NCBI RefSeq assembly: GCF_964355755.1
Contig: NC_092677.1
Span: 2,175,001 to 2,239,000, forward strand
Reading direction: 5' to 3'
DNA: 64,000 nt
Source: Antedon mediterranea
Lineage: Eukaryota > Echinodermata > Crinoidea > Comatulida > Antedonidae
Part shown: positions 1-64,000 of the stretch, one piece after another
How positions within the stretch are numbered: the first letter of the stretch is position 1
Layout of the letters: every line of letters begins with the position of its first letter
Program-made: the position numbers and the translations under genes
The notes under the pieces: model-generated
The model's database searches: none
Seen by the model: only the letters and a program-made list of their open reading frames with translations
What the model was told of the DNA's origin: nothing

Positions 1-9
1 GCCTGATGT

Positions 10-12
<3 letters not shown>

Positions 13-53
<41 letters not shown>
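13..53. repeat. (TA)n microsatellite
   Basis: Uninterrupted alternating TA of about 40 bases at the left edge of the window. A second TA tract at 689-752 follows the same flanking sequence, so the tracts belong to the duplicated block described next. Confidence 0.95.
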
Positions 54-55
<2 letters not shown>

Positions 56-204
56 CAATGATGTTGCGTAGCACTGTGTAAATTATATATAAATCATACT
101 GTAAATTATAGAAACAGTGCTCATATTCGGAACATGATCTCATAATCGCGTCGAGCATAGCTCATTGGCGAAAGTTCCGTATTTTTTTTAGTTGTATGAA
201 AAAA

Positions 205-276
205 TGTCTCTGGCGGGATTCGAACCTGCAACCTCTCGCTTACAGGGCGAGTATCATACCACTAGACCACAGAGCC
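205..276 (-). tRNA. tRNA-Thr(TGT)-like gene or pseudogene
   Basis: The reverse strand gives a 72-nt cloverleaf: acceptor GGCTCTG pairs with CAGAGAC (one mismatch), anticodon stem CTCGC/GCGAG encloses the loop CCTGTAA, and the T-arm carries TTCGAAT. The predicted anticodon is TGT (Thr). Position 33 is C instead of the near-invariant U, and the acceptor has a mismatch. With its duplication in a repeat block, this suggests a tRNA-derived repeat or pseudogene rather than a working gene. Confidence 0.55.
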
Positions 277-453
277 GTGTATGGTATTATCACAGATTTT
301 CACCCACCAGATACATTCTCTCATACAACAAACGCCCTCACAATCAGTGGAGGCTTAACAAGTCAGAATAAATTCCCACTTTAATTCGCAACGGTTTTTT
401 AAATAATATTGTGTATATGTAAATCAATGATGTTGCGTAGCACTGTGTAAATT

Positions 454-686
454 ATATATAAATCATACTGTAAATTATAGAAACAGTGCTCATATTCGGA
501 ACATGATCTCATAATCGCGTCCGAGCATAGCTCATTGGCGAAAGTTCCGTATTTTTTTTAGTTGTATGAAAAAATGTGTCTGGCGGGATTCGAACCTGCA
601 ACCTCTCGCTTACAGGGCGAATATCATACTCGCGATTATGAGATCATGTTCCGAATATGAGCACTGTTTCTATAATTTACAGTATG

Positions 687-696
<10 letters not shown>
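454..696. repeat. Inverted repeat (fold-back) around truncated tRNA-like copy
   Basis: Bases 454-519 and 631-696 are inverted copies of each other (arms of about 66 bases; the inner edge reads ATAATCGCG on the left and CGCGATTAT on the right). The loop holds the second tRNA-like copy, cut off after the anticodon stem. This looks like a rearrangement that replaced the tRNA 5' half with an inverted segment. Confidence 0.85.
575..629 (-). pseudogene. Truncated tRNA-like copy
   Basis: This has the same T-arm, variable loop and anticodon arm as the element at 205-276, but the D-arm and the 5' acceptor strand are missing, replaced by the inverted segment at 631. It cannot form a tRNA. Confidence 0.8.

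Positions 697-752
<56 letters not shown>
689..752. repeat. (TA)n microsatellite
   Basis: About 60 bases of alternating TA, immediately after the right arm of the fold-back. Confidence 0.95.
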
Positions 753-757
<5 letters not shown>

Positions 758-802
758 GCGAAAAGCTAAATCAAAACGATAAAGTAAACAGCCAGAAAAG
801 TT

Positions 803-840
803 AGCAGAGCTTTCGGGCAACACTAGCCCTTCATCAGTGC
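803..840 (-). ncRNA. Hammerhead-ribozyme-like core in repeat debris
   Basis: On the reverse strand CTGATGA (831-837) is followed by a four-pair stem GGGC/GCCC with a short loop, then GAAA (811-814) and a minimal GC-TCT-GC hairpin. This is the order of the hammerhead core. Such minimal hammerheads occur in Penelope-like elements and retrozymes. I could not pair stem I convincingly, so this may be a decayed copy or a chance match. Confidence 0.35.
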
Positions 841-1116
841 AAGTGAAGGAATTTGGATAAAGTCATAAAGCTGGCAAGTGCTGCCTTGGTGGACAGGAAA
901 AGTTATCCAAAGTACCCTCCATAATTACAGCAAAATCAGATCAAAATTGATACAAACAGTAGAAAATATATATAAATCCAAAGGCAAATTACTGAAAAAA
1001 AATGACAATTCTGGATATATATATAGGCCTATATAACAATATTCCAAATCAAAATGTTATGAAACTTTTATCAGTTGATTCATTTCAATTCAATAGACTA
1101 TAGTAGGTTTTAGGCT

Positions 1117-1305
1117 TTCAATAACCGGTTGTTCCATGCACCGTGACATGTTCAATAACCGGTTGTTCCATGCACCGTGACATGTTCAATAACCGGTTGT
1201 TCCATGCACCGTGACATGTTCAATAACCGGTTGTTCCATGCACCGTGACATGTTCAATAACCGGTTGTTCCATGCACCGTGACATGTTCCATGCACCGTG
1301 ACATG
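1117..1305. repeat. 34-bp minisatellite
   Basis: Five 34-bp units beginning TTCAATAACCGGTTGTTCCA, then a partial unit. The paralogous site in the second duplicated block (about 7225-7255) has a single diverged copy, so the array grew or shrank after the block was duplicated. Confidence 0.93.
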
Positions 1306-1443
1306 TTCATTTGCTAAAACAAGTTGTAAGTAGATAAAAGATTAAAACGCAATTGAGCTGATTATTAGCTGAAATATGGGAGTATGTGTTTATACGTGTT
1401 TTAAAATTTAGTAACAAATAATGAAAACTACAAAATTTATCTT

Positions 1444-1606
1444 TAAAGCTCTGTCTACACTATCAAACTTTATGTGACAACAACATGTGATGTGCCTATA
1501 TATAGACACGAAGATGTCATATCAATACCACGGGCATGTTTGGGCACATCGCTACCATTGGGCGCATCACACTTTTTTTGTCAAACTAGTTTGATAGTGT
1601 AGATTT
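1444..1606. mobile_element. MITE family 1, copy 1
   Basis: Left end TAAAGCTCTGTCTACACTAT and right end ATAGTGTAGA are inverted. The interior has the family words GTGATGTGCC, GATGTCATATCA and GGGCACATC. The right end is shortened. Confidence 0.88.
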
Positions 1607-1708
1607 GATCATTATTGCTGGATCGATTTATCTATAGAAATGTTCATTTCAGGGTCTCCTCCTCATGCACATAACAACAGACCTGGGAGGCTAGTATCAT
1701 TTCCTCCA

Positions 1709-2013
1709 TATCAGTAGGCCTACTTAAACATCGTACAATGCACTATCTTGATCCGCCAATATCAGTAGGCCTACTTAAACATCGTACAATGCACTATCTT
1801 GATCCGCCAATATCAGTAGGCCTACTTAAACATCGTACAATGCACTATCTTGATCCGCCAATATCAGTAGGCCTACTTAAACATCGTACAATGCACTATC
1901 TTGATCCGCCAATATCAGTAGGCCTACTTAAACATCGTACAATGCACTATCTTGATCCGCCAATATCAGTAGGCCTACTTAAACATCGTACAATGCACTA
2001 TCTTGATCCGCCA
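1709..2013. repeat. 51-bp minisatellite
   Basis: Six 51-bp units starting TATCAGTAGGCCTACTTAAA. As 51 is divisible by three, one frame reads as a 17-residue protein repeat, but nothing supports coding. Block B has a single diverged copy near 7556-7612. Confidence 0.95.
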
Positions 2014-2014
2014 C

Positions 2015-3590
2015 GACACCAATCACTGGTTTCAACAACGTTTTATGAGGCAATAACAGGTACAGCATAAACACATTTATAGTAGAATCAAAGAATTAAA
2101 TACAATTTTACTTCCTTTATGCCTACTTAATGATCTCTAATATCTTATTAGGCTTATGTATTACCATTACACTTCTTTCTTTTCCAGTCTGTTTTATCCT
2201 CATAAAATATTTGTAAATTAAAAGAAATGTTCTTAGTGCTATTTTGTTTTAAAAGAAATAAATGTTAACTTGAATGAATGAATGAAAAAATTATATAACT
2301 AAACTAAACAACAAGGCATGAGTGAACCCAACAGCTGCTGCGCTTTAAGCCGGTGCGATCCTGTGTGAACAAAACAAGATAATATTTACATCTGCTCCCC
2401 CTGATCAAACAGTCTTGCGTTATCAAAGTTGCTTCTCCCGGTTGATCATGGACAATCTGCATGCTAATAATCATTAACACAAACAAAGATACTAATTTCC
2501 TGAATTATCTTACGTTTAGTGTCCGGACAACTACGTACCTTTGAGAATAACCACCCGGACCGGCACAATTCATAATAATGCTCCCAAAATGGGACGTCCT
2601 CTCTCGGATTTCCACCCGGGTAAGTACCACCCCGGACAACTACACCCAGACGGCACCAATCAACCCCCTGACACCAACAAACCCCCTGAAAATCATAACT
2701 CTAGTACAATACCCCTGGACAACTACCATTGGTCGATTAGGATATTCCGAAGGTTTATGTTGTCATTTTGATTTCAATACACATTTCGTGTTAAAATTGT
2801 ACGTTGTTGTTATGATGTTTAATAGGCTGTTGTGCTAAGATGTTGTGCATTATGCTATTCCAAGATTACTACAGTAATTAAAATGGCAATTGGTAAAAGT
2901 TTTGCCCTACTCAGACGTAATTTGTACTTTATGTAAGAGTAGGGTAAAACATCTGACCAATTCTCAACTTCCTGACGCAAAGTTACCCCACAGTAGTTAA
3001 ACACAATAACAAATATTTTGTACTTAGGAGGAAAAGGTTGATGAATATTTTATTGACAACCATTTTACATGATAAAAAACAAAGAGTTTCAACACGCGCA
3101 AGATTCTCCAATAATTATTTTATTAACGTATATATGACCCCAAGAAACATAGGAGCTCTCGTATGAAGAGCACTATTTCTGCTCTCTTCTTTTAGATAAC
3201 CTATTATACTTACATAACGAGAGCGTACAAAACAGATGGAGATAGGAACTAAATTAACAAAACATTCCCAGGAATTCTTCGTTCTTACATAAGTCATACA
3301 ATTATGTAAGTTTTCTTAGATTATAAACTTATGTAGCGTTCTCACGAAAAACAGGCCGTACTATTTTGGCGGTGAGGGGGAATGTAATGATGACGTAATC
3401 TAATTATTCGCAACAAAATGCAGAATTTTACCTATAAAGAAACCCGCAAAGAAACGTTTTTATTGTATTTTTATTCTTAAATGGGACCATATCTAGTTTG
3501 ACAAAACCTACCATACTGAAGTAGTTTGTGATTACGGTTGTTTTATATTGTTTCAATTAATGTCAATTATCAGTATTCTCGTAAATGGAA
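2015..3590. other. Upstream DNA of lipocalin gene A, no gene seen
   Basis: Duplicated non-coding DNA matching block B in patches. It includes CCCGGACAACTAC-type repeats (2520-2720) and a conserved stretch at 3295-3370 (TTATGTAAGTT, then ACTTATGTAGCGTTCTCACG). Short open frames here are not conserved between the blocks. Confidence 0.6.
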
Positions 3591-3594
3591 TCGC

Positions 3595-3660
3595 CACTTA
3601 TGTAACTTTATTTACATACTTTCAACTTATAAATACAATGCACAAAGACAGTTTAGTATA
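3595..3660 (+). promoter_or_regulatory. Core promoter of lipocalin gene A
   Basis: TATAAATA at 3628-3635 follows CTTATGTAACTTTATTTACA. The same 65 bases occur before gene B with very few changes while nearby DNA has diverged, which suggests functional constraint. A short untranslated exon ends at 3714 (donor GTAAGT). Confidence 0.7.
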
Positions 3661-3948
3661 ATTCGTTGCTGAAATCCTCATCAAGTATTCATCCTATTGT
3701 CTTAAAAAACATCGGTAAGTTCCTTTTTAATTAATATTTGATGCGTTTTATGTTACACATATCATGTGATTAATCCATCCATTCTTTTAGACACGTAAAC
3801 CCGTCATCATAATATATGTCTATAGTCTACTATGTTGACTGCTTGTATACACAATTTTTATCATTCATTTCTATAACAAAGTTTCGTTAAAAATGAAAAT
3901 CATTGATCTAAAATGGTTAACGCTCAGTATAAATCGTTGACACTTATA

Positions 3949-3999
3949 TTGTATACGTGTACCATATGTATACGTGTACCATATGTATACGTGTACCAT
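3949..3999. repeat. 18-bp short tandem repeat
   Basis: Three units of TATACGTGTACCATATG in the 5'-untranslated intron of lipocalin gene A. Confidence 0.9.
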
Positions 4000-4321
4000 T
4001 ATGCTTTAAAAATGTACTTGATATTAATAACAAACACTATGCATGTGTTCAAGCTTAGTAAACTGATGCCTTTTTTTAGATCAACAAAAAATAGTGCTAA
4101 AAATTCAATGAGAGAAATGACAATAACGCAATTAGAGATAATCGCACACATCTACCATGTTTTCCCACTGGCGCGTGAAAATGTTGACCAATTCGCACGT
4201 TTTAATCTCGTGTAACGTAAAGAAATTATCAGCCAACCAGAATATATTCGGTAATTGACTACAAGGTTAATAAATCGTTTGTTGATCTGCTTTTAATTAC
4301 TTTGTTTTCATAGATATAAAG

Positions 4322-5788
4322 ATGATGTATGAAAACAAGTTTGCTTGCCTTCTCGTCACTGTGTGCCTCGTTGGTTCCATCAGTGCCCAGGTAGTTTCTA
4401 AAGGTCCCTGCCCAGAGGTCACGGTACAAGAGAATTTTAACGTTGCAAGCTATTTAGGCGTTTGGTACGAAGCTGCTAGATTCTATGCAGAGTTTCAGAA
4501 GGAATCTCGATGTGTAGTCGCTAATTACACTTTAAAGGTAAGACTGCATAATAGTAGGCTTACCATGTAGTACCATTGATACTCATGGGTACTCCGCCAG
4601 CCCTGGTTTCTCATCTTACAGAAACATACGGCGCGTTGTAAAGACGAAAAGTACATTCTATCATTTTACTATTATAAATATAATATAATATTCAAATTTT
4701 TATTTTATTATTCAAATCTAGGATAACGGTCATGTGAATGTATTAAACAGCGGTTACTTTCCAGGAGAAGGATATCAATCCGCCGTTGGCGACGCAAAGC
4801 CAGACCCTAATAACCCAGCCAAGCTTGGAGTCAAATTCAGTAGGCGTAAGTAGGCCTACCTAAACAACTAGATTACGTTGAGTTGGCACTTCCTTTTTCT
4901 TGTTTGCAAAAAAGTTTTAGTTAAACGTTTACATTTTTTCGGCAAACGCACGCATTGCTGAGTGTTTTAAATGATGCGTATCGCGCTGGTTATCACTCTA
5001 ATGAAACGCACGACGTACGACGCAAATTCATCGCTTGTGATTGGTCAAATCACAATTTACGTAGCGCTTTATACGTCCCTGCGTTGCGTTCAAAGGGTAG
5101 GGGACGGAATATTAAGCATGAGTGTACTGATTTAACAAATATCAAATTATTATTTGTATAATGTAAAGAGGGACTACAGCGACAGGCCCATTGAACCTTT
5201 TGTAGTCTCTTGACTACATACTATATGCCAACCTTGTTATGATTTCATATTTTAGGTCAATAATTGTTTCTTGAATTGATTTGAATATATACACACAATT
5301 ATGCTTTAAAAAAAGTCACAAAATGCAGAGATAAATGCCATAGCTTATTCCATCAATACTTCTATGTTTATTTGGTGGTGTGTGTATCCACATTCAATTT
5401 GTAATATACCGTTTTCTAGAACTGCAGTTATGACTGCGCATCTGTGAAATATTCCAACTTTGATTTTTGTTTCAAAACTTCCGTCGGATCTGTCGTCGAT
5501 ATAACCACTTTGTACGATTTGTTCTTCCTACTTTCAGTGCAACCACGTGGTAAATACTGGGTGTTGGATACCGATTATGATACATACACTCTCGTCCATT
5601 CTTGTACGGCTATTCTTGACGAGAACATTCAATTCAACTGGGTTCTTGTACGTGACTCCAGCTTGTCAACTGGTGACGCTAGCAAAATACAACCTCAGCT
5701 GACTAAATTCAAAGAGCAGGGAATTGATGTCAGCAAATTTCAATTCTACGGTCACGTCAACTGCCCTCCTAAAGACACGGCTGTATAG
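4322..5788 (+). CDS. Apolipoprotein-D-like secreted lipocalin, gene A
   Basis: Coding exons 4322-4537, 4722-4845 and 5538-5788 join in phase to 196 residues. An untranslated exon ends at 3714. The protein starts with a signal peptide (FACLLVTVCLVGSISAQ, residues 6-22). The lipocalin first motif follows as YLGVWYEAARF, and the second as DTDYDTY on the last exon, then the conserved Arg in LVRDSS. Cysteines and an NYT glycosylation site match the ApoD group. Lipocalins are extracellular beta-barrel carriers of small hydrophobic ligands; the ligand here is unknown. The start is the first ATG after the acceptor at 4313; ATG 4325 is an alternative. It is the first of three tandem paralogues and is closest to gene B. 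Confidence 0.93.
4935..5095. mobile_element. MITE family 2, degenerate copy
   Basis: Contains ATCGCTTGTGATTGGTCAAA and CGTCCCTGCGTTGCG, the interior words of family 2, inside the last intron of lipocalin gene A. The ends are not clear. Confidence 0.55.
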
Positions 5789-5974
5789 AAGCCTATACAG
5801 GAACGAAATGATGCCCAGTAGGGAATTCTGAAGAAAATTAATTGGTTACACAGAAATGAAAAAAAATGAATCCTTGATACAATCATACTGCGCATGACTA
5901 GCTTTTCAATTTTAGAGATTCTTTAGGCCTATTACTTTAATCATTGACTTACTATCAAAAACTAACAAGTTTAC

Positions 5975-5980
5975 AATAAA
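5975..5980 (+). terminator. Poly(A) signal of lipocalin gene A
   Basis: AATAAA about 190 bases after the stop codon of gene A; the best candidate in the 3' flank. Confidence 0.6.
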
Positions 5981-5999
5981 ATGAATTGAAATGAATTAA

Positions 6000-6940
6000 T
6001 GTTCAATTTTTTCTGAGATCTTATAACTATTAATGTAAAAAAAAAAAACACGAGTATATTAAATTTAGATTTATTCCTTGTTTAATGAAATGCCATAATG
6101 AAAATAAGGTGGTTTTTTAATATCCGTAATATTCAATACATTACCCATAGGCCTATGTATGACGTCGCATAGAAGACGCTTGATAATTTAATGGAAATTT
6201 AATATGTATAGATTTTGATTAAGATTGTAATTTTGTAATTGAAATGAAGTTATTAAACACTAATGAAGTAGTTCATAAATTGTTGTATTTATTTCATTGG
6301 TTAATCTTTATTTACCAAAGCCGCTTTTGTGTTGTGTGTGTGTGTTGTGTTAGTACCACAGTGAGGGTTGCCATTTTGTATGTAATTTCACCTAAAGTAT
6401 ATTATACGTATGGAACGCCTTGTAGGACAAAATGTATATCTTTTGACTGATATGTCTAATCACCATCTCATCTAGTTTGTACATTTCGTTCGTTCAATGT
6501 GATTCAACCATGGATCCAATTGGCCTGTTATACAAATTTACGTAATGGAGTTCATGTGTTGTGGATAGTAAACAGAAATATAAACATGCATGTACAGTAT
6601 GAACACATGAATAAATGTGTACCGTATTTTAGCATCATCGCGTCATAATTATAATATAGGCCTACACTATTTTAGAATATTTAGATTCCATCCACAGGCC
6701 TCTTGGCGTGTTGTACTTTGTGTCTAGTAGCTAGTAAGTATGGTTTTACAGTAGCACAGTATTATGGAAAAAAGAAAAGAAAAATACAGACACGAGGCAA
6801 GTCTATTTTATTTGTGTTACATAAACAAGTTCCATGTACATCACGTGAATTTTTCTAGGAATGGTTCATTTAATTTATTTTGTCTCTTCATCAAATAAAA
6901 AAATATTATTTACTGATCACAAAATAGTCTTGCAAAACAT
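6000..6940. other. Intergenic, no gene seen
   Basis: AT-rich DNA between the duplicated blocks, with only short open frames and scattered AGGCCT words. GACACGAGGCAAGTCT at 6789-6804 is a small near-palindrome. Confidence 0.6.
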
Positions 6941-6946
6941 TTTATG

Positions 6947-7130
6947 AGGTAGAGGGGATTGTAGAGGTAGGCCTAGAGGGGATTGTAGAGGTAGGCCTAG
7001 AGGGGATTGTAGAGGTAGGCCTAGAGGGGATTGTAGAGGTAGGCCTAGAGGGGATTGTAGAGGTAGGCCTAGAGGGGATTGTAGAGGTAGGCCTAGAGGG
7101 GATTGTAGAGGTAGGCCTAGAGGGGATTGT
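6947..7130. repeat. 24-bp minisatellite
   Basis: About eight near-identical 24-bp units AGAGGTAGGCCTAGAGGGGA plus TTGT, just before block B. Confidence 0.95.
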
Positions 7131-7738
7131 CAATAAGTGAATCGAATCATCACTGCTGAATCTCCAACTCCAAACGAACTTCAGTTGATGCAACTAAGTT
7201 TTGAACTTTCATTTTTACATTACATAACCGGTTCCCTGCACCTTATGGCATGTTCATTGCCAAAAAAGAAATAAATGCTGCAAGTTTGCAAGCTTATAAT
7301 TAATTTTATGTCTAAAAAGGACTATTTTAAACCATTTCAATTCTTTTAGCATTATATTTGTTTTCTGGAACTCAGCTGAACTGAACGTAAGAATTGCTCA
7401 ATTGTGTATCTCATTACTATTATTTTAGGCCTACATTAAACGACCCCACAGACATTTTAAATAATTAAATGTCTTCTAGATTTTATAAGTATTCTGGATA
7501 CATTCTGTAGCCCTAGAAATGCACAGGCCTTCATGATCAGGTTTTATTTCCGCCTTATCAGTAACTCAGGCCTATTAAAAATCATACAATGTGCTATATC
7601 TTATTGATCCACAATGCCGATACTGGCTGAAATTACAGGAACAACGTTTTATGAGGCTATGACAGATACAGTATGATCACAATAGTAGAATCAAAGAACT
7701 AAATTGAACAATTTACTTCGTTAATGTCTGCAGATGAC

Positions 7739-7845
7739 TAAAGCTTGTTTCCCACTAGGGACGCAAATTTGACCAACCACAAGCGATGGATTATGTGGTC
7801 TCTTGCCATTGGTCAACTCGCTTGATAAAGTGGTAACCACTATCT
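7739..7845. mobile_element. MITE family 2, copy
   Basis: Begins TAAAGCTTGTTTCCCACTAG and contains CACAAGCGATGGATTATG and CATTGGTCAACTCGCTTG. The right end GTGGTAACCAC is decayed. Confidence 0.7.
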
Positions 7846-7859
7846 TGTCATATTCGAGT

Positions 7860-9470
7860 GGGACTTTTACCGTTGAGTACAGTTTTTTGTCGTTGAGTGC
7901 TTATTTAACAGAGTATTAATTGAGCGTTGAGATTGTTCTTAACGTTTTCTATTCGAATGACGTTCTGTTGGACACAAATTTACAATTCAAATACAAAAAA
8001 TACTCAACGAATCTTTACGTTGACAACGAAAGTTCCCGAATAAATAACAAATGACAAATAACATTATACATTTCTAAAAGGAAGTTTTTTTCACAACATT
8101 CTAATGATTTTGATAATGATTAAATACAAATTGAATTGATAAACTTAAGTATTATTTAATTGTCAAGTTCAATGATAATTTATATGTCATTTCAAAGGGC
8201 AGAGAAAGCCTTTCTGGTAATATTGGAACTTGTACTTCGGTTGTTTGCCCTCCTCGTAGTATTTATATTCCTTTATTTGTTTGTCATTGTGTGAATTTTT
8301 GAAAAAATAAATATATTATTATTATTAATTTATCATGTTTACTTAGTAACCAACATTGTAATAAATTTCAATCGTCTGCGTACGTTGCGTTATTAGGTAA
8401 TATATTTATTTTTTTTTGATCAAACTTTTTATAGCATAGGTCTATTGGGCAACAAACATTGTTTTTAAATCATTTTCAGGGTGAAAATATATCTTTAACA
8501 GCAAAAGTGGAAATATAAAATAAAAGTATCAATTATTGATTAACAAACTCTTGAACTGTAATATAAATTTTGGCTTATATAACTAAATTAATAAAAAATG
8601 CCTAAATGAACCTACTCTAGCTGTGCATTAAGCTGTTGGCCATGTGATCAAACAAGTTATAAAGTTGCTCCTCCCTGTCATCATGGACCATCTGCCTGCT
8701 AATAGTCATTACACAAACAAAGATAATCAATTGCTGATTTACCTTACGTATGAACTACAAAGATCACAATCGTCCTTTGCAAACATGTATTGATGATGAT
8801 GCAAATTGTATCCGGACAAGTACCCCCTCCAGAAACAAGACCACCCGGGACACCACCGGACGTACCAACCCCAAGACAATCATCCTTCTAGGACAACTAC
8901 CACTGGTAAATTTAAATACTGGTAGTACCGTACTGTTCTCCCAAAGGTTCAATTCACATTTTAAATTTTATCAATGATGTTTTAAAGTTTTTGTGGCGCT
9001 GAAAATGTGAATTATTTTATTGCAAGACACTTTGAATGACTAAAATTAAAAACATCTTAAAATTTGCCAGATGGAAATACTGATAAAGTGTTATTAAAAA
9101 AATGACCAACAGGCGCAAGAAGATCGTACATTATTCCAGTAAAAACATCCCATGAAAAGCCCCGTTTCTTCACCTTTATCATATTTAAATTTTTAGGATA
9201 ACCTGGACTGGACTTACATAATGGAACCACAAAAACAGATGGCATTATGAACTAAATTTTAAAAAACTTTCCCAGGAATTCTTCGTTCTTACATAATTCA
9301 TACAATTATGTAAGTTCTCGTAGATTATAAACTTATGTAGCGTTCTCACGAAAAACAATCCGTACTATTTTGGAGAGAGGGGTTTTGCAATTAATTGTAA
9401 ATAATATTACGTTACTACACAGACATATTAATTAATATCAATTATCAGTGTTCCCATCTAGTAAATGGAA
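7860..9470. other. Upstream DNA of lipocalin gene B, no gene seen
   Basis: AT-rich DNA, with block A similarity resuming near 8630. Open frames at 8750-8977 and 9057-9245 are not conserved in block A. Confidence 0.55.
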
Positions 9471-9474
9471 TCGT

Positions 9475-9540
9475 CACTTATGTAACTTTATTTACATACT
9501 TTCAACTTATAAATACAATACATAAAGACAGTTTAGTATT
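9475..9540 (+). promoter_or_regulatory. Core promoter of lipocalin gene B
   Basis: TATAAATA at 9508-9515 within the same 65-base segment as before gene A. The untranslated exon ends at 9591 (donor GTAAGA). Confidence 0.7.
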
Positions 9541-9677
9541 AGTCGTTGCTGAAATTCTCATCATCGAAGACTTCATCCAAATCTTCTTTCGGTAAGATTG
9601 TTGTTAATTTATTTTACATTTTGTTTTTTCTTATGTTATGATTGTTCCATTTGGTTTCATTTATTGTGGCCGGCGCT

Positions 9678-9820
9678 TAAAACCCGTTGCTATATTTCTT
9701 GTTTAGGCGTAGGCTATAGTAGATATCGGCTATTTTATAATTCATCTCTAAAACCCGTTGCTATACTTCTTGTTTAGGCGTAGGCCATAGTAGATATCGG
9801 CTATTTTATAATTCATCTCT
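9678..9820. repeat. 71-bp tandem duplication
   Basis: Two units starting TAAAACCCGTTGCTATA in the 5'-untranslated intron of gene B. They differ at few positions (GGCTATAG versus GGCCATAG), so the duplication is young. Confidence 0.93.
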
Positions 9821-9941
9821 AGAATAAAGTGTATTATTCTGTTGGTTGTAAAAACAAAAACGAGCTTTTATCAACTGTTGAGTAGCATTGACAACAAATA
9901 ATGCGTAAAAATGTGTAATTCGTTTTTGAACTAAATAACAC

Positions 9942-10093
9942 TAAAGCTAGCTCTGTCTGTGGCAAAAAAAAATGTGATGTGCCATGATGATGTCATATCA
10001 CTGCCATATATGGGCACATCACTGCCATATTTGGGCACATCACTGCCATATTTGGGCACATCACACATTAGTTTAATAATAGACAGAGCTTTA
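9942..10093. mobile_element. MITE family 1, copy 2
   Basis: Left end TAAAGCTAGCTCTGTCTG, right end AGACAGAGCTTTA. The outer part of the left arm (TACACTATCAAAC) is lost. The interior has three tandem CATCACTGCCATAT modules. Confidence 0.85.
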
Positions 10094-10189
10094 CGTAAAA
10101 GATAATACTATCTTGATGATGACGAGTACTAACCAATCGTTTGTTGATTCCTGTTTTTTTATTCAATTTTTGTATTCGTAGATTTAAAG

Positions 10190-11231
10190 ATGTACGCACA
10201 AATCCAGTTTGCATGCCTTCTGGTCGCTGTGTGCCTCGTTGGTTCTATCAGTGCCCAGGTATACTCTCGCGGTCCCTGCCCAGAGGTCACGGTACAAGAG
10301 AATTTTGACGTTAACAGATATTTAGGAATTTGGTACGAAGCGGCTCGTTTTTATACCACCTTTCAGAAGGATTCTCGATGCGTAGTCGCTAATTATACTT
10401 TAAAGGTAAGACTGCATAATAGGCTTATCATGTGGTACCATTGATACTCATGGGTACTCCGCTAACCCTGGTTTCTCATCTTATACAGAAACATGGCGCG
10501 TCGAAAAACGAAAATCATAGTGGCTGCTATTACTAAAATATAAATAGGCCTATAATTTTTATATATAAATATTGTATTTTCTAATGTAGGATAACGGTCA
10601 TATCAACGTATTGAACAGCGGTTACTTTCCAGGTGAAGGTTACGGTTCAGACGTTGGCGATGGAAAGCCCAATCCTGATAACCCCGCCAAAATTGGACTC
10701 AAATTCAATACGCGTAAGTAGCTACTTCGTTGGTTTGCCACTTGGCTTGCAAACGCGATTCGTTAAAGGTGCGCGACATTCTCTCCGCAACGCCAACGTA
10801 ACGCAACCTACGCAACGTAAGAAAATGCCCTTCCAATAATTGTGTTTGCCCTCGCCTACCTAGACTAGGTATAGCAATAGCAATCACGAATGTTGTAGCC
10901 TTTTTTCTATTCAAACATTGGATCGACGGCTGCCGTCGATATAACCACTTTGTACGATTTGTTCTTCCTACTTTCAGTGCAACCACGTGGTAAATACTGG
11001 GTGTTGGATACCGATTATGATACCTACACTCTGGTCCATTCTTGTTCGTCATTTTTTGACCTGTTCAACGTTCAACTGAACTGGATTCTAGTACGTGACT
11101 CCAGCTTGTCAACTGGTGATGCTAGCAAGATACAACCTCAGCTGACTAAATTCGAAAAGCAAGGAATTTATATCGACAGATTTCAGTTCTACGGTCACGT
11201 CAACTGCCCTCCTAAAGACACGGGTGTATAG
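10190..11231 (+). CDS. Apolipoprotein-D-like secreted lipocalin, gene B
   Basis: Exons 10190-10405, 10590-10713 and 10978-11231 join in phase to 197 residues; an untranslated exon ends at 9591. The signal peptide FACLLVAVCLVGSISAQ is followed by the lipocalin motif YLGIWYEAARF, the second motif DTDYDTY and LVRDSS. Exon sizes (216, 124 and 254) match gene A within one codon. The sequence around the last acceptor is identical to gene A from about 45 intron bases before the exon to 60 bases inside it, which suggests recent gene conversion or constraint. It is presumably secreted and binds a small hydrophobic ligand. Confidence 0.93.
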
Positions 11232-11239
11232 ACAAAAGA

Positions 11240-12770
11240 ATGACACTGAGTAGAGAGGGGGATTCTGGAAAAAAGTCAGTGAAAAGAGAAAAAGAAATCA
11301 TTGAGAATGTTTTTTGAGGAAACAATTTGGACATTCATTATGTTATCATACTTCATATTTCTAAATCGTTCTAGTTTTTGATTAAAATTGTAATTTTGTA
11401 ATTAAAATCAATTAATTATTAATATAAACATTAATTATATTGAAGTATAGTAGATTGTCATGTATTTATGCTATTGATATGTTTACACTGCGCATGTTTA
11501 GGCCCAATAAACCAGGATTTGCCTGTTAATAATTTACGATTTTAATGTGTTTTTTTTAATTTTCGTTTTTATGAGAAGTAGTTTGGTTGTGAATTGTCGA
11601 AACAAAGATATTTAATTTAGTTAATGCCTAAATGCAAATTGATTAAACGGTTATTTTTCACTTTATATCTTTAAGCCCTGTCTACACTATCAAACTTTGC
11701 GAAAAAAATGTGATTTGCTCATATATGGACATGATAATGGTATAGCACTACAATATTTGGGCATATTACTACCATATTTCTGGGCACATCACACTTTATT
11801 TGTCGAACTAGTTGTAGTGTAGACAGAGATTTAGCTCCTTGTATCGCGTCATATCCTGAGATCACCTCAGTCCTAGTACGCTTCCCACTTTCGAATAAAG
11901 ATAAACTACCACGCGGTCCACAATGACACCTTAAAGATCTTTGACCTAGACCTATCCTATCTAGGTTTCACTTTTTAAATTATCAGTATTATATCTATTT
12001 CAATATAATGTCTATTTTGATGTCACATGGTAAAATGAAGCCATCAAAGAATAAGTCAGATTTATTAACGTAGAATTGTAACTGAGCCTAGGCAACACAA
12101 TTGCTGTCTTTTTCCCACATCTTTTTTTTATGAAGCCCGGTCTATGGAAAGCAAACTCATGTCCAAAATCATAAAAAAATTCTCTAAATTTTTAATTTGT
12201 AAAAAAAATTGTGAAGATTATAGCCCGAGGCCTACTATAATTTGTAAAAAGTAAGTAGTGATAATAATGAAATATACAATTAACACTGATAATGACGTCA
12301 TAATCATCTGGTTATTTTCTTAATCTCAAGTTCAAAGGCGTCATTGGAACGTGACTATTGTCTAAAATAAAGGTTACCAAAGTTAAGAACTTTCACCTCC
12401 AACACTTAACTTTTTAACAACCTTTTCTTAAGTTTATTTACTCAGGTCAAAAACTTATGTAAGTCAACATCTTATGTAAGTTAATAAGTAAGACGTCCGG
12501 TCACGCAAAAGGCGAAACCATTACTGTGCGGGGGGGGGGGGGGGAGGTGAAAACAAATTAGGGGCCAAATCATTCCTATATAATTTTATTTACCATTATT
12601 GATATAATTATTGTTTTAATTTTATGATACGAAAGAAAAAAGAAACACAAATTTGAATTTGAATTAAAATGCAAACCAATCATACATAATGGGAACCATA
12701 AAGTTATACCCTATTTTGCAAATGGTATAGCCTATTACATAACCTCATTTAAATATCTTTACGCTTATAT
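11240..12770. other. Intergenic between lipocalins B and C
   Basis: Holds one MITE (11672-11833) and a run of 14 G at about 12531-12544. No gene seen. Confidence 0.6.
11672..11833. mobile_element. MITE family 1, copy 3
   Basis: Left end TAAGCCCTGTCTACACTATC, right end GTAGTGTAGACAGAGATTTA. Interior GATTTGCTCATATATGG and repeated ACTACCATATTT modules. Confidence 0.9.
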
Positions 12771-13634
12771 ACACACTGCTGTTGAATAACGTGACACAGT
12801 CGCTGGTATTGCGGGTCCCATTGCAAAAAATCTAGGCTACTGCTGATCATTGGATAGATCTTGAAAATTTGCTGGTAAGATGTACCTTTGTTCACGTATT
12901 TTAAGAAAGAATATTTCTTTGTTGTGATACGTTTTATTTCATAAGCTTTGGCCTAGATTAGGTAATACGTTAACAAGAGATGACAATATTTATTATTTTG
13001 GTTCGGATTAATAATTAATTTGATAGTTAGTAGAATTGTATACCTCCAGGACCATGCTACAATGTTCTTGTAGTTTTCAGTATGCATACTATTATAGTTT
13101 TAAAGAATATTTTAGAATATCTCAGCACACTAACTATAGAGTATTTTTCTGAAAATTATTAACAATGTTCATGAAAAATGTAAATTTGTAGTGAAAGCTT
13201 GTGATGCGGATGATCGCTTCTTTTGTTGGTGTACTGTACTCGGAATAAGGAATTCGTGTTTAAACAATTTGTCCAATGGTAATCCGATATAGGCCTAACC
13301 TAAGTTTGTCAACACTTATTATTGCTTTTTTTCTATCATTTGGATGACGTTCACATGGGTTGTAATTTTGTAGTCGACTCGGGAGTCGACTGTCACTCGG
13401 GAGTCGACTGTCACTGTCGACAGGTACAGTACCACTGAACGTATGCACGGCCTATCCGTAGACTTTCTTTAGGTTTTAATTTAGGTTTTAATATTTCTTA
13501 TTTACATTGTTTTATGTTTTAATGTATGCTTTGAGTGCTGGTGTGGCACGCCTTTTTGCGACAGTGGCCCTTCGACCTCTTTTGCCACTCTTTGGCACAC
13601 TCAAAGTTTATGTATTGTTTTAATGTCCTTTCTT

Positions 13635-13806
13635 ACAGCTTGGTTCCCACCTAGGACGGTTGACACAAGGTCGTTTTAAGCGTAACGCAAGCGACTACTA
13701 TTGACCAATGACAAGCGACAATTCGCGAATAATCCATCACTTGTGATTGGACTTGCATTGCGCTTACGTCCTTGTGCATTTCGTCTCAGTGGGAACCAAA
13801 ACGTTA
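13635..13806. mobile_element. MITE family 2, copy
   Basis: Left end AGCTTGGTTCCCAC, right end AGTGGGAACCAAAACGTT. The interior is a near-palindrome of ATGACAAGCGACA and CACTTGTGATTGG. It lies in the 5'-untranslated intron of lipocalin C, less than 100 bases before its coding exon. Confidence 0.85.
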
Positions 13807-13903
13807 AAACTATTTGCATCTGTTGAGTAACAAACATCAATAGATTATATACTACGTCAGTACCTCCCTATATTCATTATTACTGTTTCCCATTCAGGTA
13901 AAC

Positions 13904-15463
13904 ATGTGTTCACACGTACAGTTTGTATGTCTTCTTGTTGCTGGCCTTGTTGGCGCTATCAATGGCCAGGTTTTCGCCTGGGGCGGATGTCCAGATGTCA
14001 CAGTGGTGAAAGATTTTAATGTGATGCCATATTTGGGAACGTGGTACGAGGCTGCCCGTTTTCCTACCTCGTTCGAAAAAGATGCGAGATGTGTAACCGC
14101 CAATTATACATTAAAGGTGAATTGTATCACAAGTATTTAAAATTATGAAAAGGAAATCCGTAAAAGGAAACTTTGATAAAATATGAAATCTCTCTCAACT
14201 AGTTTAAACAAAGTTTTATCTTTTTGATCATGACGTGAAGACTAAATAAGTCACATTTTAATGTTCGTTTTCAGATATTAACCGATTACTATTAAATCTT
14301 GGTTTCCACTCACAGATGCAACAATACGAAGTGCAACGTATGTGATTTGACCAATCACAAGTGATGAATTATTCGAACTGTCACTTGTCATTGGTCAACT
14401 CGTTTGCGTTGCGTCTACGGCCTTGCGTCGTTGCGTCTACGGCCTTTTGCGTCTCTGGTCGGCGGAAACCACGCTTAACTGCGCGCACTCATTCACAATT
14501 CAGATGAGTTTCCACTAATCAAGGAGGCACTAATAATTGACAGTATGTTTTAATTAACAGGATAATGGACATATTGAAGTAGATAACAGTGGTTACTTTC
14601 CTGGTGAAGGTTACAACACGGACATCGGCGATGCTAAGCCAAATAAAGACCCCAGTTTGGCGAAACTTGGAGTCAAATTTAGCTGGTGTAAGTAGGCTAC
14701 TAACTTAAAATCGTATTATGACTTAGATAATCGTATCTAGCTTTGCTTTGTAATGCATTTTTCTTGTGCCATTTTACACGCTTTGTTGTAACGCTTTAAA
14801 CATTCTCGACTCCTTAACAAACACACCGTGTTTTTTTCATTTACATCATACTTCTTGTTAATCTAATATTTTGTAATGTAAATAACATTTAAACATTCAC
14901 AACTGATTAGTATTCACTTACGTTAAAATATAGCATGTAACAATGCTCTTTTTCTGATGTGTAGCATGACTAAAAACACTCCCGCTCGCAATTATTTTTT
15001 GTACATATTATCTAATCCATTCGACAGACGTTTCGACGAAAAGCGTTTAGGAGTTAGCTCATTTCTTACGTCACACCTTATGGATATGACTAATGAATAT
15101 TCATGTTTATTTTGTGACGTTTCATGAGGGGTATGTACTTATGTACGAAAAGAAATATCGCCTCCCGTACCGTATAACTAGTTATGCAATGTTTGAAATT
15201 GTATTTCAGGGCAGCCGAGAGGAGACTACTGGGTGTTGGCAACGGACTACGAACAGTACGCCCTCATCCATTCTTGCACTGGTTTCTTTAACTGGTTCAA
15301 TATTCAATTTAACTGGATTCTTGTACGTGACGTGACCAAGTCAGTTGGAGACATAAGTGTAATAGACAAGTGGGTGAACGAATTCGGCAAGCAGGGAATC
15401 GATACAGACAAATTCGATTATTACGGACACGTCAACTGTCCTCCTAGAGATACGACTGTGTAG
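13904..15463 (+). CDS. Apolipoprotein-D-like secreted lipocalin, gene C
   Basis: Exons 13904-14116, 14561-14687 and 15210-15463 join in phase to 197 residues. A probable untranslated exon ends at 12874 (donor GTAAGA), with its acceptor at 13897. The signal peptide is VCLLVAGLVGAINGQ; then the lipocalin motif YLGTWYEAARF, the second motif ATDYEQY and LVRDVT. Exon layout and phases equal genes A and B, but the sequence is clearly more diverged: the TDY loop reads ATDYEQYALIH, where A and B have DTDYDTYTLVH. Its promoter does not share the TATA segment of A and B. It is the older paralogue of the cluster and probably a secreted carrier of a small ligand. Confidence 0.93.
14294..14479. mobile_element. 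MITE family 2, copy
   Basis: Left end TAAATCTTGGTTTCCACT, right end GGCGGAAACCACGCTTAA, in the first coding intron of lipocalin C. It contains a short internal duplication of GCGTCTACGGCCTT. Confidence 0.8.
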
Positions 15464-15567
15464 ATATCCACCTCACTCGGGGTGACGTATCGTGAATATG
15501 ACCCCAGGGTTCGTGGACAAAAAACGACACTTTTAATCTTCTAGAATGCTGAGACCGCTTTTGAACG

Positions 15568-15722
15568 TTAAAGGGCAATTTACACACAGACGAGCGGTAA
15601 ACACAAAGCGCGGAGCGGACGAGCGCGGTTTCCGATGTGGATAGAGATACAGATTGTACGTGGGAGAAGCTATGCGGTTTTCCGCTTACCGTTACCGCTC
15701 ATCTGTATCAATTCGCCTTATC
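15568..15722. mobile_element. Degenerate TTAA-type inverted-repeat element
   Basis: The left end TTAAAGGGCAATTTACACAC with GACGAGCGGTAA is matched in inverted form by TTACCGCTCATCTGTATC and ATTCGCCTTA. The right border is decayed. It sits about 100 bases after the stop of lipocalin C. Confidence 0.5.
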
Positions 15723-16998
15723 AGCGTCATGCCAATCAATACACTCCTATAGTGTACAATATATTAATAGTTTTCCAAAACTATTTTCACTTTCTCTTCT
15801 AATAAGTGATGTTATTAAACAAATATTATGCTTTAAAACCGAATGTGACCGGTCATACTATTTTTAAACTGTATATGAACAATACATACGTTTATCGAAA
15901 TATAATACCAAAGAATTTAAGCCAAAGCATCTTTTTAAAACGTCACTGGACTCTCATCATGACGCCATTTGTTACTGGACTATCAAGTCAAATCATGACG
16001 TCACTTAGATGCATATATTTTTCATAAAATGTTTTGCATGCTTAGTGGATATATAATTTCTATTTTTTAAAGAAACCCTTTTATACGTAATATAGTTAAT
16101 GCATTAAATTGATTAGTTTCATAAAATTAACAGTTTTTGAGTGTTTTATTTATATTTAACTGCTATTTATTATTATTACTGTATTTCTTTATACTGGTGG
16201 GTATGGTAGCCTCTTCAGTCAAAGACTATTCTTTCAGCATGCAGAGGACCAAGATATGATCAGTGGATGCGTGTACGTGTGTGATATTACGCGTGCGCGA
16301 TCAGAGGTCGCGCCCGTTAGTATGCAGTCAGGCGTAACAAAAACAGATTCGAAAAAATAATTTTGTTTTTCTGTATTTCACATTCAATAGTTAACTTTTC
16401 TGTTAAATATTTCTTCACTACATTATATGCTATGTTGTAAGTATTTCTCAAACAGCGGTTTTAAAATGGATTCAAATCAAATGTTTATGAAATTTAAAAC
16501 CAAAGCAAAGATGATGACGACATTGATGAAGGAAAAAACGAGTGATGTTATGAAATGAAGTTTCTTGAATCCGTACAGGTCCGCAAACATTGCCGATAAT
16601 GACAAAGTGATTGCAAAATAACTCAACACTGTCATGATGTCATTAACAAAAATCAGACGTTTTTCAACGGCAATCACTCAAAATCATTGATATAATTAAT
16701 TTAACTATCGTCAACTATCTGAAAGTTCCATATTGTGCTTTCTGGCTGAAATTCATCTTTTATGATTACATAAATTACGTTTTAACTTTTTTGCATCCTT
16801 TTTCAAAATGTGTGAAAATCACACTTTCCGAAAAACTCTGTTATGTCTGACCAATTGAGGTCTAGCTTTGAGAGAATCCATGTGCGATGTTTGTGTAAAT
16901 TGAAACAAAATTGTTCATGTTTTAAATCAACTCAATATGAATAGAGTCTCTATAATAAACAGTCCAAAATCAAACAGTTACCATGACGTTTGAGAGGT
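15723..16998. other. Intergenic, no gene supported
   Basis: AT-rich 3' flank between lipocalin C and SDHC. A 66-codon reverse frame at 16477-16677 has two hydrophobic stretches but no recognisable family and no clear splice sites. Confidence 0.5.
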
Positions 16999-19900
16999 TT
17001 ATGGTTTCCATAAAAATAATGCAACAGCAGACACAGCTGAAAGACCTATCACTAGATATCCTGATCTGTAGAGCACATTCATGTTGAAGCCATACCCTCT
17101 ATCCCATATCTACACAGACACAATGTTAAACAGAGTTAGCAAAATATGTCTCTTATAAAGCTCTGGCTGCACTATCAAACTAGTTTGACAAAAGTGTGAT
17201 GTGCCCAAATATGGTAGTGATATGACATCATCACATCCATGTATGGCCACAACACATTTATTTGTCACATAAACTTTGATAGTGTAGACAGTAAAATAGA
17301 CAGAGCTTTATTCTAAATATGTGACTAATATCACATGTATCATTGATTAAATGTGCACTGAAATTAAATTTTGGACTATGTCACGATAATATTCTACTGC
17401 AGTTACTGCAGTAACAACATTTTAACCATTTTTTTCAATTATCAATTTTAATTAAATTATCAAGCAATTTTTTTTTTCTGGGTAATCATACACTGTATAT
17501 ATAGACTTCTACATTGAAACAAACTAAAATGATACGTTTACTGCAGTAAAAATTTAGTTACTGCAGTAAAAATTTAGTTACTGCAGTTACTTTCAATAGA
17601 ACAATGTTGACATAATCCTTTATATACCAACATTGATAGATGGAATGATAAGAAATAGTGTGACAGCCACTTACCAAATGCCTAACCTTTATATACCAAC
17701 ATTGATAGATGGAATGATATGAAATAGTGTGACAGCCACTTACCAAATGCCTAACCTTTATATACCAACATTGATAGATGGAATGATATGCAATATAGTC
17801 TGGGTTCCAGACGGAGTTTTGTCTTAATATTAGTTAAAAGATAAATATTTTGGCACAGATGGCGTTTCATACGTATACTACTTGATTTTGGATACTCCGT
17901 CTGGGGAAACACGCACAAGTCACGTGGTTTGACACCAAGAATTCTTGGTGCATACGATTATCCGGTTGACTAGTTTCAGCTGCATGCGATTGGCTACTCA
18001 CTCGTACACCGTGTAAATATTCATATTTCAGAATTTTAAAGACTCAACAACTAAGATGATGCGCATGCGCTATGTTACGTTTAGACAATGTGTACTTGGG
18101 TACATTTATGAAAGTTCTGAAGGCTAGAAATTATTTTATATGCCTAGTACTAGTAGTCTGGTAAACATTTGATGGGATCTTTGAAACATGAAAACTCGTC
18201 TTGATATATGATAGGCTAGCTTCTCCGCAAATCAAACATTGAATCAATCATTTATTACGCGGAGATAATTTTGATTTAATTCCCACCGAGACCCTGTCCT
18301 GTTCTGTGTGGTGGTGTAGCCCTGTTGTGTGCCGGTGGTATGTAATGTAGGCCTACTTCATTGGCGTTTTATTTGGCAGGTCATACACGCGAGTTGAGTA
18401 GGACCTACGAAAGAGGCCTAGGCCAAGGACTAAACAATTAATAAACAAAACAACTTGGCATTACTATTTTATATTTCAACAGTCTCGATCGTACATTAAG
18501 CACTGGTAGGCCTACGTACTCGATCTCTTTCATTTTGAAACAAAATGATCATTGGTTGATTCGAAATCCATATTTACATACCGCCCGCCCCATATAGCCA
18601 AATACGGTATGATAACCTACGTCATTCTTATCGTATGTTTGCGGTCTGCAAATCGATTTCTATACGTGTTTCACAAGTCTGTATTTTCAGACAAAAATCG
18701 CGGTCGAAATAAAAACAAATAAATAAAAAAAAAAGATAATACAGACTTCGGGCAAGTCTATATGCAATAGTGTGACAGCCACTTACCAAATGCCTAACCT
18801 TTATATACTAACATTGATAGATGGAATGATATGAAATAGTGTGACAGCCACTTACCAAATGTCTAACACCGTTGATTGAATGGTATAAAACACTGGCACT
18901 GAGTCCTGCTTTACAGGTCGTTATAAGAGCTGGACCTGCGGTCCACGACTTCACCTTTTCCAATGTGTCGGCAAAGTTTGTAGGTACCATCAGCATTGCA
19001 ATACCAAAGCCATAGATACCTTAGGTAAACAATATAAAGGTGAGTCCTGTATTCATTCTGAGTGTAACGTTATGAGCTGATATGAGCTCATTATACTTAA
19101 GCTCTGTCTACACTATCAAACTTTATGTGACAAAAAACTATGAGTGCCCATATGGACATGGTGATGTCATATCACTACCATAATTTGGCATATCACTGCC
19201 ATGTTTGGGAACATCACATTTTTTTTGTCAAACTAGTTTGATAGTGTAGACAGAGCCTAATCCTTGGCACTATGTATGGTAGGGTGGCCAGTTTCTTTCC
19301 ATGGCACCTTAAGTAAGTGAAATCATTATTTTTGTAAAATTAAAATTGCAAAATGGTCTATTCAAATCCGATTTTATTAATCTTCATTTTTCATGTTTTT
19401 TGGGGGACAATACATTGTTAAAATATTAATATCAAAATATTATAAATAGATTACTTTTATTTTTATGTGAAGTGCATAGAGGCTTTATGCATTATGTGCT
19501 TAAAAGCCTAAATTGATTATTATTAAACAGACCTGGTACCAAACATAAATCATTGGAATGGACTGTTAAATTGATTATTATTAAACAGACCTGGTACCAA
19601 ACATAAATCATTGGAATGGACTGTTAAATTGATTATTATTAAACAGACCTGGTACCAAACATAAATCATTGGAATGGACTGTTAAATTGATTATTATTAA
19701 ACAGACCTGGTACCAAACATAAATCATTGGAATGGACTGTTAAATTGATTATTATTAAACAGACCTGGTACCAAACATAAATCATTGGAATGGACTGTTA
19801 AATTGATTATTATTAAACAGACCTGGTACAAAACATAAATCATTGGAATGGACTGTTAAATTGATTATTATTAAACAGACCTGGTACCAAACATAAATCA

Positions 19901-21822
19901 TTGGAATGGACTGTTAAATTGATTATTATTAAACAGACCTGGTACCAAACATAAATCATTGGAATGGACTGTTAAATTGATTATTATTAAACAGACCTGG
20001 TACCAAACATAAATCATTGGAATGGACTGTTAAATTGATTATTATTAAACAGACCTGGTACCAAACATAAATCATTGGAATGGACTGTTAAATTGATTAT
20101 TATTAAACAGACCTGGTACCAAACATAAATCATTGGAATGGACTGTTAAATTGATTATTATTAAACAGACCTGGTACAAAACATAAATCATTGGAATGGA
20201 CTGTTAAATTGATTATTATTAAACAGACCTGGTACAAAACATAAATCATTGGAATGGACTGTTAAATTGATTATTATTAAACAGACCTGGTACCAAACAT
20301 AAATCATTGGAATGGACTGTTAAATTGATTATTATTAAACAGACCTGGTACAAAACATAAATCATTGGAATGGACTGTTAAATTGATTATTATTAAACAG
20401 ACCTGGTACCAAACATAAATCATTGGAATGGACTGTTAAATTGATTATTATTAAACAGACCTGGTACAAAACATAAATCATTGGAATGGACTGTTAAATT
20501 GATTATTATTAAACAGACCTGGTACAAAACATAAATCATTGGAATGGACTGTTAAATTGATTATTATTAAACAGACCTGGTACAAAACATAAATCATTGG
20601 AATGGACTGTTAAATTGATTATTATTAAACAGACCTGGTACAAAACATAAATCATTGGAATGGACTGTTAAATTGATTATTATTAAACAGACCTGGTACC
20701 AAACATAAATCATTGGAATGGACTGTTAAATTGATTATTATTAAACAGACCTGGTACCAAACATAAATCATTGGAATGGACTGTTAAATTGACACATACT
20801 GCGGTTCAATGTCAAACTAGTTATTTAACAATCTCACTTCCTGGTATTCTTGTTTTAACAGCTGATCTATCAAAACAGCTGTTGTTCTCCTTAAGATAGT
20901 GAAATAGTATAATGATAACAAAGGCCAATGCTAGGGTGTTACATAAATGTTATATAAGTAGTGTGAAAAGACACTTATGATGATGTCCTCACCATAACTG
21001 CCTGTTCACACTACTTTTTCAGGGGTAAAATGCATACACATTGGAGATTGGTAATTGTGTTCCTATATTATTCACTTTATTTAGAAGTACTCCTAATGCT
21101 CTGTCTACACTATCAAACTTTATGTGACAACATCTGATGTGAACATATATGGACATGATGATGACATATCCATACCATATTTGGGCATATCACTACCATA
21201 TTTGTGCACATCACACTTTTTTTGTCAAACTAGTTTGATAGTGTAGACAGAGCTTTACCTGTTGTTAGTGCTATGCCTGTTGCACGGTGACAGATTGACA
21301 TCACTGGAGGTAATTGCCATCTAGAGGGTTAATATAAAATACAGACTCATTGTTACTGATTATTATTAGCTATATTTTTAGCAAATTTGAAAAAAAATAA
21401 GAATAGAAGAAAATAAAACACTTGACTAAGACAACAGCAAAACCAGACAAATAAAATGAAATGGTTGATTGTTACCTCCAGATAGTGACATGAGGTGACA
21501 CTGGTCTACTGAGGCGTTCATTTCTTTTCCAAAATGCTTTCATTTCTTCTCTTGCAGTGGTTGCCATTCTGCACCTAAAATAGGCACAATGCATTAGTAA
21601 CAAATGGACCAAAAAAAACTCTTTAATTTAAATTAAGCATTCTCATTAACATATTATTTTTTTTATTCACATATATACAACTTAATCCCAACTTAATCCC
21701 AACTTAATCCCAACTTAATCCCAACCAAACTTGGAATGAACATCAATTCTTTCACTCTTACTTACTTTATAGCTTGCCTTGATTGTTGTAGTTGACGATA
21801 AAAATGTTGCCGACATGACGAC
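16999..21822 (-). CDS. SDHC: Succinate dehydrogenase cytochrome b560 subunit (SDHC)
   Basis: SDHC anchors complex II in the inner mitochondrial membrane, binds haem b with SDHD and forms the ubiquinone site. Exons on the reverse strand are 21766-21822, 21476-21574, 21259-21320, 18856-19019 and 16999-17109; all phases join and the stop is at 16999. Diagnostic segments are SRPVSPHVTIW, VMSICHRATGIAL, LYHSINGVRHL (the His before SINGVRHL is the expected haem ligand) and IWDRGYG. These exons encode about 164 residues, and the boundaries and phases equal those of vertebrate SDHC exons 2-6. The initiator exon is not certain: the donor GTGAGT at 23131 ends an in-phase frame (23132-23329), but its ATG would give an unusually long leader. 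Introns carry a 22-unit array, MITEs and a copied splice site. Confidence 0.92.
17156..17310. mobile_element. MITE family 1, copy 4
   Basis: Left end TAAAGCTCTGGCTGCACTAT, right end ATAGTGTAGACAGTAAAA then TAGACAGAGCTTTA, so the right terminus has a small duplication. It lies just outside the acceptor of the last SDHC exon. Confidence 0.9.
17385..17605. mobile_element. CTGCAG-rich MITE (family 3), copy 1
   Basis: Left end TATTCTACTGCAGTTACTGC, right end ACTGCAGTTACTTTCAATAG, inverted, with internal ACTGCAGTAAAAATTTAGTT duplicated. Related elements lie at 39715-39897 and (half) 45030-45108. It is in the last SDHC intron. Confidence 0.75.
17617..18865 (-). repeat. 69-bp tandem repeat copying the SDHC exon 5 donor
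   Basis: Units of 69 bp contain, on the reverse strand, GTTAGGCATTTG followed by GTAAGTGGCTGTCAC. This copies the last bases of SDHC exon 5 plus its 5' splice site. Exon/donor junctions lie at 18856 (genuine), 18787, 17744 and 17675. The outer pairs are exactly 69 apart. The middle gap of 1,043 equals 69 + 965 + 9, because an element is inserted there. Confidence 0.93.
17796..18760. mobile_element. 965-bp insertion with 9-bp target duplication
   Basis: TATGCAATA occurs at 17787-17795 and at 18761-18769, flanking the insert. Removing the insert and one copy restores the 69-bp array exactly. The insert begins TAGTCTGGGTTCCAGAC and ends AGACTTCGGGCAAGTCTA; each end can form a small hairpin. There is no long open frame, so it is non-autonomous. 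A 9-bp duplication suggests a Mutator-like or similar DNA transposon. Confidence 0.88.
19098..19259. mobile_element. MITE family 1, copy 5
   Basis: Left end TAAGCTCTGTCTACACTATC, right end GATAGTGTAGACAGAGCCTA. Nearly full-length consensus, in the intron before SDHC exon 5. Confidence 0.93.
19510..20785. repeat. 58-bp satellite-like array, 22 units
   Basis: Exactly 22 units of 58 bp (1,276 bp) starting AAATTGATTATTATTAAACA. The only recurrent difference is GGTACC versus GGTACA. In order the units read CCCCCA CCCCCA ACACAAAACC, so the first twelve form two six-unit higher-order repeats. It is intronic in SDHC. Confidence 0.97.
21094..21257. mobile_element. MITE family 1, copy 6, abutting an SDHC splice donor
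   Basis: Left end TAATGCTCTGTCTACACTAT, right end ATAGTGTAGACAGAGCTTTA. On the reverse strand the right terminus reads TAAAGCTCTG directly after the exon-proximal G, so donor positions +2 onward are element sequence. Confidence 0.93.
21680..21724. repeat. 11-bp short tandem repeat
   Basis: Four units of ACTTAATCCCA, between SDHC exons 2 and 3. Confidence 0.95.
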
Positions 21823-22023
21823 CTGTAAAGTTATGTAAAAACTGTAATAATAGTCATACTAATATACAATTTTTTTAATTATTATTAACTTGTTTAATAG
21901 GTCAGAGAAACGGTTATGAATAGGAGACTTGATTGTGAAGTTGTAAATCAGTAACGCGTTACAAATAACAGTTGACGCGAATTGCTTCAAAGACAAAGTA
22001 AAATTTTACTGCTTTTTATTTAC

Positions 22024-22657
22024 TTAAAGACCCCTTCCCTGCAATTTTGGACGTTTTTTGGAAAATAATACATATATATCACTTTAAAAACATTAAACCA
22101 TGTCATTCCTTGTCTTAAATGTACGTTTTATGGTAAATTATGATAAAAAGTGAGAAACAATGCACTACCTAAGTAGCTCGCGGCGATCGACCTCTCGTGG
22201 ACGGTCTTAGGCCTAGCCTAGCTAGGCTTAGTTTTGTAGGCCTAGCTGGTAAACATCGATAACGTACGAACATCGTACGCTAGCTATATACCTAGCCTGA
22301 CGTTGTATAGTTGCTGCATTAATTGTCTTTCTATTTTTGCCAGACTCCGTTGATACAAATTGGGGAAAACCCGGTATTTTCGCTGAAAAGTTAGGAGTCT
22401 TCCATTTGTTTTGGCTTCACGATCGATCGAAAAGTGGGCGAATTACAGGTGAAAAACAAAAATATCAATCCGCGCGCAATGCATTTTGGGATTTATAGCG
22501 GGCCGCTATAATTATTAGAATCGATTTATTTTTCACATTTTTAACCGTTTAAAGACGAAAAAAGTTATCGCAATAGGACCATATAGTATTATTTTTACAT
22601 TAAATATAGTTTGTGATCTTAAATTAGATCTAAAAAACGTAGGGAATGGGGCTTTAA
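22024..22657. mobile_element. TTAA-bounded non-autonomous DNA element (634 bp)
   Basis: Left border TTAAAGACCCCTTCCCTG, right border CAGGGAATGGGG-type AGGGAATGGGGCTTTAA; inner arms both carry the run ACGTTTTTT. TTAA is the piggyBac/Kolobok-type target. No transposase frame. Its right third matches 47098-47190. Confidence 0.75.
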
Positions 22658-23131
22658 AAATTACATATGAATGATGTTGTTAACAATGGATCTATTTAAC
22701 ATAATGAATAGCATGCATTTGATAAGACTTTGATGCGAAAAACCATTACCGGGTGCCACCAGTTGTAGACGTATATGAGCCTAAAGCCCTATTTATGCTA
22801 GGCCTATCTTCTTTAGAACATAAAAAGAAGACCGGCAGGAGGGCCTGCTGAGTGAACGAGGCTGCTGTGTGTGGTGAACTGAGGACTAGGCCTAGCCTAG
22901 TCTCTAGAGAGGCTAGCCTACTGGCTAGGCCTAGAGGGCCTAGGCTAGAGTTGTCACATTCTCATTAACTGAAGCGTCATAACTTAATTATATTAAATTC
23001 ATTATAACATATATATATATTGAGTTGAATACGTATATATTTCATTATATTTTAAATAGTAAAATAATACCTTAAAATTAGTGTCATTTTTGTTAATTTG
23101 TTGTTGTGAAAGCAACAAAATATTAGTTTAC
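22658..23131. other. 5' region of SDHC, no exon proven
   Basis: The first coding exon of SDHC is expected between about 21900 and 23330. I found no short ATG exon of the right phase here. The area is rich in AGGCCTA and GGCTAGCC words. Confidence 0.45.
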
Positions 23132-23506
23132 TCACGAGCGCCCTCTCTGACTGACTGCTGGTGGGGGTGTGGCGCTGTTTAGTCTCGGATCAAATATTTT
23201 GCGCGAAATCTGTGAAAGTGTTGTGTTTTTAACTTGGTCAAGTTGATGGTCACCTTTATATTTCGCCGTGTTTAAGTTAGTGTTTACTAATTGTGTGTAG
23301 AAAATTACCCTTTTGATCTGTAATAACACATTAACGACAAACCAGGTCGTGATTGAAAATCGGTTTTCTAGGAAAACTCAGTGCAGTGAATCAATTTACA
23401 GTACACGAATCTTGCGTTCTTTCTATTCTCACACTCTCACTCATGCTGGACGGTTCGACGACGTTGAATTGAGTTCTTTGACCACTAACCAAGGCTAAAC
23501 GATATC
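23132..23506. promoter_or_regulatory. Divergent SDHC/CKS1 promoter region
   Basis: SDHC runs left and CKS1 runs right from this interval. TTTTGCGCGAAA (23197-23208) resembles an E2F site, which would fit a cell-cycle gene such as CKS1. A strong reverse-strand donor (GTGAGTAAAC) at 23131 marks the probable end of SDHC exon 1. Confidence 0.55.
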
Positions 23507-24386
23507 ATGAATGCAAAAAGAAGTGAATTACAGAAAATGATATCGTACTCCGAGAAATACGACGATGGATATTTTGAGTACAGGTCAGCATACAGCTTTT
23601 AGAGAATTAAATATTATTATTAATAAAATAATTAATTTTTATCGAATATAGGGTATTGAGTATATAGTTAGGCTATATACTAGTCTTAGTATAGCTAGCC
23701 TTGGTTAGAGTTAGGCGCTTATATAAATACTGTATTTTTGTAGGGCTGGGCCTATAAAAAGAAAAAAGTCCTTTAATTAATTTAAATAAATTAGGCCTAC
23801 TGAGTTAAGTCTTTGTCTTAAGTTATATTGAAGTTATGACAGCCTATTTTAAATGGCTATTTTACAACAATTAATATTTGAATCCTACAGTATTTAATTT
23901 TACTAAGGCCTAATTTGATCTACAGTTGTGAATACAAAATTGTATAATTGTTTTCACAGGCATGTAATTCTGCCACCTGAACTTGTGAAGATCCTTCCTA
24001 AAAACCACTTAATGACGGAAACGGAATGGCGTAATATTGGTGTGCAACAGAGCCCGGGATGGATCCACTACCTAATACATTCACCAGGTAACCATCTTAA
24101 CAAAACTATCTTTTTCTCCAAAGCTCTGTCTACACTATAGTATCAAACTAGTAGTAGTGATGTGCCCTATTATGGTAGTCATAATTAATGCCAAAATATG
24201 GTAGTGATATGACATCTTCATGTCCATATATGGGCACATCACATCTTCCAATCCAAAAGAAATTGTTCACATCCACAATTATGTTTTAATTGCAGGCCAC
24301 CAAAACTATTGAAAAGAAATGTTAACAATTCTTTTTTTTAAACAGAGCCGCATATCTTGTTATTTCGAAGACCGCTATCACTCTGA
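23507..24386 (+). CDS. CKS1: Cyclin-dependent kinase regulatory subunit (CKS1/CKS2)
   Basis: CKS proteins bind cyclin-dependent kinases and phosphorylated substrates and promote multisite phosphorylation; CKS1 also helps SCF-Skp2 recognise p27. Exons 23507-23583, 23960-24087 and 24346-24386 join in phase to 81 residues, the family's normal length. Signatures: [45 protein letters not shown] and [13 protein letters not shown]. The HSPGEP/HxPEPH hinge used in strand exchange is encoded across exons 2 and 3. The N-terminus ([11 protein letters not shown]) is a few residues longer than in vertebrates. Whether it corresponds to CKS1B or CKS2 cannot be decided. Confidence 0.96.
24119..24246. mobile_element. 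MITE family 1, copy 7 (right end missing)
   Basis: Begins AAAGCTCTGTCTACACTATA and carries GTGATATGACATCTTC and GGGCACATCACA, but lacks the right inverted terminus. It lies in CKS1 intron 2, 32 bases after the donor. Confidence 0.85.
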
Positions 24387-24642
24387 GATGACGTCGAACT
24401 GTTTGGCTGAATACAGCAACTCATATCAGAAATTACAAGGATAAGAATCAAGAAGCAGAAACATATTATATTTTTAGTACTACTACTGGACCTAGAAGAG
24501 CATCGTGCAATCCAGCCCCAAATAACAGTACCTCTAAGTTCAATACTAAGTGTATATTTTTATTAAATGAAAAATACTAAATAATGTAATCAATACTTGA
24601 AATCTGTTTTGTTATGTAAATTACTTTATAATTAAATTTTGA

Positions 24643-24648
24643 AATAAA
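24643..24648 (+). terminator. Poly(A) signal of CKS1
   Basis: AATAAA about 255 bases after the CKS1 stop. Confidence 0.6.
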
Positions 24649-24896
24649 TAAATTAAATTAGTTTTTCCAATTACAGTGAAAATTGTTGCCTTTTTACATA
24701 ACTGTGTATTAATACAGTATTAGTCACAGCGAGTTTTAGATAAGACTGTTAGAGAGAGAGCCATAAGGAGTGGTTTGTGCTATGCTTGTTGGTGGTATAG
24801 CATTCTGTACTATGGTTCATAATGCAATGTAGTTTGCTACAAACTTATCCCCTCAACATATTAACCATACAGCAAGCAAGATATCAGCTAAAAACC

Positions 24897-25047
24897 TAAA
24901 TATCTGTCTACACTATCAAACTATTTTGACAAAAACAAGTGCAATGTGGCCAAATAATATGGTAGTGATATAACATCATCATGATCATATTATATGGGCA
25001 CATCACATTTTTTTTTCACACAAAGTTTGATAGTGTAGACAGAGTTA
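24897..25047. mobile_element. MITE family 1, copy 8
   Basis: Left end TAAATATCTGTCTACACTAT, right end GATAGTGTAGACAGAGTTAA, between the convergent 3' ends of CKS1 and CFAP91. Confidence 0.9.
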
Positions 25048-25423
25048 AACTTCCACGTGCAACAATGAAAAAAAGAACTAGTTTCTTGAGAAAAGAAAGA
25101 TATCTATTATTTCATATACTGTACATATGAATTATATTATCACTATATTTTTCAGGAATTTTCTTAGAGTTTACAATTAATATACATCAAGTTCCAATAA
25201 AAATCAGTAACATTACAAGAAATGAAGAAATACTAATAATAGTACAACATTTACAATAGTGATACATAATCAAAATGAAGATTGTATATTAGAAATATAA
25301 TTTTAGATTAACGTTAAATTAATTATTCTAGACACATCTGAATGAAATAACAACACGTTTAAGAAGTAGAAATATTGATGGATTTAATACTAGTTTTAAT
25401 AATTAACAAATTTGTTAAAAGTT

Positions 25424-35343
<9,920 letters not shown>

Positions 35344-36546
35344 TCTTAAATATTATACTCTCTACTTAACTAACAAAAATATTAATTTTATCCGATTTTA
35401 CATCTTGCTAAACATGGATAATTAATTATGTTTTGCCACCATACTATCAACTTGCGAGACGATAATAAATGATTCCATGGAAACATGACATGCGCAATGC
35501 ACGAAGTGAACCTCATTGATCGCGATTGAGGGCGTGTGGCAAACAAATGGATTTTATATTGTGCTGCTGGGAGAGTGCGTTTTAAACTCGTGAATTATTT
35601 CGATTTTTAAAGTACCCACGGTTTTTTTTAATAACACAAGCTTCCTCTGACCTTTCAGGGACACGTTGACGCTGATTCATCAAATTGAAGGATTATAATT
35701 TTATAACAGGTTGCTCCTACAAAACTGAAAAATAATGGATTCCAATTGAGCCTCTCTCTCTCTCAAAACGATGTTATAATTAGACGCATGATCCGTTCTT
35801 ATTTAAACAATAAATGATCTTTCATTCGGGTTTTTCAGCGATTTGAGTCTTAACCTATTTGCCAACCAGAAGCATACATATTGGTTTGTATAATTTCAAA
35901 TATGTTTTTAGCTTTAGGGGCAGTTATTTTTGTCAAAGTGATGTACCTTTCATAGCTTCATTAATTTCAATAAATAATGAGCAAGCAACCTATTGTATTC
36001 CGTCTTCCAGCCATAACACAATCCGACTTGGATATATTTAAATAATGATTCAACCATGTACACACTTTACAGACAGCTTAGTAATTTCTTTTATTCACAT
36101 CATGCCCACTGAATAGTATTATCGAACCGACACAAAAAGTCAATTTGTACTGCACGAACAGAAACACTGTCAACTAATGGAGAAGCATCAGTACAATATA
36201 TACCAGTGACTATTTTTTTAATCATTCATTTGATTGATGTTGTTGATGATTAAATATTGATAATCCGCATCATTCAATATTTTATAAATTGTAAATTTAT
36301 AAAATTCTCATCGTTACGTTAGTACACAACGATCACACAAATTACGCGTGCGTTAAATAATCAGGTAAAAACATAAAAATGCAATTTTGCGGGTGTCACT
36401 CTAAACGTACGCGTGACGTGTCACGCCAAAGTGTATTTACCGCGCGGCGTCTTTGTCATCGGTCCAAGCGCCATCCACCCAACGGACTGTTAATATTTAA
36501 ATTTATCAAAGTTGTTTAATACCATTAATATGATTTTTTTTTTCTA
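35344..36546. other. Region between CFAP91 and the CARD gene
   Basis: Divergent intergenic DNA. It must contain the CFAP91 promoter and probably a 5'-untranslated exon of the CARD gene, because TTTTTTTTCTAG (to 36547) is a good acceptor just before its ATG. No matching donor was identified. Confidence 0.5.
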
Positions 36547-36551
36547 GCAAC

Positions 36552-37115
36552 ATGATGGAACCACGTGACAGAGAGCGATTGAACCTGAACTACGAACTAC
36601 TAATTTCGCGCGTAAACGTCGATCACGTGATGTTATACCTGAATAGGATCATCTTCAATGAGATTGAGTGTGACAGAATTCACGCAGCAAAGACATCGCA
36701 AGAACGAATGAAGAAACTCCTTGATTTATTAACAACTAAAGGTCCGCACGCGTACCAACATTTTAGGCACGCGCTCTTAGACAGATACGCTGACATCGTC
36801 AAAACTTTAGACGGGACTTACACGCAATTACACCGTTCAATTTCAACACCGAACGAGAAAAACGCAGAATTGTCAGCAATTCGAACTTCTTTAATTCGAA
36901 ACTTAAAAACAAGTCGTGTTCTGGAGTATCTTGTAGTCGAAGATGTTTTTGACGAGAAAGATTGTCACAGCGTACGAGCTGGGTTGACCAATGAGGATAA
37001 AGCGCGTATTTTAGTTGATATCATTGCAAGTAGAGACTCAGAATGCTATCAAAAGTTTAAAATGGCAGTGATACTATGTGAACCTAAATTAGCCTCGTTG
37101 TTTGACAATAAGTAA
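36552..37115 (+). CDS. Tandem CARD-domain adaptor protein
   Basis: A single coding exon of 187 residues made of two death-fold CARD domains and almost nothing else. CARD1 is about residues 5-85 (RLNLNYELLISRVNVDHVML, then MKKLLDLLTTKGPHAYQHF). CARD2 is about 100-183 (LIRNLKTSRVLEYLVVEDVF, then ARILVDIIASRDSECYQKF). Each shows the expected helix pattern, with LLDLL-type helix 4 and the acidic/Gly-Pro turn. CARDs mediate homotypic assembly in apoptosis and innate immune signalling. Without caspase, helicase, NACHT or kinase parts, it should act as an adaptor or decoy. ATG 36555 is an alternative start one codon later. No orthologue can be named. Confidence 0.85.
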   Translation: MMEPRDRERLNLNYELLISRVNVDHVMLYLNRIIFNEIECDRIHAAKTSQERMKKLLDLLTTKGPHAYQHFRHALLDRYADIVKTLDGTYTQLHRSISTPNEKNAELSAIRTSLIRNLKTSRVLEYLVVEDVFDEKDCHSVRAGLTNEDKARILVDIIASRDSECYQKFKMAVILCEPKLASLFDNK

Positions 37116-37252
37116 TGCTGTGTTTAGCTAGTTCATTTTGATCAGAATAATAATGACGAAGACATTTATGTTGATAGTACTGTAAAAATAATAGCAATGT
37201 GATGATGTTGTGTTACTAGGCTACATGTGACTTACTCGTACACTGTCATATA

Positions 37253-37448
37253 CTAAAGCTTGGTTCCCAGACGCAACAAGCGAGTTGACCAATGAAAAGC
37301 AACTAGACTGTTTGTGTCATCCATCGCTTGTGATTGGTCCAAATCACTTACGTTGCGTTACGTCCTCACGTTGCGTACCTGTGGGAACCAAGCTTAAGGC
37401 TTGTGATTGGTCAACTCACTTGCGTTGCGCGTCCAAGTGGGAACCAAT
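37253..37448. mobile_element. MITE family 2, copy with extra 3' half
   Basis: Left end TAAAGCTTGGTTCCCAG, right end GTGGGAACCAAGCTTA (37381-37396), followed at once by another half element ending GTGGGAACCAATC. It lies in the 3' flank of the CARD gene. Confidence 0.88.
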
Positions 37449-38068
37449 CAATTCAATAATGTTACTACATACTACATTACATATTTTTCAAATTAGAACT
37501 ACCGTAATTCTAAGCCACCGCGCCAGACTATGTGACGTCAATGTGCGTTAACCGAATTTCTCTTTCCACCATTAAATATTAATCGAGAATTAACCCAATA
37601 CTTCTTGCTATTGTTCTGTACTTATACCACCTTGGAAAATGTATAACTATAATAAGACAATAAGCCTTTGTATATTGTTGTGGCGGAACTTATATATATT
37701 GCATCTTTTTATAGTATTCGTAATCGTGTTGTTTAAATTTTTTTTTTAATCCATAAACGTCGTGAACTAATAATAATTATGATTAATTCAATAATATTAG
37801 TCATTACTGTACTCTAGGCCTACTTCCTTTTTCTTTTGTACAAATAATAAAAGGAAAGACAAACACACGATTCCGAGTATTCATTCTATTGTAGATTTGT
37901 ATTGACTATAAAATGTTAGTGAAAAAATGTCAACGTCACCCAACTTTGGAGTTACAATACAGTTAAATGATGACGTCACTTGAGTGTTAAAAAAGTACAG
38001 TAATGTTCTGACGTCACGTGTGCATACATGGTACTCAATTTCTATGATTGTACCGCATATATGACGCC
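37449..38068. other. Intergenic, no gene seen
   Basis: AT-rich flank of the CARD gene with several TGACGTCA-type words (for example 37971, 38011). No open frame is worth calling. Confidence 0.5.
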
Positions 38069-38251
38069 TAAAGCGTGGTTCCCACTAGCGACGCAACAAA
38101 AGGACGTAACGCAACGCAAGTGAATTGACCAATCACAAGCGATGGCTTTCGCTTGTGATTGCTAACTGTCTATAACTTCGCTTGTCATTGGTTAAAACGC
38201 TTGCGTTGCGTTTACGTCCTTGCGTTACGTTCTAGTGGGAACCAAGCTTTA
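38069..38251. mobile_element. MITE family 2, best-preserved copy
   Basis: TAAAGCGTGGTTCCCACTAG at the left, CTAGTGGGAACCAAGCTTTA at the right, with inner GGACGTAACGCAACGCAAG matched by CTTGCGTTGCGTTTACGTCC. The central part has paired AATCACAAGCGATGG and CGCTTGTCATTGG, each with a CCAAT core. Confidence 0.93.
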
Positions 38252-38458
38252 GTTCAAACTGTTTGGTGTGTTGCTGTATTTTAATCTTATTGGCGAATGT
38301 ATTGCTGTTGATTTTAGTTTTAAAACTAATTTCATTTTTAAATAAAAGAAAATATTTTTGGAAAATGACAGTAAATTTCAGTACTTTTATTACACTAAAT
38401 AAATATACAACAAATGGCCTATTGCTAAACTGATGCAAGCTATACGAATTCTAATTCT

Positions 38459-38656
38459 TTAAAGGGTCTTTCACACCTGTTCCGGCACGCTTCCGGTCCG
38501 GCGAATCGAACATCAATGTTTCGTTTTCATGACGCTCCACGCGGCTATGAGCCAATCGATATGCGCGTAGCCGTGTGAAAACGAAACATCGACGTTCGAT
38601 TGGATTTTCTGCCGCCGTACCGGAACTGTGCCGGAACAGGTGTGAAAGACCCTTAA
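38459..38656. mobile_element. TTAA-bounded MITE (198 bp)
   Basis: Left TTAAAGGGTCTTTCACACCT, right AGGTGTGAAAGACCCTTAA, followed inward by GTTCCGGCAC/GTGCCGGAAC. Terminal inverted repeats are about 30 bases. The inner part is also palindromic (GAACATCAATGTTTCGTTTT against AAAACGAAACATCGACGTTC). Confidence 0.9.
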
Positions 38657-38971
38657 AAGTGTAAACAAAATCAAATTTAAAATTTAGTTTAGTTCCACAA
38701 AATGTTAAATATGAGCGAATTTATTCAATCATTCATAACTTATTTATTGACAATACTATTGTATAAAACATTAACATTCATTAATATTATCAAACAAATT
38801 TATTACCACTGTAGAAATATTGATTTATAAATCTATTTTAATATTGTTCCCAATAAAAACTATCGGTACAAAACTCATCAACATTTTTTAATACTTAATT
38901 TATTGCTAAAAATATAAAATATTTCAGTGCAAAAGCTGTTTAATATGTACATGTTATTCAGGCTACCCTGC

Positions 38972-41434
38972 TCAATGAATTGACAGTAATTTTTCAATCA
39001 TTAAATGGCAAACTTTGACCTCATGACTCAAGTCATCTCTCTCTTGTAAAAGGCTAACAAGCTCTGATGAAACATCTAAAAATACAAACAATGGTTCAAG
39101 TCAATGAAAGAAAATTTGGTATGGGGGAAGGGGGGTGGGGTGGGAAGGGGGGTGGGGTGGTGAATGCAACAATAAGAATAACAGAAAACATACTTTGTCT
39201 CAGAACATTGAAACGTCTTTCAATTTGCTTATAAGAAATGTGGGAGCAGGCATTGCAACGGGTGCACAGGGGTTTTGGGGAGGGGAGATATCCTATTTAA
39301 TGTTAAGCTCTGTCTACACTATCAAACGTTATGTGACAAAAAATGTGATGTGCCCATTATTATGAACATGATTATGTCATATCACCACCATATTTGGGCA
39401 TATTACTACCATAGTTTGATAGTGTAGACAGCTTAACTTGCCATTTCCTAAATGCAAAGATGTCTGCATAATGGAATGTAGTGTTGACATCACCATGCCT
39501 CTTCAGATATCAATTGTTATTATCAATAAATAATCCAGGTATCAAGACTACCCTGAAGTTATTGTTTAAACATTCGGGTTGTCAAAAGTCATAAAATGGA
39601 TAGCCAAATGTTCTTCAGAATATTTATAATTGCTTAAATGTTTATATTTTGGTCTTCAGATAACATTCTACATTCCTAAACACATTCCAGTTGATTTAGG
39701 GTCAAATCATGTCAAATATATTCTGCTGCAGTTACTGCAGTACTGTTAACTACATTTGTTTTAACTGTTAACTTTCATATGATTTTAAATGTAGGAGTTT
39801 ATGAGGCAGTCACTGTAATACACAATTTGTATTATTTCTCATAAACAGGATAAAGTAGAAACAAAATGTAGTTACTGCAGTTACTTCAGTAGAATACATT
39901 ACTTGCCTGTACACTTTAACTTTATTGTTTCCAATATTTCAGACAGTTGTTCCAGACTTGAGTGTTTCACTAAAAAAAACATACAGTTACATTTACTTTG
40001 TTTATTTGAAATTTTACATGAACTACATCAATAACTAACCAGTACGCTGAGACAAAATTCACTTATGTCTACTCTATAGTTTAATAAAGCTCTGTCAACA
40101 CTATCAATCTAGTTTGACAAAAAAAGTGTGATGTGCCCAAATATGGTAATGATATGACATCATCATATTCATATCCATATATGGGCATCCCATTTTTTTT
40201 CTCACATAATGTTAGATAGCGTAGACAGAGGTTTACCAAACAGTATACAAATATACTGTACTTTAATTTATTTATGATGGTGTTGATGATCTGATTGCAT
40301 TTTAAATTGACAGCCATAAAGCAAAGTTACAGTATTTCCATTTTTCTAATAATACAGGAGTTTTGTAATATAATTATTATAAATAAAAAATAATTATATT
40401 TATCTAATCTTACACTCTTCATCCGTATAAATCTTAAAATGTTTATCCTTTTTATGTTCATCTTCTTTGGTGGTGACCTTTGAACCTTTTGCTTCGTTCA
40501 GAACAGGTAATAAATCATCAAAATCAGTATCAGTACTTGAATCCGATTGGCTGCTTATAAGTAAATCCGATTGGTTTATTTGCGGATGATGATGATGATG
40601 ATGATGGCCACAAACGTCACACACCAGGTCATCAACAGTCCATCCTTCACTCACATACTGATGTTCGCAGGGTAAATAAACAAACCTATCTGATGGAATG
40701 CCAATAGTGTATCCAGTTGCACATTCATTACCAGACTGTCTATGATGGCAGAAGCTAGCACTGTGGTTCGTCTTGACAAATTTAGGTTCATGTGAGTATG
40801 ATTCTTTACCTTTATTTTGATCAGCCATTTTCACATTTTCATCATTTATTGCATGTTCAACTTTTGTTGATTTATCGTTCCTTGTATCGTTCGTTATTCC
40901 TTCATATTTCTCGCGATAAATTGTAGATCCCTTCGCAAGGGCTGGATTTCGACCTCGTCTTAAGGCAATGTTTTCATCACTGTTGCATTTTCGTTTAGTA
41001 GCATGATCAAATCGTGCGTTAGAAACTCTGAGCGGGCTACTAGTTCGAGAACATGGCGTACTCTTCACTTCCATTAAGGGTTGAGGGACAATTAATTTTC
41101 CTTCGTTTCGTGCATATTTTATAATTTGCTGAAACTTTCCATCCAGAAGGCCCTTAAGTTGAGATGTTACGCTGTCTGTTGATAACTTGCGGTTACTTTT
41201 AAGACCCTGGTTGAGAACTTGGTGAGCTTTTGAGAAGCAGGCTTCGTGGCCTAGCTGTTCTTGATGGACAACACCAACTAGTTCATTGAAGCCTTCTTTA
41301 ATTTTTTCTTCTATAACGGGTTGGAAACACTCCTTGCATGTCACCAGTTCCTCTCCGGTACATTGGTGACAAATTTCACATTCATTCAGGTCAAGACTAA
41401 TTGTCACAAAATGTTCACTTTTTATCATTTTCAT
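38972..41434 (-). CDS. Unrecognised Cys-rich protein with C-terminal coiled coil
   Basis: Exons 40414-41434, 39907-39969 and 38972-39075 join in phase to 395 residues (an untranslated start of the first exon extends to 41439). I do not recognise the family. The N-terminus has clustered cysteines, CEICHQC and CKEC (about residues 17-36), and a later CDVCG runs into seven His, so metal binding is plausible. The middle is basic and Ser/Asn-rich and probably disordered. The last about 50 residues (SLEQLSEILETIKL, SSELVSLLQERDDLSHEV) form a coiled coil weakly like that of schwannomin-interacting protein. The second intron uses a GC donor (ACAG/GCAAGT). Upstream exons are untranslated or unresolved; a donor GTAAGT lies at 41830-41835. 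Confidence 0.75.
39304..39435. mobile_element. MITE family 1, copy 10 (short)
   Basis: Left end TAAGCTCTGTCTACACTATC, right end GATAGTGTAGACAGCTTA. The right inner part (CACATCACACTTT...) is deleted. Intronic in the unrecognised gene. Confidence 0.9.
39715..39897. mobile_element. CTGCAG-rich MITE (family 3), copy 2
   Basis: Left TATATTCTGCTGCAGTTACT, right AGTTACTTCAGTAGAATA, inverted; inner ACTGCAGTA and TAGTTACTGCAG. It lies 9 bases outside an exon of the unrecognised gene. Confidence 0.8.
40085..40235. mobile_element. MITE family 1, copy 11
   Basis: Left end TAAAGCTCTGTCAACACTAT, right end GATAGCGTAGACAGAGGTTTA. The interior is in the opposite orientation to most copies (AAATATGGTAATGATATGAC). 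Confidence 0.92.
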
Positions 41435-41439
41435 AGTTT

Positions 41440-42404
41440 CTGAAAAAAAAATGTTGAATTTATTTTAAGTAATTCCTAATTTCTTTTATTATACAGTATA
41501 ATAAAGCCAAACAAAACATATTTACATTACAGACGCATATACAGCAGATTAAATCATATTATAGTAAAATCATCTTTCTACATTATTTCAAAAGCATCTA
41601 TTTGAATTCCTTCTACCCCACAAAGCTAGCCCTACTTGAAGTTTGAAAGGTACCAACAACAAGGCGAGTAACAAGTGGCAGATCGACATCTTCCGCTGCA
41701 ACTCTCTCTCAGCTCCCTTTCTTCTTCAACAACACAATCAATAATTTTCATTTCGTATTTCTGTTGTGGCTTCTCTACTCTTTCTTAATTAATTTACCAT
41801 CTTATTTAATATGTTTACAGAAACTATAAACTTACATTTGAATACCACACTCTGTTAAATGTTTTCATCTTCAGCGTATAAAAGGCAAATCTATTATTTA
41901 TTTCTTCTACTTTCTCGCAAAAATGTCTTTGTCTTTATCCACTAAAAAACATGCAGCTGGCCACACACAAGAGCAACGAAACGACGTTTGACAGATGTGA
42001 CGTCACCAATGTTTACGACTAAAACTTCCGGTTGTAGATTAACCTGCTGAATATTCATTGGCGTCTTGCTTTTGACTTTTATCATTGGGTGTGGTCGATC
42101 AAGCGTGAATAAACGATGCCAAGGTCAAACAACGACATTTGACACGAAAACCACACGCCTCTTTTACTAAAAAAGTTCGGCTCTCGTTTTACAGAACGTA
42201 AAGTATTTGTTAAGGTTATTCCTTGGTAAATTCATTGAAAAAGGAACGTTCTGTGAATATTTTTGCATGTTTATTTACTTTGTCGACGAGGTAGAATAAT
42301 TGGCGACAGGTTTTTGGGGGCCGGGTGGGTGAGTTGAATTTGACAGGAGGAGGAGAAGGAGAAACACATCACGCACGGATCGAGCGGAGAGCGCAGCAAC
42401 CGTC
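41440..42404. promoter_or_regulatory. Divergent region upstream of UBASH3 and the Cys-rich gene
   Basis: The two genes are transcribed away from this interval. The 5'-untranslated first exon of UBASH3 ends at 42404 (donor GTAAGT) after a purine-rich stretch GGAGGAGGAGAAGGAGAAAC. No TATA box is evident. Confidence 0.5.
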
Positions 42405-42645
42405 GTAAGTTTGCGGAAGTACATAGTATTTAATAGTCTGTCTAGAGCCTATCAAGTACCACCATGCTGTAAATTTGAAAAGTAGGTTAGGGCCTATAGG
42501 CCTAGATTTTTGCAGAACCTAGCTGGTAGAACCATGGATAGCATGCCTGCATTTTAGGCATAGCCGGCTCTGCCTTTTGTATTGTAGATACCTAGGCCTA
42601 ATTATCTATGATTGATATTAATAATTATGATATTTGTTTTTGCAG

Positions 42646-45600
42646 ATGACTGAATCAACAACAGACAAGAAGCATGCTCCACTTCTTCGGTCAAGCACCA
42701 TTAAGTCCAGTACCAATAACCTGGAGTTGCTAATGAGTATGGGCTTCCCAAAACACAGAGTGTAAGTGCATTGTGTGACAAGTACATTTAGGTGCTGCTA
42801 TGTCTTACAAATTAGTCTTCCATTTTTTACCTACTTACTATTCCAGAAAAGAAGTTACAAATTACTAAAAAGACAGTTGTGTCTTGAATTTTTTTAAACT
42901 CTACCAATGCTGGACTCTATGAAACTGGAAACTTTCCAAAGATTTTTCCAGGTGTCCAAAAAGTCAAATTCTTTTGTTACCATAAAAACACAATCAGAAA
43001 ACCAGATTTCTGGAAAACCAATTAAATTCATATTTCAAATTTGTACTTCCTCATTTTAATATTATTTGAACAGAAATTGTATTTGCTAAGGTTATGTGAA
43101 TTTATACTTTAAAACTACCAACGAAATAACGATAAATGTTGATTTTTTTATTTCAGTGAGAAGTCTTTAGCATCAACTGGTAACCAAGGTGTTCAGCAAG
43201 CCTCTGATTGGTCAGTATTTTAATTTTTTATTTAAATTTTCACGGGTGCTACTAAAAGAACATTCTAAAATGATATATATAATGTTTTATTCTTTGGAAA
43301 ACAGTGGTGTAGGTTCCACAACACCAAATACTATACTACTTGTTTTCATACTGTAGTTTACTGTATACTATTATGGAGGAAAAAATTCCTCCATTATACT
43401 ATCCAGTGTTCTCCAAATACAGAAATCAACCGGGCAAAATACCAAATTTTATTGATGTAACTACGGTAATCTACCAAATACAAAAACGGCAAATAATATT
43501 GTACTTTGTCTCTGATTCAAGAAAATATAGCCTTTGATTGCTCTTGGTCTATGCATGGAGTTGTAAAATATTTTACAACTCCCTGGTCTATGTTTGTAAT
43601 GGTGAGGCCTAACACTACTACAGTAGTGCTAGAAAAGTGTTTATTTATTTATATATTTTTTTCTTACACCATTTTTAATTTTAGTCCAGAAAATGTTGCT
43701 GGAAAAATCTGCTTTAGAGGAAAACTTTTACCTATTCTATAATGATGTATTGAATTTTATCACAGTTAGTAGTGAAAGTTAAAACTGAATTCTAATTAAT
43801 CCAAATTAAACTTAAGATATCCGGAAAGTAAAATATACAATCCAGAGAGTGCTAAAGGAGGCGTTTAAACAGGTGCTGTGGTTCCTCCTGGTTTCTTTAG
43901 TATTTGTGTGGTTAAAGGTCATAGGTCAATGTCAGTGTTTTAATCCTCTGCAGAGTTTCCTGAATATTGTGCTCAAATCCCTTAACTAGAAATGTAAAAT
44001 GTTTTAAGTATAAACTACTTGCTAGAAATAGTTGTTAAATGTAAATAAGTCAATTGGTGTGTTTATACTACTCCATTACAAACCTAGTCAACCACACACT
44101 ATTATTGTAGTGTTTATCAAATATTTAATGATTCTAAGAATTTTGTTTGCATTGTAACTGAACTTTTAGTGTAATGTAAATATCAAGCTTCCCTACAGTT
44201 AGTACCTCATAGCATGATACAGTGCTATATTTTAATACATCTAACCATGGAGTAAAGAATTATTCTTTACTCCATGACCTAACTGTGTACTTAAGGATGG
44301 TGCCATACTTCCAAATAACCTAACCCACATATTTAAAGAGTTACTTGACTTGTGCCCTATGTAAGAAAATTGATGAACGAGTTCCATTAATTGAGATGGA
44401 CAGGCAATGTAGCATTTAAGGAATCGCAGATAGTTGCTTTAATTGCAGTTATCCCCAATGGAAAATTGGTTCGGCAGTATTTCTTATGAGCATAGTATTT
44501 GAACTATGTTGATTTCATTAAACTATGTTGTAGTGTACAATTCAGGAACCATTATAGTTTTGCCTCTCATCTTGCAACCTGACAGACACTAATGTTCACT
44601 ATTTTCCACACCATTTTCTCTGTCAGACAGGCTTTGTGTTCTGCAGGAACCATAGTAGTCACCTATTGCAATTATTACATTCAAACTTTTTTTAACAATA
44701 TTTGTTTTAACATTTTATTTTTTAAAGGCTTCTGAATCATCTTGAGGATAGCACGCTGGACGAGCACACTGCGCGTGAGTTCATCATGTACGCGTGTCCT
44801 GTTGGCCCGTTTGCGGAAGAACTCGAAACATTTTGGGACAAATCTCTAATTGAAGTAGGTCGTAATGGAGCACATAGCCTTCTACCACATGTCACTCTCT
44901 GCTCATTCTTTACAGTAAGTACTTCATTGTTTTTATTCAGGGAACAACATTTGTACCGCAGTTAACCTGTTAATTTGATTATTTTTACAAAGCTCTTTTT
45001 TCAGCTAATCATAAATTCATATTGTTTACTGCAGTGACTGACTCATAAATTATACATTTTTGCAGTAAAAAATGTAGTTACTGCAGTAACTACAGTAGAA
45101 TAATATTTGCATGATTCTTTAAAAACATAGTTTAGTTGAATTGGATGTGAACCCATGCATGTTATTTATGTAAAAATGCAAATAAATAATTGTTTTCTAA
45201 GAAAATATGGCAACAAACATGATAAGGTAACAGTTACAGTATGGTTACAATATACTACCTCTTGTTAATATTTTATCACTTCTAAAATACTACCATATTA
45301 TCTATATTGATATAGTAGATAACAAGGTATGTTATCTATCTAATAGTATCTTGGTTTAAATACTTGTGATTTTGTTTGTATTAGAAAATAGATAGAAACT
45401 GTGGGAAAGTAGATCATTATGTAGATCTCCGTTTTTAAAATTTACTTTTTTATCCACATTTGTAAAAATCTTGTACGAGCCAAATGTAATTAACTCAAAA
45501 TGTACAGAAATTGGGTGAACTTCAATACTAATACCTTTGCTAACAGTATTAAAAATTAAATATTTTAAGCAATTAAAAGTCAACAAATATTACCTGGATC

Positions 45601-48600
45601 AGGAAGTTGACTGCTCCCTGAATATATGTGTAATACAAATACTGTACATGCAAGAAATCCATTGTATAAATCTTTTCAACTTAAAATTCAATAGTATAAT
45701 TTATGTATATAAGATCCCCCACCTTTTTAACTTAAAATTCAATAGTATAATTTATGTCTCAAAAGTATTATAAATGTCTATATTTTAAATTTACTGTGAT
45801 TTCGTGTCAAGAACTCAAATTTGTAAACGGGATAATAAAGTATATTTGTTCTTTCTTTCCTTTTATAATACAATACATTTGTTCAGTTGTGACCTATTGT
45901 TATTTATTTTCTAAATAATTGAATTCAGTGTATCGTGTAATGTTAGTTATTTGGGAAACAGGATTTCCGTCTCCAATACAAAGATCTTTCAAAAGTCAGC
46001 AACATTTCTGTTTTATTTTTTTTAATAGTTGAATAAAATTGAATGTAGGAAGAGATTTAATTGGCTGGCCGTACACAGTACTTTGTATGCCACAATCTGA
46101 CAAGACAAGAACATTTTTAATTTAATTGGCTGGCCGTACACAGTACTTTGTATGCCACAATCTGACAAGACAAGAACATTTTTTTTAACAAAATGAAATG
46201 CCAGTAGGAACACTGCAGTTGTTTTAATATCAAAAGTGAAAATTACTCTTCAATTAATAATTGTTATTACTTTTTATTACAACTTACCTAAAGCTCTGTC
46301 TACACTATCAGACTAGTTTGTGATGTGCCCAAATATGGTAGTGATATGACATCATATGTCCATATATGGACACATTACATTTTTTGTCACATAAAGTGTG
46401 TACAGGTAGACAAAGCTTTCTTTGTGTTTGTAAATTTTGATAATAATTTCTGTCTTTTATTTCATACTCTTTATATAAGTAGCTTACTCGAACAAGCAAA
46501 AGAATATAAATATAACAGTTAACAAATAATTACTTTTTTTTTAGTTTCGAACTTTTAGCATTTTAATTGAATGCCTTTAGGCAATGTGGCCAAGGATTAC
46601 CAATAGTAATCACTGTGCTATCAGATAGTTGGTAATCCCCCTGATACAGGGGCTATTTTTTTAACCAGTTCGCCAGGGGTAACCTCCTACTGGGTTCTTT
46701 AAAGTGCACATGGGCAAACTGTGTGCCTATGGTTTATAGTCCTTATCCGAGACAACTTGTTCACCCCAAGGCTATTGATTTAAAAACATTCAATTTATCT
46801 ATGTTTATGTTCTATCAGTGTGATGATAGTTTGGTTGCCCAGGTAACGCACGCATTCCAGCTAGCTATAGATCGATGGAAAAATGAGGCTCCGGACCAAA
46901 TCGCAGTTGAATACTTCGCAGCTGCAAACTTCATCGGGTTGTTTATTGAAGAAGAAAACGCAGAGTACATGAGACGGGTTGCGCAAGATTTTTCTGTCGA
47001 AGCCTTAAATATTGCAGGTATCGTTTGAAAACAACAATCCCGAATTTCCTTGTTTCTTTACTTATTAAAATCAACTTTTTTTTTACTTTTAAAAACAAAT
47101 TATCGCAATAGCCTATATACTATGTTTACATAAAAAGCAGTTTGTGACCTTAAATTAGATTGAACAAACATAGGTAAAGTGCCAATTTCCTTGTTTTTTT
47201 TTGTCTTACATGGGTTCATCCCACTTTTATTTCCATACACTGTACAGTACATTCACATTGTTTTGTAGTGCTGCATCTCTTTACATAACTTTTCCGTTGA
47301 CATTGTGTTTTTAAATATGTTTACACACAATTTTCTTGTTTCTTTTATTTTTATTTATTTATTCATTTAGCATCCAATACATTTAAAATAACTAAACAAA
47401 GGATAAATACAACAAAAATGATTAATAAAAGTCAATTTATTGAAGTGATGTATTGTAATGTGTAAAATGAAAAAATAAAGTTTTTAAAAAAGAAAAAAAA
47501 AAGTCCATTTATTTCCAATTGGGTCCATAATTACATTGTTTAATACTTATTTTTTGTTATTATTTAATTTCTCTTAGGCATCAAACTTGAGCCTCATAAG
47601 AAACAGTTACATCTTACGTTAGCATATCAATTTCACCAGAGCCATCTTGAGAAACTAGAACAACTCACGAAGGAAATCAACGTTAATAAATCAGCTCGCT
47701 GGGAATTAAGGCTTTACTCAAGAGATGTTAGAGCGGGTAAAGGCGATGTAAGTTCAACTGATTTTTTATTTTAAATGTAAAACTTTATTTGAGATGTCAC
47801 AGCAGGTTATGCTGACATTTATGAAGGCAGAGAAGACAAATCTACAATAATTTGCTAAATTATGAGAGCCATTTTGGATGAAGTTTTAAGGCCAGAGAAA
47901 CCTCTTTATCTTAAGCTCTGTTACACTATCAAACTTTATGTGACAACAAAATGCCCATATATGGACATGATGATGTCATATCACTACCATATTTGGGCAC
48001 ATATATATATTTTTGTCAAACTAGTTTTATAGTGTAGACAGAGCATTAAAGCTCTATCTGCACTATCAAACTTTATGTGACAAAAAGTGTGATGTGCCCA
48101 TGTCATACCACTACCATATTTGGCCACATCACTTGTTTGATAGTGTAGACAGAGCTTGAAGAGTGGACATAAATGACAACTTGTCTTGGTTTCCATAGGT
48201 TTATCGTGTCTTGTATACCCGAGCAGCAAAAACAGAGGAGGAACTAGAAGCAACAAATGATGACTTTGTCTATCGTGACCAGAATGACGAAACATCAACT
48301 CCAGATTGGATTTACGGCGTATCCCATAAGACTGGTTGTTCTGGAATATTCCCATTAGATTATTTGGAATCATGTCCTGAATCAGACGTATGGACTTTAC
48401 ATAGGTTTGCAGAATTTTTTATTTTTTTTGGTGATGTTAAATTAATTTAAAAAGTACTGTATAAAGCTCTGTTTCAAACTTTATGTGACAAAAAAATGTG
48501 ATGTGCCCATATATGGACATGATAATGTCATATCACTACCATAATTAGGCATATCAATACCGTATTTGGGCACATCACACTTTCTTTTGTTAAACTAGTT

Positions 48601-51600
48601 TGATAGTGTAGACAGAGCTTAAAAAAACTCATTAAGCCCCACCCCAACAAGCCCCACCCCAACAAGCCCCACCCCAACAAGCCCCACCCCAACGAGCTCC
48701 ACCCCAACGAGCTCCACCCCAACAAGCCCCACCCCAACAAGCCCAACCCCAAAAAAAAATAAAAGTCATAATAAATATATTTTTACCTATTGACAGTATA
48801 CAGTAACTTATAATTAAAAAAAAAAGATTACTCAATATTTTAGGGTGGGTTTATACTCAATGTGGGTATTAAAAAATGCAGGTTACTTCAACAGCATGAA
48901 TGAATGTTTATAATGTCGTTTCCTTAATTTGTACACTAATGTCTTTTGCATTGTAATAAAAACCAATTAAACTTTAAAGCATTTCCTTATAGGTTCTAAA
49001 CGCCCTTAATTCTGCTTTTCAAACACTGCCTCACCATTCACTCAGGTGCATTGAGACCTGTACTCTATCAACTATAGGTACACACGATTTAAAGTACATT
49101 TTCTTGCTTGTATAGAGCATTTCCAATTACAAAAACCACTAGCGAACTGATTCCAGTACCACCGATCCGTCCGCCCGCTCCCGCGATGGGGTCAGACGAG
49201 ATGCATAGTAGTAAATACAGGAATTCGGTAGGACTGCTGCAGGGAAACCCAGAGTATGAAAATGTAAGTTTAACCATTCAGTGATTCTGTATGTTTATTT
49301 CAACTTTTTTCATGCATGTACTGTCCTATTATTGTATTAAATTATTGCATGGATATTCTGTTGATTTGTGCCCATGTTATGGACTAATAGATAGCAATAG
49401 GTCCAAATATTCATGGATGGCGTACTGTAAGAGTGATTGGCCTGTGGTGTAGCTATGGCCCCCAAAGCTTATGGGACTCCTGAACAGGACCCGGAGGAAT
49501 AAAAAGGCATTAAATATATGTTGAGAAAGGCTAGGAATGCCCAAGGCTTCCAGCGTTAGAGGGTCACTCAGCGTCCCTAAACCAGGGGTCTCGTGCCTCT
49601 GTTCTGCCACTGTATTGGGCTAGCATGCTAGGCATGGTTTCGACACCTGCCTTTAATATTATTTGCATATTACTTTACTTTCTCACTTTTTTCTTTCGAT
49701 GGATGTTGACTAATAAGCCATTGGTCATGTGTACATACAATGCATGTGTACATAGAGACTCAACGCAAGGACATAATGCAACGTAAGTGAGTTGACCAAT
49801 CACAAGCGATGGATTATTCGAACTATTGCTGGTCATTGGCCAACACGCTTGCGTTGCGTTTATGTCCTTGCGTTACGTCCTAGTGGGAACCAAGCTTAAT
49901 AGCTGATAAAGTATTCATTAAACCGACATTTACACTATTACACATTTACTTTGAGCTGTCTGAAACACACAGGATTAAAACACTAAAATTATTATTACTT
50001 TTGTTTAGATCACTATAAATAACCCCAAAAAGACCGATCCTAGGCAACTGTTTGTCGCGCGGCATGCCGAGCGAGTTGATATAACGTTTGGACAGCAGTG
50101 GATACGTCTTAGCTTTGATGATAAAGGTAATAAAATTTAAAATTAAATAGTGCATACTATTGCACCCACAATCGTCCAATCAAATGACAAGAATTTATTT
50201 AGGTGTTATATAAAAGAGTACTACTTGATGATAATCATCTATGGAACACCTTGACCTATGCAACAAATCATGTAGTTTTGGTCTGGAACTAAATGCTTTA
50301 TAAAGAAAACTAGAGAGGATGCTTAACAAAAATATAATGAGTTACAAGTAGGTCATGGTTGAAGCTTGACCTTACGATGTGATTTCAACCATGCTAACTA
50401 CCAAGTTACAGCTCCACTGGTTGAGGTAGAGTTACAAGTAATAGTTTTCAAGTAATGTAATTTAACTTTTTTTTTTCAAAAGGCAAATATGTCAGAAAAA
50501 ATATAAACATGCCACGGAAAGTTCCAGATAGAGCAGGGAGCCCTCAAACATTTATGCATGACTCACCGATTACAGAAATGGGTTTGTTCCAGGCAAGAAT
50601 GACTGGTAATGTTCTATATATTATCAATGATCATTTTATTTGTTTACATTATATATGCTTTAAGTGGAACAGAAGACCTGTTGTCTTGCCATCATAAAGA
50701 CAAGGGTCATAAGGTCAAGGGTCATGACTGTTTAAATTTTTTTAAAGAAAATCATTTATAATATTTCAGGAGAAGCGATGCGGGACGCAGGAATTCAAAT
50801 TAAATATATCTTCTCGTCACCGGCATTGAGAAGTGTGCAAACAGCAGATGCTATACTAAAAGGTATATTATGTATGGGAAACACGTTTTACTGTTTCTGT
50901 ATTTCTCATCAATTCTCAAAAAAAAAATGGTGAAACTACACACTCTCCCAAAGAAGGCAATCTGGATTATATTCAGCGGGTCAACACTGTCCAATTTTTC
51001 ACATTTATTTTCTTGATCTTCATCATACTGTATATACCTCAACGATATTAATCTCTCTAATATCTACTATAAACCACATCCTTCCTTTTTTATCCATTTA
51101 CCTCTGATCCATCCTTTCATCTCCACCACACACGATTTATAAAAAAAACTGTCAATAACATAATTAATTTAAAGGGGGATTCTGGGTTTAAAATTGCTTT
51201 TAAATATCGTTTATTTATTAAATAAAAAATATTATAACAATATAGACATGTCAGAATGAAGAAGTAATAACGAGAAATTAAAAAAATTAAATTTCATATA
51301 CATTTTAGGGTAAATTCATGGAAAGTCTGTTTTTCAGCAGCTTAGGGAAGCTCATTAATATTCATGAGATATTCACAAAACACGTCATCAGTGGATTCCA
51401 AACTCGCGACGTCAAGCTTGTACGTTGTGTTCTCTCTCCTCTGTCAAACGACGACCACCCGATCATTGTGAAATACATTTTTTGTAGATTTGCTAAGAAG
51501 CTAGGCCTAAAGTGTAATAATAACAGTAGCATATATTTATTTGACATTTAATGAAATACAAAATTTAGTACAGATTACGGAGTCATAAATTATACTATTT

Positions 51601-54600
51601 TTATACCTCGAATTAATAGTAACAGATCGTATATCGGCTTCACGTACTAGGCTAGGCCTAGACTAAATCATTTTATTCATGCCGGGGTGAGAGCCATTTC
51701 TGACTAGGGATTCCATGCCACGATGGCCATCATTCATGGGCCTAGCTAGCCTATTACTAAACGATTGGCCCATAAATAACAAAACTCAGTGGATTCCAAA
51801 CCCATCCTATCAACCAAACTCCTAAACAATCTAAACCTAAAACGTTCTACAAAAATCGGCTGTAAATATTGAGGCAAAACAAGGTCCGATCGCCGTCCGC
51901 ACGTATGGTCTAATAAGTAGGCCTAGTTTACTCTCCAAAAAATCGTATACTGCATCAAGCAAGTAGACCGGTAGTAGGAAGGAGACCTAGCCTAGCCGAT
52001 CCGGCCCAGTTAAAAATTGAGCTAGCTAGTGTAGTAGACCCTATGCGAATTGATACTACCAGGCCTTTTACTATAGGCTACACTTGTTAAAATTAGCAAT
52101 ACTGTACTTATGTTTACAAATATTCCAACTCTCTCATTCGAGCTATATTATCTATACCATTCCGGTAGGTTGAGTCGACCTTCAATCAAATACTGTACAT
52201 CGTTCATGTTGTGATATAGACGGGGTATACTCGACCCGACCAGTTTGGTATTGTATACTGTATCTGCTTATCACGTGACGATGCCAGGCATGGGCAGAGA
52301 GAGCACGTGTATCGTCGTCTCGCTCTCCTCGCTCAGCAGGAATGTATACGTTACGCTTCATTGATTTTGAAGGCTTTCCCTAAGTCAGTGCGAAAATCGG
52401 CAAACGTAAAGTGCAAACTTATCTAATTTTTCACTGTTTTGATGGATTTTCATAGAAAATTGATTTTATAAATGGGAAGACCGACTAAAATTACATCAGA
52501 TAAGTATAATTTTACAAAAGTAATTGATATGGTTATTGATAACGAGTCGTCGGAAGATTGACCATTTCACGAATTTCGTATTCTGTAACCACAGTGTGAT
52601 TTTGCCGTAGCTGCACTTGTAATCTGGCCTCATTTCACAGCCTTCGTTCTGCTTCACTGGGCGCTTATATAAATTGAAACTTTTACCGTTCAAGAGACAA
52701 ACAAATATATTTTACATTTTTTACTATTCATTTTAAACCCGGAACCCCCCTTTAAACACAATATAAGATACCTGTATACTGACTAAGTAATTTTTAGTTA
52801 TTTAATTTTTCAATATTTTCTTTACTCATTTTTTTTTTTTTATTTTTTACAATTTTTTTGGAATTATTTATTTTAAAAATTTATTTGTCTTTTTGTTTTT
52901 TTTTTTCAATAAATAATTTCGGTAATTAGCAATCATTAAAATTAATTCTGAATCATTTATCTTTGCACCTGAACATTAATAAACAGAAACTGTTTTTTCG
53001 TAGGTCTAGGAACACCGTCCTCTGTTATGATCAACATTGATATCACTTTATTTGAGTGGTTAGCGTGGGCTAAAGCTGGTCTACCAAAATGGATGACGCC
53101 CGAGGAACTGAAAGCATTCGGCTTAAACGTTGACACGAACTACAAATCGTTCATTACTCCACAGCAACTAAACCTACAAGAGAACTGTCACTCATACTTT
53201 AAGAGGAGTGAACTATTTATGAGGCATATTCTGAAACATAACAAAGATGGAGGTATGACCACTTAAGTACAGTATGACAACTAACGCTCTGTCTACAATA
53301 TCAAACTTTATGTGACAGAAAAATGTGATATGCCCATACATGGACATGTCATAAAACTACCATATTTGGGCATATTATCACTACCATATTTGGGCATATC
53401 ACTACCATATTTGGGCATATTACTACCATATTTGGGCACATCATCATGTTTTTGTCAAACTAGTTTGATAGTGTAGACAGACTTTGCTCTATACTACCAT
53501 TTGTAATGACCTACATATAATGGTTCGTTAGTCATCACCTCAAACCTAGAATTTAGCAAATCTTTTTCAAGGAATTGAGTGTGAGGAAGTACGTTCCAAT
53601 GTACCTGTATGCTCTTAATAAACTCAATACACATTGTAAACAAATCTTAACATTGTTTTGTATATTTTCAGGCAATTTTCTGATTGTTGGGCATGCTGGA
53701 TCTCTTGATGGGTGCACACGTTTACTGCAGGGTCTGTCCCCAAGGCCAGCCTTGGAATTTACCAAAATTGTTCAGAAGGTAAGTAGAAAGTGTATTATTA
53801 TTAACATTATAACTAATTATCATCATCATGATATCAGTATTATTATCATTGCCAGTATCATCATCAACATTATCACTAATTATCATCATCATGATATCAG
53901 TATTATTATCATTGCCAGTATCATAATCAACATTATCACTAATTATCATCATCATGATATCAGTATTATTATCATTGCCAGTATCATCATCAACATTATC
54001 ACTAATTATCATCATCATGATATCAGTATTATTATCATTGCCAGTATCATCATCAACATTATAACTAATTATCAACATCATGATATCAGTATTATTATCA
54101 TTGCCAGTATCATCATCATCATTATCACTAATTATCATCATCATGATATCAGTATTATTATCATTGCCAGTATCATCATCAACATTATCACTAATTATTA
54201 TCATCATGATATCAGTATTATTATCATTGCCAGTATCATCATCAACATTATAACTAATTATCATCATCATATCAGTATTATTATCATTGCCAGTATCATC
54301 ATCATCATTATCACTAATTATCATCATCATGATATCAGTATTATTATCATTGCCAGTATCATCATCAACATTATCACTAATTATTATCATCATGATATCA
54401 GTATTATTATCATTCCCAGTATCATAATCAACATTATCACTAATTATCATCATCATGATATCAGTATTATTATCATTGCCAGTATCATCATCAACATTAT
54501 CACTAATTATTATCATCATGATATCAGTATTATTATAATTGCCAGTATCATAATCAACATTATCACTAATTTTCATTATCATCATCATGATATCAGTATT

Positions 54601-56136
54601 ATTATCATTGCCAGTATCATCATCAACATTATCACTAATTATCATCATCATGATATCAGTATTATTATCATTGCCAGTATCATCATCAACATTATCACTA
54701 ATTATCATCATCATGATATCAGTATTATTATCATTGCCAGTATCATCATCATCATTATCACTAATTTTCATTATTATCATCATGATATCAGTATTATTAT
54801 AATCGCCAGTATCATAATCAACATTATCACTAATTATTATCATCATGATATCAGTATTATTATCATTGCCAGTATCATCATCAACATTATCACTAATTAT
54901 CATCATCATGATATCAGTATTATTATCATTGCCAGTATCATCATCAACATTATCACTAATTTTCATCATCATGATATCAGTATTATTATCATTGCCAGTA
55001 TCATCATCAACATTATCACTAATTTTCATTATTATCATCATGATATCAGTATTATTATCATTGCCAGTATCATCATCAACATTATCACTAATTATTATCA
55101 TCATGATATCAGTATTATTATCATTGCCAGTATCATAATCAACATTATCACTAATTTTCATTATCATCATCATGATATCAGTATTATTATCATTGCCAGT
55201 ATCATAATCAACATTATCACTAATTATCATCATCATGATATCAGTATTATTATCATTGCCAGTATCATCATCAACATTATCACTAATTATCATCATCATG
55301 ATATCAGTATTATTATCATTGCCAGTATCATCATCAACATTATCACTAATTTTCATTATTATCATCATGATATCAGTATTATTATAATAGCCAGTATCAT
55401 CATCAACATTATCACTAATTATCATCATCATGATATCAGTATTATTATCATTGCCAGTATCATCATCAACATTATCACTAATTATCATCATCATGATATC
55501 AGTATTATTATCATTGCCAGTATCATCATCAACATTATCCCTAATTATCATCATCATGATATCAGTATTATTATCATTGCCAGTATCATCATCAACATTA
55601 TCACTAATTATCATCATCATGATATCAGTATTATTATCATTGCCAGTATCATCATTAACATTATCACTAATTATCATCATCATGATATCAGTATTATTAT
55701 CATTGCCAGTATCATCATCAACATTATCACTAATTTTCATCATCATGATATCAGTATTATTATCATTGCCAGTATCATCATCAACATTATCACTAATTGT
55801 TATTATCATCATATCAATATAATTATCATTGCTAATACCATATTCATTTCTCTTGTTACCCCTGACATCATCAGTAATCAATATATTTCTTAATATTTAT
55901 GATTATCTCAAGAATCTCTGAATTGATAACATAATACATTGATAACATAATACATTGATAACATAATACATTGATAACATAATACATTGTTTCATTATAA
56001 GGTACCATACTGTGGTGTAATCGCACTAAAGGAATACAAAGAGATGTTAGTTTGGGATATGTTTCCTCCACCTTTTCCTACGTTAACGCATGGACCAAAC
56101 CCGCGATTTGATTGGAGGATAATGCAGCCTGAATGA
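42646..56136 (+). CDS. UBASH3: UBASH3 (TULA/Sts family): UBA, 2H phosphoesterase, SH3, histidine phosphatase
   Basis: TULA proteins bind ubiquitin and SH3 ligands and, in vertebrates, dephosphorylate Syk/ZAP-70-type kinases. Thirteen coding exons join in phase to 634 residues: 42646-42761, 43157-43210, 44728-44914, 46819-47017, 47578-47747, 48199-48404, 49116-49263, 50009-50126, 50483-50605, 50770-50862, 53004-53252, 53672-53778, 56002-56136. In order: UBA ([18 protein letters not shown]), 2H phosphoesterase with both HxT motifs ([16 protein letters not shown]), SH3 ([16 protein letters not shown], then [18 protein letters not shown]), and a phosphoglycerate-mutase fold with [22 protein letters not shown] and [11 protein letters not shown]. 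The first phosphatase motif is RHA rather than the usual RHG, although the catalytic His is present. An untranslated exon ends at 42404. Introns hold MITEs, a 1.6-kb element and a 2-kb array. Confidence 0.96.
42762..44727. other. UBASH3 introns 2-3, no extra gene
   Basis: Intronic except for the 54-base exon 43157-43210. Short inverted words such as ATTATGGAGGAA/TTCCTCCATTAT near 43370-43396 are present. No further coding sequence seen. Confidence 0.6.
45030..45108. mobile_element. CTGCAG-rich MITE (family 3), partial copy
   Basis: Right half only: TGCAGTAAAAAATGTAGTTA, ACTGCAGTAACTACAGTAGA then ATA. Intronic in UBASH3. Confidence 0.65.
46056..46185. repeat. 65-bp tandem duplication
   Basis: Two units containing TTGGCTGGCCGTACACAGTA, nearly identical, intronic in UBASH3. 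Confidence 0.95.
46289..46419. mobile_element. MITE family 1, copy 12
   Basis: Left end TAAAGCTCTGTCTACACTAT, right end GGTAGACAAAGCTTT, with a shortened left interior (GACTAGTTTGTGATGTGCCC). Confidence 0.88.
47098..47190. mobile_element. Half copy of the 22024-22657 element
   Basis: AAATTATCGCAATAG, GTTTGTGACCTTAAATTAGA and AACAAACATAGG match 22560-22650. The TTAA border and left half are gone. Intronic in UBASH3. Confidence 0.7.
47912..48048. mobile_element. MITE family 1, copy 13
   Basis: Left end TAAGCTCTGTTACACTATCA, right end ATAGTGTAGACAGAGCATTA. It shares its terminal TA with the next copy. Confidence 0.92.
48047..48157. mobile_element. MITE family 1, copy 14 (head-to-tail with copy 13)
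   Basis: Left end TAAAGCTCTATCTGCACTAT, right end GATAGTGTAGACAGAGCTT. The shortest two-ended copy, at about 110 bases. It lies 42 bases before UBASH3 exon 48199. Confidence 0.92.
48462..48622. mobile_element. MITE family 1, copy 15
   Basis: Left end TAAAGCTCTGTTTCAAACTT (TACACTATC deleted), right end GATAGTGTAGACAGAGCTTA. Confidence 0.92.
48638..48750. repeat. 15-bp GC-rich minisatellite
   Basis: Seven to eight units of CCCCACCCCAACAAG with an ACGAGCT variant, 16 bases after MITE copy 15. The C-rich strand could fold into i-motif-like structures. Confidence 0.93.
49757..49898. mobile_element. MITE family 2, copy (left end missing)
   Basis: Inner CAACGCAAGGACATAATGCA, ATCACAAGCGATGGATTATT and right end TAGTGGGAACCAAGCTTA. 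Intronic in UBASH3. Confidence 0.85.
51168..52756. mobile_element. TTAA-bounded non-autonomous element (1.59 kb)
   Basis: Left TTTAAAGGGGGATTCTGGGT, right ACCCGGAACCCCCCTTTAAA; the 26-base inverted ends differ at two places. Internal frames are short (up to 77 codons) and show no transposase. It fills most of the intron between UBASH3 exons 50770 and 53004. Confidence 0.88.
53282..53487. mobile_element. MITE family 1, copy 16 (longest)
   Basis: Left end TAACGCTCTGTCTACAATAT, right end GATAGTGTAGACAGAC. The internal CACTACCATATTTGGGCATA module is present four times, making this copy about 205 bases. Confidence 0.92.
53800..55815. repeat. 63-bp array, about 32 units
   Basis: Units of 63 bp (sometimes 60, 69 or 70) containing CATCATGATATCAGTATTAT and TATCATTGCCAGTATCATCA. 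It starts 20 bases after the UBASH3 exon 53672-53778 donor and fills that intron. Both strands are open for more than 700 codons, but this follows from the three-divisible period, not from coding. Confidence 0.96.
55917..55988. repeat. 16-bp short tandem repeat
   Basis: Four units of ATTGATAACATAATAC, 14 bases before the last UBASH3 exon. Confidence 0.95.
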
Positions 56137-56173
56137 ATGAATGAATGAAACAAATCAAGCATTTTATAACTTA

Positions 56174-56337
56174 TAAGCCTTGTCTACACTATCAAAATTT
56201 ATGTGACAAAAAATGTGATGTGCCTATATATGGACATAATGATGTCATATTACTACCATATTTGGGCACATCACTACCATATTTGGGCACATCACACTTT
56301 TTTTGTCAAACTAGTTTGATAATGTAGACAGAGTGTA
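56174..56337. mobile_element. MITE family 1, copy 17
   Basis: Left end TAAGCCTTGTCTACACTATC, right end GATAATGTAGACAGAGTGTA, directly after the UBASH3 stop and so probably in its 3'-untranslated region. Confidence 0.92.
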
Positions 56338-56659
56338 ACACACAGTTTGAACAAAAACAGATATTTTAGAAGGATAGGCAGGAAGGACATTTGTATGTAC
56401 AAATTATATAAATTGATAAAAATTCAGATATTTAAGCATAATTGTTTAAAATATAATTATTTAATAGTGATTTTATATTTTTATAGCAAACAATTTTTAG
56501 CATTTAGCAAAAAATTATAACTATATATCTATTATTATGGAAGTATAACACAGTGTGTTTGCATGACCTGGCCTACAGATTCTTTGCAGGGTCAAGGGGT
56601 CAAGGGGTTGCAGGCCTGCCGTCATATTAGATGTGAACAGGAGTAGGTGATGGTTAAAT

Positions 56660-56760
56660 TAACATTCGTAGTTGTAGTCTTATGGTAATATGAAGCATCC
56701 CTACCAATCTCAGAGGCATGGGTTCAAATCTCTCTGATGTCAGGATTTCTGATTTTTTTA
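56660..56760 (+). repeat. Possible tRNA-derived SINE
   Basis: TAGTCTTATGGTAAT resembles an A box and GGTTCAAATC (56721-56730) a B box, about 40 bases apart. A 3' segment GATGTCAGGATTTCTGATT recurs at 56860. No second full copy in the window, so this is tentative. Confidence 0.35.
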
Positions 56761-56965
56761 AATGCACTCACTAAGACTATGCATGTACAGAACATGTTCT
56801 ATAAATAGAATGAAATAGTTAAAGTAAATTACAAATGCTTTGGTTGAAATCCTCTGTGATGTCAGGATTTCTGATTGTAAAACAATGTTCTGCAAACCGA
56901 ATGGGATAATTAAATAAAATTGAGTTTGTAGGTAATAATAATTTTATTGAATAAAGTTATGTATC

Positions 56966-57162
56966 TTAAAGGACAACTTGACCGAGGACAATATTTTAAC
57001 AACGTATTAGGGATTTGCTGTTTGAAGTCACAGCAAATTGACGGCGACGGCTGTACGACGAGTGCGTGCTGCGATATCCTTAATCTTGCGATGGGTTCTG
57101 AAATCATATGTACATCCCTAATACGTTGTTAAAATATTGTCCTCGGTCAAGTTGTCCTTTAA
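56966..57162. mobile_element. TTAA-bounded fold-back MITE (197 bp)
   Basis: Left TTAAAGGACAACTTGACCGA, right TCGGTCAAGTTGTCCTTTAA; the perfect inverted arms extend about 50 bases through CAATATTTTAACAACGTATT. TTAA on both sides is the target site. The perfect arms imply a young insertion. Confidence 0.95.
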
Positions 57163-57980
57163 TGTTCTGCACTGTTACATAAACGTACCATATAAAATGA
57201 GCTTATCTGCATAATATTGAGGCTGTTAGAACTCAAATGTAGGTACTTAATATTTTATACAAACGCTTAAAACTGATTATTAGTATTTTACGATGTTTAT
57301 ATTGTTGATAAATTAGGCTGAATTGCTCTCAATCCTTTCCTAGCTGTACGCACTTTTTTCCCACTCACGCAATTACAATGATATTTATTTTTTCTTATGA
57401 TTGTTGTGGTTTTACTTGCAAGTCAGTATGGTATTTACTTTATACTACGTTTTTGGTGCTTTCTATAGACAATTGTTTTTATACAAAAATGTGTATTTTT
57501 GCTAAGGTACATTTTGAAAGAATTAACTGTAATTAAATTTAAGTGTTACATTATTTTTATTTTTCGGACCTTGCTTTTATAAGTACTTTATAAATATTAT
57601 GTTACAAAAAGTAAATTTGTTTTAAATTATATTATACCTAACATAGGCCTAAATATCATATTTTATACCATAGCCAGGAATGTTTTGTACGTTTAAAATG
57701 AAAAATATATGCGGTTCCTCTGTCACAATTTTTACAAAATAACCTAAACAAATTTATATTTGTAATAAGAGAGTTTCAATGTTGAACCTTTTTTTTATAT
57801 ATTATAATATTTTTTGTAATTTATACCTGCAAACCCAGATTTAAATAAAAATTGCATATGCTAGTCAAAATAGAGCTACTGTATGATACATGGACAATTT
57901 GTTTTGTAATATTTTATGTATAAATTATTATAGCATAGCACATATGTGTTCATATTTATTATTATTGTTGATATAGTCTA
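57163..57980. other. Intergenic, no gene seen
   Basis: Very AT-rich DNA with no supportable open frame, RNA gene or repeat. Confidence 0.6.
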
Positions 57981-60900
57981 CTAATAATAGTTATAATAAA
58001 TACAATTATATTTCGTAGATGAGTTTATCGTTTTTGTTATTTCTGTGACATTATTAATATTTATCAAGAGAAGGACGATTCCAATAGTAATCAAAATTGT
58101 CCTGGGGGGGGGGGATAATTGTCCTAGGGGACTATTGCTACTTTTAGATGATATCCCAGTTGTTCTATCAACTCGATATATGCGACCATCAGACCAAGCT
58201 GTCCAGTACAGGTAGTTTCTATAAATTTCAATTCTAATCGGATTGTTTGCAGCACGAAGCCTTATGATCGTTCTTCTGTTAGACCCGTCAAGGTTAGCTT
58301 CCTCAATTACGCCCAGTACGTAATCACACTAATACATCTTTCCATCTGAAATATATAAAAGCTGTAGTGAATAGCGGATGTAGTCTATTTAATATTTTTG
58401 ATAATAATGGATGTGCGGCTACTTGCCCTCGTGTAAAATTGTAACGTGAGCAGTTTTAAAACTTATGAAAGTGTAAGTTTAACATTGAACCAAATTACTG
58501 AGAAATTATCGTGTTGTTTAATAGTATAATAAATGGTTTAATCTAATTACTAAAATTGAGTTATTAAATGAATTTAAATTCTTGTATTAAATGTATGAAA
58601 AAATATCAATAATTATTACTTTCCTAATTCATTATTAAAATAGGTAAAGTATGTTGTTAATGCATTAATAATACACGTTTACGTAATAATCGACATGGAT
58701 ATATGAAGATAACAATGGAGAAATATTGCATAACGGTATCATTAGAGAGTGACATACCCGTTAGTTGTGTCTATCTCAATTGCATAATGGCCAGCTTAAT
58801 CCTGTGCCAATCAGTGTTCTTCTGTTTGATCCATCCAGATTTATTACTTCAATTCGGTTTAGTTCATTATTTGTCCAATAAAGCTTTTTCCCATGTCCAT
58901 CAACGGCTAAACCATACACCCCTTAAAAATGATGAAAAATTAAACACGTTGTAATCACAAACTATTATAAACAATCCAACTACAGCTATGTTATAGGGTT
59001 TTATAAAGACAAACCCGTCTTTACACACATTTTAAATGTCCAACCCCTCAAAAAAGAGTATGTATGTATTTAATGTATGTTAGAAGATCTACAGTAATAA
59101 AACTGTCTCATATAAACTAGAATCGTACTCCAAATTTAATTGTTTGAGGACATGGTTTTGAAAAATATGCTTACCTGACATGACAGAGTATGGAATATAT
59201 TATTATTTGACAGAAGAGAGCCTTTGGCAGCAGAGAAATTATGAACTTTCTAAATTTTCGGTTTTGATAGACTATATTAATTACCATTTATGTGCAGATG
59301 TTTAGGTGGTCTCCTAACGACTAATTTTGCTTCATTTCCATCATGATTTAACAATAAAACAATGTAGGATGTGGTTCAACAATTAAAAATTCTGAAGAGT
59401 GCCTATTTGTACTATGATAAGCATACACAATTTAAACAATTGCTACCAAAATATAAAGATGTCTAATATTTTTAATATTATTAATATTTTAAAATAAAAA
59501 CTAAACAGACTAAATATTTTTTCTTACCATTATTTTACATTTGACAAAAACACTTCATGTTGGTTAGTGTCAAATGAATATCGTTCAAAGGTTTGCTTGA
59601 CGTCGTCTTTCCAGTATAGTGTAGATGTTGTTACATCATAACCAAGATACCGTAAAAATTTTTTCAAATGGCTCAACAACAACATTTATTCAATATTCAA
59701 TATTTTACCAAGTTTATGGGTTAAGATACACAGAAGCCAAACTGGCTTGTCTTTGTAGTCCTAAGCATAAACATAAACCATATTATACGGACGCATTACA
59801 TTGACAAAAAAAGACATTTTGAGACAGAAAAAGAAAAAAACACAAACACAACAAAGTGATATTGAGTTAAATGTTTACAACCCCAATTTTGCAGTAGCAA
59901 TAGTAGCTAGCAATATGTTTCAAATATCATCTTTTTAATATTGTACTTTAGCATAGGGAGTGAGGTCATGTGATTTTGTTCTAGAGTAGACTGGAGTTTA
60001 TTCCAGTAAGTTGGTCCTTCAATAAAAATTGATCTTTTATTAATTTCTAGTCTACTGTGTGGAATATATATCTTATTTGCGTTTCTTAATGTCTTTAAGC
60101 GATCAGTTTTAGGGTTTAAATCAATCAAGTTGTTTATAGGGATGGGAAGTTCCTGGAGATGATATTTGAACATAAAGCATGCAATTTGAATTTAAAAGAC
60201 ATAAATTCTAGGAGGATCATAGTAGTTGGCGACAAATATAATATCATTTGTACGTAAAAACAATAACGTTTAATAACGTTTAATTATAATATCAGTAATA
60301 TACAAAAAATAATAATAACCCTGTTAACAAAATCTATTAATCTGTATAGTTTATTATAACCTTATTAGTTGATATTTACACAATCGAAAATTCAAATTTG
60401 TTATAAATCAGTATATTTCGAATTACGTTATTGAATAAGTATTAAAAGTATAATAATCATTCAATAACAACACGTCTTACTTTGTTCTTTCCAGTGTTTG
60501 TAAGTCATAATACATCCTTCGGGATCATAACTATAATCTTCACTTCCAACCTCTAAATACAATAAGAAAACTAATTATATTAAAAAGAGATGATTTCATG
60601 TTAGACTTACTATTTTGTTTCGGCTACTAGCTTAACATAAATCATTTGAAATCAGATTTTTTTCGAGAATATGTTACATTATTAACATGCTCATCATCAG
60701 TTCAGCTATTGACATGTTCATTTCATTTTTCATTTCTTTATTCGACAACAAGCGGTCCAGGGATTGCGACAGCAACAGAGCGCCATAACACATTTGTGTC
60801 CGCAATCCCTGTAACATACAACTTAATACAAGTTAAAAATGAATATAAAATATACAGAATATATAAAAAATTGAATTAATTTGTATTACTGTGGTACACA

Positions 60901-61455
60901 ATTTAAAATACACTTACTGTTATATAAGTATTAATTATTATTACTATTACCACTAAACACTGTTATTTTTAGGGCTTTAGAATATCGGTGTAAAGTAGTA
61001 GCAACTTCTTCTTCTTTACTTCTTCTTCTTTATTGTATCAAACATAATTAATCAATACAAAACTATACTTAAATAAAAGTAATTCTTTAAGTTGTTTAGA
61101 GAAAGCAAATCACAGACTATTACATATCAGTCACCGTTGTTGGGATCCAGAGTAAGTCTTATTGAGTGATAACCTGTTGAAGCAGAGTCTATTTAGAAAG
61201 ACTTATTTTACTCAAAGATGATAAATCAAACTTGGGTCCAAGCACTGTGCATTGGATCCGATCACTAAGTAAGCGTAGGCCCCTTACTGTATTTTGTATC
61301 CATCATACATTGTTCTTCACCTTAATAACTACACTTAAGACACACGTTAACAATATTAATAATTATTTACCATTATCCGTGGTTGGCAAGACCGTATGCC
61401 TATCCCCAAAAACATGGGAGTTGATCACCAGGTAAAACCAAGCAAAAACAATCAT
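57981..61455 (-). pseudogene. LDL-receptor class B (YWTD) repeat protein, broken
   Basis: Reverse-strand exons: 61371-61455 encodes a signal peptide (MIVFAWFYLVINSHVFG); 60481-60552 joins it in phase; 59528-59670, 58780-58922 and about 57981-58345 encode YWTD beta-propeller blades (LYWKDDVKQTFERYSFD; GKKLYWTNNELNRIEVINLD; ANLDGSNRRTI and LYWTAWSDGRIYRVD). Such propellers occur in LRP, nidogen and related extracellular proteins. Three lesions are seen: an extra base near 59531-59534 giving a stop before the donor, an extra base near 58784-58786 giving a stop after WPLCN, and TAG at 58329-58331 where the blade's Trp is expected. A LINE fragment abuts the third exon. Sequencing indels could explain two lesions. 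Confidence 0.72.
59670..60230 (-). mobile_element. LINE fragment (reverse-transcriptase C-terminus and 3' tail)
   Basis: Frame 59907-60173 reads NKIYIPHSRLEINKRSIFIE then GPTYWNKLQSTLEQ, the pattern of the C-terminal region of non-LTR retrotransposon polyproteins (RxRTxxGxxSxxFxGPxxWNxLP). A 3' tail ends AATAAATGTTGTTGTTGAG near 59670. It is 5'-truncated, as usual for LINE insertions. Confidence 0.7.
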
Positions 61456-61489
61456 TTTTGTCTTCAGTTCAGTTGAGTAAGTAAAGTAA

Positions 61490-62715
61490 TACGCTAGAAA
61501 TGGTTGATGTATACACATCACATACAAAGTATACGTTTGAAATGGTTTATTTTACCAAAACAAATATTGAAGTAGGCCTACGAATAATTATGTATAATTC
61601 AGACAAATCGAATAATGTCACGTGATGTTTAATACATTTCTGATTACTATGCCATCTTTATCCTATCGGCTGAATTAAAATATTAAGTCAATTGTTTTTA
61701 TTATTGATGAGAGAACCCGTTTTATAAATTATATTGCTTTTAAAACATCACACTTAATTCATTACTAGTACTACTAAAAGCCACTATGATAAGTGTAAAG
61801 TTGTGTTTGTTGATACAAATTCACAATTGTTTTACAATAGGCACCAAAGAAGCGGGCCCCATATTAATATTACAGACAGACAGTATTTTAACATTGCCTT
61901 TATATATTTCTTTGTTGATTTATTGTCTTAATTATACCAACCAAAACAAATGTCCATTTTAAATTGGACCAATACAATTTTTTGAATATTTAAATAACAT
62001 ATATATAAATTAGGCATATACTTAAAATATATAAATTCGCCAACAATCTAAACTTCACACAGACCATTTGCACGTGAAGCGACACGCGACAAGCGTCAAA
62101 TCGAATTAGCGACACGCGACAAGCGTCAAATCGATCGCTTCAAAAAGTTGCCCAATCAGATTTCACGTCGTGCAAACGAAACATTCACTTTCGATTTGAT
62201 TTGCCGGCGACGGACAGGAACCGTGCCGGCAAACAGATAAAAAAACAAATACCATAATAATATTGATATTAACAATTATATACAGTCATTCATGTTATCC
62301 TGTATCCATTCATTTTTAGATGTACTGTATAGCACATACAAGTATAATACGCTAGAAAATGGTCGATTTTACAAAAACAAATAATGAAGTACAAGGTCTA
62401 CGAATAATTATGTATAATTCAGACAAATGGAATAATGCCACTAATTACTATACCATCTTTATCAAATTGTCTGAATTAAATTATTAAGTCATTGTTTCTA
62501 TTATTGATGAGAGAATCAGGTTTATAGATTATACTGCATTAGGCCTACTACTAGTACTACTAAGCCACTATGTGTAAAGTTGAATTTGTTTGCCTCTTTG
62601 TCAGACTTGCTTGTGGAGTATTTAATTAAGAGGACAATCACCAAGTAGGTCTATCAAGAAAATAAGTGTACAAATTCACAATTTACAATAGGCATCAATA
62701 GAAGCAGGTCACTAA
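61490..62715. repeat. Direct duplication, two diverged copies
   Basis: 61490-61870 and 62349-62715 share ACGCTAGAAA, CTACGAATAATTATGTATAA, TCAGACAAA.GGAATAATG and TATTATTGATGAGAGAA in the same order. Copies are well diverged with indels. The interval between them holds the 62079 element. Confidence 0.85.
62061..62240. mobile_element. Degenerate inverted-repeat element
   Basis: Contains the direct repeat GCGACACGCGACAAGCGTCA at 62079 and 62110, then TTTCACGTCGTGCAAACGAA and CGATTTGATTTGCCGGCGAC. Word use resembles the 38459 MITE (CGAAACAT, TTCGATT, GTGCCGG), but the ends are not clean. Confidence 0.5.
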
Positions 62716-63200
62716 TTACATTATACATACATGGCAAAAAATAAAGACACTCACATAATTATAATCTTAATCTTTACATTTCGCTTAAGTCCCTGGTGTG
62801 CCCTTTTTTTGTGGGACCACCACCCCATCCAACCCCACTAACTTAAATAATGGCATACTACTTTGGCACACATGTTGATTGTCTATTATGTAACCAATCA
62901 AGAGTGAGCCCTCAATTGTTCAACTTTTATTATTTTGGACACTTTTTAAATTACCAGAAATACAATACAACATATACAATAGTATTGACTATATTAGTTA
63001 ACAGTAATTAACATTATAATAAACAACAATAATAAGCAAATTTTAACTTTTCTTTAGTTAGAAGGTAAAGGTAATTTTAAATACAATTTTGGGTCTGAAA
63101 GGTATAAAAATTACAATTATAGCATGAACGTCTGGTTACAGAGCCTACAAGCGAAAAACATCGATCCAGCAGAAGTCGATCTCGCGACGATTTAACAAAC
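62716..63200. other. 5' flank of POLR2H
   Basis: AT-rich; GGTATAAAAA at 63101-63110, about 90 bases before the ATG, may act as a TATA box. No other gene seen. Confidence 0.45.
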
Positions 63201-63273
63201 ATGTCGGGTGTTTTATTTGAAGATATTTTCGATGTAAAAGATATTGATCCAGATGGTGTTAAATTTGACAGAG
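63201..63273 (+). CDS. POLR2H: RNA polymerase I/II/III subunit RPABC3 (POLR2H, RPB8), exon 1
   Basis: The first 24 codons plus one base of RPB8, a small subunit shared by all three nuclear RNA polymerases that folds as an OB-like barrel. [20 protein letters not shown] then KFDR is the highly conserved N-terminus. The exon ends at donor GTAAGC (63274) in phase 1, as expected. Exon 2, beginning with the VSRLHC-equivalent, is not in the remaining 727 bases, so the gene continues beyond the window. Confidence 0.93.
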
Positions 63274-64000
63274 GTAAGCTGAAGATTCTCTTTTTTAGAC
63301 ATAAATGGCAGTGAAAAAAGTATTCCAAACAAAGGACACTTCATAAACATGCCCAGACATGCTGAATTCATGGGGGCCGCCATGTTTACGCCTATTGAGT
63401 GGAATGGTGATTTCGCTGTGGTGAGCATTGCGAATTGCGGTATGTGGGCCTAGCCTAGTGGCCTAGCTTATTGTAAGGCTTAATATCCTAGCATTTTAAA
63501 TAATATTGTGTTGTATGACTAAACTAAATTATGTTTAAAGACCTTGACTACATGAACAATGTTTTTTTTATGTATTTAATTTATACATGAAGTGATGTTT
63601 GATTATTGGATTGCTGGTGAGTGGTGGCAGTGCAGTGAATAGTTAGTGAAATAAAAAAGCTGGGCCTAGGCCTACTTATTTAGGCCATGGGCCTATTTAG
63701 TATGAAAAAAATAAAAGGCTAGTTTCTCTACTCAAAATCAAAGCCAGCCTGAAACTGTGCAGAGGATCAGAGCCAACCCTTCCAAAACAACCAGCAACCA
63801 TTGCACACTGGTTTTTAAAAATTCATTTAATTTATATTTGAAGTTAAGCAAAAACATTGAAAAAAAAAAGCAAAATTATTAAATCAGGCCCGATAAAAAA
63901 GATATATTTTATTATTTCAGATGTTCCAACCCTCTTCCGAATATTAATAAAATTTCCCAAAATGTATATTTTTATTTATTAATACTGATTTAAACGTGTC
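63274..64000. other. POLR2H intron 1 (continues)
   Basis: No second exon seen. The open frame on the reverse strand at 63213-63428 is not recognised. Confidence 0.6.

Follow-up and report, generated by a model that had tools for sequence, protein, structure and literature searches.

The window, a 64,000-nt stretch of the crinoid Antedon mediterranea genome, carries on its minus strand a gene that domain and solved-chain similarity identify as a predicted SDHC, the succinate dehydrogenase cytochrome b560 subunit. The protein read from the joined exons matches the Pfam domain Sdh_cyt above cut-off (PF01127, E=1.3e-12) and, among PDB chains, the SDHC chain 8gs8_C (E=1.7e-18). Exon 5 (164 nt, 18856..19019, minus strand) was placed by tblastn with human SDHC, the Pfam domain, PDB chains and translation, and its 3' end is in phase 0, reading ..NGVRHL|. 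The coding part of exon 6 with its stop (|IWDRGYGF...LWKP*) occupies 16999..17109 on the same strand, its end being approximate to the stop codon. Between the two lies intron 5 (1746 nt, 17110..18855, minus strand), whose acceptor AG ends at 17110, where the original prediction had put it. Further exons were located upstream, near 21567-21478 and near 21319-21259, also on the minus strand. The exon 5/exon 6 junction is contiguous as HL|IWD, compared with HLMWD in the best-matching SDHC chain, and agrees with human SDHC. In human SDHC an intron presumably occupies this position (c.405), and together these observations give no indication of a new intron. A genome search for a second SDHC copy or retrocopy able to relieve the gene returned none, leaving a single SDHC locus, and SDHC is expected to be essential.

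The end of exon 5 is repeated within the intron that follows it. Four near-identical donors had been predicted at 18856, 18787, 17744 and 17675. All four were located with their last exon-like bases at these positions, and they are identical, each reading TTG|GTAAGTGGCTGTCACACTATT on the minus strand. The 27-mer spanning the donor, CATTTGGTAAGTGGCTGTCACACTATT, has exactly four perfect matches in the 354-Mb genome, all at SDHC; no other genome matches were found at two or fewer mismatches, and a reversed-pattern control gave zero. When the whole array was used as a genome query, it matched at the SDHC locus only. The unit is 69 bp long and comprises 12 bases resembling the exon end followed by the first 57 intron bases. 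As had been claimed, then, the unit includes the terminal bases of exon 5, with one synonymous difference: the exon reads GTTAGACATTTG and units 2-4 read GTTAGGCATTTG, both encoding VRHL. Likewise, the claim that the repeat duplicates a real SDHC 5' splice site holds, the outermost copy being the one that conserves the protein, as judged by the HL|IWD match to human SDHC.

Unit 1 (18799..18867, minus strand, as are all units) contains the genuine donor GT at 18855-18854 and an in-frame TAG at 18810-18808. The left part of unit 2 (18761..18798) has a decoy GT at 18786-18785 and terminates in a 9-bp target duplication, and its remainder (17756..17786) resumes past the right copy of that duplication. 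Units 3 (17687..17755) and 4 (17618..17686, the last of the array) have decoy GTs at 17743-17742 and 17674-17673. The units diverge from one another by 1-3 bases, Tandem Repeats Finder (TRF) reports a period of 69 with a 98% match, and unique sequence flanks the array. These data point to an intronic minisatellite, with head-to-tail copies above chance. Directly past the donor array, at 17538-17591, there is a short palindromic array of TTACTGCAGTAAAAATTTAG units.

The span had been described as a single tandem array, a description that fails at unit 2, which is interrupted by a 965-bp insertion (17796..18760, minus strand) with ends TAGACTTGCCC...CCCAGACTA. A perfect 9-bp target duplication, TATTGCATA, stands on both sides of it (left copy 18761..18769, right copy 17787..17795, minus strand). 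With the flanks rejoined, omitting the element and one target copy, the donor spacing becomes 69-69-69. Since the 1-kb gap separating the two pairs of repeats is this transposon, the idea that the gap serves a function was ruled out. With the whole region as query, at least about 40 other genome copies, of 94-98% identity, match only about 18760-17796; this number is a lower bound, as the best candidates alone were scored. Family members have the ends TAGACTTGCCC and CCCAGACTA in common, and a perfect 9-bp target duplication flanks 22 of the 26 examined. The terminal bases are inverted (TAGACT / TAGTCT). Because no stop-free frame exceeds 58 codons, the element is non-autonomous. Its many copies, fixed ends and constant duplication length identify it as a MITE-like DNA transposon, and it resembles MITE-like transposons with 9-bp duplications in being short, noncoding and abundant, with inverted terminal bases and the same duplication length. 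Membership of the Mutator superfamily is suggested solely by the 9-bp duplication, a length that we take to be Mutator-like.

The insertion also gives a relative date. Both target copies contain a G that is unique to unit 2 (TATTGCATA compared with TATTTCATA), and the array therefore predates the insertion. The window copy differs from the family majority by 1.05% and has three private changes, two of them adjacent. From this divergence, the array-bearing allele is probably long-standing, a point in favour of its viability.

What use of a decoy would yield can be read from the translation. In frame, unit 1 reads VSGCHTISYHSIYQC*YIKVRHL, and unit 1 is included in every decoy transcript. The original prediction was of insertions of 69 bases, a multiple of three, with no stop inside a unit. 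The length stands for decoy 18787, which adds 69 nt in frame, and not for the two inner decoys: 17744 adds 1112 nt (2 mod 3, with 22 stops in frame) and 17675 adds 1181 nt (2 mod 3, with 24 stops in frame). The absence of stops is untrue of unit 1, where the TAG at 18810-18808 ends the 18787 product after 15 extra residues. By translation, the predicted product is missing the exon 6 portion and with it the last membrane helix, and truncated SDHC arising from decoy use would be expected to amount to a loss of function. In mRNA spliced from 18787, the TAG would lie 21-24 nt ahead of the new last junction. Provided that exon 6 is the last exon, the customary 50-nt rule predicts that this mRNA would avoid decay and be translated into truncated protein.

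Could read-through nevertheless provide heritable in-frame SDHC isoforms, as had been proposed, with 23 residues added per unit? The 69-bp unit length fits this idea, and this frame is free of stops in units 3 and 4. The TAG in unit 1 and the out-of-frame, stop-rich inner decoys nonetheless mean that this allele would give no lengthened in-frame SDHC. The codon at the position of the TAG is TGG in units 2-4, so that a stop-free allele with TGG in unit 1 is conceivable; the proposal would apply only to such unseen alleles, and we regard it as extremely improbable. An assembly artefact or mis-assembled repeat is also very improbable. The copy number of tandem arrays is frequently unreliable in assemblies, but here the units can be told apart by differences at fixed sites, unit 2 is anchored by the transposon together with its pair of identical target copies, and unique sequence bounds the array.

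The choice among the four donors is the central question. Predicted U1 pairing is -10.2 kcal/mol at each of them, with an identical U1 window, and a local cause of donor choice through U1 pairing was ruled out for want of any pairing difference. Donor choice must therefore depend on wider context. RNA folding gave the outer donor no advantage in predicted accessibility, although the values are noisy, and a search of the region for structured RNA gave no Rfam match. By conserved junction and frame, the conserved SDHC protein would come only from the outer donor (last exon base 18856) joined to exon 6.

The closest precedent identified, a human one, shows what such a duplication can do. MSH6 c.3936_4001+8dup is a 74-bp tandem duplication of the end of exon 9 and its donor; the inner donor is used or the exon is skipped, the normal transcript is absent, and the variant is pathogenic (PMC9818763). 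As in SDHC, an exon end and its 5' splice site have been copied in tandem into the intron, which sets identical donors in competition. The arrangements differ in that MSH6 has two donors, with 66 exon and 8 intron bases in the copy (PMC9818763), its first donor thus retaining just 8 intron bases, and SDHC has four, with 12 exon and 57 intron bases. The 66 exon bases in the MSH6 copy perhaps bring enhancers with them. The two also differ in outcome, in that the MSH6 allele is pathogenic (PMC9818763) and the SDHC allele, known here from its sequence, is seemingly settled.

If the SDHC array behaved in part as MSH6 does, the allele would be hypomorphic: decoy use would be substantial, a share of transcripts would pass through 18787 and end at the TAG, and SDHC output would be reduced. 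The identical U1 pairing at all donors and the complete mis-splicing in MSH6 (PMC9818763) are in line with this possibility, as are reporters with competing donors, in which silencers and enhancers between the sites determine intron-proximal choice (PMC1877881). The equal pairing and the MSH6 precedent also mean that a strain on splicing, which had been proposed as well, may exist. Against a hypomorphic allele, a single SDHC locus was found for a gene expected to be essential, and the array was in place before a transposon that has since accumulated changes of its own. Moreover, in contrast to MSH6, 57 nt of native intron still follow the outer donor, and the decoys have just 12 exon bases. 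We consider a hypomorphic allele unlikely, though more probable than the other alternatives. As a point against the account favoured below, the assembled haplotype may carry a damaged allele. Another reading, that four identical donors stay functional because splicing selects the outermost by position (exon definition or first-come), with the array tuning SDHC output by way of truncated transcripts in a manner that varies with copy number, is improbable.

Because the numbers of intron and exon bases differ from those of MSH6, and because the array appears old, we judge the outer donor at 18856 likely to be the working donor for functional mRNA. In the account we favour, a 69-bp segment across the exon-5/intron-5 border would have been tandemly duplicated and then expanded to four units. 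Later, as the target duplications show, the 965-bp non-autonomous DNA transposon inserted into unit 2. The outermost donor preserves SDHC, as judged by junction and frame, and would make the functional mRNA, and any decoy use would lead to a protein ending at the unit 1 TAG without the last membrane helix. The array is thus probably a tolerated intronic minisatellite, or scar, that leaks dead-end transcripts at most and gives no in-frame isoforms.

The kind of event is already known, as splice-border tandem duplication and as transposon insertion, and this instance is new. An open-access word search, limited in reach, found no intronic minisatellite repeating a donor in a normal gene. In potato RdRp, an exon-intron border is likewise duplicated in tandem and splice signals are multiplied (PMC4974935); in SDHC, by contrast, the donors alone are duplicated, the ancestral intron position is retained and no new intron is evident. 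Tandem alternative 5' splice sites also place near-identical donors in competition at one exon end, but those sites are 3-6 nt apart and transcript-supported (PMC2423196), whereas the SDHC donors are at least 69 nt apart and predicted. The row of four donors offers a natural experiment in how a cell selects among identical 5' splice sites, since the donors match over at least 27 bases and the correct one lies farthest from the acceptor in a gene expected to be essential. As the comparable human duplication in MSH6 abolishes correct splicing, how the SDHC outer donor wins is a testable question.

Other repeats occur in and near SDHC. The exon 4 donor, CAG|GTAAAGCTCTG, is adjoined by a MITE-like element roughly 160 bp long (21093-21259, minus strand), with core ends GCTCTGTCTACACTATC and apparently TA-flanked, and bases +4 to +6 of that donor appear to derive from the end of the element. 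This element has at least 40 genome copies; two more lie in SDHC introns (19096-19261 and 17156-17310), one of which terminates upstream of the exon 6 acceptor, roughly 50 bases away. The SDHC intron preceding exon 5 contains a 58-bp tandem repeat of 22 copies with 99% identity (19509-20792). Finally, 25679-25882 holds 2.8 copies of a 72-bp repeat (91% match), which may be coding, as its period is a multiple of three.
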